Assembly: GCA_015521325.1 (NCBI GenBank)
Contig: WAOK01000005.1
Location: 1 to 60,342, forward strand
Origin: Desulfurococcales archaeon
GTDB lineage: Archaea; Thermoproteota; Thermoprotei_A; Sulfolobales; NBVN01
Length of the DNA: 60,342 nucleotides
Direction: 5' to 3'
Made by a program: the position numbers and the translations under genes. A model generated the notes under the pieces. It worked only from the letters and a program-made list of their open reading frames with translations, had not been told where the DNA came from and did no database searches. Shown here piece by piece: positions 1 through 60,342 of the stretch (its first letter is position 1; every line of letters starts with the position of its first letter).

Positions 1-119
1 GGGCCGGGCATGACAGAAAAGTTACCCCGAGGATAACAGGGTCGTCGCGGGCGAGAGCCCACATCGACCCCGCGGTTTGCTACATCGACGTCGGCTCTTC
101 CCATCCTGGGGGTGCAGCA
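1..119 (+). rRNA. 23S rRNA, partial, exon 1 (domain V)
   Basis: This is the peptidyl-transferase part of domain V. The universal GATAACAGG core lies at 32-40 (E. coli 2447-2455) and the conserved TCGACGTCGGCTC segment follows at about 84-96. The 5' part of the gene lies outside the window. Exon 1 stops after GCAGCA; joining it to the G at 774 restores the normal spacing to the conserved CCCAAGGG motif, which places the junction at about E. coli 2534/2535. The assignment is from recognisable conserved rRNA sequence and is secure. Confidence 0.96.
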
Positions 120-773
120 AGGGGCGAGAGGCAACGAATGACGCTCACTATATAAGGAATTACTAGATGGGGGTCACGGATGGAGTACAGAGTAATATGG
201 CCGAAGACAAGGAAATACCTGGAGGAATACCTAGCAGGCCTCATAGCGGGAGACGGGCAGATAGAGAAAAAGAGAATCACGATAACCGACTCAAGCAAAG
301 AATTCCTCGACGAAGTAGCAACAAGGATGATCAACGTCCTAGGAGTAGAGCCAAGGATACATCAAAGAACTAACGCAAACGCATACTACCTAAGGATATA
401 CGGCATTGGAATAGTCAAGGAGTTCCGACAACTGATAACCGAACTAAAGAGCAGGCCAACACTGAACTTCATACGCGGGTTCTTCGACGCTGAGGGAACA
501 ATAAACGTGGAACAAGGTAAGTACATAGTCATAGAGATAAGCCAGCACGAAGGAACAATAATAGCAAACCTAGCGATAGCACTCAGAGACAGGTGCATAT
601 ACCCCTACATCAGATATCGGGAATACTACGACCCCCGACCCAAGAAAAGAAGAACATACACCCGCTACGTACTCCGCATAAAACGCATGTCCTCAGTCTA
701 CAGGTTCCTAAACAGGGTGGGTGTAAGACACCCCAAACACATATCAAAACTTACGGGCCTCCGCCCCCTGTAA
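120..773 (+). other. Archaeal bulge-helix-bulge intron in 23S rRNA
   Basis: The 654-nt intron interrupts domain V. A bulge-helix-bulge can be drawn directly. The outer helix is 108-112 with 775-779. The four-base-pair centre is 114-117 with 768-771 (one G.U pair). The inner helix is 121-126 with 762-767. The two three-nt bulges are 118-120 (CA^A) and 772-774 (AA^G). Cutting after the second bulge nucleotide gives exactly the exon ends inferred from 23S conservation. Position 113 is a single unpaired extra base. The tRNA/rRNA splicing endonuclease would be expected to remove the intron. It encodes one homing endonuclease. Confidence 0.93.
180..773 (+). CDS. LAGLIDADG homing endonuclease encoded in the 23S intron
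   Basis: The 197-aa protein has two LAGLIDADG motifs, LAGLIAGDG at about 18-26 and a second copy (IRGFFDAEG) at about 98-106, with likely metal-binding acids D25 and E105. This is the single-chain, pseudo-symmetric layout of archaeal rRNA-intron endonucleases such as I-DmoI. Such enzymes cut intron-less 23S alleles and promote intron homing. Both motifs look intact, so the enzyme may be active. The TAA stop is the last three bases of the intron and lies inside the splicing motif. The ATG at 180 is the best start; no clear Shine-Dalgarno sequence is seen, and translation may use the excised intron RNA. Confidence 0.92.
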
Positions 774-1145
<372 letters not shown>

Positions 1146-1173
1146 GCGTGTCGATAGGGCCTGTGCGCGGCGC

Positions 1174-1201
1174 TATCAAATTCTGATTTACTGATTTGAT
1201 A
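1174..1201. terminator. Stem-loop just downstream of 23S rRNA
   Basis: A perfect 8-bp inverted repeat (TATCAAAT at 1174-1181 and ATTTGATA at 1194-1201) has a 12-nt loop and lies about 30 nt after the presumed 23S end. It begins an abrupt switch to AT-rich DNA. It could terminate rRNA transcription or mark a processing site, but it could also be the edge of an inserted segment. The function is inferred from position only. Confidence 0.4.
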
Positions 1202-1283
1202 TGTCTGGTATTGCTGAGTTTTTAATTAAAGGCAAGAATTTAAGGTGAATCACTAAGAGATCGATTATGAGGGTAGATGCATA

Positions 1284-1721
1284 TTGACTAATAGGAACGA
1301 AAGAAAAGAAGATTTAGCATTATTAGGTTTAATTCTAGGGATTGGGACATCTTTCGTTTTAAGTTCTTTTGGAATAATTACTAACATTTACTTCTATGTG
1401 GTCAGTAACAGGGGACCCCTTATAAATCTTTCTTGTATTCTAGCAGGGTGTTTATTAGGATCAAGTGTTTTTATGCTCTCTCTTTCTATAAAGGAAAGGA
1501 GGATGAAGCAAACATTTCGTCATCTGTTTCTTTGGTTAGGAATATTTTTTATTATAATTTTTTTAATAGTAATATATTATATCTACATACACGAAGTCTC
1601 TTGTGTGCAAAGTTATGTTTTATATACTTTCTGCATTTTAGGAAGTTTTCTATTAGGTTCTGGAGTTTCACTGTTTATATATGCTTATTATAATATTAAT
1701 AAAATTATGAAATATTCTTAA
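1284..1721 (+). CDS. Hypothetical four-helix membrane protein, AT-rich
   Basis: The 145-aa protein has four hydrophobic segments at about 11-40, 46-69, 81-102 and 111-136, and a charged N terminus and loop (around 69-78). I recognise no family. The start is TTG at 1284, with GAGGG about 10 nt upstream and an A/T-rich stretch (TTTAATTAAA) further up as a possible promoter. The base composition is sharply different from its neighbours: A/T-rich third positions with Phe-, Ile- and Tyr-rich content. This, with its place directly behind an rRNA operon, suggests recent acquisition. The stop overlaps the convergent NIP7-like gene by four bases. Confidence 0.6.
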   Translation: MTNRNERKEDLALLGLILGIGTSFVLSSFGIITNIYFYVVSNRGPLINLSCILAGCLLGSSVFMLSLSIKERRMKQTFRHLFLWLGIFFIIIFLIVIYYIYIHEVSCVQSYVLYTFCILGSFLLGSGVSLFIYAYYNINKIMKYS

Positions 1722-2308
1722 TATTTATATTTTCTTTCTTTTTTTGTCTGTGATCTTATGTACCAGCCTATGTCGAAGATGTTCTTTGCTATGACTTCGT
1801 TTGGTTTCGCTTTCTGTGCTTCTTCGCAGCTGTTCTTTGTTGAGAGCCCTATGCCGTAGACCCAGCCCTCCTCGTCGATGATGGCCACTACCTCCCCGGC
1901 CTCTATTGGTGGATGGCATTGCTTGAGTGATGCTGCTAGGACGTCCCTCCCGTATAGATAGGGTCTCAGGCCCTGCTCCCTTACTGCATATGCCCTCACG
2001 GGGCGGCCCAGTGCTCTGTATATTTCTTGGACGAGGTTGTGGGAAGGTATGAAGTGGGGCCTGGCCCGCCTGACCCTCCCGAGGTATAGGCCGGCCGAGA
2101 ACGGTACCCTCCCGGCAGCCATTAGGGCCTGGACAGCCTCCGCCACCTCAGGTGTTAGGGCGTAGGCCTCGGTGAATGAGTCGCTGCATGTCAGCACCCG
2201 GAGGCCCTCGAGGGGCTTGAGGGCCTCGGCTCCGAACAACCTAGCCACGTGGGCGAGCACGTCCTCGCTGCCCCATGAGCACCTTATTGCGGGGCCTCCA
2301 GCAGGCAT
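1718..2308 (-). CDS. NIP7-like pre-PUA/PUA RNA-binding protein
   Basis: The 196-aa protein has a C-terminal PUA-like module at about 115-160, beginning YLYGRDVL and containing the hydrophobic run VVAIIDEEGWVYGIG. This resembles the PUA half of NIP7-type ribosome-biogenesis proteins. The family binds pre-rRNA during 60S (50S) assembly; the archaeal role is inferred. The lysine-rich C-terminal tail (SQTKKERKYK) is probably also RNA-contacting. It overlaps the end of the upstream m5C methyltransferase by 25 bp, so the two are probably translated from one message. A related possibility is the PUA domain of an rRNA methyltransferase that has become a separate protein. Confidence 0.62.
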   Translation of the reverse strand: MPAGGPAIRCSWGSEDVLAHVARLFGAEALKPLEGLRVLTCSDSFTEAYALTPEVAEAVQALMAAGRVPFSAGLYLGRVRRARPHFIPSHNLVQEIYRALGRPVRAYAVREQGLRPYLYGRDVLAASLKQCHPPIEAGEVVAIIDEEGWVYGIGLSTKNSCEEAQKAKPNEVIAKNIFDIGWYIRSQTKKERKYKY

Positions 2309-3327
2309 ATGAAGAACCCCTCCGTGCCGTGGGTGTGTGGGTAGAGCCTCCAGCAGTGCCTGGCCCAGTCACCGAACTCGACCCCAAACCACTCGGTAAC
2401 GCCTGGGGCAGGGTCGACGCCGGGGAGGCGCGGGGCCCTGACCACCCTCGCCCCAGGGACCCAGCGGAGTGCCTCAGCAACCACGGCCTCCCCCTCCTCC
2501 GGGGCTATCGAGCAGACCGTGTACAGCACCGCCCCGCCGGGGGAGGCGGAGTTGAGGGCCGCCACGAGGAGCCTGACCTGCCTCTCATGAGACCTGATGA
2601 GGTCCTCGTAGCTAGTCCTCACCTTCCTAAGCGGGTCAATACCTATGAGGCCCTCCCCCGTGCAGGGGGCGTCCAGAAGAACCCGAGGAAAGAACCTCCC
2701 GAACACGGAGGGTACGGCCTCAGCCCTCATCCTCTCGACAACGGCGTTACGCACGCCCAGCCTCTCAAGATTACTCCTCAGGACACCCACGCGGGCCCTA
2801 CTAACCTCCACAGCTACCAGGACACCCTCATTACGCATTAGATCAGCCAGAAAACTCGCCTTACCACCGGGTGCGGCGGCAGCGTCAAGCACCCTATCGC
2901 TCGGCCCAGCACCGAGGAGTAGGGGAGGGATCGTGGCCCCAGGGCCCCTGTGGAGGTAGTACCAACCCAGGAGGAACTCGTGAGTGGCCCCCAACGAAAC
3001 AGAGCCGCGGCCACCAACTACGAAGACCCTGTCACTCCACGGAACCCTCTCAAGGGAGTAGCCCAGGCCCTCAAGCCTCTCAACAAGCAACCCGCACGAG
3101 GGGGCTCGGAGGAGGTTGCACCTAACTGTTGGAGGAGGCGGGGACTGGAAAGCCTCGAGGAGTTCCCTAACCTCCCCCAGCCCCCCGAGGAGCTCAACAT
3201 ACCTGGCCACCATGTAGGGCCTGTACCCGAAGGACTCCGCCAGCTCCTTAACCTCCGGAGTAATGGACTCCTTAACCCTAGTCCACAGCCCCCTAAGGAC
3301 CTCAGCATATGTTCGCAAGTCACTCAC
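2284..3327 (-). CDS. NOP2/Sun-family RNA 5-methylcytosine methyltransferase
   Basis: The 347-aa SAM-dependent enzyme has motif I DAAAAPGGK at about 148-156, motif IV DAPCTGEG at 219-226 with Cys222, and motif VI with Cys272 (TVCSI). The two cysteines are the nucleophile and release pair of the NSUN/RsmB family, so it should be catalytically competent on rRNA or tRNA. The open frame extends 40 codons upstream, but the GTG at 3327 overlaps the TGA of the preceding gene (GTGA), the usual coupling in this window, and removes an unrelated extension. A second member of the family lies at 38906-40060. The exact RNA target is unknown. Confidence 0.88.
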   Translation of the reverse strand: MSDLRTYAEVLRGLWTRVKESITPEVKELAESFGYRPYMVARYVELLGGLGEVRELLEAFQSPPPPTVRCNLLRAPSCGLLVERLEGLGYSLERVPWSDRVFVVGGRGSVSLGATHEFLLGWYYLHRGPGATIPPLLLGAGPSDRVLDAAAAPGGKASFLADLMRNEGVLVAVEVSRARVGVLRSNLERLGVRNAVVERMRAEAVPSVFGRFFPRVLLDAPCTGEGLIGIDPLRKVRTSYEDLIRSHERQVRLLVAALNSASPGGAVLYTVCSIAPEEGEAVVAEALRWVPGARVVRAPRLPGVDPAPGVTEWFGVEFGDWARHCWRLYPHTHGTEGFFICLLEAPQ

Positions 3328-4136
3328 CGGGATGTGGGCCAGGAAATAACGATCTTGTCCCCGGGCCTCACACCTAAGGCCTCGGCAGCGGAGCCCATGA
3401 AGACAGCCAGCTCCGCGAGGAGGTACGAGCTCTCGTAAAGGGCGCACTCACCAGGCCTCACATGCGAGAACGCCCTCACGCGCCTACACCTCACCCCATT
3501 AACAACGACCACGTCACCGATCTTCAGCCCGAGCAGCTCGTCAACGTCCCTCATGGAGGCCCAAGTAACGACGTTCCCGAAGTCGTCAACGTGGAACACC
3601 TCAGTCACGACACCCTCACCAGAGACCTTCGGGACCCTAGGAGGTACCTCGACACGCACGAGTGAGGCCGGGTCAACAGGGTCGCCGAGGGCCCTGAGGT
3701 CAGCCCCAGCAGCTATCCTTGCAGCAGCGGGTGTGAAGAGATCCCTCCCATGAAAGGAGGGCGAGACCCTCGGCAAGCCCGCCCTACCCGGGTCGAGGGA
3801 CACTACCTCAACTATTCCGTCATCCTCCGCGGCCGGGACGAGGACGCCGTTATCGGGCCCGACGAAGAAGTACCTCCTACCCCTAATCGCTAGAGCCCTC
3901 CTCTCAGACCCCACAGTCGGGTCAACAACGACCACGAACACCGAGCCCTGCGGAAAATACCTGTACGAGAGGCGGAGAACGTATGCGGCATAGGCTATGC
4001 CGAACTTGGGCACGTCATGAGTCAGGTCGATGATGGGCGCGCCAGGGGCGATGGAGGCAGCGACTCCCTTCATCTCCCCCACGTACGGGTCCCTCAGCCC
4101 GAAGTCCGTCATGAACACTATCGGCCTCAAACCCAA
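3324..4136 (-). CDS. S-adenosyl-L-methionine hydroxide adenosyltransferase (DUF62 family)
   Basis: This 270-aa protein carries the family signatures: MTDFGLRDPYVGEMKG at the N terminus, VVDPTVGS at about 70-77, FVGPDNGVL at about 91-99 and SFHGRDLFTPAAA near 127-139. Members split SAM with water to give adenosine and methionine, and are related to SAM fluorinase and chlorinase. The chromosomal archaeal versions are hydrolases. It is the first of a coupled run with the m5C methyltransferase and NIP7-like gene, so SAM turnover and RNA methylation genes are transcribed together. Confidence 0.88.
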   Translation of the reverse strand: MGLRPIVFMTDFGLRDPYVGEMKGVAASIAPGAPIIDLTHDVPKFGIAYAAYVLRLSYRYFPQGSVFVVVVDPTVGSERRALAIRGRRYFFVGPDNGVLVPAAEDDGIVEVVSLDPGRAGLPRVSPSFHGRDLFTPAAARIAAGADLRALGDPVDPASLVRVEVPPRVPKVSGEGVVTEVFHVDDFGNVVTWASMRDVDELLGLKIGDVVVVNGVRCRRVRAFSHVRPGECALYESSYLLAELAVFMGSAAEALGVRPGDKIVISWPTSR

Positions 4137-4172
4137 CCCCGAAGAAGAGGCGCGGCACCAAAAATAACGGAG

Positions 4173-4736
4173 TCACTCACCCCTAGCCCCCAAGACCATC
4201 CTAAGGTAGGAATGAACTATCCTGTCGCCCTCCCCCTTACCCAGAACAGACTCGACGACCGAGAGAACCTCCTCAAGGCCCTCCCTATCACCCATCACCT
4301 CAACCTCCACGAACGACCCGAGCCCATCGACGCGGTCAGCCGTCACACTGAAGCCAAGGCCGTGAAGGGAGCCCTCGAACACCCTCCTCGACTTCCTAAC
4401 CCTCAAGGGCTCGAAACCAGCGTCAACGAAGAACCTTATAATGGGGTCACCGTCCTCCACCCTCGTCTCGTACTCCCTCCTAACCTTCACACCCTCGAAG
4501 CCCGGCACCCTCGACTTAAACGTCAGCACCCACTCCTCGACACCGCCCCCGGACCTCCTCCTAACCCTGGCAACCGCATCGATACCGCACCTCCTGAGCC
4601 TGAAGTACGTGTCCTCCTCAACACCCTCCCACACGGGCCGGAGGCCCAGCACCTCGGTTAATGCCTTAATAGCTAAGTCGAGGTCATCGACCCTGTACTT
4701 GACCTCCATCTCAACCCCTTCTCCCACCGCAATCAC
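4173..4736 (-). CDS. CYTH-domain protein (CyaB/ThTPase-like)
   Basis: The 187-aa protein has the CYTH signature ExExK at residues 9-13 (EMEVK), followed by conserved Arg/Lys and Glu positions of the tunnel fold: FRLRR around 45-49, VRRR around 58-61 and EVEVMG around 143-148. CYTH proteins bind triphosphate groups with divalent metals; members include class IV adenylate cyclases, thiamine-triphosphatases and inorganic triphosphatases. The substrate here is unknown. The ATG at 4736 is preferred because starting at the next Met would delete half of ExExK, and because it overlaps the acylphosphatase stop by 4 bp. Confidence 0.8.
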
Positions 4737-5017
4737 CAGTACCTGATCCGGAAATCACGGAACTCGCCCTTATACTCCTCCCACTCAACATCGACCCTCT
4801 CAACCCTGGCCAGCGGGGGCCCCTCATGAGCCCAAGCAATCAGCTCCCTAACAGCGTCCTCCTCCCCCTCCACCACAGCCTCCACGGAACCGTCGGGCAG
4901 GTTTCTCACCCACCCGGTAACGCCTAGCTCGAGCGCCTTCCTCCTCATGTTAGCCCTGAAGAACACCCCCTGCACCAGCCCATAGATCCTCAGATGTGCC
5001 CTGACCTTCCTCCCCAC
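4733..5017 (-). CDS. acyP: Acylphosphatase
   Basis: The 94-aa protein is the normal size for the family. The phosphate-binding loop [12 protein letters not shown] (about 13-24) contains the catalytic Arg. [17 protein letters not shown] (about 35-51) contains the catalytic Asn. It hydrolyses carboxyl-phosphate bonds such as acetyl phosphate or carbamoyl phosphate. The start is GTG at 5017, 68 bp from the divergent nadM; an A/T core at about 5051-5060 may serve both genes. Confidence 0.92.
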
Positions 5018-5085
5018 CCCGAACCACCGATAACGTTAGGGGCGCGAGAGGAAAGAATTTTCCCCGAACACAGAAAGGAGAGGCG

Positions 5086-5628
5086 GTGGCGCGGATGGTG
5101 TGGTCTGACGTAACCCGTGGTTTCTACCCGGGCAGGTTCCAGCCAGTGCATTGGGGACACATAAACGTGATGAGGTGGGCGCTCGAGAGGGTTGACGAGC
5201 TGATAATAGGGATAGGCACGGCCCAGGAATCCCATACACCCCCTAACCCCCTAACGGCTGGGGAGAGGGTTGTCATGCTGAAGCTAGCCATAAGGGAGGC
5301 CGGGATAGACCCGTCGAGGGTCTACATAATCCCCATACCCGACATACTCATGAACTCCGTCTGGCCCCACTACGTCCAGATGTTCGTCCCAAGATTCAGG
5401 TACGCAATAGCTAGGAACCCGCTCGTCATAAGGCTATTCAAGGAAGCAGGGTACGAGGTACTCGTACCCCCGCCCTTCGAGAGGGGGAGGTACACCTCAA
5501 CCAGGTTAAGGAAGATGATGATAGAGGGCGACCCGGCATGGAGAGAGCTCGTGCCCAAGTCAGTGGCGGAGTTCCTCGACGAGATACGGGTAGAGGAGAG
5601 GATGAGGGAGGTAATGGGGGTTGACTAA
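5086..5628 (+). CDS. nadM: Nicotinamide-nucleotide adenylyltransferase, archaeal type
   Basis: The 180-aa enzyme joins NMN and ATP to make NAD+. The nucleotidyltransferase signature GRFQPVHWGH lies at about 16-25 and the C-terminal substrate motif YTSTRLRK at about 137-144. Length and motifs match archaeal NadM. Possible starts are GTG 5086 and ATG 5095. GTG is preferred because GGAG at 5077-5080 stands at the right distance. The end overlaps rtcA by 8 bp. Confidence 0.92.
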   Translation: MARMVWSDVTRGFYPGRFQPVHWGHINVMRWALERVDELIIGIGTAQESHTPPNPLTAGERVVMLKLAIREAGIDPSRVYIIPIPDILMNSVWPHYVQMFVPRFRYAIARNPLVIRLFKEAGYEVLVPPPFERGRYTSTRLRKMMIEGDPAWRELVPKSVAEFLDEIRVEERMREVMGVD

Positions 5629-6694
5629 GCCCCTAAGAATAGACGGCTCCTACGGCGAGGGAGGCGGGCAGATACTCAGGACCGCGGTGGCGCTCTCCGC
5701 AATAATCGGGAAACCCATAGAGGTAGTCAACATAAGGGCGAAGAGGCCTAAGCCGGGCCTCAAGAGACAGCACCTCACAGCCATAAGGGCGGCGGCCGAG
5801 ATAGCGGGGGCGGAGGTAGAGGGCATCCACCTAGGCTCGACAAGGATAGTGTTCCGCCCAACCCACATAAGGTCGGGGACCTACACCTTCGACATAGGCA
5901 CGGCCGGCTCGATAACGCTCCTCCTCCAGGCACTCCTCCCAATAATGGCCTACGCCCCCGGCCCGATAGAGGTGAGGATTAGGGGAGGCACCGACGTCCC
6001 CTGGTCACCCCCCATAGACTACCTTAGGAACGTCATCACCCACTACCTAAGGAAGTTCGGTTACGGGCCGGAAATAGAGCTAGTGAGGAGGGGCCACTAC
6101 CCCCGAGGAGGAGGGGTGGTGGTGGCCAGGGTGAGGAACCCGCCGAGGGGCTTCGAACCCGTCAGGCTCGTCCACAGAGGAGAAGTGACGGAGGTAAGGG
6201 GGATCTCCCACTGCGTCAGGCTCCCCAAGCACGTAGCGGAGAGGCAGGCAAGGGCGGCCGAGGAGGAGATAAGGAGGGCCGGCCTGCGGGCACCGATAAA
6301 CATAGAGATAGAGTGGTACGAACCACGCAGAGACCCACACCTAGGCCCGGGATCCGGCATAGTCATCTGGGCAGAGGCAGGGGAGGCAAGGATAGGCGGG
6401 GACTCGCTCGGCGCGAGGGGCAAGAGAGCCGAAGTAGTCGGGAAGGAGGCGGCGGAGAAGATGCTGAGAGACCTCGCCACTGGAGCGGCGCTGGATACAC
6501 ACATGGGCGACAACGCCATACCCTATGCCGCACTAGCCGAGGGCACCAGCGAACTCGGCGGAGCCCAACTAACAATGCATGCATACACAAATGCCTGGCT
6601 AGTAAAACAGATCCTCGGGGTAGAACTGGAGCTACAGGGCAAGATAGGGGAACCGTTCTTGATGAGGATTAGGGGTGCCGGCATAAGGACATAA
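5621..6694 (+). CDS. rtcA: RNA 3'-terminal phosphate cyclase
   Basis: The 357-aa protein converts RNA 3'-phosphates to 2',3'-cyclic phosphates using ATP through an adenylylated histidine. The N-terminal motif GSYGEGGGQILRT, the RGGG motif near 160 and the C-terminal HMGDN (about 300), which carries the catalytic His, are all present. Archaeal RtcA acts in RNA repair and may prepare ends for RtcB ligation. The TTG start at 5621 overlaps nadM by 8 bp, so the two are likely co-translated. Confidence 0.94.
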   Translation: MTKPLRIDGSYGEGGGQILRTAVALSAIIGKPIEVVNIRAKRPKPGLKRQHLTAIRAAAEIAGAEVEGIHLGSTRIVFRPTHIRSGTYTFDIGTAGSITLLLQALLPIMAYAPGPIEVRIRGGTDVPWSPPIDYLRNVITHYLRKFGYGPEIELVRRGHYPRGGGVVVARVRNPPRGFEPVRLVHRGEVTEVRGISHCVRLPKHVAERQARAAEEEIRRAGLRAPINIEIEWYEPRRDPHLGPGSGIVIWAEAGEARIGGDSLGARGKRAEVVGKEAAEKMLRDLATGAALDTHMGDNAIPYAALAEGTSELGGAQLTMHAYTNAWLVKQILGVELELQGKIGEPFLMRIRGAGIRT

Positions 6695-6697
6695 CGG

Positions 6698-6752
6698 CAT
6701 CACCGCCCGGTACGGGCCCGGGAGCTGACATGGTGTGGGTAACGCGGTGATG
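6698..6752. repeat. Inverted repeat between rtcA and the FKBP gene
   Basis: CATCACCGC (6698-6706) is repeated in inverted form as GCGGTGATG (6744-6752), enclosing a GC-rich 37-nt spacer that itself contains CCCGG...CCGGG symmetry. It sits right after the rtcA stop and just upstream of a TATA-like TTATAAT (6762-6768). It may be a transcript-end hairpin or an operator for the downstream gene. The structure is seen; the function is not established. Confidence 0.4.
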
Positions 6753-6798
6753 AGGCCCACCTTATAATCTCGGGCGTATAAGGTGTTAGGTGATAAGA

Positions 6799-7542
6799 GT
6801 GCCCTTCAGCAAGGGAGACATGGTCTTGGTCGACTACAGCGTGTTTGTGAAGGAGACAGGGGAACTCATAGAGACGACCTCTGAAGAGGTCGCTAAGAAA
6901 CACAACAAATACGACCCGAGGGCCTTCTACGAGCCCGCCCTCATCATAATCGGCGAGGGCAGGGCCCTCCCCGCCTTCGAGGAGGCCGTAGCGGAAGCGG
7001 AGGTCGGAGAGGAGAGGGAAGTGGAGATACCGCCGGAGAAGGCCTACGGCGAGAGGAAGGAGGAGTACGTGAAGGTGTTCACGATAAAGCAGCTGAGGAG
7101 GGCCCTAGGCGAGGAGAAGGTGAGGGAGCTGAGCGTCGGTGACGAGGTAGCATTCGGCGACACCGTCGGCAGAGTAATATCGATAACGGGCGGAAGGGTA
7201 ACGATAGACTTCAATCACCCACTGGCTGGCAAGACCCTCATACTCAGGTTCAAGGTCGTCAAGAAGCTCGAGGACGTGGAGGAGAAGATCAAGTACCTCG
7301 CAGCGAGGAGGTTCAGGGTGCCCGCGAAGGACATAGTGGCGAGCTACAACGAGGAAACAAAGACAGCGGCAGTCGAGATACCGAGGAAATTACTTGCCTC
7401 CGAGGACCTAGGCTATAGGATAGTCTTCGTTGCGGGCGACATAATAAAGTGGGTGAAGGAGGTCGAAAAAGTAGCTATATCAAGTCTCTTCACTAGGGAC
7501 GATTTCGAGCCGGAGAAGAGAGAGGAGGGTGAGAGCGAGTGA
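6799..7542 (+). CDS. FKBP-type peptidyl-prolyl cis-trans isomerase, SlyD-like
   Basis: The protein of about 247 aa begins with an FKBP fold: [13 protein letters not shown], then an insert-in-flap domain, then the return strand [13 protein letters not shown]-terminal extension of about 90 residues is typical of the longer archaeal FKBPs. The family isomerises X-Pro bonds and has chaperone activity. GTG 6799 is preferred because a textbook GGTGAT at 6789-6794 precedes it; an in-frame GTG at 6790 would also fit as a leaderless start, since a TATA-like box lies 25 nt upstream of it. The gene ends in a GTGA overlap with aIF2-gamma. Confidence 0.85.
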
Positions 7543-8762
7543 GCGGCGAGTTAAGGCAGCCCGAGGTCAACATAGGTGTGGTGGGCCACGTAGACCACGG
7601 CAAGACAACGTTAGTGCAAGCGATCACCGGCATATGGACAGCGAGGCACTCAGAGGAGCTCAAGAGGGCGATGACCATCAAGCTGGGCTACGCTGACACA
7701 GCCATATATGAGTGCCCGGACCAGCCTGAGCCAGAGAGGTATACCACCCAGCCGAGGTGCCCTAACCCCGTCTACAGGAGGAGCGTATCATTTGTGGACG
7801 CCCCTGGGCACGAGGTCCTAATGGCGACGATGCTCTCAGGCGCGACGCTCATGGACGGCGCCATACTCGTCATAGCCGCTAACGAGCCCTGCCCACAGCC
7901 GCAGACAAGGGAGCACTTCGCCGCCCTGGGCATCATAGGAGTGAGGAAGCTCATAGTCGTGCAGAACAAGGTCGACGTAGTCAGCAAGGAACAGGCCCTC
8001 AGGAACTACCAACAGATAAAGGAGTTCCTCAAGGGCACATGGGCTGAGGACGCACCCATAATACCTGTCTCAGCACTCCACAAAGTAAACATTGACGTCC
8101 TCCTGATGGCGATAGAGAAGCTCATACCCACGCCTGAAAGGGATCTCGCCTCCCCGCCACTCATGTTCGTCGTCAGGTCATTCGACGTGAACAAGCCAGG
8201 CACCCCGCCCCACGAACTCGTCGGTGGCGTACTAGGCGGGTCACTGCTGAGGGGTGTGTTGAGGGTCGGCGACGAGATAGAGATCAAGCCGGGCATAAGG
8301 GTTCAGAAGGGCGGTAGGGTGGTCTACGAGCCATTGACGACCGAGGTCGTCAGCATAAGGTTCGGGAACCTGGAGGTCGAGGAGGCGAGGCCCGGAGGGC
8401 TGATGGCGATAGGGACGAGGCTCGACCCCTCACTGGCCAGGGCCGACAGGCTGATAGGGAACGTTGTCGGCAAGGCCGGCACTGTGCCGGACCCAGCGTA
8501 CTCCCTCACGATAGAGTACAGCCTCATGGAGAGGGTCGTCGGCGCCAGAGAGATGATCAAGGTACAGCCCTTGAGGGTCGGCGAGCCAATAATGATAACC
8601 GCTGGCTCAGCAGTCACCCTCGGTATAGTGACGAAGCTCGGGAAGGATGTCATGGAGACGAGGCTCAAGAGACCCGTCGTAGTATGGGAGGGCATGAGGG
8701 TAGCCCTCAGCCGCCAGATAATGGGTAGGTGGAGGCTTGTGGGCTGGGGCATAATAAAGTGA
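7539..8762 (+). CDS. eif2g: Translation initiation factor aIF2, gamma subunit
   Basis: The 407-aa GTPase delivers initiator tRNA. The P-loop GHVDHGKT is at 16-23, G3 DAPGH at about 87-91 and G4 NKVD at about 144-147, followed by two beta-barrel domains ending in GRWRLVGWG. The usual zinc knuckle is half lost: Cys59 and Cys74 remain, but the partners at about 62 and 77 are Gln and Pro. The gene heads the conserved archaeal block with a PIN protein, Rpo7, Spt4, eS24 and eS27. The GTG start overlaps the FKBP stop. Confidence 0.97.
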
Positions 8763-9178
8763 GGCCACCCTGCAAAATAATTTTAGATACTTCAGTCCTC
8801 ATGCTCGTCTACGAAGGCATTGACGTCATCGAGCTAATGGAGGAGGCCGTGGAGAGGAAGTGCGAGTACTACGTACCCGACAAGGTCGTGGAGGAACTAA
8901 AGCGCCTCGCAGAAACAAGCAGGGGCAGGAGGGGGGCAGCAGCTCGCCTAGCCTTGAAATACATACAGGGTAGGGCATCGCCTCTTTACCTCGGCATCGA
9001 CGCCCCCACGGCGGACGAGGCCATAAGGGAGTTCGTCGCCTCCAACCCCCAGGAATGGATAGTCGCGACTGCGGATCACGGGATGAGGAGGACCCTCAAG
9101 AAGGCGGGCGTGAGGGTCATAACGTGGTGGCCCGGAAAACACAGGTTCGTGGGCGTGGAGCCCGACACCATAGAATAG
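8759..9178 (+). CDS. PIN-domain RNase (UPF0129/Fcf1-like)
   Basis: The 139-aa PIN-fold protein has the expected acidic residues: D10 in ILDTSVLM, a Glu in VVEELKRL, an Asp in TADEAI and the last Asp in [12 protein letters not shown] proteins cleave single-stranded RNA with Mg or Mn. This lineage sits next to aIF2-gamma in many archaea and is suspected of acting in rRNA maturation. An upstream in-frame ATG (8729) lies inside aIF2-gamma; the GTG at 8759 overlaps its TGA and is preferred. Confidence 0.87.
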
Positions 9179-9525
9179 TGACGAGGCCCGAGGAGACCGA
9201 GGATAAACTGGCTAAGGCGCTTACCACGCTACGCGGGCTGTACAGATACGGTGCTCTTTAACGCCTAAGGAGCTGGTCACCTACATAACGGCACTAATAT
9301 ATTATCATTATTATGAGGAGGGCAAGGTAACCCCGGAGGAAATACTGTCAAATTATTTCCCTACTGCTCCATGAAGCCAGCGAGGCGTGCGAGCTCAAGG
9401 GCGTCGGGCACGAAATAGGCTAGGGCATATTCTTGGGGTTTATCCATGACACTTACAGGGCCCACCTAGCTGCGATGAGGGTGAAGATGGGGAAGGTGAG
9501 GGGAACGGCAGTGTTAATTGCGTGA
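9178..9525 (+). pseudogene. Broken gene between the PIN gene and rpoE: two compensating frameshifts and an in-frame TAG
   Basis: Three coding-like stretches line up head to tail. The first runs from GTG 9178 to the stop at 9259 and encodes TRPEETEDKLAKALTTLRG. The second is in the -1 frame, about 9261-9369 (TPKELVTYITALIYYHYYEE). The third is back in the first frame, 9352-9525 (LLLHEASEACELKG, then TAG at 9421, then GFIHDTYRAHLAAMRVK). The total of 348 nt is 116 codons, and the first and last frames agree, so one insertion and one deletion plus one nonsense change explain it. The GTG overlaps the PIN stop. I do not recognise the family. Sequencing error is an alternative. Confidence 0.6.
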
Positions 9526-9689
9526 GGCGGGAGTGCGTAGACCTCTCCACATACCTAGAGGACCCACACCTGCCCAGGGATCTGTGGGCTGGGGTGGAGG
9601 AGCTTAGGGAACTCCGTGAAGTGTGTGGGGCCCTCAGTATTTTAATGCTCCCAATCAATGAGAACTGGTGCCCTAGGTGTTCAGGCTAG
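9522..9689 (+). CDS. Small conserved-looking protein, 55 aa, overlapping rpoE
   Basis: This open frame starts at GTG 9522, which overlaps the TGA of the broken upstream gene in the GTGA pattern used throughout this operon, and ends at TAG 9689, 13 nt inside rpoE. The product contains STYLEDPHLPRDLW, a helical GVEELRELREV stretch and a C-terminal WCPRCSG, a possible half zinc ribbon. It matches no family I know. It may instead be the C-terminal part of the gene represented by the pseudogene, shifted to another frame. Compact overlaps on both ends favour a real coupled gene. Confidence 0.5.
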   Translation: MRRECVDLSTYLEDPHLPRDLWAGVEELRELREVCGALSILMLPINENWCPRCSG

Positions 9690-10207
9690 TGAGGGTCAGG
9701 GACGTGGTGCGGGTGCCCCCCACCGAGTTCGGGAAGGACTTAAAGGAGATAGCGTACAAGCAGCTCCGCGAGAGGTACATTGGCAAGGTCTCCCAAGACC
9801 TCGGCCTCATAGTGGGTGTGTGGGACGTAGAGGTCGAGCCAGAGGGCGAGATACTTCCGGCGGATGGCGCCACTTACCACTACGCGGAGTTCACGCTCAT
9901 AACGTTCTACCCCATGAGGGACGAGGTAGTTGAGGGTCCCGTGTCCAACGTCCAGCGCTACGGAATATTCGTGACGATAGGCCCTATAGATGCCTTGGTA
10001 CACATATCGCAGCTCGGCGACGACAGATTCGTCTACGACCACGCCAAGGGAACATTCACGGGCGAGCAGACGAAGGTCACGATAGGTCTAAACGACATCG
10101 TGAGGGGACAGATAATCAGTGTCTCCATAGCACCGCCGTCAACGATAAAGGTCGGGATGACGCTCAGGAGGCCGGGGCTGGGTAAGGTCGGGAAGCTAGG
10201 GGGATGA
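9677..10207 (+). CDS. rpo7: RNA polymerase subunit Rpo7 (E')
   Basis: The 176-aa protein forms the stalk of archaeal RNA polymerase with Rpo4. The N-terminal tip domain (FRLVRVRDVVRVPPTEFG) is followed by an S1/OB domain around 80-170 (VSNVQRYGIFVTIGPIDALVHISQL). Length and order match the family. The GTG at 9677 gives the expected N terminus, although it overlaps the small upstream frame by 13 nt. It precedes spt4, as in most archaea. Confidence 0.96.
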   Translation: MFRLVRVRDVVRVPPTEFGKDLKEIAYKQLRERYIGKVSQDLGLIVGVWDVEVEPEGEILPADGATYHYAEFTLITFYPMRDEVVEGPVSNVQRYGIFVTIGPIDALVHISQLGDDRFVYDHAKGTFTGEQTKVTIGLNDIVRGQIISVSIAPPSTIKVGMTLRRPGLGKVGKLGG

Positions 10208-10213
10208 TGAGCT

Positions 10214-10432
10214 ATGTCCTCGAGGAGGTCAAGATCAAAGAAGGTCACGTACAAGGCCTGCACAAGGTGCCGCTACATAGTCCCATCCGATGTCAAGCAG
10301 TGCCCGGTGTGCGGGTCAACGACTTTCACCGACAACTGGAAGGGCATGGTCATAGTGATAGACCCGGAGAAGTCCGAGATAGCGAAAATAATCGAGGCAA
10401 AGGTGCCGGGAAGGTACGCGATAAGGGTCTGA
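10214..10432 (+). CDS. spt4: Transcription elongation factor Spt4 (Rpo E'')
   Basis: The 72-aa zinc protein has Cys16-x2-Cys19 and Cys30-x2-Cys33, a complete four-Cys ribbon, followed by the conserved FTDNWKGMVIVIDPEKSEIA. It pairs with Spt5 on the RNA polymerase clamp to promote processive elongation. It starts at ATG 10214, 6 nt after rpo7. A basic N terminus (SSRRSRSKK) precedes the ribbon. Confidence 0.95.
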   Translation: MSSRRSRSKKVTYKACTRCRYIVPSDVKQCPVCGSTTFTDNWKGMVIVIDPEKSEIAKIIEAKVPGRYAIRV

Positions 10433-10482
10433 CGAAGTATCGCTTATTAGGTACATCAATGGTTTTCGTCGGGGTATAGAGA

Positions 10483-10830
10483 ATGAGCCAGGAAGAGATA
10501 AAGGCGCTGAGGACCGGGCAGACCCCGGGAGGGCACCCAGTATACGTCGTGAGGGAGCGCATCAACAAGCTCCTCGGGAGGACAGAGGTAGACTTCATCA
10601 TTGTTCACGTGGGCTCCAGCACCCCCTCGAGGAAGGAGGTCCGGCAGGCACTAGCATCCATTTACGGCGTGGGCGACGACGTCGTCGTGGTGAGGTCCCT
10701 CCGCACGGAGTACGGTATAGGGAGGTCTAAGGGTAAGGCCAACATATATGAGTCGAAGGAGAGGGCATTCCAAGTCGAGCCCAAGCACATACTCAGGAGG
10801 AATGGCCTCATCACAGAGGGTGGTGAGTAA
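10483..10830 (+). CDS. rps24e: Ribosomal protein eS24
   Basis: The 115-aa protein has the hallmark [22 protein letters not shown] (about 30-51) and the strand/loop [16 protein letters not shown]. It is a component of the small subunit. The TATA-like CGCTTATTAGG just upstream (about 10440-10450) may give an internal promoter. The TAA stop shares its last A with the ATG of eS27. Confidence 0.95.
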
Positions 10831-11006
10831 TGGCGGGAGAGAAGAGATTCAGGTCAGCCCTGTACGAGATCGACTACAAGACGGGTACGATAAGGCTGAA
10901 GAACAAGGTGTGCCCGCGCTGCGGTAGGGTAATGGCGTTCCACAAGCAGCCCGTGCCCAGGTGGCACTGCGGGTACTGCGGCTACGTGGAGTACGTTAGG
11001 CAGTGA
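10830..11006 (+). CDS. rps27ae: Ribosomal protein eS27 (S27ae type)
   Basis: This 58-aa protein is a C4 zinc-ribbon protein with Cys28-x2-Cys31 and Cys47-x2-Cys50, and the typical N-terminal [13 protein letters not shown]. It belongs to the small subunit, and in eukaryotes it is fused to ubiquitin. Its ATG overlaps the eS24 stop by one base and its TGA overlaps the GTG of kae1, so eS24, eS27 and Kae1 are tightly coupled. Confidence 0.95.
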
Positions 11007-12016
11007 GGGGGCCCGGGACGCTCGTCCTGGGAATAGAGTCAACGGCGCACACCTTCGGGGTAGCAGTCGCTTCCGATAAGGAGCCCCATATACTCAGCGA
11101 CGAGAGACACAAGTACGTGCCGGAGAAAGGAGGAATTCACCCTCTCGAGGCATCCCTTTCCTTCATGAAGCACGCCCCCACAGTCATAAGGAAGGCCCTT
11201 GAGGAAGCAGGAGTAACGCCGAGGGAACTGGACGGCGTCGCCGCAGCCTTCGGCCCAGGGCTCGGGCCCTGCTTAAGAGTGGGTGCGACAGCCGCGAGGG
11301 CGCTTGCCGCCTACTATCACAAGCCCCTCCTCCGCGTCAACCATGCCGTGGCTCACGTGGAGATAGGGAGGCTCCTCACCGGTGCGAGAGACCCTGTCAT
11401 AGTCTACCTATCCGGGGGGAACACCCTAATAGCGGCCCAGGTCGGGCGAAGGTACAGAGTCTTCGGGGAAACACTCGACGTAGCGCTGGGGAACTTCATG
11501 GACCACTTCACGAGGGAGGCCGGTCTCGCACCACCTTACGTCGTCGGGGGCCTTCACCAACTTGACAGATGTGCGGAGGGAGGCAAGCTCATACCCGGGT
11601 TCCCCTACATAGTGAAGGGCCAGGACGTATCCTTCTCAGGCCTCCTCACACACGCCCTCAGGGCCCTCAAAGCAGGGCACAGGCTGGAGGACGTGTGCTA
11701 CACGGTTAGGGAGATAGCTTACTCAGCAATCATCGAGATAACAGAGAGAGCACTCGCCCACACAGGCAAAAACGAGGTCCTGCTCGTGGGCGGGGTCGCT
11801 GCGTCCCCGGTGCTGAGGAAGAAGTTCGAAGTGATGGCGGCGGAGAGGGGCGCGACGGTCAAGGTAGTGCCCCCTAAGTACGCCGTTGACAACGGAGCAA
11901 TGATCGCCTGGACTGGGGTACTCATGCTCAGGCACGGCATGATCACACCGCCCGAGAAGGCCTACGTGAGGCAGAGGTGGAGAATAGATGAGTTCGAGCT
12001 CCCGTGGTTCACCTAA
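11003..12016 (+). CDS. kae1: KEOPS subunit Kae1, tRNA t6A37 threonylcarbamoyltransferase
   Basis: The 337-aa ASKHA-fold enzyme transfers threonylcarbamoyl to A37 of ANN-decoding tRNAs. Metal-binding HAVAH is at 114-118; the nucleotide motif YLSGGNT is near 134-140 and the C-terminal DNGAMIAW near 296-303. The N-terminal [12 protein letters not shown] is diagnostic. It is followed by a separate Bud32 gene, and Pcc1 lies 3 kb downstream, so three KEOPS subunits are in this block. The start is GTG 11003. Confidence 0.95.
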
Positions 12017-12671
12017 GGTAGTGGCGCTGGGCGCTGAGGCGGCGATAGTGAGGTACGAATTCCTCGGCATGCCCTCAATATTCAAGGTAAGGCTCCCCAA
12101 ACCCTACAGGGATCCCGAACTCGATAGGGAGGTGAGGTCGAGGAGGACGCTGCAGGAGGCGAGGGTAATGAGAGCGGCTAGGGAGGCGGGGGCGAGGGTA
12201 CCGAGGGTGCTCCTCGTGCTACCGAGGAGAGCGCTCATCGTAATGGAGTACGTTAGCGGTGAGAGATTCAAGGAGGCGGAGCCTAGGATGGGGGATAAGG
12301 AGGCCTGCGAGGTGATGATGGTGATCGGCGAGTACGTTGCTAGAATGCACCTAGCTGGCATCGTGCACGGCGACCTAACTACCTCAAACATAATACTGGC
12401 GGATGAGGGTCCGTACCTCGTGGACTTCGGGCTGGCTAAGTTCAGCAACGACCCCGAGGATAGGGGCGTTGATGCCCACCTCATGCTGAGAGCCCTTGAG
12501 AGCACCCACTATGCTAGGGCCAGCAAGCTATTCGAGTGCTTCATGAGCGGGTACTCCTCCGTCGCGGGGGAGGAGAGGGCAAGGGAGGTCATGGATAAGG
12601 TTCGGGAGATAAGGATGAGGGGGAGGTATATTGAGGAGAGACGCCGCAAAGCTGGGGGTCGTCACGAGTAA
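11988..12671 (+). CDS. bud32: KEOPS-associated kinase/ATPase Bud32
   Basis: The 227-aa minimal protein kinase has GAEAAIV at the N terminus, catalytic HGDL at about 127-130 with TTSN, and DFG at 146-148. It lacks the long C lobe, as expected for Bud32, which activates Kae1 through ATP hydrolysis. ATG 11988 overlaps kae1 by 29 bp and has GAGGTGG just upstream; GTG 12021 right after the kae1 stop is an alternative. The C terminus is very basic (ERRRKAGGRH). Confidence 0.93.
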   Translation: MSSSSRGSPKVVALGAEAAIVRYEFLGMPSIFKVRLPKPYRDPELDREVRSRRTLQEARVMRAAREAGARVPRVLLVLPRRALIVMEYVSGERFKEAEPRMGDKEACEVMMVIGEYVARMHLAGIVHGDLTTSNIILADEGPYLVDFGLAKFSNDPEDRGVDAHLMLRALESTHYARASKLFECFMSGYSSVAGEERAREVMDKVREIRMRGRYIEERRRKAGGRHE

Positions 12672-13209
12672 TGAGGGGAAGCTGAGGGAGTTCCGTGTGC
12701 TCGCTGCAGAGTATGGCGTCGAGGTCTACCCGATAAGGGCCCGGAAGCCCGAGATCCAGGCAGACGATGTGAGGGTGATAGCTACCGCATCGGCTGCGGT
12801 GCTGATGCAGCACATTAGGGAGCCCTTCATAGTGGAGGATGCGGGGCTCTTCATCGACGCCCTTAACGGGTTCCCCGGCCCTTACAGCGCTTACGTCTTG
12901 AGAACAATCGGCGTTAACGGGATCCTCAAGCTCATGGAGGGGGTACGGGACAGGTCAGCCAGGTTCGTCGCGGCCATAGCCTACGCCGACAGTGAGATGG
13001 GAGTCAAGGTCTTCACCGGCGAGGTGAGGGGCACCATAGCGACGGAGGCGAGGGGTGCGGGGGGCTTCGGGTTCGACCCCATCTTCGTGCCGGAGGGGTG
13101 GTCGAGGACGTTCGCTGAGGTCGGGCCGGAGGAGAAGTCCAGGATCTCGCACCGCGGGAGGGCCTTCATGGCCCTCATGGAGTGGTTGCTGAGCGAGCGC
13201 ATTCTTTAA
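12631..13209 (+). CDS. rdgB: XTP/dITP (non-canonical purine NTP) pyrophosphatase
   Basis: The 192-aa Ham1-family enzyme removes ITP, dITP and XTP from the nucleotide pool. TSNEGKLREF (about 12-21), VEDAGLFID (about 68-76), the GPYSAYV loop and GGFGFDPIFVPEG near 141-154 are the family signatures. The TTG start at 12631 overlaps bud32 by 41 bp, and GGAGGT lies 3 nt upstream. It ends just before the TATA-like box of the uS15 gene. Confidence 0.93.
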   Translation: MRRDAAKLGVVTSNEGKLREFRVLAAEYGVEVYPIRARKPEIQADDVRVIATASAAVLMQHIREPFIVEDAGLFIDALNGFPGPYSAYVLRTIGVNGILKLMEGVRDRSARFVAAIAYADSEMGVKVFTGEVRGTIATEARGAGGFGFDPIFVPEGWSRTFAEVGPEEKSRISHRGRAFMALMEWLLSERIL

Positions 13210-13244
13210 ATCCCTCAGACACCTCCGTAAGGGGGCAGAAGGGT

Positions 13245-13745
13245 ATGAACAGGGGCAAGGAGAAGGGCCAATCACACTCCACGAGGCCGCCGGTGATAGT
13301 CCCGCCTAAGTGGATATACCTCACACCGGAGGAGGTGGAGGAGATAATAGTGGAGCTCGCTAAGAGGGGGTACCCGCCGTCCATGATAGGGATAATACTG
13401 AGGGACCAGTACGGGATACCCCTGACCAAGGCAGTCCTCGGTGTCAAGCTGATGAAGATCTTTAAGAAGTACGGAATTAAGCTCACACTCCCCGAGGACC
13501 TCTACAACCTCATGGCTAGGGCGGTCAACCTCAGGAGGCATCTCGAGGAGCACCCGAAGGACTACCACAGCAAGAGGGGCCTCATAGAGATCGAGTCAAA
13601 GATACACAGGCTTGTGAAGTACTATAAGAGAGTTGGGAAGCTCCCACCAGACTGGAAGTACGACCCGGAGAGGGCTAGGATAATAGTTTCTCAGCCTCTC
13701 ATCATAGTTCCGAAGACATTAATTCGCAGAGAGGAAGCTGAGTAG
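13245..13745 (+). CDS. rps15: Ribosomal protein uS15
   Basis: The 166-aa archaeal-type uS15 has an N-terminal extension (MNRGKEKGQSHSTRPP) before PPKWIYLTPEEVEEIIVELA and the core SKIHRLVKYYKRVGKLPPDW. It binds helix 22 region 16S rRNA. The frame extends 21 codons further, but ATG 13245 has GAAGGG upstream and a TATA-like TTCTTTAAAT at about 13202-13211. It opens a run with the RecJ-like gene, Pcc1 and eS1. Confidence 0.94.
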   Translation: MNRGKEKGQSHSTRPPVIVPPKWIYLTPEEVEEIIVELAKRGYPPSMIGIILRDQYGIPLTKAVLGVKLMKIFKKYGIKLTLPEDLYNLMARAVNLRRHLEEHPKDYHSKRGLIEIESKIHRLVKYYKRVGKLPPDWKYDPERARIIVSQPLIIVPKTLIRREEAE

Positions 13746-13756
13746 GGCTGGATTTA

Positions 13757-14884
13757 TTGCCACTTGACCTCAGCAGCCTCCGCAAAGGGAGTGTAGGCGA
13801 CACACTAGCGGAGTTCATAGAAGAGGCGCACAGCAAGGGCGTAGCCATAATCTCCGCCCCCCACAACCCCAAGCACCTGGTTCCCGCAGGCCTTCTCTTC
13901 AGCGCTCTCTCCAGGACGGACATAACAGCGATCTTCTACCCCGCGTACGCCCTCCGGCAGGAGGAGGGGGTCCCCACCATAGTCTTCGGGTCTAGCGGAG
14001 TGTGCAGCAACTGCGTGGAGGTCGTTGAGGGCGGGCATGAGTCAGTCGCTAAGAAAGGCGACAAGAGCGTGGTCAAAGTCAGGTCGCCAGCGATGACGAT
14101 GCTTAAGGTGCTCGAGGAGGTCGTCCCTATTAGAAGGGAGGTAAAGTATGTGACAGCATCCACTATACTCCTCAATCATATTCCGAGGGCTAAGTCGGGC
14201 GGGCTTAAGGAATGGGAAGAGGAGGCAATGGAGTATTTCCTCGTAGACAACACCATAGCGAGAGTGGGGCATCCCCCGATAATGTGGTGGGGGATACTAC
14301 CGCCCAAGGAGGCTGTTGAGAGGAGTATCGACATCATGATTTTCAGGTACTTCGTTGATGGGGCTCCCTCAGAGGTCAGCGAGAAGGATGTGCGAATAAG
14401 GATAGGGGATGCAGCAGATAAGGCACCGAACTACGCCGTCGGACAGAGGTGGGGCATTAGGGATCTCACGGAGCTAGCGTACGTCCTCCTCACCCTCGCC
14501 GACATACTCGGCCCCAAGGGAGTGCTTGCTGCGGCGATCAACCCCTCCCACGCTCTCTGGGCCTCCCTAACATTCCGCTCAGCGATCAAGGACTATCGCA
14601 AGATAGCGAGGGAGCTAAAGTACGGCATAGCCGACAGGAGAGGTAGGGCGGCGATAGTGACGACCTCGTGCCCACCGCCACCATTAACACCAATAACCAT
14701 CGCCGCTAGGGGAGCTGACCTACTGAGGGAGGGTGAGGTCGTGGTCGCTGAGTGCGGTGGCAAGTACTTCGCGCCCGCCCAGCTACTTCCGGAGAAGGTA
14801 GTGGCGAGCGCTTGGAGCGAGAGGAGGCTCGAGGGCGGCTACGTCGTGGTCTCCTCCCTCAGCGAGCTGGGTGAGCTGTTTTGA
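13757..14884 (+). CDS. RecJ/DHH-superfamily protein with degenerate active site (archaeal Cdc45-like)
   Basis: This 375-aa protein starts with a RecJ motif-I-like strand and helix (AIISAPHNPKH followed by AGLLFSAL). The metal-binding Asp residues expected there (HxDxDG) are replaced by H-N-P-K, and no clear DHH appears later. The C-terminal NYAVGQRWG and the last 100 residues resemble the DHHA1-like domain. Inactive RecJ homologues (RecJdbh) act as Cdc45 partners of GINS-MCM in Crenarchaeota, so a replication role is inferred. It could be a different degenerate phosphoesterase. The start is TTG 13757 and the stop is coupled to pcc1. Confidence 0.55.
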   Translation: MPLDLSSLRKGSVGDTLAEFIEEAHSKGVAIISAPHNPKHLVPAGLLFSALSRTDITAIFYPAYALRQEEGVPTIVFGSSGVCSNCVEVVEGGHESVAKKGDKSVVKVRSPAMTMLKVLEEVVPIRREVKYVTASTILLNHIPRAKSGGLKEWEEEAMEYFLVDNTIARVGHPPIMWWGILPPKEAVERSIDIMIFRYFVDGAPSEVSEKDVRIRIGDAADKAPNYAVGQRWGIRDLTELAYVLLTLADILGPKGVLAAAINPSHALWASLTFRSAIKDYRKIARELKYGIADRRGRAAIVTTSCPPPPLTPITIAARGADLLREGEVVVAECGGKYFAPAQLLPEKVVASAWSERRLEGGYVVVSSLSELGELF

Positions 14885-15153
14885 AGGTCGAGGCAGAGGT
14901 AAGGCTCTGCAGCGAACTCGCTGACTTGCTTAAGAAGGCCATGGGCCCGGATAATGTCCCACCTAAGGGATTCGAGCTAAGGGACAGCCTCGAGGACGGG
15001 TGCTACACAATAGCCATCTCAGGGGACGGGGACCCGCATAAGGCCCTCCTAACAGTCGCGAACACTATCGACGAGATAACTAGGGTGGCGGAGCTCGTGG
15101 AGTCCGTGATTAGGGCGGCTGATGAGGTCATTCTTTATAAGGCGGGCGATTAG
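14881..15153 (+). CDS. pcc1: KEOPS subunit Pcc1
   Basis: The 90-aa protein has the Pcc1 pattern: an N-terminal strand (KVEAEVRLCSELADLLKKAM), then GCYTIAISGDGDPHKALLTVANTIDEITRVAE. Pcc1 dimerises and binds Kae1 and tRNA in KEOPS. Presence of kae1 and bud32 3 kb upstream supports the call. The TTG start overlaps the previous TGA. TTCTTTATAAGG near its end is a plausible promoter for eS1. Confidence 0.82.
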   Translation: MKVEAEVRLCSELADLLKKAMGPDNVPPKGFELRDSLEDGCYTIAISGDGDPHKALLTVANTIDEITRVAELVESVIRAADEVILYKAGD

Positions 15154-15172
15154 TAAGTGGTAGGTTCCGGCG

Positions 15173-15808
15173 ATGCCTAGGCGAGGAAGGGGAGGAGTAA
15201 GGGATAAGTGGAGGAGGAAGAAGTGGTACACCGTACTAGCCCCGCCCCTGTTTAACTCGATACCGATAGGCGAGACACCCGCCGACGAGGACTGGAAGCT
15301 CCTCGGCAGGGTGATAGAGACCACGCTCTTCGACCTCACCGGTGACTTCACGAAGCACTACGTCCACATAAGGTTCCAGATCTATAAGGTGGAGGACAAC
15401 ACCGCCTACACCAGGTTCAAGGGGCACGAACTCGGGAGGGACTACATGAAGTCAATAATCAGGAGGAAATCCAGCAAGATAGCATCCATAGTCAACGTGT
15501 GGACGAAGGACGGCTACATGCTGAGGGTAACCGGCGTCGCCTTGACCACCTTCAGGTGCAAGACCTCCCAGAAGAGGGCAATAAGAAAGATCATGACGGA
15601 GATACTCCTCAACAGGGCCAAGGAGATGACTCTCGACGAGTACATCAGCGCCATGCTCTTCGGCAAGCTAGCCAACGAGATAGCGGAGGAGGCCAAGAAG
15701 ATATACCCGATAAGGAAGGTCGAGATCTACAAGTCAAAGCTCCTCTACATGCCCGGCCCGAACGGGCAGCCAGTGAAGGCGGTCATAGTGGCTCAGAAGC
15801 CGGCGTGA
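15173..15808 (+). CDS. rps3ae: Ribosomal protein eS1 (S3Ae)
   Basis: The 211-aa basic protein contains KWRRKKWYTVLAPPLFN near the N terminus and TRFKGHELGRDYMKSIIRRKSSKI in the middle, both diagnostic for eS1. It is a small-subunit protein near the mRNA exit. It is preceded by a TATA-like element about 35 nt upstream of the ATG, so it may be transcribed independently of the uS15 run. Confidence 0.95.
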   Translation: MPRRGRGGVRDKWRRKKWYTVLAPPLFNSIPIGETPADEDWKLLGRVIETTLFDLTGDFTKHYVHIRFQIYKVEDNTAYTRFKGHELGRDYMKSIIRRKSSKIASIVNVWTKDGYMLRVTGVALTTFRCKTSQKRAIRKIMTEILLNRAKEMTLDEYISAMLFGKLANEIAEEAKKIYPIRKVEIYKSKLLYMPGPNGQPVKAVIVAQKPA

Positions 15809-15818
15809 GGCGTGGTTT

Positions 15819-17114
15819 TTGCCTCGCCAAGCAGTAATTCTGGCCGCTGGCTACGGCCGTGGCCTCGAACCAATAACCCACACCAGACACAAGGCCCTTC
15901 TACCAATACCGGGAGGCACCCTCCTCTCACACACCCTCAGCGGCCTGGCTAGGGCCGGCGTTAAGAGAGCGGTCATAGTAGTCCACTACCTCGCAGACCA
16001 GGTCATAAGGGAGGCCGAAAGAGTAGCGGCCGAGACCGGGGTAGATGTCGAGTTCGCTGAGCAGGGAGAGCCGAAGGGGACAGGGCATGCAGCACTAAAG
16101 GGCCTGGAGCGCCTGAGAGGGGGCGAGGCCCTCATAATAAATGGGGACACCTACTTCAGCCCGGAAGATCTAGCTAAACTAGCCACCTCAGGTCCATGGA
16201 CAGTAGCAGCCTACGAAGTCGATGACCCGAGGAGGTTCGGCGTCCTCCTTGTCAAGGGAGGTGTCGTAAGAGGCGTCATCGAGAAGCCTGATGAGCCGTC
16301 GAGCAAGCTCGTAAACGCTGGTGCATACGTCGTGAGGGTTGATGAGTTCATCAAGGAACTCGAGAGACTCCAGCCCAGCCCGAGGGGGGAGTACGAGATA
16401 ACGGATGCTGTGGCCGCCATAGCTGAGAAGGAGGGCTTCACCCCACTGATGGTGTCTGAGTGGAGCGATGTCGGCAGGCCATGGACTTACCTAGACCTCG
16501 TGAAGAGGCTCCTAGCAGGTGTGGCCCCAGCGATTAAGGGCGAGGTCAGCCCCAACGCTGAACTAAGAGACCATGTGTATGTTGCTGAGGGGGCTGTGGT
16601 GAGGCACGGCACAGTAATCCAAGGCCCCGCATTCATAGGGCCAGGTGCGGACATAGGGCCTAACGCCTTCGTAAGGGGCCCGGCCATGGTGCTTAATGGG
16701 GCGAGGGTAGGGTTCTCCGTCGAGCTCAAGGCCAGCGTCGTCATGGAGTCAGCGCATGCGGCGCACCTATCCTACATAGGTGACTCGGTGGTGTGTGAGT
16801 CAGCCAACCTCGGGGCAGCCACGGTGTTGGCTAACCTGAGGTTCGATGACGGCGAGGTCACCTACCTAGTCAAGGGAAGGCTGGAGGGCACCGGCAGGAG
16901 GAAGTTCGGGGCCGTCATAGGCGGGCACGCGAAGACGGGTGTCAACACATCAGTGCTGCCGGGTAGGTGGGTCGGGGCCTACTCATGGACGCATCCAGGC
17001 TACGTAGTGAACACGCCGATACCTCCCTGCACCTACGCCTCCCCAGAAGGCCTTAGGGCGGTTCCAGACTGCGGTGTCGACCTCAGTGTCTGGCGGTGGC
17101 AGAGACAATCTTGA
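15819..17114 (+). CDS. Bifunctional sugar-1-phosphate nucleotidylyltransferase/acetyltransferase, GlmU-like
   Basis: The 431-aa protein has an N-terminal nucleotidyltransferase domain (LAAGYGRGLEPITHTRHKA at about 7-25, INGDTYF near 109-115, EKPDEP near 156-161). The C-terminal half is a left-handed beta-helix acyltransferase with hexapeptide-like repeats and GHAKTGVN. This layout matches archaeal enzymes such as Sulfolobus ST0452, which make UDP-GlcNAc or dTDP-sugars and acetylate the amino sugar. The R of the usual GxGxRLxPLT loop is partly altered (GRGLEP). The 3' end overlaps the convergent GTPase gene by 32 bp. Confidence 0.87.
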   Translation: MPRQAVILAAGYGRGLEPITHTRHKALLPIPGGTLLSHTLSGLARAGVKRAVIVVHYLADQVIREAERVAAETGVDVEFAEQGEPKGTGHAALKGLERLRGGEALIINGDTYFSPEDLAKLATSGPWTVAAYEVDDPRRFGVLLVKGGVVRGVIEKPDEPSSKLVNAGAYVVRVDEFIKELERLQPSPRGEYEITDAVAAIAEKEGFTPLMVSEWSDVGRPWTYLDLVKRLLAGVAPAIKGEVSPNAELRDHVYVAEGAVVRHGTVIQGPAFIGPGADIGPNAFVRGPAMVLNGARVGFSVELKASVVMESAHAAHLSYIGDSVVCESANLGAATVLANLRFDDGEVTYLVKGRLEGTGRRKFGAVIGGHAKTGVNTSVLPGRWVGAYSWTHPGYVVNTPIPPCTYASPEGLRAVPDCGVDLSVWRWQRQS

Positions 17115-18306
17115 TTATGTCCCCGTCCTTCAGCACATATGAGGCGCCCACCCTCCTCTTATCACGCACGTTTATGGCGTAAAGGAAGCCTTTAGCCAGC
17201 TCCGTGTGCACCACCGCCGCGAGGTCGAGTGCCGTGGACCCCTCCGGGAGGAGGTGGGCGTCGGGGAGCACCCTCCCGTTCCTGTCTGTCAGCTTGTTGG
17301 CGTCCTCGACGGGGTAGACGACTATCATCCTCAGGACGTCGAAGACAGCCGTGTTCAGGGCCTGCTGGACACCCGTACCGCCCCACTTTTTCATAAATTC
17401 GGCGATCAGTTCTAGGGCCCTTGCCTGCTTCTTGCTCAGCCTCCCCGGCTCAAGGACCTTGAACTCGGGGTCGCCGGGGACGTAGTCTACGTAGCCCGAC
17501 TTGGCCGCCCTCCTCAGTATGAGTTCGGAGAGTGCCGAGGTGGGTACTATGACCCTGTCCTTAAGCTCCTCCCTCACCCTGCGGTAGTTGTCCTCTGCGA
17601 CGGGCACGTCCATCTTGTTGGCTACGATGACTATCGGCTTCGCTACCTCCCTCAGCCTCCTCGTGAACTCCCTCACGCCTTCCCTTCCCCAGGACCCGGG
17701 CTTCCTCCCCTCGAGCCCGGCGAGCTTTATCGCCTCTATAACGTGCTCCTTCCTTATTGATAGGCCGGACAATCTCTTTGCTATGGCCTCAATCGCCTTA
17801 TCGCTCGGCATCGTGTCGAGGCCCCTGCTGAACCTGTCCCACCCGTTCCAGAGGATCTGGAAGAACCACTCGTTCACCTCGTCCTCTATGGCGAGGATGT
17901 CCTCGAGGGGGTCATGCGTCCCGGGCTTCACCGGGTTACCGTCCTCGTCGGTAGAGCCCGACATATCGACGACGTGGAGGAGTACGTCAGCCTTCCTCAG
18001 GTCGTCGAGGAACTTGTTCCCGAGGCCCCTCCCCCTGTGGGCCCCCTTGATAAGGCCGGCCACATCCATGAGCTTCACCGGTATGAACCTCCAGCCCCTA
18101 ATGCAGAGGGAGTTAACCGGGTCGCACTTAGGGAGCCCGAGCTCTACGTGAGGGCACCTCTTCCGGACGTAGGCTATCCCTATGTTCGGCTCTATGGTGA
18201 CGAAGGGCCTATTCTCTATCTCGACACTGAGCTCGGTCGCCGCGGCGAAGAACGTCGACTTGCCGACGTTGGTCTTCCCAATCACGCCTACGAGGGGTGT
18301 GGGCAT
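17083..18306 (-). CDS. YchF/OLA1-type GTPase/ATPase with TGS domain
   Basis: The roughly 407-aa P-loop protein has GKTNVGKST at the N terminus, DVAGLIKGAHRGRGLGNKF, NKMD in the middle and a C-terminal TGS domain (GATA-like VLKDGDIIKIV). It is the archaeal Obg-related family linked to ribosome function. Two in-frame starts exist. ATG 18306 is chosen because GGTGGT stands 4 nt upstream; GTG 18315 would place the start in that Shine-Dalgarno sequence. It is divergent from eL15 with a shared TATA-like core (18348-18354). Confidence 0.92.
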   Translation of the reverse strand: MPTPLVGVIGKTNVGKSTFFAAATELSVEIENRPFVTIEPNIGIAYVRKRCPHVELGLPKCDPVNSLCIRGWRFIPVKLMDVAGLIKGAHRGRGLGNKFLDDLRKADVLLHVVDMSGSTDEDGNPVKPGTHDPLEDILAIEDEVNEWFFQILWNGWDRFSRGLDTMPSDKAIEAIAKRLSGLSIRKEHVIEAIKLAGLEGRKPGSWGREGVREFTRRLREVAKPIVIVANKMDVPVAEDNYRRVREELKDRVIVPTSALSELILRRAAKSGYVDYVPGDPEFKVLEPGRLSKKQARALELIAEFMKKWGGTGVQQALNTAVFDVLRMIVVYPVEDANKLTDRNGRVLPDAHLLPEGSTALDLAAVVHTELAKGFLYAINVRDKRRVGASYVLKDGDIIKIVSATARH

Positions 18307-18347
18307 CGTTACCACCTACTAACTGCCTCCATAAGGGAGTGGGTAGG

Positions 18348-18389
18348 CTTATAACCCCTCTCTGATAGGTAGGGTAGGTCAGAGAGGGG
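18348..18389. promoter_or_regulatory. Symmetric TATA core and 11-bp inverted repeat upstream of eL15
   Basis: CTTATAAC (about 18349-18356) lies about 44 bp from both the GTPase start and the eL15 start, and it reads as a TATA box both ways. Immediately after it, CCCCTCTCTGA (18355-18365) and TCAGAGAGGGG (18379-18389) form a perfect 11-bp inverted repeat with a 13-nt loop. The downstream arm includes the purine-rich GAGGGG before the eL15 ATG. It may be a DNA operator or an RNA hairpin that hides the ribosome-binding site. Confidence 0.55.
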
Positions 18390-18395
18390 TAGACC

Positions 18396-19067
18396 ATGGC
18401 GAAGTCCATGTACCACTACATAGCCGAGGCGTGGAAGCGGCCCTACGAGGGTGAGATGAAGGAGATAATGAAGCAGAGGCTCATAGAGTGGAGACACGGC
18501 CCCGCCGTCGTCAGGGTGGAGAAGCCGACGAGGCTTGACAGGGCGAGGGAGATAGGGTACAAGGCGAAGCTGGGCTTCGTTGTTGTGAGGGTAAGGGTTA
18601 GGAAGGGCGGTATGAGGAAGCAGAGGCCGAACAAGGGGAGGAGGCCGAAGAGGATGGGCGTCTACGGCTTCGCCCCGGCTAAGTCGATCCAGCTAATAGC
18701 TGAGGAGAGGGCGGCGAGGAAGTACCCGAACCTCGAGGTCCTCGGCTCCTACTACGTCGGGGAGGACGGGCTCTATAAGTACTACGAGGTCATACTCGTT
18801 GACCCCCACCACCCAGCTATAAAGAATGACAAGGACATTAACTGGATAACCGAGCCCCAGCACAGGGGCAGGGTATTCCGCGGGAAGACCATGGCGGGGA
18901 GGAGGATGAGGGGCCTCCTCAAGTCAAGGGGCCTGCGCGGCACCCACAAGTGGAAGTGGAAGAAGAAAGCTAAGGAGAGAGCCATGAAGAAGAGGCATGA
19001 GGCGTCCCGCGGCGCCCGCCTCATCGTTGATAAGGAGACAGCGAAAGAGCTCGGCATAGAGAAGTGA
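18396..19067 (+). CDS. rpl15e: Ribosomal protein eL15
   Basis: The 223-aa protein is very basic; it opens with [15 protein letters not shown] and contains [24 protein letters not shown] and a C-terminal [11 protein letters not shown]. These are the signatures of archaeal eL15, a 50S protein near the E site. It starts a coupled run with a DUF54 protein and two RNase P proteins. A hairpin upstream suggests regulated translation or transcription. Confidence 0.97.
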
Positions 19068-19549
19068 GCCCCTTGCGGGGAGCGAGGGGCAGGCCCCGCT
19101 TCAGGGTTGAGCGCGTTTCTTACAGGGTTATAGCCCACGCCACAGAAGACCTCGAGAAGGTCGGCGAGGCCTTACTCAACGCTATACCCCCCTCGATCAG
19201 AGAGAGGGTCGAGATAGACGCCGTTAAGACTAAGGGGTACTACGGCAACGAGATAGTGATTCTCTCACTAACACTCAAGAAGAGGAGGGCGAAGGAAGCC
19301 CTCGAGTGGGTCCTCTGCTCCCTACCGCCAGCGGACAGGGAGTTCCTCATAAGCACCCTAGGGCTGAGGGCCGACACCAGGTCCTCACATCTCCACATAA
19401 GGCTCGACAAACAAGAGGCCTACATGGGCAGGCTCCGCCTCAGCGAGGGAAGCGACGTGATTAAGGTGGAGGCCACCATAGTTGGTGTGATGAGCCAGGA
19501 GGACATGGAGCGGTTCCTTAGGGAAGTGATCGAGGCGTGCGAGCAGTAG
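19064..19549 (+). CDS. DUF54-family RNA-binding protein (exosome-operon type)
   Basis: The 161-aa protein matches the archaeal DUF54 family, usually encoded beside eL15 and RNase P proteins. It shows the strand [17 protein letters not shown] and [21 protein letters not shown]. It is annotated in other archaea as an exosome- or RNA-binding protein, but its precise role is not known. The GTG start overlaps the eL15 stop and the end overlaps rnp3 by 13 bp. Confidence 0.82.
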
Positions 19550-20133
19550 AGCTCGCATTCATCCCGGAGGCCGAGTCAAGCCTCATCAACCTAGCTAAAG
19601 CGGCTAGGGAATTAGGTTATTCCGCAGTCGGTGTTGAGGGCATCACTGAGCCCGTGAGTATTGAGGGTGTGACGCTCGTACCTAGGCTAACCACCAAGAA
19701 CCTGGCAGCACTCAAGAGATTCGCAGGCCTGAGGGCATACCTCGTCGAGGGCGCCGAAGACCTGAAAGGGTACCCCAAGCTAAGGAGGTTCGCCGACATA
19801 GTCACGGTAACGGATAAGGCGCTGAGGAGGCTGGGCCCGAAGGAAGTGGAAAAGCTTGGTAATCTAGGGCTCCCCATAGAGTTACAGCTCAACCCTATTC
19901 TCCGAGTAATTGTGCAGGGTCAGTGGCTGAGGGGGCTGAGGGCACTGCTCCTCGCTGCGTCGGCGGACAGAGTAAGGCTCGCGGTATCCTCTGGCGGCAC
20001 AAACCCGCGCATTATAAGGCCCATTGAGGTGAAAAGAGCTTTCTTGGAGGTGTTTGGGCTAACTCAATCACACTCTTTTGAGGCAGTAATCACTGTACCA
20101 TCTGATATACTGCCTAGGGTGGTAAAGGGTTGA
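19537..20133 (+). CDS. rnp3: RNase P protein Rpp30 (component 3)
   Basis: The 198-aa PHP/TIM-barrel-like protein resembles Rpp30. It contains DIVTVTDKALRRLG and a C-terminal NPRIIRPIEVKRAFLEVFGL. With Pop5 it stabilises the catalytic domain of RNase P RNA for tRNA 5' processing. The gene order with Pop5 directly after it supports both calls. The start is GTG 19537, inside the previous gene. Confidence 0.87.
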   Translation: MRAVELAFIPEAESSLINLAKAARELGYSAVGVEGITEPVSIEGVTLVPRLTTKNLAALKRFAGLRAYLVEGAEDLKGYPKLRRFADIVTVTDKALRRLGPKEVEKLGNLGLPIELQLNPILRVIVQGQWLRGLRALLLAASADRVRLAVSSGGTNPRIIRPIEVKRAFLEVFGLTQSHSFEAVITVPSDILPRVVKG

Positions 20134-20615
20134 CCGCCGAGTACATTACGCTGGCTGCTGCGGCGGCAGCACTAGCCATCTCTATCGCTTCTCTAGCATA
20201 TGTCTTAATGCTTCGTAAGCGCATTACTGCACTTCTATCGGCGCTCGACTCCAGAGCACTGAGGAGGTACCTAAGGGCCGTGGAGGCTAGGCAGAGGGGG
20301 AGGGACAGGAAGAGGTTCATAGTCTTCAAGCTGCTAGCGGGTAAGGGCCTGGGTAAGGACGAGCTGGAGGGGCTCGTTAGGACGAGTTTCAGACAACTCT
20401 TCGGCACGACAGCCCTCGCGGTGGCTGGTGTGTCAGTGGCGCACTACAACCCGGGGAAAGGAATCGGCGTCCTTAGGGTTAGGGCGACCCACAAGAACCA
20501 CGCCGTACTGGCTTTGGCGGCAATCGATGCATTGACGGACGGAGAGGTAATCGCCCAGCCCCTAAGGACTACGGGCACCCTGAGAAAAGCTATGAAGTAT
20601 GCCGAGGGAGGGTAG
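20130..20615 (+). CDS. rnp2: RNase P protein Pop5 with an N-terminal membrane helix
   Basis: Residues from about 60 on form the Pop5 domain (KRFIVFKLLAGKGLGKDELE, then HYNPGKGIGVLRVRATHKNH). Before it lies a hydrophobic, Ala-rich segment (about 5-28, ending YVLML-RKR) that looks like a signal anchor, followed by a basic helical linker (RRYLRAVEARQRG). The usual archaeal Pop5 is about 120 aa; this is 161. TTG 20130 overlaps the rnp3 TGA, and the open hydrophobic frame argues for this start. The internal ATG near 20208 would remove the membrane segment. The membrane tether is inferred. Confidence 0.75.
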   Translation: MTAEYITLAAAAAALAISIASLAYVLMLRKRITALLSALDSRALRRYLRAVEARQRGRDRKRFIVFKLLAGKGLGKDELEGLVRTSFRQLFGTTALAVAGVSVAHYNPGKGIGVLRVRATHKNHAVLALAAIDALTDGEVIAQPLRTTGTLRKAMKYAEGG

Positions 20616-20617
20616 GC

Positions 20618-20872
20618 TCACTCCGCGAGCTCCAGGCGGAGGTACTCCATATCCCCTACCGGGAGGTCAGCTCTCCGGCATATCTTCCTCACTTCATCCC
20701 GAGACGTTATCACCTTGCTTCCCTTGACCAAGATCTCCTCCTTGACCTCCGGGTCGAATACCTCGAGCGGCACATCCTTGACGTGGCGGCAGAGTGAGAT
20801 GGGGGCTATGTGGTGCCTGCTGACGGGCTGCTGGATCATCTCCTCCTTACAGGCGTACACCCTAACCCTCAC
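20618..20872 (-). CDS. Hypothetical protein, last gene of the hydrogenase run
   Basis: The 84-aa protein is read from GTG 20872, overlapping the hydrogenase small-subunit gene by 11 bp, and ends 3 nt from the convergent Pop5 gene. It contains C8, C28 and C65 and mixed charged residues (VRVRVYACKEEM, KGSKVITSRDEVRKICRR). I recognise no domain. Coupling to the hydrogenase small subunit suggests an accessory or structural role in that complex. Confidence 0.6.
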   Translation of the reverse strand: MRVRVYACKEEMIQQPVSRHHIAPISLCRHVKDVPLEVFDPEVKEEILVKGSKVITSRDEVRKICRRADLPVGDMEYLRLELAE

Positions 20873-21356
20873 CCTTCCCAGCCTCCTTCACTTCCTTCTT
20901 GACTTTCTTCTTGAGTAGTCCGATGAGTACTGCAAGCCCGTATATTATTGCCTCAGGCCTCGCCGGGCACCCTGGGACATACACCACCCTGTCAATGATG
21001 ACCCCGTTCTCCTCCAGTATCTTCTTGAGCCTCGGGAAACCCCCGATCACTGAGTAGGAATCGTGCCATATCCCGCCCCCTACAGCGCACGCCCCTATGG
21101 CCAGGACGAGCCTCGGCCTCGGCATGGCCTTCAGAGCGTTGACCACCTTCGGCAGCGTCTCCCTCGTTATGGGGCCTGTGAGGAGGGCGACGTCCGCGTG
21201 TCTGGGCGAAGCTACTAGTTTGACCCCGAACCTTTCGGCGTCCATGAAGGGTGTGAGGACGTCCAGTATCTCTATGTCACAAGCGTTGCATGAGCCGGTG
21301 TTGAGGTGGAACACCCATATAGACTTCCTCAAGGCTTTAGGGGGTCTCACCCTCAC
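20862..21356 (-). CDS. [NiFe] hydrogenase small subunit, group 4 (NuoB/MbhJ-like)
   Basis: The 164-aa protein binds the proximal 4Fe-4S cluster with Cys23 and Cys26 (GSCNACDIE), Cys90 (GACAVGGG) and Cys130 (VPGCPARPE), the NuoB/EchC/HycG/MbhJ pattern. It passes electrons to the NiFe site of the large subunit. The ORF extends further upstream, but GTG 21356 overlaps the previous TGA and gives a sensible N terminus. The tail is lysine- and glutamate-rich. Confidence 0.93.
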   Translation of the reverse strand: MRVRPPKALRKSIWVFHLNTGSCNACDIEILDVLTPFMDAERFGVKLVASPRHADVALLTGPITRETLPKVVNALKAMPRPRLVLAIGACAVGGGIWHDSYSVIGGFPRLKKILEENGVIIDRVVYVPGCPARPEAIIYGLAVLIGLLKKKVKKEVKEAGKGEG

Positions 21357-21862
21357 CCACCCTTGCACCTGATCATCTTCTTGACGCCGACCTTCCTCCT
21401 GCACTCAGGGCAGACCATCATGTAGGTCGGTATCTCTCCCTTAGCGCACTTCTCGCAGACGTACTTTTCGAGGGGCTGGGGCACGAAGTGCTTGCCGCAT
21501 ATCGGGCACTTCACCTTCCTGTGTATCACGACCTGCTCCAGATCCTCCAGCTCATCGGTAGCTAGCTCGAACTCCTTCGTCACCCTTATAGCTCCTGTCG
21601 GGCAGACGTCAGCACACCTCCCGCAGAATATACAGCGTCCGGCGAAGTACACGAGCTCCATCACATCCATTGATTCCCTTATCGTTAGTGCGTTGGAGGG
21701 ACATGCCTTAACGCAGGCGCCGCACCCCCAGCAGATGCTAGCATCTATCTCTATCTTCCCCCTGAACTCCTCTGTCAGGAGGGGTGACTCGTACGGGTAC
21801 TTCCTAGTTACGACCCCCACCTCTTTCGCAACCGTTATTAGCTTGAGTATGGGCTTAACCAA
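21353..21862 (-). CDS. Hydrogenase iron-sulfur subunit (NuoI/MbhN-like) with extra zinc-ribbon cysteines
   Basis: The 169-aa protein has two full 4Fe-4S motifs: Cys44, 47, 50, 54 and Cys77, 80, 83, 87. After about residue 110 come further CxxC pairs (119/122, 136/139, 151/154) and Cys166, resembling a rubredoxin- or zinc-ribbon-like addition that is not in classical NuoI. It should connect the electron-input subunit to the small subunit. The start at 21862 overlaps the large-subunit gene by 8 bp. Confidence 0.9.
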   Translation of the reverse strand: MVKPILKLITVAKEVGVVTRKYPYESPLLTEEFRGKIEIDASICWGCGACVKACPSNALTIRESMDVMELVYFAGRCIFCGRCADVCPTGAIRVTKEFELATDELEDLEQVVIHRKVKCPICGKHFVPQPLEKYVCEKCAKGEIPTYMMVCPECRRKVGVKKMIRCKGG

Positions 21863-23519
21863 GGCTCACCACCCTCACCTTAGGCCTCGTTACGAGCACG
21901 GACCTCTTGCCCGTGCGAACATCTATTACGAGCATCCTGTCAGTGCAGGAGAAACACGGGTCTATCGAGGCTATCGTTATGGGGGCGTCGGCCAGCTCCT
22001 GGCCCCTCAGCATGGGGCGGAGGGCTGGGATATTGGCGTAGGTTGGGGCCCTAACCCTCCACCTGTAGGGTCTGCCGACTCCAGTGATGAGGAAGTGAGT
22101 GTCCTCACCCCTCGGGGCCTCCACGGATGTTACCGCATACTTTCCGGGCTCTATGTCCCACTCCTCGTTCAGTATGTCCCCTGGCGGCATCCTGTCGAGG
22201 AGCTGCTTGATTATCTCTACGCTCTCGAAGACCTCCTCGACGCGCACGAGTGTCCTGGAGAGGTTATCGCCCTCGCTGTACACGGGTACCATGAAGCTAA
22301 CGTCTTTGTACGCCAGGTACGGGTAGTCCTTCCTTATGTCCCTGTTGAGGCCCGATGCCCTAGCGACGGGGCCCACGACAGAGAGGGCGGCGGCGTCCCC
22401 CCTCCTCAGCACGCCAGTGCCCTCGAGCCTTTTCCTAACCTGCGGAACTGAGACTATCATATCAGCGACCTTCTTAGTCCCCTCAGCGACCTCCTCAAGC
22501 ACCCTCAATATCTTGGGCACCTTCTCAGGCGTTATGTCCTTCCTAACCCCGCCGACGAGGTTCATGCCGTACGTCTTCCTCGAGCCCGTCAAGTACTCCG
22601 CGAGTATCATCGTCTTCTCCCTAACCCTCCACGCGTGCATGAAGCCGGCGTCATACCCGAGGAGATGGGCGGCTACGCCGAGCCAGAGGAGGTGGCTGTG
22701 CAGCCTCTCAACCTCGAGGAGCAGCGCTCTAATGTACTCCGCCCTCTCCGGCACCTCGACCTTCCCAGCTCTCTCAACGGCCATTACGTAGGCACATGAG
22801 TGCACGAACCCGCATATACCGCATATCCTCTCAGCGAGGAAGGTGACCTTGTTGTAATCGAACCTTGGCGACTCAGCCAGCTTCTCTATCCCCCTATGTA
22901 CGTGGAAACCCCTGTACCTGACGTCGACGACCTCCTCACCCTCTACGTAGAGCTCGAAGTACTCCGGCTCGTGGAGGGCGGGATGGTAGGGCCCTACCGG
23001 GACGCCGGAGGGGTACATGCCAGCCTCAACAGGCCTGCTCTCCTCGGCCCTCGGCGGGCGGTAGCCGTAGGGCACGTCCTTCCTTAAGGGCTTGACGTCC
23101 TCCGGCCAATCATCAGGTAGTACAAGCCTCTGCGTCAGCCTCCCCCTCGGGTCTATGCCTAGCATGTCACGGAACTCGAGCTCGCACCAGTCAGCTGCGG
23201 GCACCTCCCTAACGATACTAGGTACCCACGGATGATCCTTTTCCGGTATTTTCACATAGATAACTACGTCAAGACCTTCCTCATCTATGCCGAAGATATG
23301 GTAAACAGCGAACCCGCCCCAGAGGGGCCTCTCGTCGACCCCCGCACATGTCTTGAAGAAAGCACCTATCTCTTTATAGAGTATCCTCGCCACTTCAACG
23401 AGCTTGTCCCGCTTGACGTCAAGCATTACGGCCCTTCCCTTATCTATCCACCGCCACTCCTGGATCAGGCTCTCTAAGGGCCTCAGCCTTTGGGGCAGTA
23501 GATCCTTATGTTGGTTCAA
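21855..23519 (-). CDS. [NiFe] hydrogenase large subunit fused to a NuoC-like domain (HycE-like)
   Basis: The 554-aa protein has a NuoC/30-kDa-like domain (about 1-150) followed by the catalytic NuoD-like domain. Both pairs of metal ligands are present: Cys233/Cys236 (RICGICGFVHS) and Cys522/Cys525 (DPCFSCTDR). This is therefore a true NiFe hydrogenase and not a sulfur-reductase relative that has lost cysteines. The fused layout recalls HycE of formate hydrogenlyase. It should reduce protons to H2 at the cytoplasmic face. Confidence 0.94.
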   Translation of the reverse strand: MNQHKDLLPQRLRPLESLIQEWRWIDKGRAVMLDVKRDKLVEVARILYKEIGAFFKTCAGVDERPLWGGFAVYHIFGIDEEGLDVVIYVKIPEKDHPWVPSIVREVPAADWCELEFRDMLGIDPRGRLTQRLVLPDDWPEDVKPLRKDVPYGYRPPRAEESRPVEAGMYPSGVPVGPYHPALHEPEYFELYVEGEEVVDVRYRGFHVHRGIEKLAESPRFDYNKVTFLAERICGICGFVHSCAYVMAVERAGKVEVPERAEYIRALLLEVERLHSHLLWLGVAAHLLGYDAGFMHAWRVREKTMILAEYLTGSRKTYGMNLVGGVRKDITPEKVPKILRVLEEVAEGTKKVADMIVSVPQVRKRLEGTGVLRRGDAAALSVVGPVARASGLNRDIRKDYPYLAYKDVSFMVPVYSEGDNLSRTLVRVEEVFESVEIIKQLLDRMPPGDILNEEWDIEPGKYAVTSVEAPRGEDTHFLITGVGRPYRWRVRAPTYANIPALRPMLRGQELADAPITIASIDPCFSCTDRMLVIDVRTGKRSVLVTRPKVRVVSLG

Positions 23520-23522
23520 ACT

Positions 23523-24437
23523 TCATACCCCAAACAACAATAGTGTATAAGCTAGTAAAGTTAATGGTATATATAAACTAATCAAGGTCTTAACCGCTAC
23601 CTCAACCCTAGACCTACCTAATGAAGCCGCAATTAAAGAATGTATTATCCATACAGTGATGGTCAGAGCTAACAGGAGGCTGAAACCTGACAGACCGTAG
23701 GCACCTATGTACCTCATTATAGGGAGAGCTATTGCTGCCGCCGTGATAGACGCTGAGAGAAACCTCTTGAGAAGCACGGAAATTATCCCGATAGCGAGTA
23801 GGGGCCCGCTGAGCTCTATGAGTACCCCAGAGGCAAGCTCTGGCTCTGCCTCGCCAAGATCGAAGGGTATCCTAGCACTAGACACGTAGAGACAGATCGA
23901 GAGGAGAGCAAACGAAACTATGTAGGGGATAGGCCTGAAGTCACCATAGTACGCTGCGCCAGAGAAAGAGAGGACGCCGGTCGAGAGCGCCACAGCTGTC
24001 AGCCCGAGGACGAATGCCACCTCGTTCACGGATACTAGCACGAACTCCCTGAAACCCCCTATGACCGCGTACACATTCCCCGACGAGACAGCAACCAGTA
24101 TGAACGATGCATGAGCCGCTGCAGAGAACATAATGAGGTAGAGTAGGTCAAGGGGGGCAAGAGGGGATGGCACTCCCGGCGGTAAGGCAGAGAGAGCGAG
24201 GAGGGCGGAGGCAACCGTCATGAACAGCGGCACTACCACGGCGGAACCGCCTTCAGATACAACGATCTCCTTCCCTAACAACTTCGCGATGTCATACCAT
24301 GTCTGAAGTAATGTAGGGGGCCCTATCCTCGAGTGGAGCCTTGCCCTCAGCTTCCTATCTACGGTGTCGAGTATCGGGGCTACCGCAACGGCCACGCCGA
24401 TGAGGGCCAGTGAGAGGGCGAGGTTAATGAAGGACAT
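23523..24437 (-). CDS. Hydrogenase membrane subunit (NuoH/HycD/MbhM-like)
   Basis: The 304-aa protein has about eight transmembrane segments and the conserved NuoH features: RLHSRIGPPTLLQTWYDIAKLLGKE near 36-60 and SARIPFDLGEAEPELASG near 187-204, with its acidic residues. It anchors the hydrophilic module and contributes to the proton path. It overlaps the preceding small gene by 14 bp and is spaced 3 bp from the large subunit. Confidence 0.93.
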   Translation of the reverse strand: MSFINLALSLALIGVAVAVAPILDTVDRKLRARLHSRIGPPTLLQTWYDIAKLLGKEIVVSEGGSAVVVPLFMTVASALLALSALPPGVPSPLAPLDLLYLIMFSAAAHASFILVAVSSGNVYAVIGGFREFVLVSVNEVAFVLGLTAVALSTGVLSFSGAAYYGDFRPIPYIVSFALLSICLYVSSARIPFDLGEAEPELASGVLIELSGPLLAIGIISVLLKRFLSASITAAAIALPIMRYIGAYGLSGFSLLLALTITVWIIHSLIAASLGRSRVEVAVKTLISLYIPLTLLAYTLLLFGV

Positions 24438-24720
24438 ACGCGGTCACCGCCACAACCAGTGTCAAGGCGGTAAGCAGGAGTCCCATATACAGTGATGACA
24501 TACCCATCGATTCCTCTATCGATGCCTGGCTCTCGCCCAGCCCCTGCGCCACCGACCTAGCGGCCTTAACGAATGACGCCTCCACCCGCGACCCAAGCCT
24601 CCTGAAGAACACTAGCTCTCCTATCACCTTACCCCAGGAACTCTCGCTGGACTCCAGGCTCATCAGCCTGCGCACATACCTCACAATCCTCTCAACTATG
24701 TTCGACCTGACGTGGCTCAA
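24424..24720 (-). CDS. Small hydrogenase subunit with C-terminal membrane helix (possibly MbhI-like)
   Basis: The 98-aa protein has an N-terminal amphipathic, Arg- and Ser-rich half and one hydrophobic segment at the C terminus (GLLLTALTLVVAVTAYVLH). I know no clear match. Its place between the MrpD-like antiporter subunit and the NuoH-like subunit equals that of MbhI in Pyrococcus Mbh, which links the two modules, so the role is inferred from position. TTG 24720 overlaps the TGA of the preceding gene and is the preferred start. Confidence 0.6.
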   Translation of the reverse strand: MSHVRSNIVERIVRYVRRLMSLESSESSWGKVIGELVFFRRLGSRVEASFVKAARSVAQGLGESQASIEESMGMSSLYMGLLLTALTLVVAVTAYVLH

Positions 24721-26246
24721 GCCGCACCACCGACCCACGGAGCCTCCTTTCTGGCCCGGGACTCCATAAAGTAGAGGCCAGCAAGGGAGACGGCCAGGAT
24801 GAGGGCCGTTATGGACAGTATGATCGAGTACTGCACACCTATCACGACACCCGCCGGAGAGATGAAGTCCATGATCATGGGGAACACTAGGGAGAGTGAC
24901 GCAGCGAAGGCCTCGCCAGCAAGCATGTACTTCATCGCCGTACCTATGATCACCCTCTTCTCAGGCTTGGTCGAGCCCCAATGAGCGAGGAGGTACCTCG
25001 CTCCATAGCCGAGGGAGAGCGCGGCACCTATCGCTATTACCGCGAGGATAAGGGCACCGTAGTTGCTGACGAGCACAGACTCCAAGCCGCCCAGGAACAG
25101 CCAAAGCTTAGCTAGGAAACCTATTGTCGGAGGCACACCCATGAGCGACATAACAGCTAATAGTGCCAATACTGAGGCTTCGGGGAGTACCTTGCTTACC
25201 CAGCCAAGCCTCTCAAGGAGCCTGGTGCCGGCAACGACCTCCACGGTACCGGCGTCGAGGAAGAGCGTGGCTTTGTAGGCGGCGTGTGCAGCGATCAGGT
25301 AGTATGCTGCGTAAAGGAACCACCTACTCCCAAGTAGCTGGTAGGAGGCGAGGCTCATCACAATGAGGGAAGTGTAAACCATTGTGCTATACGCGAGCAA
25401 CCTCTTGATGTCAGCTTGGGCTAGGGCCTGCATCCCTGCATATATGACTGTCACTGCCGGTAAGATGAGCAACATGAAGACCATTGACGCAGTGTCCAGC
25501 GCTCCCATGCCCATAACAATGATGATGCCGAACACCCCCATCTTCACCATCAAACCACTCAGGAGGGCCGAGCCCGGAGCAGGTGCTATGGAGTGCGCCT
25601 CAGGTAACCAGAAGTGGAGAGGAACTATGGCTGACTTAGCCAGGAAGCCTAGGGTAGCCAGCACAGTTACTAAGGGAGTCGAGAGGATCGGCACATTCAA
25701 CACATTAATCGGCGTGGAGAACGCGTTGTCAAGGCCCGCAACAGCGAGCAGTGTCATGAGTGTCAGGTCAGCGGGTATCATGGACACGACGAGGTACCTG
25801 AGGCCAGCGACCCAGGACCTCCTCAGCCCCTCGGCCATGTACTCGTAGACAATTACTATGAACCCTATCATCTCAGCGAGTATCCAGAGCACGACGAACT
25901 CGAGGAGATACCTCGACGCGAAGACAAGTATCATTGAGACACCAAATGCGTCTATGAAGATGGAAAGGCTTGATGTGTTGAATTTTCTTGGCCCGTAACC
26001 TGTGACGTAGATCGAGGCCGCCATACTAATGAGTGACGCAACTATTAGGAAGAAAGGTGATTGGGGCAGGAGCACCAGCCCCAGCGGGTTATAACCGACG
26101 ATGTACGCGGCCGGGACGAAGAGGGCTATGGCGTAACCAACTATCTTGATGGCCGTCCCGGCACCATAGGATCTCATGCTTAGTATCGACCCGAGAAGCA
26201 CGACACCAGAAAAAACAGCTTCCCAGATATACCTAGTCGTATCCAT
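24717..26246 (-). CDS. Hydrogenase antiporter-like membrane subunit (MrpD/NuoN/MbhH type)
   Basis: The 509-aa protein has about 14 transmembrane helices. KSAIVPLHFWLPEAHSIAPAPGSALLSG carries the conserved Lys and His of the ion channel, and a charged residue pair follows in QADIKRLLAYSTM. It is separate from the MrpD-type subunit at 26849-28441, so the system has two such pumps. It should translocate ions in response to electron flow. Confidence 0.92.
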   Translation of the reverse strand: MDTTRYIWEAVFSGVVLLGSILSMRSYGAGTAIKIVGYAIALFVPAAYIVGYNPLGLVLLPQSPFFLIVASLISMAASIYVTGYGPRKFNTSSLSIFIDAFGVSMILVFASRYLLEFVVLWILAEMIGFIVIVYEYMAEGLRRSWVAGLRYLVVSMIPADLTLMTLLAVAGLDNAFSTPINVLNVPILSTPLVTVLATLGFLAKSAIVPLHFWLPEAHSIAPAPGSALLSGLMVKMGVFGIIIVMGMGALDTASMVFMLLILPAVTVIYAGMQALAQADIKRLLAYSTMVYTSLIVMSLASYQLLGSRWFLYAAYYLIAAHAAYKATLFLDAGTVEVVAGTRLLERLGWVSKVLPEASVLALLAVMSLMGVPPTIGFLAKLWLFLGGLESVLVSNYGALILAVIAIGAALSLGYGARYLLAHWGSTKPEKRVIIGTAMKYMLAGEAFAASLSLVFPMIMDFISPAGVVIGVQYSIILSITALILAVSLAGLYFMESRARKEAPWVGGAA

Positions 26247-26261
26247 TAAGTGTCCCCCAGG

Positions 26262-26759
26262 TCAGCCCTGGGGAAGCCCCAGGAGATTGGCTAGGGCCCT
26301 CTTCTTCATCTCCTGCGCAAGCTCCTGCGGCGACCCGTACAGTATAGCCTCAGCAGGGCACATCGCCACGCAGCCAGGCATCGACGCGCCTCCCGCGATC
26401 AGGTCCCTGCAGAGGTCGCACTTCAGCGAGGTACCGTTCATTGGGTGCACCTCAGGCACGCCGAATGGGCAGGCGTAGAGGCACGCCATGCACCCGATGC
26501 ACTTCGACTCCTCAACGTACACAGCACCCTTCTCATCCCTCCTCATAGCGCCTGTGGGGCAGGCCTCAACACAGGGAGCCCTGTAGCAGTGGAGACACGA
26601 GATCGGCTTGAGGAGGCCTGACGTGACCTCGATTACCCTTATCCTCGGCAGGTTATCGTCATGTATGAACTTGCATACCTCCTCGCACGTGCCGCATCCC
26701 ATGCACCTCGCGTAATCTATGATCCTGGCGTAGGGGCCGTAATTACTCGGTGACGCCAA
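26262..26759 (-). CDS. Four-cluster ferredoxin subunit (HycB/CooF-like)
   Basis: The 165-aa protein has four cysteine-rich 4Fe-4S motifs: CMGCGTCEEVC, CLHCYRAPCVEAC, CIGCMACLYAC and CDLC with a later CVAMC. This is the HycB/HydN/CooF type of electron-transfer protein. It may pass electrons from a soluble donor such as ferredoxin, or from formate or CO oxidation, to the hydrogenase; no formate or CO dehydrogenase is in the window. It heads the hydrogenase run. The start is TTG 26759, with a promoter-like region and palindrome upstream. Confidence 0.9.
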   Translation of the reverse strand: MASPSNYGPYARIIDYARCMGCGTCEEVCKFIHDDNLPRIRVIEVTSGLLKPISCLHCYRAPCVEACPTGAMRRDEKGAVYVEESKCIGCMACLYACPFGVPEVHPMNGTSLKCDLCRDLIAGGASMPGCVAMCPAEAILYGSPQELAQEMKKRALANLLGLPQG

Positions 26760-26805
26760 CCATCACACCCCCTTCTTTATCCGTATTGTACTCGGGTGAT
26801 GAGGT

Positions 26806-26832
26806 TTTAAACATAATTTGTCCATGTTTAAA
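26806..26832. promoter_or_regulatory. Perfect 9-bp palindrome in the hydrogenase promoter
   Basis: TTTAAACAT (26806-26814) and ATGTTTAAA (26824-26832) are perfect inverted repeats separated by 9 nt. The arms contain TATA-like TTTAAA in both orientations. The left arm would place a minus-strand transcript start near 26780, about 20 nt before the hydrogenase gene start. This is the expected geometry for a dimeric regulator competing with TBP. The regulator is unknown. Confidence 0.55.
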
Positions 26833-26848
26833 GCGTTAGAATCAACCA

Positions 26849-28441
26849 TCACCCAATCACCCCGGATAATGCATTAACATACTCATTTACACTTCCAACA
26901 ACTGCCCCCGACACATGATCGAGGACTGCCTTAACCTCGGGGAACAGAACGCCGAGGGCGAGGGAGAGCACTATCAGCACAACAATGACGGCGCTCGGCA
27001 GCGCGGGGCCTAGCCTACTGCCCTCGCCACCGCCTGAGAGAGCGGCCCTAGCGAGCTTCACGTAACCCATGAGCGAGATAGCGGTAGACACCAGCAACAT
27101 CACCGCACCGAAGACAAGGCCGGAGTCGAGGAGGGAGATGAACACGAGTAGCTTGCTGAAGAACCCCATGAAGGGCGGTATCCCGAACAGCGTAAGCGCA
27201 CCAACGAGCACGCCCACGGCAGCGATTAGTGAGGGAGTCCTGCCAACGCCTGCGAGTTTCCCGAGGTCCCTCGACCCTGCAGTAGCTATTAGGACGCCGA
27301 AGGAGAGGAACAGCAGTGCCTCACCGACGACGTTGGTGAGGATATGGTATAGGCTGGCGGTGAGGGCAGCAGCGGCGGCAGTAGTTCCGAGCCCGGCCGC
27401 GGCTATCGCCATGTAGATTATGCCCACGTGTGATATGGTGCTATACGCCAGTACCCGCTTGACATCCCTCTGAACATTCATTAGGAGCGCACCAACCAGT
27501 GCAGAGCCGACGCCGAGGGCGAAGAGGACAGCGAATATCACTGTCCTGGCCCCGACCCTCTCGAGCACCGAGTCCGAGCCGAAGACTGTGAAGAGAAGCC
27601 TGATAACAGCGTAGATGCCGACAGCGTCAACCGCGGAGGCGAACGCCGCCGAGACAGGTGTCGGTGCCTCGGCGTTGGCGTCAGGTAACCAGAAGTGGTT
27701 CGGGAACAGCCCAGACTTGAACGTGAAGACCCAGAGCGACAGCGCTATCGCCACCGTAGAGGCTAGAGCAACCTCGCCATAGACCCCGCCGCTGAAGGCC
27801 TTAAAAGATTGGTTCACAAGCCCCCTAGCCTTTACTGCCACGTCGGCCATGTTAACGGTTCCGAAGGAGCCGTAAACGAAGACAACGGCTATGAAGTAGA
27901 GTGTGGTAGCGGCAGCGCCTACGAAGGCGTACCTAGCTGATGCGGCGACAGACCTCCTGCTCGACCTGAAGTAGGAGACGAGGCCGTAAGCAGAGACGGC
28001 GAGTACCTCGACCATGACGAAGAGGTTGAAGAGGTCACCGGTCATTACGCAGCCAAGGGACCCAGCCTCGAGTAATAAGAAGAGTGTGTAGTACCACGGC
28101 CCCGCCGAGAACTTCTTCATGTACCATGCACTATAGGTGACTGTTAGGAAGATCACTGCGGCTATGATAGAGACAAAGATCGCTGAGAGCCCATCAACCA
28201 CATAGACTACGCCCAGCGGCGGGGGCCACCCACCGAACCAGTACGACACCGGCCCCGAGAGAAGGATGTGCTTCGCTATCCCAATGATTAGTGTGAGTAC
28301 GGCGCCAGTGACGACCGACGCGTAGGCAGCCCAGAAGGACTTGCTCTTTATCACCAGTGAGAGCGGGGGTATGGCGAAGCCTGCAGCCGCCAAGATTAGC
28401 GGGGAAGCAACCGCTGCCTCAAGCCACCACGCATCCATCAC
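26849..28441 (-). CDS. mrpD: Mrp antiporter subunit MrpD
   Basis: The 530-aa protein has about 14 membrane segments of the NuoL/M/N family. Conserved features include KSGLFPNHFWLPDANAEAPTPVSAAF, with its Lys/His channel residues, and QRDVKRVLAYSTISHVG. It is the last gene of a seven-gene Mrp run. It is followed by a promoter-like gap, then the hydrogenase genes. It should form part of the Na+ (or K+)/H+ exchange module coupled to the hydrogenase. Confidence 0.93.
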   Translation of the reverse strand: MMDAWWLEAAVASPLILAAAGFAIPPLSLVIKSKSFWAAYASVVTGAVLTLIIGIAKHILLSGPVSYWFGGWPPPLGVVYVVDGLSAIFVSIIAAVIFLTVTYSAWYMKKFSAGPWYYTLFLLLEAGSLGCVMTGDLFNLFVMVEVLAVSAYGLVSYFRSSRRSVAASARYAFVGAAATTLYFIAVVFVYGSFGTVNMADVAVKARGLVNQSFKAFSGGVYGEVALASTVAIALSLWVFTFKSGLFPNHFWLPDANAEAPTPVSAAFASAVDAVGIYAVIRLLFTVFGSDSVLERVGARTVIFAVLFALGVGSALVGALLMNVQRDVKRVLAYSTISHVGIIYMAIAAAGLGTTAAAAALTASLYHILTNVVGEALLFLSFGVLIATAGSRDLGKLAGVGRTPSLIAAVGVLVGALTLFGIPPFMGFFSKLLVFISLLDSGLVFGAVMLLVSTAISLMGYVKLARAALSGGGEGSRLGPALPSAVIVVLIVLSLALGVLFPEVKAVLDHVSGAVVGSVNEYVNALSGVIG

Positions 28442-28941
28442 CCGAACACCTCCTTAGCGTAGGACTCGAACACCTCCGAGACCCTCTCCCTAACCTCCTC
28501 CGGCTCTACAACACGGGCATCTATCCAGTGTACGAGGAGCCACCCATCACCTACGTCAACAGTGACCGTGCCAGGCGTGTTAGTTATAGAGTTAGCTATG
28601 AGTGTGACCCCGAGTGCTGACTTAGCCTCCTTCACCGGGACCTTAACGAAGGCAGGCCTCATGGGGAGAAGCGGGTGATATATCCTCTTGACTAGGTCGG
28701 CATGTGCCCGCACCTCATCAATGAACGCGTACCTAATCCCGAACTGAACCAGTTTTAGGAAGCCCTTCGCACCCCTCAGGCCGCCATGCTTCCTGACGAG
28801 GGGGGTCGTCAGGGCTGAGACAAGTACAGACGTCAGGCCGCCGGTAACTACGTCGTATGCTGACACCGAGCCACTGAACACTATGTAGACCAGGAAGGAA
28901 AGGGCCCATATGGCTAGGTACGCGACGATCATGGCGCTCAC
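28438..28941 (-). CDS. mrpE: Mrp antiporter subunit MrpE
   Basis: The 167-aa protein has two N-terminal hydrophobic segments followed by a soluble region with the MrpE pattern VTLIANSITNTPGTVTVDVGDGWLLVHWID. MrpE is needed for assembly of the Mrp complex. It overlaps the genes on both sides by 4 bp. Confidence 0.9.
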   Translation of the reverse strand: MSAMIVAYLAIWALSFLVYIVFSGSVSAYDVVTGGLTSVLVSALTTPLVRKHGGLRGAKGFLKLVQFGIRYAFIDEVRAHADLVKRIYHPLLPMRPAFVKVPVKEAKSALGVTLIANSITNTPGTVTVDVGDGWLLVHWIDARVVEPEEVRERVSEVFESYAKEVFG

Positions 28942-29342
28942 CCACTCACCACCATCTCAACTGTTCCGTGGGTTCTGTGGTAGTGAAGGATTATCGACGC
29001 GAGGAAGATCGTGACGGCCAGACCTATCACCACGGCCGTCAAGACGAGTGCCTGTGGGAGCGGGTCAACGGATCTCTGCGCCAGCTCCTGCACGGCAGCG
29101 TATCCCCCACTTATGTTAGTGAGCACCGGGGGCACCGGGGATTCTTCGGGCGAGGGCCACGCCCTGTAACCGATCACTATTGCGAACGCGTTGGCGGTGT
29201 CTGAGAGTATGGTCATGGATATGAGCTTCTTCACTAGGTTAGGCTTCGAGAACACGCCGTAAAGCGCTATCGCCGTGTTGGCGAAGAGCGAGAACAGCAC
29301 TATCAGTGAGAGGCTGACCTCAAATTCGTTCATGATCCTCAC
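28938..29342 (-). CDS. mrpC: Mrp antiporter subunit MrpC (NuoK-like)
   Basis: The 134-aa protein has three membrane segments with the NuoK-like sequence SLIVLFSLFANTAIALYGVFSKPNLVKKLI and a third helix ending ALVLTAVVIGLAVTIFLASI. The conserved polar residues of the NuoK channel are only partly evident. It overlaps mrpB by 23 bp. Confidence 0.88.
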   Translation of the reverse strand: MRIMNEFEVSLSLIVLFSLFANTAIALYGVFSKPNLVKKLISMTILSDTANAFAIVIGYRAWPSPEESPVPPVLTNISGGYAAVQELAQRSVDPLPQALVLTAVVIGLAVTIFLASIILHYHRTHGTVEMVVSG

Positions 29343-30120
29343 CCCTCACTGCCTCCTCAACCACCTCATGCGGTGAGAGGAGGAGCATGATCGTTAAGGT
29401 GAGCCCAGCGGCCACGGCCAGCGACTCGAAGAGGTTATAGAAGAGTAGAGAGCCACTGGTTAAGGCGCCGCCTATATACGCGGGGTAGCTGAACTGGGAG
29501 AGTTCCTTCGCCTGGTTCTGGAACACGATGCCGCCAAGGATCGGGGGGATGAGCGCGACAGCGGCTATGCCGAGGAGGCCGGCCGACCTGAGCATAAGCG
29601 CTCTTTCCTTGCTGAGCCCGCTGACAAGGTACCCCAGAGAGAACGTAACGAGTATGACCAGCGCAACCACAGCGGCGGTTGCACCGCCTTGGAAACCACC
29701 TCCCGGGGTTAGGTGGCCGTGGAGGGCTATCGCGGCGGCTACGGCCAAGATCATCGGCGCCGTCACGGCGGCTGCTGACCTAGCGATTGCGCTGAGGCCT
29801 TCCCCGATCCTTGCGGAGGGCTTAATTCCGCGGAATAGCGTGACCGTACCTATTATGGCGCCGAAGAGCACGGCTGTTTCGAAGAATGTGTCAACACCCC
29901 TGAAGTCCCACACTATGGAGGTCACGGCCTCTGGAGACATGACTGTTAGTGTCCTATTCCACGGCGCGTAGGCTAGCGTGACGTAGGCCCTCGCCAGCGA
30001 GCGAAGGCCCTCCAGCGGCACCGACGCGCCTAGTGCACCGTAAGCAACGGCGAACGAGAGCGAGACCACGACCAGTGCTATGGATACCGCTATGAGGTAC
30101 CTACTCGCCACCCTCACCAC
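29320..30120 (-). CDS. mrpB: Mrp antiporter subunit MrpB (MbhE/F-like fusion)
   Basis: The 266-aa membrane protein ends with an MnhB-like domain (GHLTPGGGFQGGATAAVVALVILV, then SLLFYNLFESLAVAAGLTL). The N-terminal part has GVDTFFETAVLFGAIIGTVTLF, the end of a MrpA-type segment. So it looks like the MbhE+MbhF arrangement of Thermococcales in one chain. It overlaps the DUF4040 gene by 20 bp. Confidence 0.85.
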   Translation of the reverse strand: MVRVASRYLIAVSIALVVVSLSFAVAYGALGASVPLEGLRSLARAYVTLAYAPWNRTLTVMSPEAVTSIVWDFRGVDTFFETAVLFGAIIGTVTLFRGIKPSARIGEGLSAIARSAAAVTAPMILAVAAAIALHGHLTPGGGFQGGATAAVVALVILVTFSLGYLVSGLSKERALMLRSAGLLGIAAVALIPPILGGIVFQNQAKELSQFSYPAYIGGALTSGSLLFYNLFESLAVAAGLTLTIMLLLSPHEVVEEAVRGEDHERI

Positions 30121-30379
30121 CCTCGAACCTACCGACCCTCTTTATGAGGGCCAGCACGACCGCCGGGTAGATCCCGACGGCAACCGGCACGTAAACAAGC
30201 ACTATGTCCGGGGCCATGAGCACCAGGAATATTATGGCGTATGCCGTGCTCTGGAGCGCCGAGAAGATCAGGGCCCTAAGTAGGTCTCTATCGCTCACTG
30301 CTAAGTAAGTAGCTATAACGGATAGGACGGCTGAGAGCGCGGCCAGCCCTAAGGCAACGTTCACTGGCTCGATCAACAC
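30101..30379 (-). CDS. Mrp subunit with DUF4040 domain (MbhD-like)
   Basis: The 92-aa protein has two or three membrane helices with DLLRALIFSALQSTAYAIIFLVLMAPDIVLVYV, the pattern of the DUF4040/MrpB N-terminal segment, equivalent to MbhD or the C-terminal part of MrpA. It overlaps mrpG by 7 bp and mrpB by 20 bp, so it is likely made in step with them. Confidence 0.83.
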   Translation of the reverse strand: MLIEPVNVALGLAALSAVLSVIATYLAVSDRDLLRALIFSALQSTAYAIIFLVLMAPDIVLVYVPVAVGIYPAVVLALIKRVGRFEGGEGGE

Positions 30380-30747
30380 TCACCACCCTCCTTTCCAGCA
30401 TCATATGTACACGGTTCCTTGGGCGCCGTACCCGATCTGTAGGCGGCACGCGCCAGTACGTGAGTACCTGCGGGGGCGACTATCAGTATTATCAGTGCGG
30501 CGACGGCAGATGCCCCAGCCATGAACCAGCGGTACTCACCCAGGGCGGGCTCCGACGCCGCGTAGATCGATACACCGAGCATCGGGAGCACTGAGCCCCC
30601 AATGGCGCCGACGGTGGCGGCGTGGAGCCTGGTGAAGAAGTTGGGAAACCTAAGCATGCCTATCGAGCCTGTGAGGTCGTAGAACGCCCCCACAAGCACT
30701 ATGACCGCGCCCACAAATCTCCCGATGAGATAGGGATCAATCGCCAA
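30373..30747 (-). CDS. mrpG: Mrp antiporter subunit MrpG
   Basis: The 124-aa protein has about three membrane helices and the MrpG motif SIGMLRFPNFFTRLHAATVGAIGG. The C-terminal tail (PCTYDAGKEGGEC) is soluble. It overlaps mrpF by 11 bp, which supports a tightly coupled operon. Confidence 0.9.
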   Translation of the reverse strand: MAIDPYLIGRFVGAVIVLVGAFYDLTGSIGMLRFPNFFTRLHAATVGAIGGSVLPMLGVSIYAASEPALGEYRWFMAGASAVAALIILIVAPAGTHVLARAAYRSGTAPKEPCTYDAGKEGGEC

Positions 30748-31012
30748 GCTCCCTCCCCTCCAGGTACTTAGCTACGTAGAGATCTAGGGCATACACCCAG
30801 AGCGCCAGAACTATTGCTGATGGAACAAGTAACGGAGATCTGAGGAGAAGCCCTATCACCGCTATTAGGGCAGCGAGGTCGTAGGTCAGTGCGTCCACCG
30901 CGAGTATTCGGTCGGGTATCGTTGGCCCCTTAACAACCCTGATAGTATAGAGCGTCAGCGCGACTATGTAGATAATCACTGACGCCGCCACCAGGGTCTC
31001 CGGCGTCACCAT
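30737..31012 (-). CDS. mrpF: Mrp antiporter subunit MrpF
   Basis: The 91-aa protein has three membrane segments and the MrpF signature GPTIPDRILAVDALTYDLAALIAV with its conserved Asp residues. It is the first gene of the Mrp run; TTTTAATC about 30 nt upstream may be its promoter. The window has no full MrpA; its functions are spread over the DUF4040 and MrpB/D-like subunits as in Mbh. Confidence 0.9.
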   Translation of the reverse strand: MVTPETLVAASVIIYIVALTLYTIRVVKGPTIPDRILAVDALTYDLAALIAVIGLLLRSPLLVPSAIVLALWVYALDLYVAKYLEGRELGD

Positions 31013-31059
31013 CTAAGTACCCATGAATCTTTAGTGGTGAGATTAAAAGTTAGGTCTCC

Positions 31060-33057
31060 TCAAGCGGCCCAGTAGGTGACTGAGTCGAGCACGTCCGGGG
31101 TTATGACCTCGGCCTGCTTACCCCTCCAGTGCTTGTCCTTCCTTATCACGTTGATGACGCCGCTCTTCAGCGCCTCGATCGCCGCTGGTTCGCCATGGTT
31201 CAGTATTATCCTCCTGGGCTTCGGGTAGATCAGGCGCACGAAGTTGAGGAGCTCCCTCCTGTCGGAATGGCCTGAGAAACCCTCTATGGAGTGCACCTCC
31301 ATCTCGATCTTGAGGGGCTCGACCCTGTCGCCCCGCGGTATGTTTATGACGGGCTTAGTCCCTGCACTCCTAGCCCTCGTCGCGGCATCCAGCACCTTCC
31401 TCCCCAGGGTACCCTCGACCTGGTAGTTCACGAATATGAGGGTGTTCTTCGGGTCGTTCGAGAGCAGGTAGAAATACTCAACGGCGGGTCCGCCAGTGAG
31501 CATGCCGGATGTTGCCATTATTATGACCGGCTCCGTAGTGTCTATCGCCTCCTCCCTCGTCGACCTGCTGTCGACTATCCTTATGGAGGGGTGCATGAAC
31601 GGGTTCTCGCCCCTATATATCATCTCTCTCACCTCCCTCGAGAGGTACTCGGGATAAGCGGTGTGTATTGCCGTTACCTCATTGATCATGCCCTCAACAT
31701 AGACGGGCACCTCAGGTAGCTCGCCCGACCTCATGTAGTGGACGAGTATCAGCATGACCTCCTGCGCCCTGCCTACCGCGAGGGTCGGGATCAGAACCTT
31801 GCCCCCGCGCTCTATGGTCTTCTTGATGAGTTCGATGAAGCGTCTCTCCTCTTCCTCCCTGTTATTTACTTCTTTGTTCCCATAGGTTGACTCCATGATT
31901 AGTGTATCGACTCTCGGGAACCTGAACTCGGCCCTGTTGAGTAGTCTGGTTGTCCCGAATTTGAAGTCACCCGTGTAGACGATGTTGTGCATCCCGTCAC
32001 CGATGTGGAGGTGCGCCATGGCGGAGCCGAGTATGTGGCCCGCCTCATAGAATGTGAGCCTGATGTCCGAGGTTATGTCTGTTGTGACGTGATACCTGAG
32101 CGGGATCGTGTGGAGAAGCGCCTTACGTATGTGGTAGTAGTCGTAGGGAAATGGCTTCCCCTCTCTCTCAGCAATCTGGAGTAGGTCTATCTGAAGGAGA
32201 ACCATCAGATCTCTTGTGGCTTGAGTAGCGTAGACGGGGCCATCGAACCCATACTTGAAGAGGTAGGGTATGAGCCCGCAGTGGTCTAGGTGAGCATGAG
32301 TCACGACAACAGCATCCAGCTCATCAGGTCTTACCCCTATCACGTCGAGTCTAGGGACGGCCTTGGAGGGGGTGGGGGCCCCTGCATTGAACCCGAAGTC
32401 CAGGAGTACTTTCGACTCGGCAGTCTCAACGAGTATGGCGGATCTTCCCACTTCCTTGAATCCTCCTAGGGCGGTGATTCTAACGAAGTCATCTCTAAAG
32501 AGGACTACCCTATGTATTCTTTCACCGACTCTGCGAAGGAACTTCTTTCTGTACTCGGACTTGCTGATTAAGTACCTAAGCTCCCCCTCAAGTATCTCCG
32601 ACCTTAGAGGGGGCTTCCTCACGACGACCGGTCGCCAGCCCGTCTCCCTGAATATGTACTTGTAGAGGGCCCTATCATCAGTGAGGAATATCGAGGGCTG
32701 GGATGTCTTGATGACTACCTCCCCGAGGACTTCATCGAAGACCAAATCTTCTTCGGGATTCCCTATAGCCTTAGGCGCGCTTTGGAGGAGTATCTCAGCT
32801 ATCCTCTTCCTTGCCTCGGTTATGGGGAGCCTGTAGTCCTCGTCTATCCTCAGCACTATTCTTTTCTTGATTGTCTTCGCCAACCTCCTGATGATGTCAT
32901 CGGAGGTGACAGCGAAGTCCCTATCTTTGACGTAGACAGCTATTTCCGGGCCCTCGAACTCGATCTTTGTTATGACGCTAGAGGGCAGGTTCTCGTAGAT
33001 AGCCTTGAGTATCATTAGACGCACGGGGTCATGCATGATAGCCGCTCTCGCCAACAC
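31060..33057 (-). CDS. aCPSF1/FttA, KH-beta-CASP ribonuclease and transcription termination factor
   Basis: The 665-aa protein has N-terminal KH domains (about 1-140), a metallo-beta-lactamase core with THAHLDHCG (near 254-262), TGDFKFG and ESTYG motifs, a beta-CASP insert and the C-terminal GFSGHSD. It cuts nascent RNA and ends transcription in archaea. The gene order with proteasome beta is conserved. The GTG 33057, TTG 33054 and ATG 33036 starts are possible; GGTGAG upstream fits the first two. Confidence 0.93.
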   Translation of the reverse strand: MLARAAIMHDPVRLMILKAIYENLPSSVITKIEFEGPEIAVYVKDRDFAVTSDDIIRRLAKTIKKRIVLRIDEDYRLPITEARKRIAEILLQSAPKAIGNPEEDLVFDEVLGEVVIKTSQPSIFLTDDRALYKYIFRETGWRPVVVRKPPLRSEILEGELRYLISKSEYRKKFLRRVGERIHRVVLFRDDFVRITALGGFKEVGRSAILVETAESKVLLDFGFNAGAPTPSKAVPRLDVIGVRPDELDAVVVTHAHLDHCGLIPYLFKYGFDGPVYATQATRDLMVLLQIDLLQIAEREGKPFPYDYYHIRKALLHTIPLRYHVTTDITSDIRLTFYEAGHILGSAMAHLHIGDGMHNIVYTGDFKFGTTRLLNRAEFRFPRVDTLIMESTYGNKEVNNREEEERRFIELIKKTIERGGKVLIPTLAVGRAQEVMLILVHYMRSGELPEVPVYVEGMINEVTAIHTAYPEYLSREVREMIYRGENPFMHPSIRIVDSRSTREEAIDTTEPVIIMATSGMLTGGPAVEYFYLLSNDPKNTLIFVNYQVEGTLGRKVLDAATRARSAGTKPVINIPRGDRVEPLKIEMEVHSIEGFSGHSDRRELLNFVRLIYPKPRRIILNHGEPAAIEALKSGVINVIRKDKHWRGKQAEVITPDVLDSVTYWAA

Positions 33058-33111
33058 TACTCACCTTCTAGGACAGTTACCGAAGTATGTGCATGGGAAA
33101 CAAGTCTGGGC

Positions 33112-33723
33112 TCACAAGCTCAAGCGCAGGGCGGGTCTCGTCTCTATAGTAACGCCTTCAGCGGTAATAACGGCTATATCTACTGCCTCGCCGCTGAACG
33201 CGTCCCTAGCTATGGATGCTGACACTGCCCGCTGGAGGAGTTCCTTAGCTTCCTCGATGCTCATGTCCGGCCTATATCCCTGCTCCAGCACCGCTATGGC
33301 CATATACGATCCTGAGCCCGTCACAGCATACTTCTCCTCGATGTGGTCGCCGAACCACTCAACCTGGTAAAGATGCGGCCCCGTCTCGTCCACGCCGCCC
33401 ACGAGCATCTGCACTATGAACGGGTAGTATTTGTATGCATTCAAGAGAAGCCCTAAGTAGGAGGCTAGGGCCTTTACGCTTATCGGGACGCCGTGACTTA
33501 TCCTGTACTGCTTAGCTACATTCCTGAGGAGAGACGCGAGCATCTGATTGTCGGCGACCAGGCCTGCCGTGGTTACAGCTATGTGGTCGTCGACGACCAA
33601 GATCTTCCTTACTTTCTTATGGGCTATGTATGCCCCGGCCGTGGCTCTCTTGTCAGCGGCCAGCACTACAGCGTCCTTCAGTACCACACCCGCTGTTGTT
33701 GTTCCTGTGGTTAGTGCCTTCAT
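33112..33723 (-). CDS. psmB: Proteasome beta subunit
   Basis: The N-terminal nucleophile protease has a short propeptide, MKALTTG, before catalytic Thr (TTTAGVV). KDAVVLAADKRAT carries the conserved Asp and Lys33-equivalent, so it should be active. It forms the inner rings of the 20S proteasome; the alpha subunit is not in the window. ATG 33723 is preferred to GTG 33732 by the GGTG upstream. The divergent TATA-like box is shared with egsA. Confidence 0.92.
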   Translation of the reverse strand: MKALTTGTTTAGVVLKDAVVLAADKRATAGAYIAHKKVRKILVVDDHIAVTTAGLVADNQMLASLLRNVAKQYRISHGVPISVKALASYLGLLLNAYKYYPFIVQMLVGGVDETGPHLYQVEWFGDHIEEKYAVTGSGSYMAIAVLEQGYRPDMSIEEAKELLQRAVSASIARDAFSGEAVDIAVITAEGVTIETRPALRLSL

Positions 33724-33772
33724 GGATCTCACACCCAGAACATCCTAATGCCGTGTAAGAATCCGTGAACCC

Positions 33773-33780
33773 TTATTAAA
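33773..33780. promoter_or_regulatory. Shared TATA-like core between psmB and egsA
   Basis: TTATTAAA at 33773-33780 is the only A/T-rich core in the 90-bp divergent gap. In plus orientation it would start transcription near 33801 before egsA (ATG 33814). In minus orientation it would start near 33750 before psmB. A single core serving both directions is inferred. Confidence 0.5.
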
Positions 33781-33813
33781 GATGTTCCGACACGCATAAC
33801 CAGGCGCGAGGTC

Positions 33814-34869
33814 ATGAATTCGAAGCACGTGATCGATCTGCCGAAGAAGATAGTGATCGGGGATGACGTCATCGGTGACATTCCCGAGATCTTAAAGGAG
33901 CTCAACCTCTGGGGCAGGGCCTATGTCCTAACTGGGCCCAACGTCAAGAAGTTAGTAGGCGAGAAGGTAGCTGATATACTGCAAGGCGAGGAGGCAGAGA
34001 TCGAAGTTGGTGTGGTTAGGACACCCATGATAAGCGAGATCGAGGGGCTCGTCGACCCGATAAGGAAGTTCAAGCCAAGAGCGATAATTGCGGTCGGGGG
34101 CGGTAAAGTCATAGATGCTGCTAAATATATATCGCGAGTGACGGGATCTCCGTTTATCAGTGTCCCTACAGCAGCGTCTCATGATGGTGTGGCATCACCG
34201 TTCGCTTCAGTGCGAGGGACAGGGAGAGTGACATCGGTTAAGGCTTCCCCACCAATAGCGATAGTTGCCGATATCAGAGTCATAGCATCCGCCCCGAGAA
34301 GGCTCCTTTTAGCCGGTGCTGGAGACCTAATAGGGAAGTTCACGGCTGTACTTGACTGGAGGCTGGCCCACAAGCTCAAGGGCGAGTACTACGGGGACTA
34401 CGCTGCGTCGCTCGCCCTGCTGAGTGCGAAACACGTCATAAACTTCAGTGAGGTCATAGCAAGAGGCGGTTCGGAAGCCGTAAGGATAGTTATGGAAGGC
34501 CTCACTTCTGCCTCAGTAGCTATGTGTATAGCCGGGTCCACTAGGCCAGCGTCTGGGTCGGAGCACTTGTTCAGCCACGCCCTCGACAAAGTCGCTAACT
34601 ATCCAGCACTCCACGGCGAGCAGGTGGCTGTTGGCACGATAATGATGGCCTACCTGCATGGGAAGAACTGGAAGAAGATAAGGTCGATCGTGAAGCGCCT
34701 CGGGTTGCCGTCAACTGCTAAGGAGTTAGGTGTCAGGGATGAGGACATCATAGAGGCCCTCACTATAGCGCACACGATAAGGCCCGAAAGGTATACAATA
34801 CTTGGTGAGTCAGGCCTCACGAGAGAGGCGGCTGAGGAGCTGGCAAGGGTAACGGGAGTTATAGGATGA
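33814..34869 (+). CDS. egsA: sn-Glycerol-1-phosphate dehydrogenase
   Basis: The 351-aa enzyme makes G1P from dihydroxyacetone phosphate for archaeal ether lipids. IAVGGGKVIDAAKY (nucleotide binding), TAASHDGVASPFASV, SGSEHLFSHAL (zinc His) and LHGEQVAVG (zinc His) are all present, so the active site is complete. It is preceded by GAGGTC and a TATA-like box. A G1P rather than G3P lipid backbone is a strong archaeal mark. Confidence 0.96.
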   Translation: MNSKHVIDLPKKIVIGDDVIGDIPEILKELNLWGRAYVLTGPNVKKLVGEKVADILQGEEAEIEVGVVRTPMISEIEGLVDPIRKFKPRAIIAVGGGKVIDAAKYISRVTGSPFISVPTAASHDGVASPFASVRGTGRVTSVKASPPIAIVADIRVIASAPRRLLLAGAGDLIGKFTAVLDWRLAHKLKGEYYGDYAASLALLSAKHVINFSEVIARGGSEAVRIVMEGLTSASVAMCIAGSTRPASGSEHLFSHALDKVANYPALHGEQVAVGTIMMAYLHGKNWKKIRSIVKRLGLPSTAKELGVRDEDIIEALTIAHTIRPERYTILGESGLTREAAEELARVTGVIG

Positions 34870-34879
34870 GGTGGTAGAA

Positions 34880-35314
34880 ATGGGAATAATCACTTTGGTG
34901 AGTTCATTTGTGGCGAAGGAGGGCTACACCTTTCAGTTCACAGGACCAGCCCCAGAATGCGCGGACTGCCCCTTCAGGAGGGTATGTGTCGACAAGCTGA
35001 AGCCAGGGCATGTCTATAGAGTGGTGAAGGTTCTCGGCATTAAGAACAAGTGTCGCTTAACGGGCTCTGTGACTACTGTCGAAGTTGAGGAGGTCCCAGC
35101 TAAGACGGCTGTCCCGAGTAGGCTCGCTGTGGAGGGGATGGTCATAAGGTTCAGTAAGGTGCAGTGTGATAGGAGGGACTGCCCATATTACAGTATATGC
35201 AGGCAGAAGCTACTGCCGGAGACAGCGAAAGTGAAGATAGTTGGTGTGGGTAAGAAGATAAATTGCCCTAGAGGACTTCCCCTCCGTGAGGTCGATGTCC
35301 TCGTTATTGATTAG
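34880..35314 (+). CDS. UPF0179-family cysteine-rich protein
   Basis: The protein of about 144 aa has two cysteine motifs, CADCPFRRVC and CDRRDCPYYSIC, plus Cys in NKCRL and NCPRG, consistent with binding an iron-sulfur cluster or zinc. The family is archaeal and of unknown function. ATG 34880 follows GAGGTGG (34868-34874) by 5 nt and is preferred to GTG 34871. It is probably co-transcribed with egsA. Confidence 0.85.
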   Translation: MGIITLVSSFVAKEGYTFQFTGPAPECADCPFRRVCVDKLKPGHVYRVVKVLGIKNKCRLTGSVTTVEVEEVPAKTAVPSRLAVEGMVIRFSKVQCDRRDCPYYSICRQKLLPETAKVKIVGVGKKINCPRGLPLREVDVLVID

Positions 35315-35321
35315 TGAGGGC

Positions 35322-35993
35322 TCAAACTAGCTTAGTGTTTATCTGCACTATCTCCTCAGTTATGGTGTTACCCCTCACAAGCTTCCTCCTCCGCTCACCC
35401 TTCCTCCTCGGGTGGAACCCCGGAGGGCCGGAGAGCAGGATGTACTTCTTTACCGGGCCGTGCACCGAGGGCAGCATCGGCGCTCCGGTGAGGTCACTGC
35501 CACCGGTTATGAGGAGCTCCTTCCCTTGAATACCAACGACATCAGCGGGAACTTTTTCACCTATTCTCTTCCCTATAAAGATCTCAGCGTTCTTCCCGCT
35601 TACCAGGATTTGGAAGGACTTAGAGCGGAACACCTCGCCGACAGTGCGCTCAACACCTAGGAGCTCCTCGAGCATGGCCTTGGGGACGTGAAGTTCCTCC
35701 GGGGGGATCTCCTCGGACGGCATGACCTTGAGGGTTATGTTTAGTTTCTCCCCAGCCGCCCTGTCCTTCCAGATCCTTAGGGTGACGTAGCCGTAGGGGG
35801 TGTTGAGCTTCTTTAGTAGTTCGGGATTAGCGTAAGCGACCGGTATCTTCTTTTTCTCTTTATGATCCACCGTGAACTCTAGCTTCGCGTCACCAACACT
35901 CTCGACGCCGACAACCCTCACCCACACAGGCCGCGGCTCCCCAGCCTCCGGGTCGTTGACCACTACCTTGAACTCCGGCACCTCCAGCCTCAC
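35322..35993 (-). CDS. rps6e: Ribosomal protein eS6, long form
   Basis: The 223-aa protein ends with the conserved eS6 core, ITGGSDLTGAPMLPSVHGP and HPRRKGERRRKLVRGNTITEEIVQIN. The N terminus (FKVVVNDPEAGEP) matches the start of eS6, but about 100 residues separate it from the second half. Short archaeal eS6 is about 125 aa; longer forms occur in Crenarchaeota. The insert looks beta-rich and shows no familiar motif. The GTG start at 35993 lies about 28 bp from a palindromic TATA core shared with the divergent DUF371 gene. Confidence 0.92.
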   Translation of the reverse strand: MRLEVPEFKVVVNDPEAGEPRPVWVRVVGVESVGDAKLEFTVDHKEKKKIPVAYANPELLKKLNTPYGYVTLRIWKDRAAGEKLNITLKVMPSEEIPPEELHVPKAMLEELLGVERTVGEVFRSKSFQILVSGKNAEIFIGKRIGEKVPADVVGIQGKELLITGGSDLTGAPMLPSVHGPVKKYILLSGPPGFHPRRKGERRRKLVRGNTITEEIVQINTKLV

Positions 35994-36016
35994 CAGCCTG
36001 TCCCCTACACAGAAGG

Positions 36017-36026
36017 GCTTTAAAGC
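36017..36026. promoter_or_regulatory. Palindromic TATA box between eS6 and the DUF371 gene
   Basis: GCTTTAAAGC (36017-36026) is a perfect 10-bp palindrome. It lies about 28 bp from the eS6 start on the minus strand and about 33 bp from the DUF371 start on the plus strand, the distances expected for leaderless or short-leader archaeal transcripts. It is the only A/T core in the gap, so it probably serves both. Confidence 0.6.
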
Positions 36027-36054
36027 TTGTCCCCTCCCCCGCTACAGGGGTTGC

Positions 36055-36573
36055 TTGGAGAGGGAGAGCTGGTACTGCATCGAGGTAGTGGAGTTCGTGG
36101 GCCACGAGAACGTCAGGGCAGAGCACGAGACAACCTTCGAAATAACTACGGAGCCCTACCTGACGCCGAGGGGTGACTGCATAATAGGGATTAAGGCGAG
36201 TAAAGCCCTCAGGGACTTCAGCGACTGCTTCAAAAGATTGGTGAGGTCAAGCTCGACGAGGATACACGTAGTTATAGTGAGCGAGGACGGCGCAGTGGAT
36301 ACTGCGAGTGGGTGGGGGAGTGAAGAACTCACGTACGAGGACCCTACCAGAATAATCGTTAGGAGATCATCCTACGTCTCCGGAAACACGGCAGTCATCA
36401 AGGCTAATAAGGCGGCGAGGAACCTGAGCAGGGCCCTCATTAACTCTCTAAGGAGAGGTAGTAGGGCAGTAGCCATATTCGTCGCGGTCAAGCCCCAGAG
36501 GGCGGTCGATTATGGGGTTCGAGGAAGAGAGGAGAAGGCTGGTCAGCAAGCTCATACGGGAGGGCATACTTAA
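36055..36573 (+). CDS. DUF371-family protein
   Basis: The 172-aa protein matches the archaeal DUF371 family: EVVEFVGHENVRAEHETTFEI, LTPRGDCIIGIKASKA, then RSSYVSGNTAVIKANKAA. The function is unknown. The open frame runs further upstream across the eS6 promoter; TTG 36055 gives the normal N terminus and fits the TATA spacing. It overlaps the pcm gene by 62 bp, an unusually long overlap, so one of the two boundaries may be off. Confidence 0.8.
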   Translation: MERESWYCIEVVEFVGHENVRAEHETTFEITTEPYLTPRGDCIIGIKASKALRDFSDCFKRLVRSSSTRIHVVIVSEDGAVDTASGWGSEELTYEDPTRIIVRRSSYVSGNTAVIKANKAARNLSRALINSLRRGSRAVAIFVAVKPQRAVDYGVRGREEKAGQQAHTGGHT

Positions 36574-37177
36574 GAGTAAAGAAGTGATAGACGCCTTCCT
36601 CAAGGTCCCCAGAGAAGAGTTCGTGCCCAGGCACCTCAAGAGGCTTGCCTACGCCGACATGCCCCTCCCGATAGGGCATGGACAGACAATAAGCGCCCCT
36701 CACATGGTCGCCATAATGACTGAAGCCCTCGCCCCAAGGAAGGGTAACAAAGTATTGGAGGTCGGGACGGGGAGCGGGTACCAAGCAGCAATACTAGCGG
36801 AAATAGTAGGGGACGAGGGGCATGTCTGGACAATCGAGAGGATACCGGCACTGGCTGAGTTCGCGAGAGAGAACCTTCGCAGAACCTCTTACGCCAGGAG
36901 AGTTACAGTGATAGTCGGTGACGGGAGCAAGGGCTACCCCGATGCGATGCCCTACGACAGGATCATAGTTACTGCTGCAGCTCCAGACGTGCCTGAGCCC
37001 CTCATAGAACAGCTCGCTCCAGGGGGGCGACTAGTTATCCCTGTCGGTGACTCCTTCACTCAGCGTTTACTGATACTCGAGAAGCGCCATGACGGCTCGA
37101 TAATTAAGAGGTGGGGAACCTACTGCGTGTTTGTCCCCTTGATCGGGGAGTACGGTTTTAGGGAAAGGGATCACTGA
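36512..37177 (+). CDS. pcm: Protein-L-isoaspartate O-methyltransferase
   Basis: The 221-aa repair enzyme methylates isoaspartyl residues in aged proteins. Motif I VLEVGTGSGYQAAI (about 80-93), the earlier GHGQTISAPHMVAIM and YDRIIVTAAAPDVPEPLIEQL are diagnostic. Such repair is expected to matter at high temperature. The ATG start lies within the end of the DUF371 gene. Confidence 0.95.
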   Translation: MGFEEERRRLVSKLIREGILKSKEVIDAFLKVPREEFVPRHLKRLAYADMPLPIGHGQTISAPHMVAIMTEALAPRKGNKVLEVGTGSGYQAAILAEIVGDEGHVWTIERIPALAEFARENLRRTSYARRVTVIVGDGSKGYPDAMPYDRIIVTAAAPDVPEPLIEQLAPGGRLVIPVGDSFTQRLLILEKRHDGSIIKRWGTYCVFVPLIGEYGFRERDH

Positions 37178-37266
37178 GGGTCCCACTCATCATTGCTCAG
37201 CCACTAGCGGTTAGCTCATCCCCCGTGGTAATTAGGTGAGTAAGTTATTCATCGTTAACCCGCGCT

Positions 37267-37328
37267 TAGGTCAGATCGTCGCGAGCTCCTCACCGATCAA
37301 AGTCGTCTGGAGCGGCTTCATCATCCCA
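37267..37328 (-). ncRNA. Candidate box C/D sRNA guiding methylation of 23S rRNA
   Basis: The minus strand has a C box ATGATGA (37318-37324), a D'-like TTGA (37297-37300), a C' box GTGAGGA (37287-37293) and a D box CTGA (37271-37274). C' and D are exactly 12 nt apart, as in archaeal dual-guide RNAs. The flanks can form a short terminal stem (UGGG with CCUA). The 12-nt guide before D pairs over its full length, with two G.U pairs, to 23S rRNA at 41-52 of this window; the fifth-nucleotide rule points to U45 (about E. coli 2460). D' is a non-consensus TTGA, and the target of the C/D' guide is not in the window. Confidence 0.68.
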
Positions 37329-37416
37329 TTCAAGGGGGTCTGGGGGCTTAATCAGTGTTGGCTTTGGGGAGATCAAGGATAAACCGCCTGCCGGAAATTG
37401 AGGACGGGCGCGTTCG

Positions 37417-38925
37417 TTGCTCAGGGGGCGCTCATATGGCATATTACTGCACGTAACGTCCCTTCCCTCACCGTTCGGGGTAGGGGATGTGGGGCCAGCG
37501 GCTAGGGAGTTCGTTGAGATACTGAACACGCTGGGTAAGCCGGTCTGGCAGGTTCTCCCCCTGACTCAGACCGGGAGAGCGACGTCCTACTCACCCTACA
37601 GCGGTCCCTCGGCATTCGCTATGAACACCCTCCTAATAAGCCCGGAAGATCTTGCCGAGGAAGGCCTCGTGGACAGGGCTCTTGTAGAGAGGCTGAGGAG
37701 GTCGCCGAGGCCTAGGGCCGAGTACGGGGTTGCTGAGGAAATAAAGGAGAGGGTGGTGGGAGAGGCGTTTAGGCGATTTAAGGAGGATGCTGGTTTGAGG
37801 GGCGCGTTCGAGGCGTTCGTTGAGGCTAATGAGTGGTGGCTGATCGACTACGCGCTGTTCGAGGTGCTGTCCAAGCTCCACGGTGGGAGGTCGTGGGTTG
37901 AGTGGAGGCGGGAGTACAGGGACAGAGAGAGTAGAGCGCTGGATGCTGTGATGAGGGAGCGGAGAGAGGAACTCGAGTACGTGATGTTTAAGCAGTTCCT
38001 GGTGTTCAGGCAGTGGCTCAGGCTGAGGGATCTGGCGAGGCGGTTGGGCATAGTCATAGTGGGGGACATACCCTACTACGTGGATCACAACAGCGCAGAC
38101 GTGTGGGCGAACAGACACCTCTTCAAGCTAGACGAGAAAGGAAGGCCCCTCTACGTGGGAGGGGTGCCGCCGGACTACTTCAGCAGGACTGGGCAGTTGT
38201 GGGGTAACCCCGTCTATGACTGGGGAGCGCACAGGGAGGAGGGTTTCAGGTGGTGGATACTCAGGCTCTCGCACGCGCTCAAGCTCTACGACCTCGTCAG
38301 GCTCGACCACTTCAGGGGATTCATGGCGTACTGGGAGGTGAGGGCTGGCTCGCCAACGGCAGAGAAGGGGAGGTGGGTCAGGGTACCATACGAGGAGTTC
38401 TTTGAGACCCTCGCGCGCTCATTCCCTTCGATGCCCTTCATAGCCGAGGACCTGGGCTTCATAACGGCCGACGTTAGGGAGGTGATGCTGAAGTACTCCC
38501 TCCCTGGCATGAGGGTGCTTGTGTTCGCGTTCTCTGGCAACCCGAGGAACGAGCACCTACCGCATAACCTAGGGAGGAACATGGTCATCTACACCAGCAC
38601 CCACGACACCAACACGGTTCTCGGGTGGTTCACGGATGAGGCCCCGAGGAAGTCGAGGGCTGCACTAAGCAGGTACGTGGGCAAGCGCGTGACCCCTAAG
38701 AACGTCGTTAAGGAGGTAACAAGGCTGGCGATGGCGTCGTCTCCCTCCCTGGCCGTGGTGCAGATGCAGGATGTCTTGATGTTAGGTAGCGAGGCACGAA
38801 TGAACAGGCCGGGCACCTCCAGAGGCAACTGGTTGTGGAGGGCGACATCGATCAGGAGGGAGGACATGGTATGGGTTGCAGAGCTGGCGGAGGTCTACGG
38901 CCGCGTCACTGGGGCCTTAACCTGA
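37417..38925 (+). CDS. malQ: 4-alpha-glucanotransferase (GH77, amylomaltase)
   Basis: The 502-aa enzyme transfers maltooligosaccharide units. N-terminal GILLHVTSLPSPFGVGD, the nucleophile in VRLDHFRG, the acid/base in FIAEDLG and the transition-state Asp in TSTHDTNT are all seen, so it should be active. It is the only obvious glucan enzyme in the window. The TTG at 37417 is the chosen start because it lies directly before the conserved N terminus; no strong Shine-Dalgarno sequence is seen. Confidence 0.95.
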   Translation: MLRGRSYGILLHVTSLPSPFGVGDVGPAAREFVEILNTLGKPVWQVLPLTQTGRATSYSPYSGPSAFAMNTLLISPEDLAEEGLVDRALVERLRRSPRPRAEYGVAEEIKERVVGEAFRRFKEDAGLRGAFEAFVEANEWWLIDYALFEVLSKLHGGRSWVEWRREYRDRESRALDAVMRERREELEYVMFKQFLVFRQWLRLRDLARRLGIVIVGDIPYYVDHNSADVWANRHLFKLDEKGRPLYVGGVPPDYFSRTGQLWGNPVYDWGAHREEGFRWWILRLSHALKLYDLVRLDHFRGFMAYWEVRAGSPTAEKGRWVRVPYEEFFETLARSFPSMPFIAEDLGFITADVREVMLKYSLPGMRVLVFAFSGNPRNEHLPHNLGRNMVIYTSTHDTNTVLGWFTDEAPRKSRAALSRYVGKRVTPKNVVKEVTRLAMASSPSLAVVQMQDVLMLGSEARMNRPGTSRGNWLWRATSIRREDMVWVAELAEVYGRVTGALT

Positions 38926-40060
38926 CTATGAAGAACCCGTCTGTGCCGTCGAGGTGCGGGTACAACCTACCAACCTCCTCAGCTACTGAGTAGACTCTAT
39001 ACCCGTCCCTCAGCCAGGGGAGGGGCTTCTCGGGCTCGTATAGCTGAGACAGCGCCTCCACATGCTCCTCACCCTCCTCAGGCATGACGGAGCACGTTGA
39101 GTACACGACGTACTCAGGTTCCATGTCGTACGCAGCAAGAAGCATCTCCCTCTGGAGCCTCGAATAATGAGCCACCTTACCCTCAGTCAAGCTCACCTTT
39201 ATCCCGGGATCCTTACCGACTGCGCCCGAGTTACTGCACGGTGCGTCAAGGAGCACCTTCCCAGCCCGCCCAACTAGGGGCCTCGCTGTTGAGTCGGCGG
39301 CGACCAGCTGAACCCTCCCTAGGTCTACGCCCAGCTTCTTCATGAGGTTCCTGGCCTGTACTAGCCTCTTAACGCTTATGTCAACCGCGACTACCCAGGC
39401 CCCGTTCTCAGTGAGCATCATGATGAGGGAGGTCTTCATCCCCGGAGCTGCAGCCATATCAACGATCATGTCCCCCGGCTCTGGCTTGAGCGCTTCTACT
39501 ACTGCGGCGGAGGCCTTATCCTGCGGTATAGCCCTGAACTCCTTAACGGGTCTGAGGAGCCTCACAGGCTTCGGCGTGCTCACTACCTTGAGCATGTAGG
39601 GTATGTGCTTGTCCTGCTCCACCACCACGCCTTCGGACTCAAGCTCCTTAACGACCCGATCAACGTCGGTGACGAGGGTGTTCACCCTGAGCCACCAGAC
39701 CCGCCTATTCATTGCCTCAAGCATCCTCTCCCCCTCATCCCTACCTAGCAGTTCCGTGACCCTCTCATAGAACCAGCGAGGGTACGACAGCCTGCAGTGG
39801 GGCTCCCTCGGCTCCCTCACGCCCTTGAGCCAGGCTCTAGCGAGCGTCCCATACCTCTTCCTCCTGCCCAGTACGCACACAAGTTTCCAGTAATCACTGA
39901 CGAACTTCCTAACCATCTCGTAGAGCCTCTCCCGCTCATCAAGCGTCTTCGCGCATCTCCCAGCGCACGCCCTCTTGAAGGCTACGTCAACAGACACACT
40001 CCTCTCCACGACGTAGTAGAGGGCGCTGGCCAGCAACTTAATCAGTTTCCTGTCCCTCAC
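38906..40060 (-). CDS. NOP2/Sun-family RNA m5C methyltransferase, NusB-domain type
   Basis: The 384-aa protein starts with an all-helical NusB-like domain (KLIKLLASALYYVVERSVSV) followed by a Rossmann methyltransferase. DMAAAPGMKTS, DAPCSNSG (motif IV Cys) and YSTCSVMPEEGE (motif VI Cys) show a complete active site. The frame extends to 40183, but TATAATCG on the minus strand (about 40092-40099) would start transcription near 40070, so GTG 40060 fits as a short-leader start. Its 3' end overlaps malQ by 20 bp. Confidence 0.88.
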   Translation of the reverse strand: MRDRKLIKLLASALYYVVERSVSVDVAFKRACAGRCAKTLDERERLYEMVRKFVSDYWKLVCVLGRRKRYGTLARAWLKGVREPREPHCRLSYPRWFYERVTELLGRDEGERMLEAMNRRVWWLRVNTLVTDVDRVVKELESEGVVVEQDKHIPYMLKVVSTPKPVRLLRPVKEFRAIPQDKASAAVVEALKPEPGDMIVDMAAAPGMKTSLIMMLTENGAWVVAVDISVKRLVQARNLMKKLGVDLGRVQLVAADSTARPLVGRAGKVLLDAPCSNSGAVGKDPGIKVSLTEGKVAHYSRLQREMLLAAYDMEPEYVVYSTCSVMPEEGEEHVEALSQLYEPEKPLPWLRDGYRVYSVAEEVGRLYPHLDGTDGFFIVRLRPQ

Positions 40061-40209
40061 CTCGGGAACGCACCTATGGCCTGGCCCCTCCGCGATTATA
40101 TCTCTGCCCCCGTAATACCGCGTAATTACTGGCTGGAGGTGACCGCGCGGCGAGATCGGCGGTTCGCCACTTATCCGTCCCAAACCCTCGGATAGTTTTA
40201 GGGGCGGGT

Positions 40210-40869
40210 TTGAGCGGCTTCATTTATTCAGTTACTCTGGAAGTGCTCTCGAGGTATAGGGAGAAGGCAGAGGCAGTGCTTAAGGCCGCGGTCAGGCTCG
40301 CTGCCAGGAACAGGGAGAGGGGTGCCTCTCCTGGTGATTTCGAGTTCCGCGAGCTTGTTCGGGAGCTTAGGGAGGCCGGGATAGAGTACAACCCGTCATC
40401 CCTCCTCACCAGGCTGGAGAGGGATTACGGGATAATCGAGAGGACCTTGAGGACATCCACGCAGAAGTGGTGGAGGTTCAGGAGCCTCGAGGAGGTCGTC
40501 ATGGCACTGAAGGACTTCTCCGGTGGAGGAGGTGAAGTCGACGAGGTCGCTGACCCAGAGGAGGCCTTGCTGGAGCTGAAGGTCAGGCTCGTGGACATAG
40601 ACTCGACGATATCGAGGCTCAAGGCTCTGGCGCAGAAAGGGAGGCTTGGGAGAAGGGAGAGGGAGGAGCTGAAGAAAATAGTGATGAACGAGCTGACGGA
40701 GGCTGTGAGGGTCCTTAAGGAGGTGGAGGAGTATGGGGCCGAGAGGTTCGCCGACTTCGGGGTTAAGGTCAGGCTCGCAATAAAGCTAGCGATGAGGGCC
40801 GCGGCTCCCTCAGTTAAGGGTAACGAATTAGAGCTCGCCCTCGACACGATCGCGAGGACAGTGAGATGA
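40210..40869 (+). CDS. Hypothetical protein with winged-helix-like N terminus
   Basis: The 219-aa protein has a helical N-terminal region (residues 1-100) that looks winged-helix-like (FRELVRELREAGIEYNPSSLLTRLERDYGIIER). The second half is highly charged and helical, with coiled-coil character (LLELKVRLVDIDSTISRLKALA and later). I recognise no family. The stop is coupled to panE by a 4-bp overlap, so it belongs to the pantothenate operon. The TTG start is provisional. Confidence 0.7.
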   Translation: MSGFIYSVTLEVLSRYREKAEAVLKAAVRLAARNRERGASPGDFEFRELVRELREAGIEYNPSSLLTRLERDYGIIERTLRTSTQKWWRFRSLEEVVMALKDFSGGGGEVDEVADPEEALLELKVRLVDIDSTISRLKALAQKGRLGRREREELKKIVMNELTEAVRVLKEVEEYGAERFADFGVKVRLAIKLAMRAAAPSVKGNELELALDTIARTVR

Positions 40870-41855
40870 GTGATCTAAGGTACTGCGTCATCGGCCCTGG
40901 CGCCGTCGGCTCTCTTATAACCCACGCACTTAACACGGCGGGGATCGTTCCCCGCGTGATCACCCGTTCTGCCGCTAGGGCGAGCGAGCTGGCGTCTGCC
41001 GGCGCCCACTTAATAACGCCGTCAGGCAGGGTCGTGAAGCTTGAACTCGATCCCGCCCCACCTGAGGGGTTAAGCGAGGGAGAATGTGATGTTATGATAT
41101 TCGCTGTAAAGGCGTATAACATTGAGGAAGCCGTTAGGAGGGTTAAGAAAGCGCTCTCTGCTAGGGGAATCGCCGTCAGTACCCAGAACGGGCTTGGCTC
41201 TCTAGAATTGCTTGAGGGTGTTTTCGGCCGCAATAGGTCAGCTCAGCTGGTACTCAATCATGGCGTGTCGAGAGCGGGAGGCGGCGCCTTCAAGTGGGTG
41301 GGGGGCAGCGAGTCGTACCTTGGCCAGCGCGGGGGCACTCCCTTAACAGCGTTGCTTGAGAGAGTAGCTAAGGATCTCGGCCTACTCGGTGTGAGGGTCG
41401 TGCGCGATATCGAGCCGCTGAGGTGGCTCAAGCTGTGCGTCAACGCTGGCATCAACCCCGTCACGGCCCTCCTCAAGCAGCCTAACGCCGTCATCGCCGA
41501 AGTCGGGTGGGCTGGTGAGGTGGCTGCGTTGGCGGCCAGAGAGTGCCATGAGGTGGCTGAGGCCCTCGGCATACACCTTCCGAGGGATCCCGTCGCCGAG
41601 GTACTCAGGGTGGCCGAAGCGACGGCTGATAACGTATCGTCCATGGCCCAGGACCTCATTAGGTGCAGGAGGACAGAGATCGACTACATAAACGGGAAGG
41701 TCGTCGAGAGGGGGGAGGAGGTAGGTGTAGGCACGCCCGTAAACAGGGTGCTCGCCAACCTCGTGAGGGCTGCCGAGAAGGTCTGCGGAGGGGAGGGATT
41801 AACTAGCTTCACTGCCTTTCCTAACATAAGGATACGGATTGGTGGTGCGCGATGA
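40866..41855 (+). CDS. panE: 2-Dehydropantoate 2-reductase
   Basis: The 329-aa NADPH enzyme reduces ketopantoate to pantoate. GPGAVGS at the N terminus binds NADP, a Lys lies in NPVTALLKQPN and a Glu in the C-terminal RRTEIDYINGKV motif; STQNGLGS is also typical. It is directly followed by panB. Both make the pantoate used by the pantoate kinase on the opposite strand. Confidence 0.94.
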   Translation: MSDLRYCVIGPGAVGSLITHALNTAGIVPRVITRSAARASELASAGAHLITPSGRVVKLELDPAPPEGLSEGECDVMIFAVKAYNIEEAVRRVKKALSARGIAVSTQNGLGSLELLEGVFGRNRSAQLVLNHGVSRAGGGAFKWVGGSESYLGQRGGTPLTALLERVAKDLGLLGVRVVRDIEPLRWLKLCVNAGINPVTALLKQPNAVIAEVGWAGEVAALAARECHEVAEALGIHLPRDPVAEVLRVAEATADNVSSMAQDLIRCRRTEIDYINGKVVERGEEVGVGTPVNRVLANLVRAAEKVCGGEGLTSFTAFPNIRIRIGGAR

Positions 41856-42730
41856 AGAAGGTGATGCCTAAGGACTTCATCAAGGCTAAGAGGGAGGGTA
41901 GGAAGCTGGCGGTCGTGACTGCCTATACCCATTACCAGGCCAGGGTCGCGGACGAGGCAGGCGTTGACGGCATACTCGTTGGGGACTCCCTGGGCATGGT
42001 GATAATGGGGTACGAGAGCACGCTTCCCGTCACGATGGAGGAGGTGATGCATCACCTGAGGGCAGTATTGAGCGCTTCGCCGAGGGCGCTCGTGATAGCG
42101 GACATGCCCTTCCTGAGCTACGAGGTCAGTGTTGCGGAGGCTGTGAGGAATGCTGGCTCGCTGATCAAGGCAGGAGCGGGGGCGGTTAAGGTCGAGGGCG
42201 GTGAGGAAGTAGTCGACGTTGTTGAGGAGCTTGTGAGGGCGGGGATACCGGTGATGGGTCACGTGGGCCTCAATCCGCAGAGGTACCTGGTACGCGGGGG
42301 CTACCGCCTCGCCGGCAAGACAGCGTCAGATGCCGAGAGAGTGCTTAGGGACGCACTCGCGCTGGAGGATGCGGGAGCTTTCTCAGTCGTGGTGGAGTTT
42401 ACGGCGGCGGAGGTGGCGAAGAAAGTCACCGAGGTGCTCCAGATCCCGACAATCTGCATAGGCTCGGGCCCGTTCTGCGACGGTCAGGTAACGGTCTTCC
42501 ACGACATACTCGGAATAAACCCCGAGCCCCCGCCCTTCGTCAAGCAGTTCGCCAGGACGAGGGAGCTGTGGTTGGAGGCGTTGCGCGCCTACGTGAGGGA
42601 GGTGAGGGAGGGCTTGTTCCCAGGTGAGGGCATGTACTGGGGGATGAGGAGCGACCGAGATAGGGAGGAGTTCGAGAATGTTGTCAGCAACCTAGTAAAG
42701 ATGAGGCGAGACCGGAGAGCCTCTCCCTGA
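41852..42730 (+). CDS. panB: 3-Methyl-2-oxobutanoate hydroxymethyltransferase
   Basis: The 292-aa TIM-barrel enzyme makes ketopantoate from alpha-ketoisovalerate and methylene-THF/H4[32 protein letters not shown], then VKVEGG and MGHVGLNPQ, are family hallmarks. It overlaps panE by 4 bp, and its end overlaps the convergent phosphopantothenate synthetase gene by 47 bp. Confidence 0.96.
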
Positions 42731-43460
42731 TATGCGCCAACGCCTCCGATATGACTACTGAGTTGTCGTATTTCTCGAGTATGCTACGGACTTCTTCCTC
42801 GTCCTTTCCTTTCATCTCCTTTACAGCCTCGACCAAGGCGGGCATCGCCCTCACGATGTTGTCCACAATGGTTATGTTGGCCGTGAGGGACGTCCTCGAG
42901 ATGGGGTTCAGATCGACCGTGATCACGAACTTACCGATGCGGCGAAGTGCCTCAGTCCTGTCACCGTCCTCCAGAGGCACGAGCACCACGTCCGCCGCCG
43001 CTATCCCTTTGGGGCTAACCCTCCTCCTCTCGCTGAATAGTTCCGGTATCGTGGCCGTGGCGTCATCGACGCCGAGCACCTCCTCCGCCCCAGCACCCAG
43101 CAGAACCTCCTTGATCTTCCTCGCCCTCTCCTCGGTCCTGTAGAAGAGGTTAACCTCGATCTTTGCTCCGACAACCCTAGCTAGCTCCACCACCTCCCGA
43201 GGAACTAGTGCGGCCACGTTCCCGTTAACGGATATGACGGGGTGCTTGGCGAGGATGAGTGCGGCGGCAGCTGCCTCGATGGCTTTCATAGCGAATGGCT
43301 GGGTCGCCTCACCTATTAGGTAGTCAAAGCACTCACCCCTGCCGTGGGCTATCAGCCCCTCCGGCACCACTATACCTAGCCTGAACCCCTCCACTAGCTT
43401 CTCCCTTATCATTAGGGACTCATACCTTGGGTGGTTCCTGGGGATCCTCGTATCCCACAC
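42684..43460 (-). CDS. 4-Phosphopantoate--beta-alanine ligase (archaeal phosphopantothenate synthetase)
   Basis: The 258-aa archaeal enzyme joins 4-phosphopantoate and beta-alanine. Signatures are [42 protein letters not shown] and DLNPISRTS. The GTG 43460 start is next to GAGGT, though the spacing is short; a later start would cut the conserved IPRNHPRYE. It follows the pantoate kinase gene on the same strand. Confidence 0.92.
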
Positions 43461-43486
43461 CTCAACGAGATTGGCTTACTAGCAAT

Positions 43487-44311
43487 TTAATCGAGAAGCA
43501 TGGCGGGGGACGGCGCCGGCTCCATCACGATCCACTCACCGCCCCCAAGCTCCGGGACATCACCCCAAGCGATGGCGGCGAGTACGGACTTCTTCACAAA
43601 GTAACCGATGAGCTCACCCCTCCTAACGAGCTCATCGAGAACTGCCCTAACGTCGTCGGGGGCAGCGCTCATGAAACCGAGTGCCTCAGAGTACCTCCTC
43701 CCTGCCTCAACAAGCCTCTCCAGAGTCGGGACCCGCAGGAACCACCTCAGGAGTTCTGCCCCCTTCTCACGCATCCTGCCCCAGAGCCCCTCAAGCATCT
43801 CGGGGGTTGTTAGGGACGAGACCCTCCTTAAGTAAACCCTCACACCGCCTTGCACAGGGTACCTCTCGACCACGGCGATCCCCGGGGCCCCCGGCCTGAC
43901 CCTCACAGCTATCGGGCCCCCGGCGAGAATCACAGCTACATCGCCCAGACCCGTCCCAGAGAAGACCTCGGCCACGTGTGCAACCCTGCCAGCCCTCTCC
44001 AGTGGCGGTCCACCAGCAAAGTACGCCAGTGAGAGCGACGCTATGGCACTCATCCCAAGCCCGTCACCCAGCCTCACCGGGCTCTCTATAGAGACGCAGG
44101 CCCTCCTTCCCACGAGCTTCTCAACAGCCTTACCCGTAACGAACTCCACACATACGCCATTGATTGTGAGGGTACACCCGCACCTCCTCTTCTCAGCTAC
44201 CGCATAGGGAGCGAGTACGAGGCCAGCGCCCGTGGACCCTGTGAGGTAGGGCGATCGTGATCTATAGGGCACCCACACGGCGCTGAGGTGGTGCGGTATA
44301 ACAAGCCTCAA
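43487..44311 (-). CDS. Pantoate kinase (GHMP family)
   Basis: The 274-aa GHMP kinase phosphorylates pantoate, the archaeal route to CoA. The N-terminal HHLSAVWVPYR and GSTGAGLVL, the glycine-rich DGLGMSAIASLSLAY and GTGLGDVAVI are as expected. It overlaps the coaBC gene by 4 bp and is followed by the phosphopantothenate synthetase, which uses its product. Confidence 0.9.
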   Translation of the reverse strand: MRLVIPHHLSAVWVPYRSRSPYLTGSTGAGLVLAPYAVAEKRRCGCTLTINGVCVEFVTGKAVEKLVGRRACVSIESPVRLGDGLGMSAIASLSLAYFAGGPPLERAGRVAHVAEVFSGTGLGDVAVILAGGPIAVRVRPGAPGIAVVERYPVQGGVRVYLRRVSSLTTPEMLEGLWGRMREKGAELLRWFLRVPTLERLVEAGRRYSEALGFMSAAPDDVRAVLDELVRRGELIGYFVKKSVLAAIAWGDVPELGGGEWIVMEPAPSPAMLLD

Positions 44312-45576
44312 GGCAATTTGACCCCAACCTTCTCAAGGATATAGTCGATTATGTATCTCGCAATAACCTCCTTCCTGGCCCTCGGCACCCTCCTCACCCC
44401 TTCCCTGTCAACGAGCCAGATCTCGTTCTCGGGCGATGAGAACCCTATGCCCTCAACGCTGACGTCGTTAGCCGCTATGGCGTCGAACCCCCTCTTCTCG
44501 AGTTTCTCCCTAGCCGAGCTGAGGAGCCTCTCCACATCCCCTTCAGCGTATTCGGCAGCGAACCCTATCAAGAGCCCGTCGAATACCTCACGGATTTTTA
44601 GAGAGATCTTAGGAGTCGGAACGAGCTCCACCTCTATCGGTGAGTCAGTCGTACGCAGCCTCCCCTCCCAGGTCCTGCTGAACCTGAAGTCGGAGGGGGC
44701 GGCGGCTAACACCACAGCATGCGGGTGGGTGCCCTCAACAGCCTTCATCACGGCGCCGAGCATCTCCTCGGTGGTGACGATGTTGATTGCTCTCAGGTAA
44801 TATGGGGGCTTCTCCTTTAGCGGACCCGCTACGAGCACCACGTCCGCCCCGCGGAGGAATGCCTCCCTAGCTATCGCCACTCCCATGAGCCCGCTGCTTG
44901 GGTTGCTTAGGAAACGTATTCTGTCGAGGTACTCCCTGGTCGGGCCAGCGGTGACAACGAGCTTGATTCCTTCGGCGTCTCTCCCCCTATTTACTATGGC
45001 GTCGACGGCGAGGGCAAGCTCCTTCGGCGGGGGGAACTTGAGCTTGCCTTCCTCAATCATGGGTGGGAAAACTATTGCCCCAGCGCCCCTCAGCCTCTCC
45101 AGTGCCTCCTTCACCTGTGGGGCCGCATAGAGGGACGAGTGCATGGTCGGCACAACAATCACCGGTTTACCTGCCCCCATCATCGCCAAAGCAATCAGCG
45201 TCACTGACGTGTCGGTCACCCCGGACGCAAGCTTAGCTATGGTGTTCGCCGTGGCTGGTGCAATGATCATGGCGTTGCACTCGTCGGCCAGTGCCGTATG
45301 CTCTGAGAAGCCGCTTAGCTCAGTTATTGGCTCTCTCCCTGTTGCCCAGGACAGTACCTCCTTAGTGACGTACCTCAGTCCGTCCCTCGTCGCCGTCGCC
45401 ACCACGTCCGCGCCGAGCCTCACGAGCTCCCTTATCATGTCGGGGACCCTGTAGGCTGCTATCGAGCCCGTGACTCCTACGACAACACACCTGCTCTCTA
45501 GCGTCCTCCCTCTAGTCCCCCTGACCTCGTCCGGCGGCCGTTTCGAGGGGAGCGGCCTAATGACGGGCACCCACAT
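44308..45576 (-). CDS. coaBC: Bifunctional phosphopantothenoylcysteine decarboxylase/synthetase
   Basis: The 422-aa fusion has an N-terminal flavin-dependent CoaC domain (TGSIAAYRVPDMIRELVRLGADV, PATANTIAKLASG and PTMHSSLYAAPQV) and a C-terminal CoaB domain (VTAGPTREYLDRIRFLSNPSSGLMG, AAAPSDFR). It makes 4'-phosphopantetheine. The TATA core 45594-45601 places a transcript start near the ATG, so the mRNA may be leaderless. Confidence 0.95.
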   Translation of the reverse strand: MWVPVIRPLPSKRPPDEVRGTRGRTLESRCVVVGVTGSIAAYRVPDMIRELVRLGADVVATATRDGLRYVTKEVLSWATGREPITELSGFSEHTALADECNAMIIAPATANTIAKLASGVTDTSVTLIALAMMGAGKPVIVVPTMHSSLYAAPQVKEALERLRGAGAIVFPPMIEEGKLKFPPPKELALAVDAIVNRGRDAEGIKLVVTAGPTREYLDRIRFLSNPSSGLMGVAIAREAFLRGADVVLVAGPLKEKPPYYLRAINIVTTEEMLGAVMKAVEGTHPHAVVLAAAPSDFRFSRTWEGRLRTTDSPIEVELVPTPKISLKIREVFDGLLIGFAAEYAEGDVERLLSSAREKLEKRGFDAIAANDVSVEGIGFSSPENEIWLVDREGVRRVPRARKEVIARYIIDYILEKVGVKLP

Positions 45577-45593
45577 CCATTAATGGGGCCCTC

Positions 45594-45601
45594 ATATTAA
45601 A
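45594..45601. promoter_or_regulatory. Shared TATA-like core between coaBC and the acetyltransferase gene
   Basis: ATATTAAA (45594-45601) sits about 22 bp from the coaBC ATG (minus) and about 24 bp from GTG 45622 (plus). These are the spacings for leaderless transcription in both directions. No other A/T core lies in this 45-bp gap. Confidence 0.55.
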
Positions 45602-45621
45602 GGGAGGGAGGGGTGATCGCA

Positions 45622-46128
45622 GTGAGCGACTGCAGCGTTGTTGTGAGAGAGGCAACCGACGCTGACCTCCCTGAGGTCATAAGGATAAACATGGAGTCCC
45701 TCCCAGAGCACTACACGCTTTCATTCTGGCGGAACATACTCTACACTTGGGGTAAGGCATTCCTTGTCGCAGAGGCTTGCGGGGAGGTCGTCGGCTACAT
45801 TATGTGCAGAACCCTCTGGAGGAGGTCCTTCTTTCGGAGGTTTCTCATGGGGAGGGTCGGGCATATAATCAGCATAGCGGTGAGGGAGGGTTATAGAGGG
45901 AGAGGAATAGGGACCAGGCTCCTCGTTGAGGCGATGCGGAGGCTCCACGACTACTACGGTGCCAAGGAGGTCTACCTGGAGGTTAGGGTGAGTAATGAGA
46001 GGGCAATAAAGCTCTATAAGAAACTGGGGTTCCGCGTAGTTCAGAGGGTAGTTAGGTACTACGCGGACGGGGAGGACGCCTACATTATGGCCAGGCCGCT
46101 TCCGCTCGAAGGCGGTGACGGGTTATAA
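45622..46128 (+). CDS. GNAT N-acetyltransferase, RimI/Ard1-like
   Basis: The 168-aa GNAT protein has the acetyl-CoA loop VREGYRGRGIGTRLL (about 88-102) and the following LEVRVSNERAIKLYKKLGF. It probably acetylates protein N termini, as Sulfolobus Ard1 does. GTG 45622 is chosen over GTG 45613 because TATA spacing makes it leaderless and GGTGATC precedes it. The N terminus is short. Confidence 0.88.
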   Translation: MSDCSVVVREATDADLPEVIRINMESLPEHYTLSFWRNILYTWGKAFLVAEACGEVVGYIMCRTLWRRSFFRRFLMGRVGHIISIAVREGYRGRGIGTRLLVEAMRRLHDYYGAKEVYLEVRVSNERAIKLYKKLGFRVVQRVVRYYADGEDAYIMARPLPLEGGDGL

Positions 46129-46161
46129 GGGATTCCGTCCCCTGACAGCGAAGGGTAGCGG

Positions 46162-46917
46162 ATGCCTACACTAGTGAGGATCAGGCAAGGCAAGCAGAGA
46201 GGGCTTCTTGGTAGGTTCTGGGCGATACCACACATGTGGAGCGTGCCACCGAAGACCATGAAGGGGAGGCCGTGGGTCGAGAGGGTGGACTACGACATGG
46301 AGATACCTTGGTATATCTCACCTTTCCCTAACGAGGACCTCATGGACTTCTTCGCGGAGTGGTTCGGGTATGTCGAGATACCTGTTGAGGGTGAGTACGA
46401 ATTCTTCATGAAGTGCGACGACGGCTGCATACTGGAGATCGACGGCGTTACGGTAATCGATGCGTGGCGCATACAGCCGCCCACGCTCTACATAGGTGAC
46501 CCGATATACTTAGAGCCAGGGCCCCACAAGGTCAGGATAAGGTACTTCAACATAGGGCCATTCGGCCTCATATCATTCGGCTGGCTAAGGCCCGATGGGA
46601 GGCTCGAGATACTTGATGGCGAGCACTTATTCACTAGGACGGGGTCCACGATACTCATCCGCGGCGTCCCAAGGGGCGTGGAGGTCGAGCTTTGGTCCGG
46701 GAACCTCCTAGCTAGGGGACGCAGGAACGAGTTAGGACTCACGTACATGATCCTGCCAAACCCGATGCCTGTTGATGCCTATTTCAAGATCAGGGTTGGC
46801 GAGGAGGTCTATGAGACACAAGTGTTTCGTGATGTCTGGGGAGGGGACGTCTATGAGTACGTCGAGGATGAAGGACCTGCCTCCTTCAGTGAGGGGGAGG
46901 CAGTCGTAAGCACCTAA
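46162..46917 (+). CDS. PA14-like domain protein without signal peptide
   Basis: The 251-aa protein contains a PA14-like beta-barrel at about 65-145. Recognisable are EGEYEFFMKCDDGCILEIDGVTVIDAW and the later EPGPHKVRIRYFNIG, with the DDG calcium/sugar site. PA14 domains usually bind carbohydrates on secreted proteins. Here there is no signal peptide or membrane segment, so it may be cytoplasmic. Further beta-rich regions flank the barrel. It overlaps the convergent next gene by 32 bp. Confidence 0.75.
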   Translation: MPTLVRIRQGKQRGLLGRFWAIPHMWSVPPKTMKGRPWVERVDYDMEIPWYISPFPNEDLMDFFAEWFGYVEIPVEGEYEFFMKCDDGCILEIDGVTVIDAWRIQPPTLYIGDPIYLEPGPHKVRIRYFNIGPFGLISFGWLRPDGRLEILDGEHLFTRTGSTILIRGVPRGVEVELWSGNLLARGRRNELGLTYMILPNPMPVDAYFKIRVGEEVYETQVFRDVWGGDVYEYVEDEGPASFSEGEAVVST

Positions 46918-47470
46918 GCCTAATTCCCCGCGGCCCGTAAAGAGCGGCGCACCCAATTATTGCCTCACCCGTGGATACAGCCGGGACCCCCTCCACCGAG
47001 CCCCAGCCAGGCACCCTACCGGAATAAACCAGTGCCTTCGGCCTCAGAACCCTCACAGCCTCTCTCACCTCCAGCGAGCCGACCCTTACCCGAAGTACCG
47101 GGTTGTAGTCCATGAAACCTTTGGGAGGAACTGACGTTATGAGGAGGTCAGGTGCGTAGCTGCTGTACCTCCTCACTAAGAGCTCGGTTGATTGGACAGC
47201 GTCAACCCCACCGATCCCGCACACCCTATACGCTCCCACAGGCAAGCATCTCCCATCGAGTAACCTTCCTACAGCACCCCAGCTCTTCGTTACCACGATA
47301 TCGTCGACGTACCCGGTCACGAGGTAGGCGCTGACACCCAGCTCCTCAGGTATTAGGTTCAGCCCCCCAGCAACAATGACTGAGTCAGCGCCGAGCGCCT
47401 TGATAAGCCAGCGCACAATGCGGGAGGTCGCCCTGGGCCTTACCCAGGACCTACCGATGATGGCGAGCAC
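46886..47470 (-). CDS. Degenerate calcineurin-like phosphoesterase, probably inactive
   Basis: The 194-aa protein aligns by eye with small metallophosphoesterases: IGGVDAVQST, PDLLITSVPPKGFMDYNP and RVGSLEVREAVRVLRPKALVYSG. The metal ligands appear replaced: the H of THVPP is S, the GHxH site is SGRVPG, and the N terminus lacks DxH. It may bind a phospho-compound without catalysis, or play a structural role. It overlaps the CitG-like gene by 20 bp, suggesting coupling. The family call is tentative. Confidence 0.55.
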   Translation of the reverse strand: MLAIIGRSWVRPRATSRIVRWLIKALGADSVIVAGGLNLIPEELGVSAYLVTGYVDDIVVTKSWGAVGRLLDGRCLPVGAYRVCGIGGVDAVQSTELLVRRYSSYAPDLLITSVPPKGFMDYNPVLRVRVGSLEVREAVRVLRPKALVYSGRVPGWGSVEGVPAVSTGEAIIGCAALYGPRGIRLRCLRLPPPH

Positions 47471-48251
47471 ACCTGATCACCCAGAAAGCAGTCGCTAGGG
47501 CCGTGAGGTCAGCGATGCTCCCGAGGTTGACGCTGCTTCTCCGGAGGAAGTCATCCCTACCCCTAATAATTGCTGTCCTTGTCGTCAGCCACCACCCCGT
47601 ACCCAGTGACTTAAGGACAGAGGTGTCCACTAGCTTGTTGGCAAGCGTAATGAATACCTTCTTCACGACCTCCTGCGTGGGTTTGTTACAGGGTATCGCT
47701 ACCGACGCTTCCCTGGTGAGCGTGTAGCCCGCGGTAACTTCCCAGCAGTTGATGTCGTAGAGGGAAGAGATTAGGTACTCCTCCCACAAGCTGGAGGGTG
47801 ATGAGCTACTCACGAAGCCGTGCAGATGCCTGACCCCTCCCTCATCCACAGCCCTAATTAGCTGCCCTGCTGGAATACTGCGTAGGCACTCCTCCACGAT
47901 GCCCCAATGGGCGTTAATGGCTTCTGGAACTCCCTCTCCCAGGTACTCAAGAATGGGTGTTAGGGGGGCTACCAGCACCACATATCCGGCTATGGTGTTT
48001 TTTCCTATGATGCGGGAAGCACGAACCTGCCCCGCAACCCCTAAAACCTTAGGAACTCTCTTACAGGGCGGCATTGATAGGGCCTCACCGAGCGCCCTAG
48101 CCAGGTACGGAACACTTAGTATAAAATCAGCTAGGGTTAGGCCCCCGCTCCCCATCCACGAGGAAACTGTGGCGGGCTTCCCCGGAGTAGCTGCCTCCAG
48201 CGCCACGGAGCCGGCCAGTGCGGCGGCGATGTCCCAGGGGTCCTCCATCAC
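47451..48251 (-). CDS. CitG/MdcB-like (triphosphoribosyl-dephospho-CoA synthase family) protein
   Basis: The 266-aa mainly helical protein starts AALAGSVALEAATPGKPATVSS, the LEA...PKPG motif of CitG. Bacterial CitG makes the prosthetic group of citrate lyase from dephospho-CoA and ATP. No citrate lyase is seen here, so the archaeal substrate is unknown. Nearby CoA genes make a CoA-derived substrate plausible. The conserved glycine-rich SWMGSGGLTLADF follows. The start is ATG 48251. Confidence 0.7.
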   Translation of the reverse strand: MMEDPWDIAAALAGSVALEAATPGKPATVSSWMGSGGLTLADFILSVPYLARALGEALSMPPCKRVPKVLGVAGQVRASRIIGKNTIAGYVVLVAPLTPILEYLGEGVPEAINAHWGIVEECLRSIPAGQLIRAVDEGGVRHLHGFVSSSSPSSLWEEYLISSLYDINCWEVTAGYTLTREASVAIPCNKPTQEVVKKVFITLANKLVDTSVLKSLGTGWWLTTRTAIIRGRDDFLRRSSVNLGSIADLTALATAFWVIRCARHHR

Positions 48252-48253
48252 AA

Positions 48254-48976
48254 CTACTCCTTAGGGAAGACCTTAACAACGAATACGTTCTCTGTGACCT
48301 CCTTCTTCAACTCCCTAATACCGTCCTCACCTATAGCAGCCATCGCGAAGACGCCGACAGCAGTCGCTCCAGCCTGCTGGACAATATTATTCAGCGCTAG
48401 TAGAGTCTTGCCAGATATTATGACGTCGTCAACGAGGAGCACCCTGTCCGAGGGGCTTAAGGACATCTTCGGGACGTAGAGGTTCACGACGCCGGGCGGG
48501 TCAGTGACGAAGAACTGTGTCTGGTAATAGTACTTGATCCCTATGTCCGGCCTCCGCCTAGCGACTACGAGCTTGGAGTCGAGGATGTCGGCTACGCTCA
48601 CGCCGACAGGTATGCCATCGATCTCGACAGTCATTACCGCGTTTATGTTGTACTTCATGAACTTCTGGTAAGCTATGTACGAGAATATCTTTAGGAGGGA
48701 GACATCGTACACTATCTGGTTGAGGTTCACGAGCCTTATGTTGTGCCACTTGACGTAGAGAGCCCTCTTCTTTATTATGTCCTCGATTATGGGCTCCCTA
48801 ACCAATTTCTCAATAAGCTCCCTCGCCCTCTCCTCGGAGGGCATTATCCTATGGTTTATGTACCTCCACAGCGCGGGGGCGGGGAGCCCGGTTATCTGTT
48901 CGAGTTCTCTATACCTATAAATGTGCTTAAAGGCGCGGAGAAGCTCCACAGCCAGTACTCTGATATCTGTGAGCAT
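48254..48976 (-). CDS. Orotate PRTase-like transcription regulator (GfcR type) with N-terminal HTH
   Basis: The 240-aa protein has an N-terminal helix-turn-helix (LEQITGLPAPALWRYINHRIMPSEERAREL) and a C-terminal phosphoribosyltransferase fold with the PRPP loop VLLVDDVIISGKTLLAL. Archaeal proteins of this layout regulate sugar or purine genes while sensing a phosphoribosyl ligand. It is 2 bp from the CitG-like gene and on the same strand. Its own targets are unknown. Confidence 0.82.
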   Translation of the reverse strand: MLTDIRVLAVELLRAFKHIYRYRELEQITGLPAPALWRYINHRIMPSEERARELIEKLVREPIIEDIIKKRALYVKWHNIRLVNLNQIVYDVSLLKIFSYIAYQKFMKYNINAVMTVEIDGIPVGVSVADILDSKLVVARRRPDIGIKYYYQTQFFVTDPPGVVNLYVPKMSLSPSDRVLLVDDVIISGKTLLALNNIVQQAGATAVGVFAMAAIGEDGIRELKKEVTENVFVVKVFPKE

Positions 48977-49051
48977 TTAGCTCACCTTATCATGGATACG
49001 TTAAAAGCTCAGCTAATAAACACTTACCCCGCGGGGACATTACCAAGTATA

Positions 49052-49342
49052 TTAAGCACCAACAGAACCCAAGAGTTCCCTCTCCAGTAAAGGCGGTAAC
49101 GCTGCATCAATAATGTCCGGAATTTCCATGACCAAATCCCTTATGAGAGTCAAAACATCTGCCTCTCTCAGGTCTACTACTGTGTCTCCAACTATGATGT
49201 AGGGCGTTCTAATTGATGGCAGAATCGCTATCTGTACCCTTATACGAAATTTTTTTAAGAATAACCCTATTGACAGAATTTTCTCCATTGTTTCCCTACC
49301 AACATCTAAAGGTACCACAGCATTGAGCCTGATCTCCCTCAA
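49052..49342 (-). CDS. Hypothetical protein, 96 aa
   Basis: The protein alternates beta-like and helical stretches (LNAVVPLDVGRETMEKILS, RIRVQIAILPSIRTPYIIVGDTVVDLREADVL). I know no family. TTG 49342 is the longest start; GTG-type starts within the N terminus are possible. It ends 76 bp upstream of the PRTase regulator on the same strand. Codon use resembles its neighbours, so it is probably real. Confidence 0.55.
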   Translation of the reverse strand: MREIRLNAVVPLDVGRETMEKILSIGLFLKKFRIRVQIAILPSIRTPYIIVGDTVVDLREADVLTLIRDLVMEIPDIIDAALPPLLERELLGSVGA

Positions 49343-49467
49343 CCAGAGCCCCTGTTGTAGGGTCTAGAACAGACTTACCTATTAAGTCCGGAGCCTAATC
49401 CCAGCTCCGTTCTATTTCGTAACTTTATGTAGTACACCAGCGATTATATATATTGGAGGTGAGACGT

Positions 49468-49938
49468 ATGGCAAAAAATAAGGTAAGGGGTATATCCCTA
49501 GGGCCGCCGGAGGATATTGTTTACGAGGACGACTTCATGGTCATAGACAGAGCGCCAACTGATGAGGAGCTGAAGAAGATAGTAAAGGACATAATCATGG
49601 AGAAAGGAAGGCCGGTAACATGGGATGAGCTCAGGAAGGAGCTCAGCGGGATTGCAGGAGAAGATCGCTTGAGGAGAGTGCTGACTGACATGATATGGGC
49701 TGACGAAGTAGTGGAGATGATTGACGGCAGCTTCGGTCTGCCAGGTATGGAGGCTACCTACGTGCCGAGGCAAATAAAGAAGCGTGTAAGGCCGCTAGTG
49801 CCGCCGAAGTTCAGGGAGAGGTGGGGTGACCTAATCGACACGTATGGGAGCATAAGGGCTGCTATAAGAGCGCTTGCCCGCGGAAGGACGAAGATACCGA
49901 CAGCGAAAAAAGAGAAAAGGGTCGCGGCGTACCGCTGA
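49468..49938 (+). CDS. Hypothetical protein with a winged-helix-like region
   Basis: The 156-aa protein has a mid-region (about 35-85) of winged-helix appearance (ELKKIVKDIIMEKGRPVTWDELRKELSG), followed by FRERWGDLIDTYG and a basic tail. The family is unknown to me. ATG 49468 is certain in context: GGAGGTGA at 49455-49462 is an almost perfect Shine-Dalgarno sequence and a TATATATATT lies upstream. It is followed by a small Cys-containing gene and a third unknown gene, suggesting an operon. Confidence 0.75.
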   Translation: MAKNKVRGISLGPPEDIVYEDDFMVIDRAPTDEELKKIVKDIIMEKGRPVTWDELRKELSGIAGEDRLRRVLTDMIWADEVVEMIDGSFGLPGMEATYVPRQIKKRVRPLVPPKFRERWGDLIDTYGSIRAAIRALARGRTKIPTAKKEKRVAAYR

Positions 49939-49952
49939 AGGGAGTGCACTAA

Positions 49953-50126
49953 TTGGGTAGGGGGGCATGCGCTGAGAGAATAGTGCGCATGGAGAGAGCC
50001 GGAGGCACTTACCTAATAACAACAGATAAGGGGGCCACAGCCTTCATACCGATAGACAAGATATGCGATCTCGTGAAGAGGTTCGGTCTCTGCCTGCCTG
50101 AGGACTCTCCCGTAAAATGTAAGTAA
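49953..50126 (+). CDS. Small protein, 57 aa, with four cysteines
   Basis: Read from TTG 49953, this 57-aa frame contains AERIVRMERAGGTYLITTDKGATAFIPIDKICDLVKRFGLCLPEDSP and four Cys (about 6, 41, 48 and 56). The stop TAA shares its last base with the ATG of the next gene, which supports coupled translation. It lies just 14 nt after the previous gene. The fold and function are unknown, but the codon pattern and spacing argue for a real gene. Confidence 0.6.
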   Translation: MGRGACAERIVRMERAGGTYLITTDKGATAFIPIDKICDLVKRFGLCLPEDSPVKCK

Positions 50127-50809
50127 TGATTTTTCCCTTCAATTACCTAAGATGTAATCAGGTGTACGTTTTGTGGAGATCCCTCGGTCTACCCGAGAAT
50201 TTTATAAGGTACATATTCTATGAGAGGCTCGACTCTGTCCGCTCTATGGTGAGCGGTAGATTAAGCGATAAGGAGATCTATCTAGCCTTTACGAGGACAT
50301 CCCCCGTCGTCATAACTCACGGACCAGCGGGGTTATCCGGCTCCGTCAAGATGGTTGGCTTTATTCCCAGAAAGGAGTATCTCGAGAAAGCACTCGAAGA
50401 ACTGAGGAGGATATGGGAAAACTCTGTCGATAGAGGGTTTAGAGGAATAATAAATGACTTTCTAAGGGTGGCATATAATGAGGAATGGATAGACTTCACC
50501 GCCTTAGGCGGGCTAGAACTGGCGATGAGGCACAGCTGGGTGAACATAAGAGAAACGCATAAAGCGACCTTGCTCTTCTTTACACCGCCGATAGTGTCCT
50601 ACGAGGTAAGGTGCTCGGTGGAGATACATGAGGACGGGCCTGTCTGGGAATACCTGAACTTATTGCATGACATCTTCCACAGAGTCCCGGGTGAGCCGCC
50701 GGGCAAGCACCCCGCCTACGTCTTCAGGTTCGAAGAGATATATGACAACTCGGCAACTAATGAAGGGTTCGGCAGGCTTATATGGAGAAGGTCAGAGGCC
50801 ACCCGATAA
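50126..50809 (+). CDS. Conserved-looking hypothetical protein, 227 aa
   Basis: A distinct sequence (VVITHGPAGLSGSVKMVGFIPRKEYLEKALEELRRIW, GIINDFLRVAYNEEWIDFTALGG) suggests an enzyme with a nucleotide- or flavin-binding fold, but I cannot name a family. No membrane segment is present. It is translated from ATG 50126, one base overlapping the small Cys protein. The end overlaps the convergent SDR gene by 18 bp. Confidence 0.65.
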   Translation: MIFPFNYLRCNQVYVLWRSLGLPENFIRYIFYERLDSVRSMVSGRLSDKEIYLAFTRTSPVVITHGPAGLSGSVKMVGFIPRKEYLEKALEELRRIWENSVDRGFRGIINDFLRVAYNEEWIDFTALGGLELAMRHSWVNIRETHKATLLFFTPPIVSYEVRCSVEIHEDGPVWEYLNLLHDIFHRVPGEPPGKHPAYVFRFEEIYDNSATNEGFGRLIWRRSEATR

Positions 50810-51484
50810 CTCTATCACTATACCGGTCAGGTGCCGTGCCTCCCTAATCACCCAGGCAACAGTTCTTGCGACCTCCTCCGGCTCTACTGGCCTGCCTAGA
50901 GGAGATTCTGAGGCCTCTCTCATATGGGTTTCTTTCATTCTGTTAGACCTCACCCACCCAGGGGCTATTCCCACAACCCTAACCCCCGGCCCCAATTCCT
51001 TAGCAAGCCATGCCACAGCGTAGTCAAGGCCTGCCTTGCTGACTAAGTATGCTAGTGAGGGCCTCAGGCTCCTGTATAGCCACGGCCTCCTCCTAGCAAC
51101 CACGTCCGTGAGCATGACAATGACGCCCTCATCCATCACTGCCCCGAGCCTCGAGGCGATCACGAGGTTCGAGATGAGGTTAATCCTCAGAACACGCAGG
51201 AGGTTCTCAGTACTGACATCCTCGACACCGCCTTCCTCATAGATGCCGTGCGACAGCACCACCGCCCACGGAGGCCCCCACCTCCTGAGGACAAGGTTCA
51301 CAAACTCCTCGGCATCCTTGCTGAAGTCATAGGAGAGGATGGCGAAGGCATTGTTTCCCCTATAGCCATTCCTACCCCTTCCCACATGGGCTATGATATC
51401 GAAATGCTTACTCAGCTCAGCAACTATGGCAGAACCTATTAGACCACCAGCACCGGTTACTAATACCTTAAGCCTCTCGGACAA
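50792..51484 (-). CDS. Short-chain dehydrogenase/reductase
   Basis: The 230-aa Rossmann protein has TGAGGLIGSAI near the N terminus for NAD(P) binding and YLVSKAG (YxxxK) near residue 142, with Asn in the middle helix; all catalytic elements of the SDR family are seen. The substrate is unknown. It overlaps the SIS-like protein gene by 17 bp and probably shares its transcript. Confidence 0.9.
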   Translation of the reverse strand: MSERLKVLVTGAGGLIGSAIVAELSKHFDIIAHVGRGRNGYRGNNAFAILSYDFSKDAEEFVNLVLRRWGPPWAVVLSHGIYEEGGVEDVSTENLLRVLRINLISNLVIASRLGAVMDEGVIVMLTDVVARRRPWLYRSLRPSLAYLVSKAGLDYAVAWLAKELGPGVRVVGIAPGWVRSNRMKETHMREASESPLGRPVEPEEVARTVAWVIREARHLTGIVIELSGGL

Positions 51485-52358
51485 GGTCCTCGATCACCCT
51501 AACAAGAATTAGTCCATAGAACGGGGCAGTTAAGGGATCCGTCCTGATCCTTAGCTCAGCGAACTTAGTAGCTGCTGTGAGGGACAGCGACCTGATGTGT
51601 CTTAGAGAGTACTCCTCAACATCGGTCTGGATCACCAGCACCCTGTTAATGAAGCGAACGGCCTCCGATATAGCGGAAGGCCTGACTAGTGATCTCCTGG
51701 TTTTCATGCTCCTCGAATAAGCTAGTACCTCAGCCACCGCCCACAGCGTGGGGGTGGCGGTCACTATGTACGGCTCCCTGATAAATGACGTCAGCTCGCC
51801 CAATACCCCTTCGTAATGCGATATGAGGTCGTCAATGACGTCCTCAAGTGTTAGAACCTCTTCAGATACCCTCGATCGCCTGACCTCGGGCCCTCTCCCG
51901 GCCTCGGAACTCGCCAGCGCTGTTAATACGAGTGAGGTGAGTAGCCACGGCCCCTCTCCCGGCCCTAGGTCAATGAATGAGACTCCCTCGAGCTTCGCCC
52001 GTATGACCTCGGGTAACGGGGACGGCGCTACCACAGCTATTCTGTGCCCGGTCCATCTGAGCTGATCCAGAAGTATGTTCAGCTCTGTCAGACCGGCAGG
52101 CGATACGAACACTATTACAGGTCTCTCTCTTCCCTCGTCGTACGGTGCAACATAGTAGTTCAGCATGAGGTCGTCCACAGCGACAGCGTTAATGCCTAGG
52201 CTATTCATTACTGATGCTGCATACGTTGATTGTCCGACATACGGGCCAGCGGATGTGACCGTCACCGATGTGGCGTCACGGATGAACAGCTTTAGGATCT
52301 CGGCAGCCTCCCTCCCCCTCCTTACCGCCTCCCGTACCCAGGTTCTTAGCTCCCTCAT
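51468..52358 (-). CDS. SIS-like (phosphosugar-binding) protein, tentative
   Basis: The protein of about 296 aa has an alternating strand-helix N-terminal half with [21 protein letters not shown] and [21 protein letters not shown], resembling SIS domains that bind sugar phosphates. The second half is helical with no obvious motif. The start ATG 52358 overlaps the stop of MTA phosphorylase by 4 bp (ATGA). The open frame continues upstream by 12 codons but would run into the MTA phosphorylase gene. Confidence 0.5.
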
Positions 52359-53182
52359 ATGAGGGCCTCCCTTAGTGACTCCTCGCACCCGCATCCGGGC
52401 CTCTCACCGGGCTTTGGTATCCTGGGTATCACGAGCCTGAGCAGCTTCTTAGCCTTCTCAACGTTCTCCGCCATGACCTTGGCGACCTCCTCAGCCGTCA
52501 CCGGCTTCTCAGCCCACACGTCGTAGTCTGTCACCATGGCTATGGTGGCGTAATGCATCTGAGCCTCCCTGGCGAGTACAACCTCCGGGACCAGGGTCAT
52601 CCCGATTATGTCTGCCCCGAACATCCTCCACAGCTTCGACTCGGCCCTGGTCGAGAACCTCGGTCCCTCGATACATACGTAGGTACCGCTCCCGTGGTAC
52701 CTTATCCCGGCCTCCTCAGCCGCCTCGGCTAGGAGCTTCCTCAGCGTCGGGCAGAACGGATCAGCCATGCTGACGTGGGCCACGACGGGGCCCTCGAAGA
52801 ACGTGTACTCTCTCTTCTTGGTCATGTCTATGAACTGGTCCGGGAACACTATGTCGCCCGGCCTGTAGTCCTCCCTGAGGGAGCCGACGGCGCTGACGGC
52901 TATGACCCACCTCACCCCGATGGACTTTAGTGCCCAGATGTTCGCTCTATAGTTTATCCGGTGCGGGGGGATCTTATGGCCCCTGCCATGCCTAGGCAGG
53001 AAGGCAACCCTCCTACCTTCAACCTCGCCAACAATGATGTTATCCGAGGGTCTCCCGTAGGGTGTGTATATCTTGAATTCCTTTGCGTTCCTCACTATCT
53101 CGGGGTCGTAGAGACCCGAACCCCCGATGATCCCGATCTCGGCCCTGGCATCGTTTGGTATCGGTGCAAGCAACCATACCAC
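52355..53182 (-). CDS. mtnP: S-methyl-5'-thioadenosine phosphorylase
   Basis: The 275-aa purine nucleoside phosphorylase family enzyme splits MTA into adenine and MTR-1-[34 protein letters not shown] and [19 protein letters not shown] are diagnostic. The C-terminal GCGCEE forms the CGC-type disulfide motif known in hyperthermophile MTAPs. The start is GTG 53182, near the divergent trkH. Confidence 0.94.
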
Positions 53183-53231
53183 CGCTTAGGTTATGAGGCA
53201 GTACCTAAATCAGTAATGGTGGCCGCCAAGC

Positions 53232-54623
53232 TTGGTAGAGACAGCGATCGTCCCGCTAAGATGGAGCGCTGTCGCCCACTACTTCGGTGTGGTTCTCACG
53301 CTCATAGGCCCCGTATCAGCCCTTCCCGCGATCTTCGGGTTATGGGACGGTACCGCTCTCCCCTACATCGTCGGGGCGACGGCAACGACTATCGCCGGGC
53401 TTATCCTGATGCGGACCGGGGGCGAGGGGATAGGGTTTCGTGAGGCTATGGCGGTGGCTGTGCTTACCTTCCTTTACCCAGCGATCCTCTTGGGAACCGA
53501 GATATGGGTGCTTGGTTACCCAGCAATAGACTCGTTCTTTGAGGGTGTGTCAGCCATAACGACCACAGGCCTAACGACATTCCCACCTGACGTAATACCT
53601 CCCTCAGTACACTTCGCTAGGTCGCTCTACCAGTGGGTCGGCGGTATAGGCTTCGCTGTCTTCGTGATCCTCTTCTTAACCAGGCCCGGGACAGCCGCAC
53701 ATAGACTACTAACGGTTCACGTATCCGACAAGGTCTCTCCAACGGCGAGGAAGAGCGTCATGCTCTTGACGGGGATATATGCGGGCATAACGGCGGCGTC
53801 GGGGATCCTCTATACCCTAAGCGGGGAGCCCCCCTACGACGCCCTCATCCACGCACTCACCACAGCATCGACCGGCGGTTTCTCGACCCACTCCCTTCTT
53901 CCCCCAGGGATGGTGCCTGCTGCGATCGTTATGATGTGTATCAGCGCCCAGTCATACGCCACGTACTACAAGGCGCTGGCCAGAAGGAGCGTGGCAGTGC
54001 TCGCGAGGGATTACCAGCTCGTATCCTTCACTATCGTCACCATAGCCTCAGCCCTTATTCTCCTCGCCTCGGGATGGGGCATATCGGTCGGGGACGCCTT
54101 CCTAGTTGCCTCATCAGCCACATCAACCACCGGTTACTCCAGTGTCGACATATCAGCTTCCCCGGACTCTGCCAAGCTACTCCTCTCTGCCATCATGCTC
54201 GTCGGCGCATCCCTCGGCTCGACTGGCGGCGGCTTCAAGCAACTCCGTCTGATTATAGTATTGAAGGGCCTGAAGCGATCGATCCTTAAACACCTCCTCC
54301 CTAAACATGCTGTGAAACCCGTCAGGCTAGGCGAGCAAGTACTCGATGAGGAAGAGATAGGCTTCGCTATGACGCTCGTGCTCATCTATATCATCATAGT
54401 GTTTGCCTCGACACTGGCGTTCACACTCTACGGGTACGGGCTCGCCGACTCGCTCTTCGAGGCCAGCTCAGCCCTCGCGACAACGGGCCTATCAGCAGGC
54501 CTCACGTCCCCGACCTTCCCCGGGGTGCTAAAGGCTGTACTGATGGTTGACATGATGCTCGGGAGACTGGAGGTATTCCCTTACTTAGCCCTCCTCCATC
54601 CGAGGAACTACCTCAGGCGATAG
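53232..54623 (+). CDS. trkH: TrkH/KtrB-type potassium uptake channel subunit
   Basis: The 463-aa membrane protein has four selectivity-filter-like repeats: ITTTGLTT, STGGFSTHS, TSTTGYSSV and ATTGLSAG, plus GASLGSTGGGFKQLR. With TrkA it imports K+. A trkA-like gene lies 2.2 kb downstream (56811-57479), so the pair is separated by four moa genes. The TTG start at 53232 follows the divergent mtnP gene. Confidence 0.93.
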   Translation: MVETAIVPLRWSAVAHYFGVVLTLIGPVSALPAIFGLWDGTALPYIVGATATTIAGLILMRTGGEGIGFREAMAVAVLTFLYPAILLGTEIWVLGYPAIDSFFEGVSAITTTGLTTFPPDVIPPSVHFARSLYQWVGGIGFAVFVILFLTRPGTAAHRLLTVHVSDKVSPTARKSVMLLTGIYAGITAASGILYTLSGEPPYDALIHALTTASTGGFSTHSLLPPGMVPAAIVMMCISAQSYATYYKALARRSVAVLARDYQLVSFTIVTIASALILLASGWGISVGDAFLVASSATSTTGYSSVDISASPDSAKLLLSAIMLVGASLGSTGGGFKQLRLIIVLKGLKRSILKHLLPKHAVKPVRLGEQVLDEEEIGFAMTLVLIYIIIVFASTLAFTLYGYGLADSLFEASSALATTGLSAGLTSPTFPGVLKAVLMVDMMLGRLEVFPYLALLHPRNYLRR

Positions 54624-54662
54624 GGATATTTAGGTCGTTAGGGCGGTGCTTAAGGGTTCTTC

Positions 54663-54905
54663 TTGAGGATTAAGCTGTACGGCATACTAAAGGACTTGAT
54701 CGGGCCAGAGGTCAAGATAGGCGTTGACAAGCCAATCACGATCCATGAACTGCTGACGCTGCTTAATGACATGAGCGGCGGCAACCTGAGGGAATGGCTC
54801 GATAAGGTTAGGGTCGCCGTCAACGGCGAGATTGTTGAGTCAGCGGGAGCGATCATAAAACCGGGCGACGAAGTGGCCGTATTGCCTCCGTCGGCTGGTG
54901 GTTGA
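54663..54905 (+). CDS. moaD: MoaD-type sulfur carrier protein
   Basis: The 80-aa ubiquitin-fold protein ends in PPSAGG, whose terminal GG becomes the thiocarboxylate. MoaD gives sulfur to precursor Z with MoaE. The TTG start follows a TATA-like GATATTTAGG (about 54622-54631). It overlaps moaE by 8 bp. Its neighbours are moaE, moaC and moaA, so the cluster makes molybdopterin (tungstopterin) cofactor. Confidence 0.9.
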   Translation: MRIKLYGILKDLIGPEVKIGVDKPITIHELLTLLNDMSGGNLREWLDKVRVAVNGEIVESAGAIIKPGDEVAVLPPSAGG

Positions 54906-55374
54906 GTTGGGGAGTGTGAAGGTCGGGATCGTTCGTGAGGAGATCGATGTCGGGGCAATCATTAACGAGTTCAAGGCCCTAGGGAGGGAAGGCTTCGGTG
55001 CGGTCGTCGTATTCGTCGGCGTGGTGAAGGGCCTAGTAGAAGGTGCTGCCGTCAGCGAACTCAAGTATGAGGCGTATGAGGAGCTTGCTGAGAAGATTCT
55101 CACTAGAATAGCTGAGGAGGAGATGAGGAAGCACGGCCTAGGGGCTGTGGCGATCTACCACCGTGTAGGTGATCTCAAACCCGGCGACACGACGGTCTAC
55201 ATAGTTGTCGCCGCTAGGGGGAGGAGGGAGGGCTTCGCAGCCGCTGCCGAGATCCTTAATAGGGTGAAGCACGAGGCCCCAATCTATAAGTTAGAGGTTA
55301 GGGAAGACGGAGAGTTCTGGGTAATAGGTGACGGGGAGAGGGTGCCTAGGCCTCCTGCCCAGCGGGGCTCTTGA
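54898..55374 (+). CDS. moaE: MoaE-type molybdopterin synthase large subunit
   Basis: The 158-aa protein contains FGAVVVFVGVVKG, LKYEAYEELAEKIL and YHRVGDLKPGDTTVYI, matching MoaE. The C-terminal Lys-containing VREDGEFWVIGDGERVP completes the active site. With MoaD it inserts two sulfurs into precursor Z. The 3' end overlaps the convergent moaC by 29 bp. Confidence 0.93.
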   Translation: MVELGSVKVGIVREEIDVGAIINEFKALGREGFGAVVVFVGVVKGLVEGAAVSELKYEAYEELAEKILTRIAEEEMRKHGLGAVAIYHRVGDLKPGDTTVYIVVAARGRREGFAAAAEILNRVKHEAPIYKLEVREDGEFWVIGDGERVPRPPAQRGS

Positions 55375-55807
55375 CCTTTCTCACGACCCTCACGTACTCT
55401 ATCCTCGTGTGGGGGTACTGCCCTGCCTCATCCTTCTCGTACTTCTTGACGACATCCCATATATTCAGGAGGGCCGCCGCCACCGCGGTGAGGGCCTCCA
55501 TCTCGACCCCGGTCTTGGCGGTGGTGACGACTTCGACCCTTGCGAGCACGCCGTCTTCACGGACCTCGAACTCCGGCTTCACAGAGGTTATCGGTATGTT
55601 GTGGGCCAGCATGACTATGTTTGGGGTGTTCTTGACGGCTAGCACGGCGGCGAGGGCGGCTATGCTTAGGGGGTCTCCCTTCTCGACCTCACCCGCCTTT
55701 ATTCTGTTCACCGTCTCCTTGCGGAGCCTTATGAAGCCCTCGGCCACAGCAACCCTAACAACGTCCGGCTTACGGGTTATGTCAACCATCCGCGGCGTTT
55801 TCTGCAT
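55346..55807 (-). CDS. moaC: Cyclic pyranopterin monophosphate synthase MoaC
   Basis: The 153-aa protein shows the MoaC signatures MVDITRKPDVVRVAVAEGFIRL, LAHNIPITSVKPEFEV and VEVVTTAKTGVEMEALTAVAAAL. It acts right after MoaA in molybdopterin synthesis. Its start overlaps moaA by 26 bp on the same strand, so the two are co-translated. Confidence 0.95.
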   Translation of the reverse strand: MQKTPRMVDITRKPDVVRVAVAEGFIRLRKETVNRIKAGEVEKGDPLSIAALAAVLAVKNTPNIVMLAHNIPITSVKPEFEVREDGVLARVEVVTTAKTGVEMEALTAVAAALLNIWDVVKKYEKDEAGQYPHTRIEYVRVVRKVKSPAGQEA

Positions 55808-56750
55808 CCGCGCCCACCCTAGATTCCTTTGACGGGACCTTTTTGAAGAAGGGCTCCCTCACCTCGACAGCCTTCTTGAACACGGCTATTAGTGCGTCCC
55901 TGTCCCTTGCCTTGATCGCTGGGAGAGCGTCTATGTAGTCCTGCCTGTATATGCATGTCTTGAATTTCCCGTCGGGCGTCATCCTTATCCTGGTGCAGGC
56001 AGCACATAGCTCGGGGTTGCCGTAGCCCTTGATCACGTAGACAGAGATCCCTTCAGGCATCCTATAAACCGTCCTGTTCTGGAATGGGAGCCTCTCAATT
56101 CTTGCTGCTCTCTCAGCGAGCCATTCCTCTATTGGGGCGACGTCGGCGTGGAGTCTCCTCCATTCGTGGAACCCCATCCCTATCGGTATGAGCTCGATTA
56201 GGTTGATGTCTGCCCCCACCTCTATAGCGAATCTGACGAGGTTCTGTAGCTCCCTGGAGTTGTGTTTCAGGATGACGACGTCGAACTTTATAGGTAATCC
56301 CGCATCGAGTGCTGCCCTAACCCCCTCAAGCACCTGCTCGAGCCTGCCCCTAGTTATCTCCCTAAACACTGAAGGGTTGAGGGAGTGGAGGCTTATGTTC
56401 AGCCTCGCTAGACCTGCCTCTGCGAGGCCTGAGGCGAAGTGCTTTAGGAGTGAGCCGTTGGTCACCATAGATACTTCGGCATGAGGTGATATAGCCCTAA
56501 CTACCTCCACTATGTCCCCTCGAACAAGTGGCTCCCCGCCGGTTAGTTTGACGTACTTCACGCCGACGCTCGAGAGTACCTCGGTGAGGAACCCTATCTC
56601 GTCGGGACTCATCTCGTACTCGGGTGCCCTAAGTATTCCCTCCCTATGGCAGAATATGCAGTCGTGGTTGCATCTATTCGTGACGCTGAGCCTCAGGTGT
56701 GTGACCGGTCTACCGAATCGATCGACAAAGGGCCCTATCTTAGGCACCAA
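55782..56750 (-). CDS. moaA: GTP 3',8-cyclase MoaA (radical SAM)
   Basis: The 322-aa radical SAM enzyme has the N-terminal cluster CNHDCIFC (about 27-34) and a C-terminal second cluster with CAAC and a later Cys (GKFKTCIY). VTGGEPLVRGD (seen as LTGGEPL) and the SVTNRC lead-in are typical. It starts molybdopterin synthesis from GTP. The TATA-like core at 56771-56778 points to transcription starting at the TTG/GTG start, so the mRNA may be leaderless. Confidence 0.94.
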   Translation of the reverse strand: MVPKIGPFVDRFGRPVTHLRLSVTNRCNHDCIFCHREGILRAPEYEMSPDEIGFLTEVLSSVGVKYVKLTGGEPLVRGDIVEVVRAISPHAEVSMVTNGSLLKHFASGLAEAGLARLNISLHSLNPSVFREITRGRLEQVLEGVRAALDAGLPIKFDVVILKHNSRELQNLVRFAIEVGADINLIELIPIGMGFHEWRRLHADVAPIEEWLAERAARIERLPFQNRTVYRMPEGISVYVIKGYGNPELCAACTRIRMTPDGKFKTCIYRQDYIDALPAIKARDRDALIAVFKKAVEVREPFFKKVPSKESRVGADAENAADG

Positions 56751-56770
56751 GACCTGATCGTGTCAAATCG

Positions 56771-56778
56771 TATTAATT
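56771..56778. promoter_or_regulatory. Shared TATA-like core between moaA and trkA
   Basis: TATTAATT (56771-56778), with the palindromic ATTAAT inside it, lies about 25 bp from the moaA start (minus) and about 36 bp from the trkA start (plus). It is the only A/T core in this divergent gap. Bidirectional use is inferred from spacing. Confidence 0.5.
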
Positions 56779-56810
56779 GTTTCCTCGCCCTAAGGTCTGG
56801 TGTCAGCGGA

Positions 56811-57479
56811 GTGCGCGTAGTGGTTGCGGGCGGCGGCGCGACGGGGAGGGCAATAGCCGAGGCCCTAATCAGCGAAGGGCACGAGGTAGTGATAATAGAG
56901 AAGGATAAGGCAGTAGCCGACGCCCTCGCCTCCGAGCTCGACTGCTCAGTCATCCACGGCGACGCCGCGTCGCCCGAGACGATCAAGGAGGCGGGTGTCG
57001 AGCACGCTGACGCGGTCGTCGCAGCGACCGGGAGCGACAGGGACAACATCGTTGCGGCCCTCGTTGCGAGGCACTTAGGCGCTAAGAACGTGATAGTGGT
57101 TCTCGAGGACGACACGTACGCCGACGCATTACAGGCTCTCGGCGTCGATAAGGTCATAATACCGCAGAAGCTGGCGGCGATCCAGACCATAGCCCTCCTA
57201 TTCGAGGAGGTCAGCCTCAACCTGAGCGACCTCTTGAGGCATGGGGCGAGGTTCTTCATAGTTCCTGCTGGTGAAGAACTCGACGGGTTGAAGGCCTCCG
57301 ACCTCACAATCGAGGGCGTGTCCCTGGTCGCCGGCATCTATAGGGGCAAGGAGTTCGTGATACCGACCAAAGACACACAGATAAAGAAAGGGGACGAGAT
57401 ACTCATAGTGACCAAGGAGGGCATGCTCGCCGACGTACTCAAGAAACTGAGCGAGCTGACCAAGCGCGGACAGGGCTAG
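56811..57479 (+). CDS. trkA: TrkA-type potassium channel regulator (RCK domain)
   Basis: The 222-aa protein has an N-terminal RCK Rossmann domain with VVAGGGATGRAIAEAL and IEKDKAVADAL, followed by GDAASPETIKEAGVEHADAVVAATG, and a C-terminal TrkA-C domain (about 140-220). The frame runs upstream through moaA, but GTG 56811 begins the conserved N terminus and fits the TATA core. It should gate the TrkH at 53232-54623. The stop overlaps the convergent Cys-rich gene (CTAG). Confidence 0.92.
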   Translation: MRVVVAGGGATGRAIAEALISEGHEVVIIEKDKAVADALASELDCSVIHGDAASPETIKEAGVEHADAVVAATGSDRDNIVAALVARHLGAKNVIVVLEDDTYADALQALGVDKVIIPQKLAAIQTIALLFEEVSLNLSDLLRHGARFFIVPAGEELDGLKASDLTIEGVSLVAGIYRGKEFVIPTKDTQIKKGDEILIVTKEGMLADVLKKLSELTKRGQG

Positions 57480-57622
57480 GCCTCAGAGCACTCACAAGAG
57501 CAGTCACTGACCTCGCACTCAAGACCACCGCTCTCAACACACTCCTCAGCAGCCGACGAAGCCTCCTCAACAGAACCAGCCTCGATCTCCACCTCACAAT
57601 CACAGCGACAAACGAACTTCAT
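57476..57622 (-). CDS. Cysteine-rich 48-aa protein, probable metal binding
   Basis: The minus strand from ATG 57622 gives a 48-aa acidic protein with eight cysteines: Cys5, 7, 9 (CxCxC), 28, 36, and 41, 43, 45 (CxCxC). Glu-rich helices separate the two clusters. GAGGT lies 8 nt upstream, and GCTTTAATCC, a TATA-like box, about 40 nt upstream. The paired CxCxC ends recall metallothioneins and small zinc-binding proteins, but I know no exact family. It is next to a ferredoxin and an ArsR-type regulator, which fits a metal or redox role. Confidence 0.62.
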   Translation of the reverse strand: MKFVCRCDCEVEIEAGSVEEASSAAEECVESGGLECEVSDCSCECSEA

Positions 57623-57725
57623 GATCGGAATACCTCAACGAAAATCCCTGTGTAGCCGGATTAAAGCATTCGCCTGCATAAACTGCACCAAATATAATTC
57701 ATTAAAGTATAGTGAGGAGAGTTTA

Positions 57726-58157
57726 TTACATACTTTCGACGGGTCTCTCTCCAGTTCCTGAAATCTCTGCCTCTTCTGTACTTGCCTTAATAGGTGTGAG
57801 CTTGGACACTATGGCAAATGCTTTCTTAACGGCATATCTAGCTACGAGCCTCTTAACGTACTCCACTGAAGGAAATGAGATGGCGTTGCATGGGCAAAGA
57901 TTCTGGCACGTGTTGCATCCAACTAAACAGTTATATGGTCTAGCCACCACAGGCCTTCCTTTCTTCGTGTCCCAGTCAAATACTCTCCTGCCACAGCTTA
58001 CAAAACAGAGGCCGCAGCCAGCGCATCTATCATAGTTTATTGTCGGGTGCCACTCTATTTTTTTCCTATCGACACCCCACCAAGGTATTACGCTCAGATC
58101 TTTTACCTCCCGACCTAATGCATCCTTACCTATTACTGGTGGTTCTTGGGTAGACAT
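57726..58157 (-). CDS. Two-cluster ferredoxin-like protein, ArsR-controlled
   Basis: The 143-aa protein has one 4Fe-4S motif CAGCGLCFVSC (Cys45, 48, 51, 55) and a second, less regular group CLVGCNTCQNLCPC (Cys77, 81, 84, 88, 90). N-terminal PWWGVDRKKIEW and YDRC are also distinctive. It may be an electron carrier for a metal reductase or detoxification enzyme. The start, ATG 58157, lies 10 nt from the palindromic operator, whose A/T core fits a TATA box. Confidence 0.85.
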   Translation of the reverse strand: MSTQEPPVIGKDALGREVKDLSVIPWWGVDRKKIEWHPTINYDRCAGCGLCFVSCGRRVFDWDTKKGRPVVARPYNCLVGCNTCQNLCPCNAISFPSVEYVKRLVARYAVKKAFAIVSKLTPIKASTEEAEISGTGERPVESM

Positions 58158-58166
58158 ATGGCTCCC

Positions 58167-58190
58167 TTATATGAATATGTATTCATATAA
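58167..58190. promoter_or_regulatory. ArsR/SmtB-type palindromic operator
   Basis: TTATATGAATA (58167-58177) and TATTCATATAA (58180-58190) form a perfect 11-bp inverted repeat with a 2-bp centre. The TGAA...TTCA pairs match the core of ArsR/SmtB operators. It overlaps the likely TATA box of the ferredoxin gene on the minus strand, so bound regulator would repress it; the divergent arsR gene lies 72 bp away and may be autoregulated. Confidence 0.78.
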
Positions 58191-58262
58191 ATAAGCGTTC
58201 ACATAATAGAAGAAATGAAAATAAATTAGTAGGTTTCCCGAACCTAATATTGGGTATAGAAC

Positions 58263-58625
58263 GTGGTCGAAAAAAGCAGAAAATGCTTCGTAGACGTTTC
58301 GCCAGAAGAACTAGGTATAAAGAGAAACCATAAGAAACCAGACATGCCTAGAGCGAAGGAACTAGCTAAGATACTGAAAGTAATATCTGTTCCTCACAGG
58401 CTCTCCATTCTTAGGCTCATATTCGGTAACCCTCTACCTGTGTGCCTCATAAGTGAAGCACTTGGTGTAGAGCAGACGCTTGTATCGCATCATCTGGCAG
58501 TACTTAGGAGAGAGAAGCTCGTTAAAGTCAAAAGTAGGGGAAAGTATAGGCTGTATTTAGCTAATGAAGAGAAAATATATAGCATCATCGACTCGGTGCT
58601 CAAATATTTAATGGGAGAGCCCTAA
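58263..58625 (+). CDS. ArsR-family transcription regulator
   Basis: The 120-aa protein has the winged helix of ArsR/SmtB (about 35-100): VPHRLSILRLIFG, then LISEALGVEQTLVSHHLAVLRREKLV and a wing KSRGKYRLYLANEE. Cys61, in PVCLISEAL, occupies the position of the ELCVCD-type metal box, but only one Cys is there; Cys8 is the only other. So metal sensing is possible but not certain; a redox or small-molecule ligand is also possible. It is transcribed divergently from the ferredoxin gene with the operator between. The start is GTG 58263. Confidence 0.88.
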   Translation: MVEKSRKCFVDVSPEELGIKRNHKKPDMPRAKELAKILKVISVPHRLSILRLIFGNPLPVCLISEALGVEQTLVSHHLAVLRREKLVKVKSRGKYRLYLANEEKIYSIIDSVLKYLMGEP

Positions 58626-58699
58626 CATAGTTTCAAGATCTCATGTCCAATACTCGGAATTTTAATGTTGTGCCGAACAAGGACTGCTTTAACAACAAG

Positions 58700-58787
58700 T
58701 GGTGCGGGGGGTGGGATTCGAACCCACGCAGGCCTACGCCATCGGGGCCTAAGCCCGACCCCTTTGACCTGGCTCGGGCACCCCCGC
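58700..58787 (-). tRNA. tRNA-Leu (anticodon UAG), CCA encoded
   Basis: The minus strand folds as a type II tRNA. The acceptor stem is GCGGGGG with CCCCCGC (58781-58787 and 58704-58710). The anticodon stem is TCGGG/CCCGA with loop CTTAGGC, giving UAG. A long variable arm is followed by the T loop TTCGAATC. The CCA end is encoded at 58700-58702. No intron is seen. It decodes CUA (and CUG/CUN by wobble). Confidence 0.94.
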
Positions 58788-58860
58788 GCCGTAAGTGTCT
58801 ATGCTGGGGGTGTTATAGGTTTAATCTTGTCCCGCCACGCCGTCCCTTAGGGTAAAATAT

Positions 58861-59736
58861 ATGTCTGTCCTTCTTTTCTCGGGTATTAGTTTGTCACAGA
58901 AAAACTGGGGTGAGAAGCTGGAGAGACTTTACAGGATCTTCCCCTGGCCCGAGGAGGTGGGAAGTGAGAGGCTGGCTGACAGGTTAAGGGAGGCTAGGAG
59001 GCATTTCGAGATACTCGCCACCCACCCCTGGGTAAGGGAGGCGGTCAGGGGTAGTGAGGCAACTGTTGTGGATGTGTGCGGTGGGGTAGGAGTCGGCGGG
59101 GTGGCGCTTGCCTCGGTACTTCGGGGCCTGGGGATAAGTACCAGGCTCGTCGTGGTCGACCTCCGGAGGACAGCGCTGGAGAGGGCGAAGGAACTCAGCA
59201 GGGAGGTACTCGGCTCTGAGGCAGAGGTCGTTGAGGCGAACGCCGCCGAGGTTCACAGGCATGTCTCAGGCGTTAGTATAGCGCTAATGTTCGGTTACAC
59301 ATCGCCCCACTTCAGCCCCTACGAACTCCTTCGATTAACGATTAGTGTGGCAGCCTCCCTGAAACCCTCTGGAGTGTTTGTGCTCGAGGAGCACGACAGA
59401 TTCGGCGACATACTGATGAGGATAGGGTACAGGTACGTCGTGCCGGAGCACGCGGACGAGGACATGATAACCCTCTCAATACACTCGCGCTACGACCACC
59501 TGAGGGGGGTGACCGAGAGAGTCTTCGTGAGGCTACCGGACTATGAAGCGGCGAAGGTGCCCGTAAGGCTCTGGGACCTGGCTGGGATAGCGGCGACTCT
59601 GTGGGCAGGGTTCAGGGATGTTGACTTCCTCCCTATAAGGACGGCGAGGAGCGGGTTCCTCATAGCTAAGGAGCCGAGGGGGCTTGACCCAGAGGAGTTC
59701 TCTGAGTATCCGAGGATCATTAGGAAGGCCTATTAA
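58861..59736 (+). CDS. SAM-dependent methyltransferase
   Basis: The 291-aa protein has the Rossmann motif VVDVCGGVGVGGVAL (about 69-83), an acidic loop around 103 (VVDLRRTAL) and later LEEHDRFG. The methylated substrate is unknown. The ATG at 58861 overlaps a TATA-like TAAAATATATG, so TTG 58891 (with leaderless spacing) may be the true start. The C terminus overlaps the convergent DUF99 gene by 17 bp. Confidence 0.82.
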   Translation: MSVLLFSGISLSQKNWGEKLERLYRIFPWPEEVGSERLADRLREARRHFEILATHPWVREAVRGSEATVVDVCGGVGVGGVALASVLRGLGISTRLVVVDLRRTALERAKELSREVLGSEAEVVEANAAEVHRHVSGVSIALMFGYTSPHFSPYELLRLTISVAASLKPSGVFVLEEHDRFGDILMRIGYRYVVPEHADEDMITLSIHSRYDHLRGVTERVFVRLPDYEAAKVPVRLWDLAGIAATLWAGFRDVDFLPIRTARSGFLIAKEPRGLDPEEFSEYPRIIRKAY

Positions 59737-60304
59737 GCACCCTTAGCAACGGCCCGGTCTTCGTCACGCCTGAGGCCACTGCGTCAGCGGCGTATATGGG
59801 TAAGGGGATCGGTGAGGTCGTTTGGTAGTACCTGACGACGTCAGCAGCACTAGCTAAGTCCGTGCCCGCGGGGAGGACGTGCTTAACCCCCCACGGGCTG
59901 GGTAGCGGGTGGGATGAGAGGAAAGCCTTCTCGATTACCGAGTACCTCTCCTCGGCGTCGCTGAAGTGTTTCTCTAGCGCCGCCCAGATCCTTTTGAGGT
60001 TTAGGGGGTGCCTGAAGAACACGATCACGGGCACGTCCAGCAACTCATTGACCTCCCATGGATCTATGACGTTGAAGCCGGCGACGATGACCGAGTCGAG
60101 CATCACGTAATCCAATTCCCCGAGCCTTTCGAGGGCCTTGACACAGGCTTCAGTACCGTCCCTTCCGTCGACGGTGACGGGCTCAAGCACAGCCCTCAGT
60201 GGCAGGTGGCCGCGAAAAGAGACCGCAGCGAGGACTGTTCGGGAACCCTTGACCTCTTTGTAGGACGGGGGGAAGTACCCGTCGTCAACGCCGGCGACGA
60301 TCAA
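59720..60304 (-). CDS. DUF99 (UPF0215) family protein
   Basis: The 194-aa protein matches the archaeal DUF99 pattern: GVDDGYFP at the N terminus, then EPVTVDGRDGTEACVKAL, GFNVIDPWEVNELLDVPVIVFFRHP and a C-terminal region. The function is unknown; an endonuclease-V-like fold has been suggested for the family. TTG 60304 overlaps the TGA of the upstream gene on the same strand, in the usual TTGA pattern. Confidence 0.85.
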   Translation of the reverse strand: MIVAGVDDGYFPPSYKEVKGSRTVLAAVSFRGHLPLRAVLEPVTVDGRDGTEACVKALERLGELDYVMLDSVIVAGFNVIDPWEVNELLDVPVIVFFRHPLNLKRIWAALEKHFSDAEERYSVIEKAFLSSHPLPSPWGVKHVLPAGTDLASAADVVRYYQTTSPIPLPIYAADAVASGVTKTGPLLRVLNRPS

Positions 60305-60342
60305 GCCAGTACCTCCCTCAGTCCCTCCTCAACACTCAGTAC
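60301..60342 (-). CDS. C-terminal end of an upstream gene, partial
   Basis: The last 42 bp read on the minus strand give LSVEEGLREVLA and a TGA at 60301-60303 that overlaps the DUF99 start. The rest of the gene is outside the window. The product cannot be named from 13 residues. Confidence 0.5.
   Translation of the reverse strand, partial: VLSVEEGLREVLA

Follow-up and report, generated by a model that had tools for sequence, protein, structure and literature searches.

The window analysed here, a 60,342-nucleotide stretch of DNA from a Desulfurococcales archaeon, carries in the spacer between pcm and malQ two short minus-strand elements with the layout of box C/D sRNA genes, which we call sRNA A and sRNA B, and it also carries a 23S rRNA gene on the plus strand (Table 1). 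The 23S gene contains an intron-like insertion at about 180-772 (plus strand), whose ORF holds the motif LAGLIAGDG and, to judge from this motif, is typical of LAGLIDADG homing endonucleases.

Table 1. Features of the two sRNA elements and of the rRNA target site within the window
Feature	Position	Strand	Evidence
Box C/D sRNA gene A	37267..37328	-	homologues 132/165; congener 61/61; sub-threshold Rfam archaeal C/D matches exactly here
C box GATGATGA	37325-37318	-	sequence; TGATG invariant, n=20 homologues
D' guide AGCCGCTCCAGA, core GCCGCTCCA	37306..37317	-	core pairs in 48/49 homologues
D' box position, degenerate CGAC (12-nt spacing)	37302..37305	-	NNGA there in 25/48 homologues
C' box GTGAGGA	37293-37287	-	sequence; TGA of C' invariant, n=20 homologues
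D guide GCTCGCGACGAT, 12 nt, predicted target U2460	37286-37275	-	rRNA pairing
D box CTGA	37274-37271	-	invariant, n=20 homologues
TATA-like A+T stretch GATTAAG, possible promoter of A	37347..37353	-	A+T 0.8-0.9 at -30/-29 from the C box, n=49 homologues; weak match in window
D-guide target in 23S rRNA, base of helix 89, predicted methylated U45	41..52	+	pairing; same sequence in nearly all relatives' 23S examined
Box C/D sRNA B, tandem downstream of A	~37169..37226	-	box layout; weak Rfam C/D matches; conserved in f1
sRNA B D' guide AACCGCTAGTGG, with CTGA	37201-37212	-	sequence
sRNA B D guide GTGGGACCCTCA, with D box GTGA	37175-37186	-	sequence

Comparison with related genomes indicates that 37267-37328 is a real box C/D sRNA gene, conserved across this order of heat-loving archaea. 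The original prediction had assigned this strand, extent and class to the element, and all three are borne out by the homologues, by the conserved boxes and by an identical copy in a congener. The outer boxes match the consensus sequences, RUGAUGA for the C box (ATGATGA, 37324-37318 on the minus strand) and CUGA for the D box (CTGA, 37274-37271), and the C' box, GTGAGGA, departs from the consensus by a single mismatch. The spacing between C' and D is exactly 12 nt, as predicted, in the minus-strand sequence of the window and in most homologues. The claim that all four boxes are present stands for C, C' and D but not for D', which is not canonical: CGAC lies at the 12-nt spacing and ACGA one base earlier, at 11 nt, and the C-D' spacing is thus 12 nt only if the degenerate box is accepted. 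Likewise, the gap had been described as explained by no gene; sRNA A does lie there, but the gap also holds sRNA B. The conserved element is about 61 nt long, inside the 50-70 nt range of archaeal box C/D sRNAs. Only two G-C pairs of the terminal k-turn stem are evident (GG 5' of the C box and CC 3' of the D box), and the plain single-strand fold of the RNA is no better than that of shuffled sequences. The genome encodes fibrillarin and Nop5, whose genes lie side by side on contig C79.

A BLAST search with the spacer gave matches in 29 of 60 relatives, and mostly the aligned part was 37268-37327 of the window alone. A sequence profile found the element in 132 of the 165 genomes of the class and in 58 of 69 genera, nearly always as a single copy, with E-values down to 1.6e-16 and a single match in the present genome (E = 5.5e-16). 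When 20 homologues are aligned, the columns that never vary spell TGATG (C box), GCCGCTCCA, TGA (C' box), TCGCGACGA and CTGA; no conservation is seen outside the boxes and the two guide cores. When the window is compared with a same-genus relative, the two agree at all 61 positions of the element, as opposed to 79% identity for the end of pcm and 67% for the 3' gap. Loss of the boxes in close relatives, proposed earlier as a refuting observation, was therefore not seen. These alignments show sRNA A to be under purifying selection.

The stretch just 5' of sRNA A, to about 37359, is also unchanged in the congener, which would fit a promoter. When the upstream regions of 49 homologues were aligned on the C box, A+T content peaked at -26 to -32, with a maximum of 0.90 at -29; this is where an archaeal TATA box is expected if the transcript starts at the C box. 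In most families sRNA A lies just 3' of pop5, the gene for the Rpp14/Pop5 subunit of RNase P, and Pfam PF01900 matched at 13 tested pop5-linked loci from ten families, one just below the cut-off (pop5-linked loci include L160-L164, L113, L127, L158 and L165-L167). The two genes are so close in the genomes of family f11 that the first TGA of the C box is the stop codon of pop5, and such overlaps have been reported for C/D genes of archaea (Tripp et al. 2017, reviewed in PMC7994747). In some genera of family f1 the element is inverted and convergent with pop5. In the genus of the window, pop5 is found at 20130-20615, about 17 kb from an unchanged sRNA A that now sits between pcm and malQ; thus the element appears to have moved as one unit, with its sequence intact.

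The D guide, GCTCGCGACGAT, pairs with 41-52 of the window (GTCGTCGCGGGC) through ten Watson-Crick and two G.U pairs without any mismatch. Counted from the D box, its fifth base is an A opposite U45; this nucleotide corresponds in alignment to E. coli U2460, giving an A:U2460 pair. This agrees in every respect with the 12-nt guide, the two G.U pairs and the target at about E. coli 2460 that were proposed originally. Among homologues the guide varies (TC changes to CT, CC and others) and most of the changes keep the pairing; an A.C mismatch occurs at position 8 of the duplex in several relatives of families f5 and f7, and a mismatch at position 10 in one locus (L163). Our literature search, which included the text of PMC4644070, found no report of a 2'-O-methylated U2460.

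A second guide, directed at the P-loop and G2251, was missed in the original prediction, and its target lies outside the window. Wherever the 23S P-loop of a relative was read, the D' guide core GCCGCTCCA pairs with a 9-nt stretch of it, UGGGGCGGC, and the duplex has 9-10 bp with an inner G.U pair. If a 12-nt register is assumed for D', the fifth guide base counted from D' is a C opposite E. coli G2251, forming a C:G2251 pair. G2251 is the nucleotide that pairs with the CCA end of the P-site tRNA. Neither a 16S gene nor a full 23S gene including the P-loop was found in the assembly of the window's own genome, and therefore the P-loop match rests on the 23S genes of relatives. Core variants found in other families (GCCGTCCCA, GCTGCCCCA and GTCGCTCCA) represent C/U changes opposite a G of the rRNA; like GCCGCTCCA, they pair with the P-loop in full, and only the place of the G.U pair shifts. 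Of 49 homologues, 48 pair completely; only a divergent second copy (L151) does not. This copy, found in a genome of family f2, retains its C box and a largely intact P-loop guide (one mismatch), and its other guide is changed.

Methylation of G2251 is less certain in this genus than that of U2460, because the D' box is degenerate here; it also appears less certain than in another genus of the same family (g10), in which D' reads CTGA. It might be that in this genus only the D guide methylates, and that the D' side, its box lost, is an anchor to the P-loop or a folding chaperone. The CGAC at the 12-nt spacing in the window would fit this, as would the 23 of 48 homologues that keep the guide core without an NNGA at this spacing (the other 25 do have one at precisely that distance from the C box). 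However, the core is able to pair in 48 of 49 homologues, those with a poor D' included, and internal boxes are often imperfect; we consider this explanation unlikely, if worth bearing in mind.

The variation of the guides also bears on whether the main targets are something other than rRNA, for example tRNA or mRNA, with the rRNA pairing being incidental. Some archaeal guides do have non-rRNA targets (PMC7994747), and in most homologues of sRNA A both cores set a U against an rRNA G at a place where a C would pair better. Against this, the wobble shifts between neighbouring positions across lineages while the same two rRNA sites remain paired. The two sites are also close to the peptidyl-transferase centre, and bacteria and eukaryotes are known to methylate G2251. 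Both target sites are present in the 23S genes of relatives and hardly vary, and guide changes that keep pairing with near-invariant rRNA sites are what would be expected if both sites are real targets. Non-rRNA main targets thus seem improbable to us.

Two further readings concern whether there is an RNA gene at all. A minus-strand ORF at 37290-37529, ending in PPDPLEWDDEAAPDDFDR, does exist and its end overlaps sRNA A, but we reject the idea that the stretch is the end of a small protein as highly improbable: the ORF overlaps the start of malQ, length differences between the guides of homologues are not multiples of three, and homologues have only box and guide letters in common, in a sequence that is kept in many different contexts. 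As for chance, sRNA A is the sole instance of the pattern RTGANGA-N12-CTGA on either strand of the 60-kb window. The guide match had been thought hard to get by chance, and random 12-mers from the window do match the 23S exons equally well in only 18 of 6000 draws (0.3%); yet 3 of the 564 CTGA sites in the window adjoin an equally good 23S-exon match, so that the guide match alone is only moderately improbable. It is conservation among the genomes compared that provides the decisive evidence for sRNA A, the guide match by itself being suggestive. Matches of 12 nt that include two G.U pairs are not uncommon in themselves, but a chance resemblance of boxes and guide in unused spacer is refuted by the order-wide conservation and the compensating guide changes, which leave it a negligible probability.

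Taken as the best explanation of 37267-37328, with a probability of about 0.88, sRNA A is a double-guide box C/D sRNA with predicted methylation at U2460 and G2251. We infer that the element is transcribed as a minus-strand RNA of about 60 nt, which would bind L7Ae, Nop5 and fibrillarin; the D guide would then pair with the beginning of helix 89 in 23S rRNA, leading to 2'-O-methylation of U2460, and the D' guide with the P-loop of helix 80, leading to methylation of G2251. In this way the two guides very probably direct methylation beside the catalytic centre of the ribosome, at the P-loop and at the base of helix 89. More speculatively, a single sRNA might tether the P-loop to the base of helix 89 while the 50S subunit assembles, and methylate the two; the peptidyl-transferase centre would then depend on sRNA A for its folding, and the usual position of this sRNA beside pop5 might tie its supply to RNA-processing genes; we regard this extended scenario as doubtful.

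At the Rfam gathering score, no match was obtained at the sRNA A locus or at 16 related loci, one tRNA aside. The best sub-threshold matches lie exactly over the element and are to snoPyro_CD (RF00095), sR23 (RF01138) and sR5 (RF01304), with which sRNA A has the box architecture in common; all score far below gathering (at best 23.3 versus 45 bits), and sRNA A is therefore not a member of these families. The archaeal methylation-guide C/D sRNAs described in the text of Dennis et al. (2015, PMC4644070) resemble it in length, in the C/D and C'/D' layout, in 12-nt guides, in the N-plus-five target rule and in having two guides to rRNA. The same text reports guides to G2251 (alignment position G2520) predicted in three of seven archaeal species, and hence sRNA A belongs to an already known RNA type, of which it is a well-supported fresh example. 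That text does not, by contrast, describe a G2251 guide combined with a U2460 guide in one sRNA, nor the conservation of this combination across the order, although the supplementary sRNA tables of the paper may already list a Sulfolobus orthologue. G2251 is methylated in both bacteria and eukaryotes (PMC11542601). In E. coli the same nucleotide is the substrate of RlmB, which is a protein-only enzyme, and in Arabidopsis a C/D snoRNP acts on the equivalent 25S Gm2620, with eukaryotic guide RNAs that differ from sRNA A (PMC11542601). The sources conflict over Gm1950 of H. marismortui, which is equated with E. coli G2251 in PMC11542601 and with E. coli 1909 in PMC2584109, where no Gm2251 is listed for haloarchaea.

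Predicted archaeal methylation sites are mostly unshared, with about 17% common to more than one species in the seven-species comparison of PMC4644070. A guide pair that targets two parts of the peptidyl-transferase centre and is kept in at least ten families would point to two modifications seldom lost among these heat-loving archaea. With the sRNA A profile the gene could also be annotated in about 80% of this class's genomes; Rfam flags nothing at the loci tested.

The neighbouring sRNA B has a C' box ATGATGA and a degenerate C box, and its D box and D guide overlap the end of pcm, including the stop codon. It is conserved in family f1, and Rfam gives weak C/D matches only. The D' guide matches 23S CCACUGGCGG, with a predicted target near E. 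coli U1841, and displays the same kind of wobble shift among lineages (GCTAG, GTCAG, GCCAG). For the D guide no convincing rRNA target was found; its best candidate, GAGGGCCCCA in the 23S around E. coli position 1983, includes an A.C mismatch. In other families (L206-L214) the D' guide is joined to varying second guides, which looks like guide shuffling, judging from the loci compared. In several relatives of family f1, sRNA A and sRNA B are divergent neighbours instead of lying in tandem.
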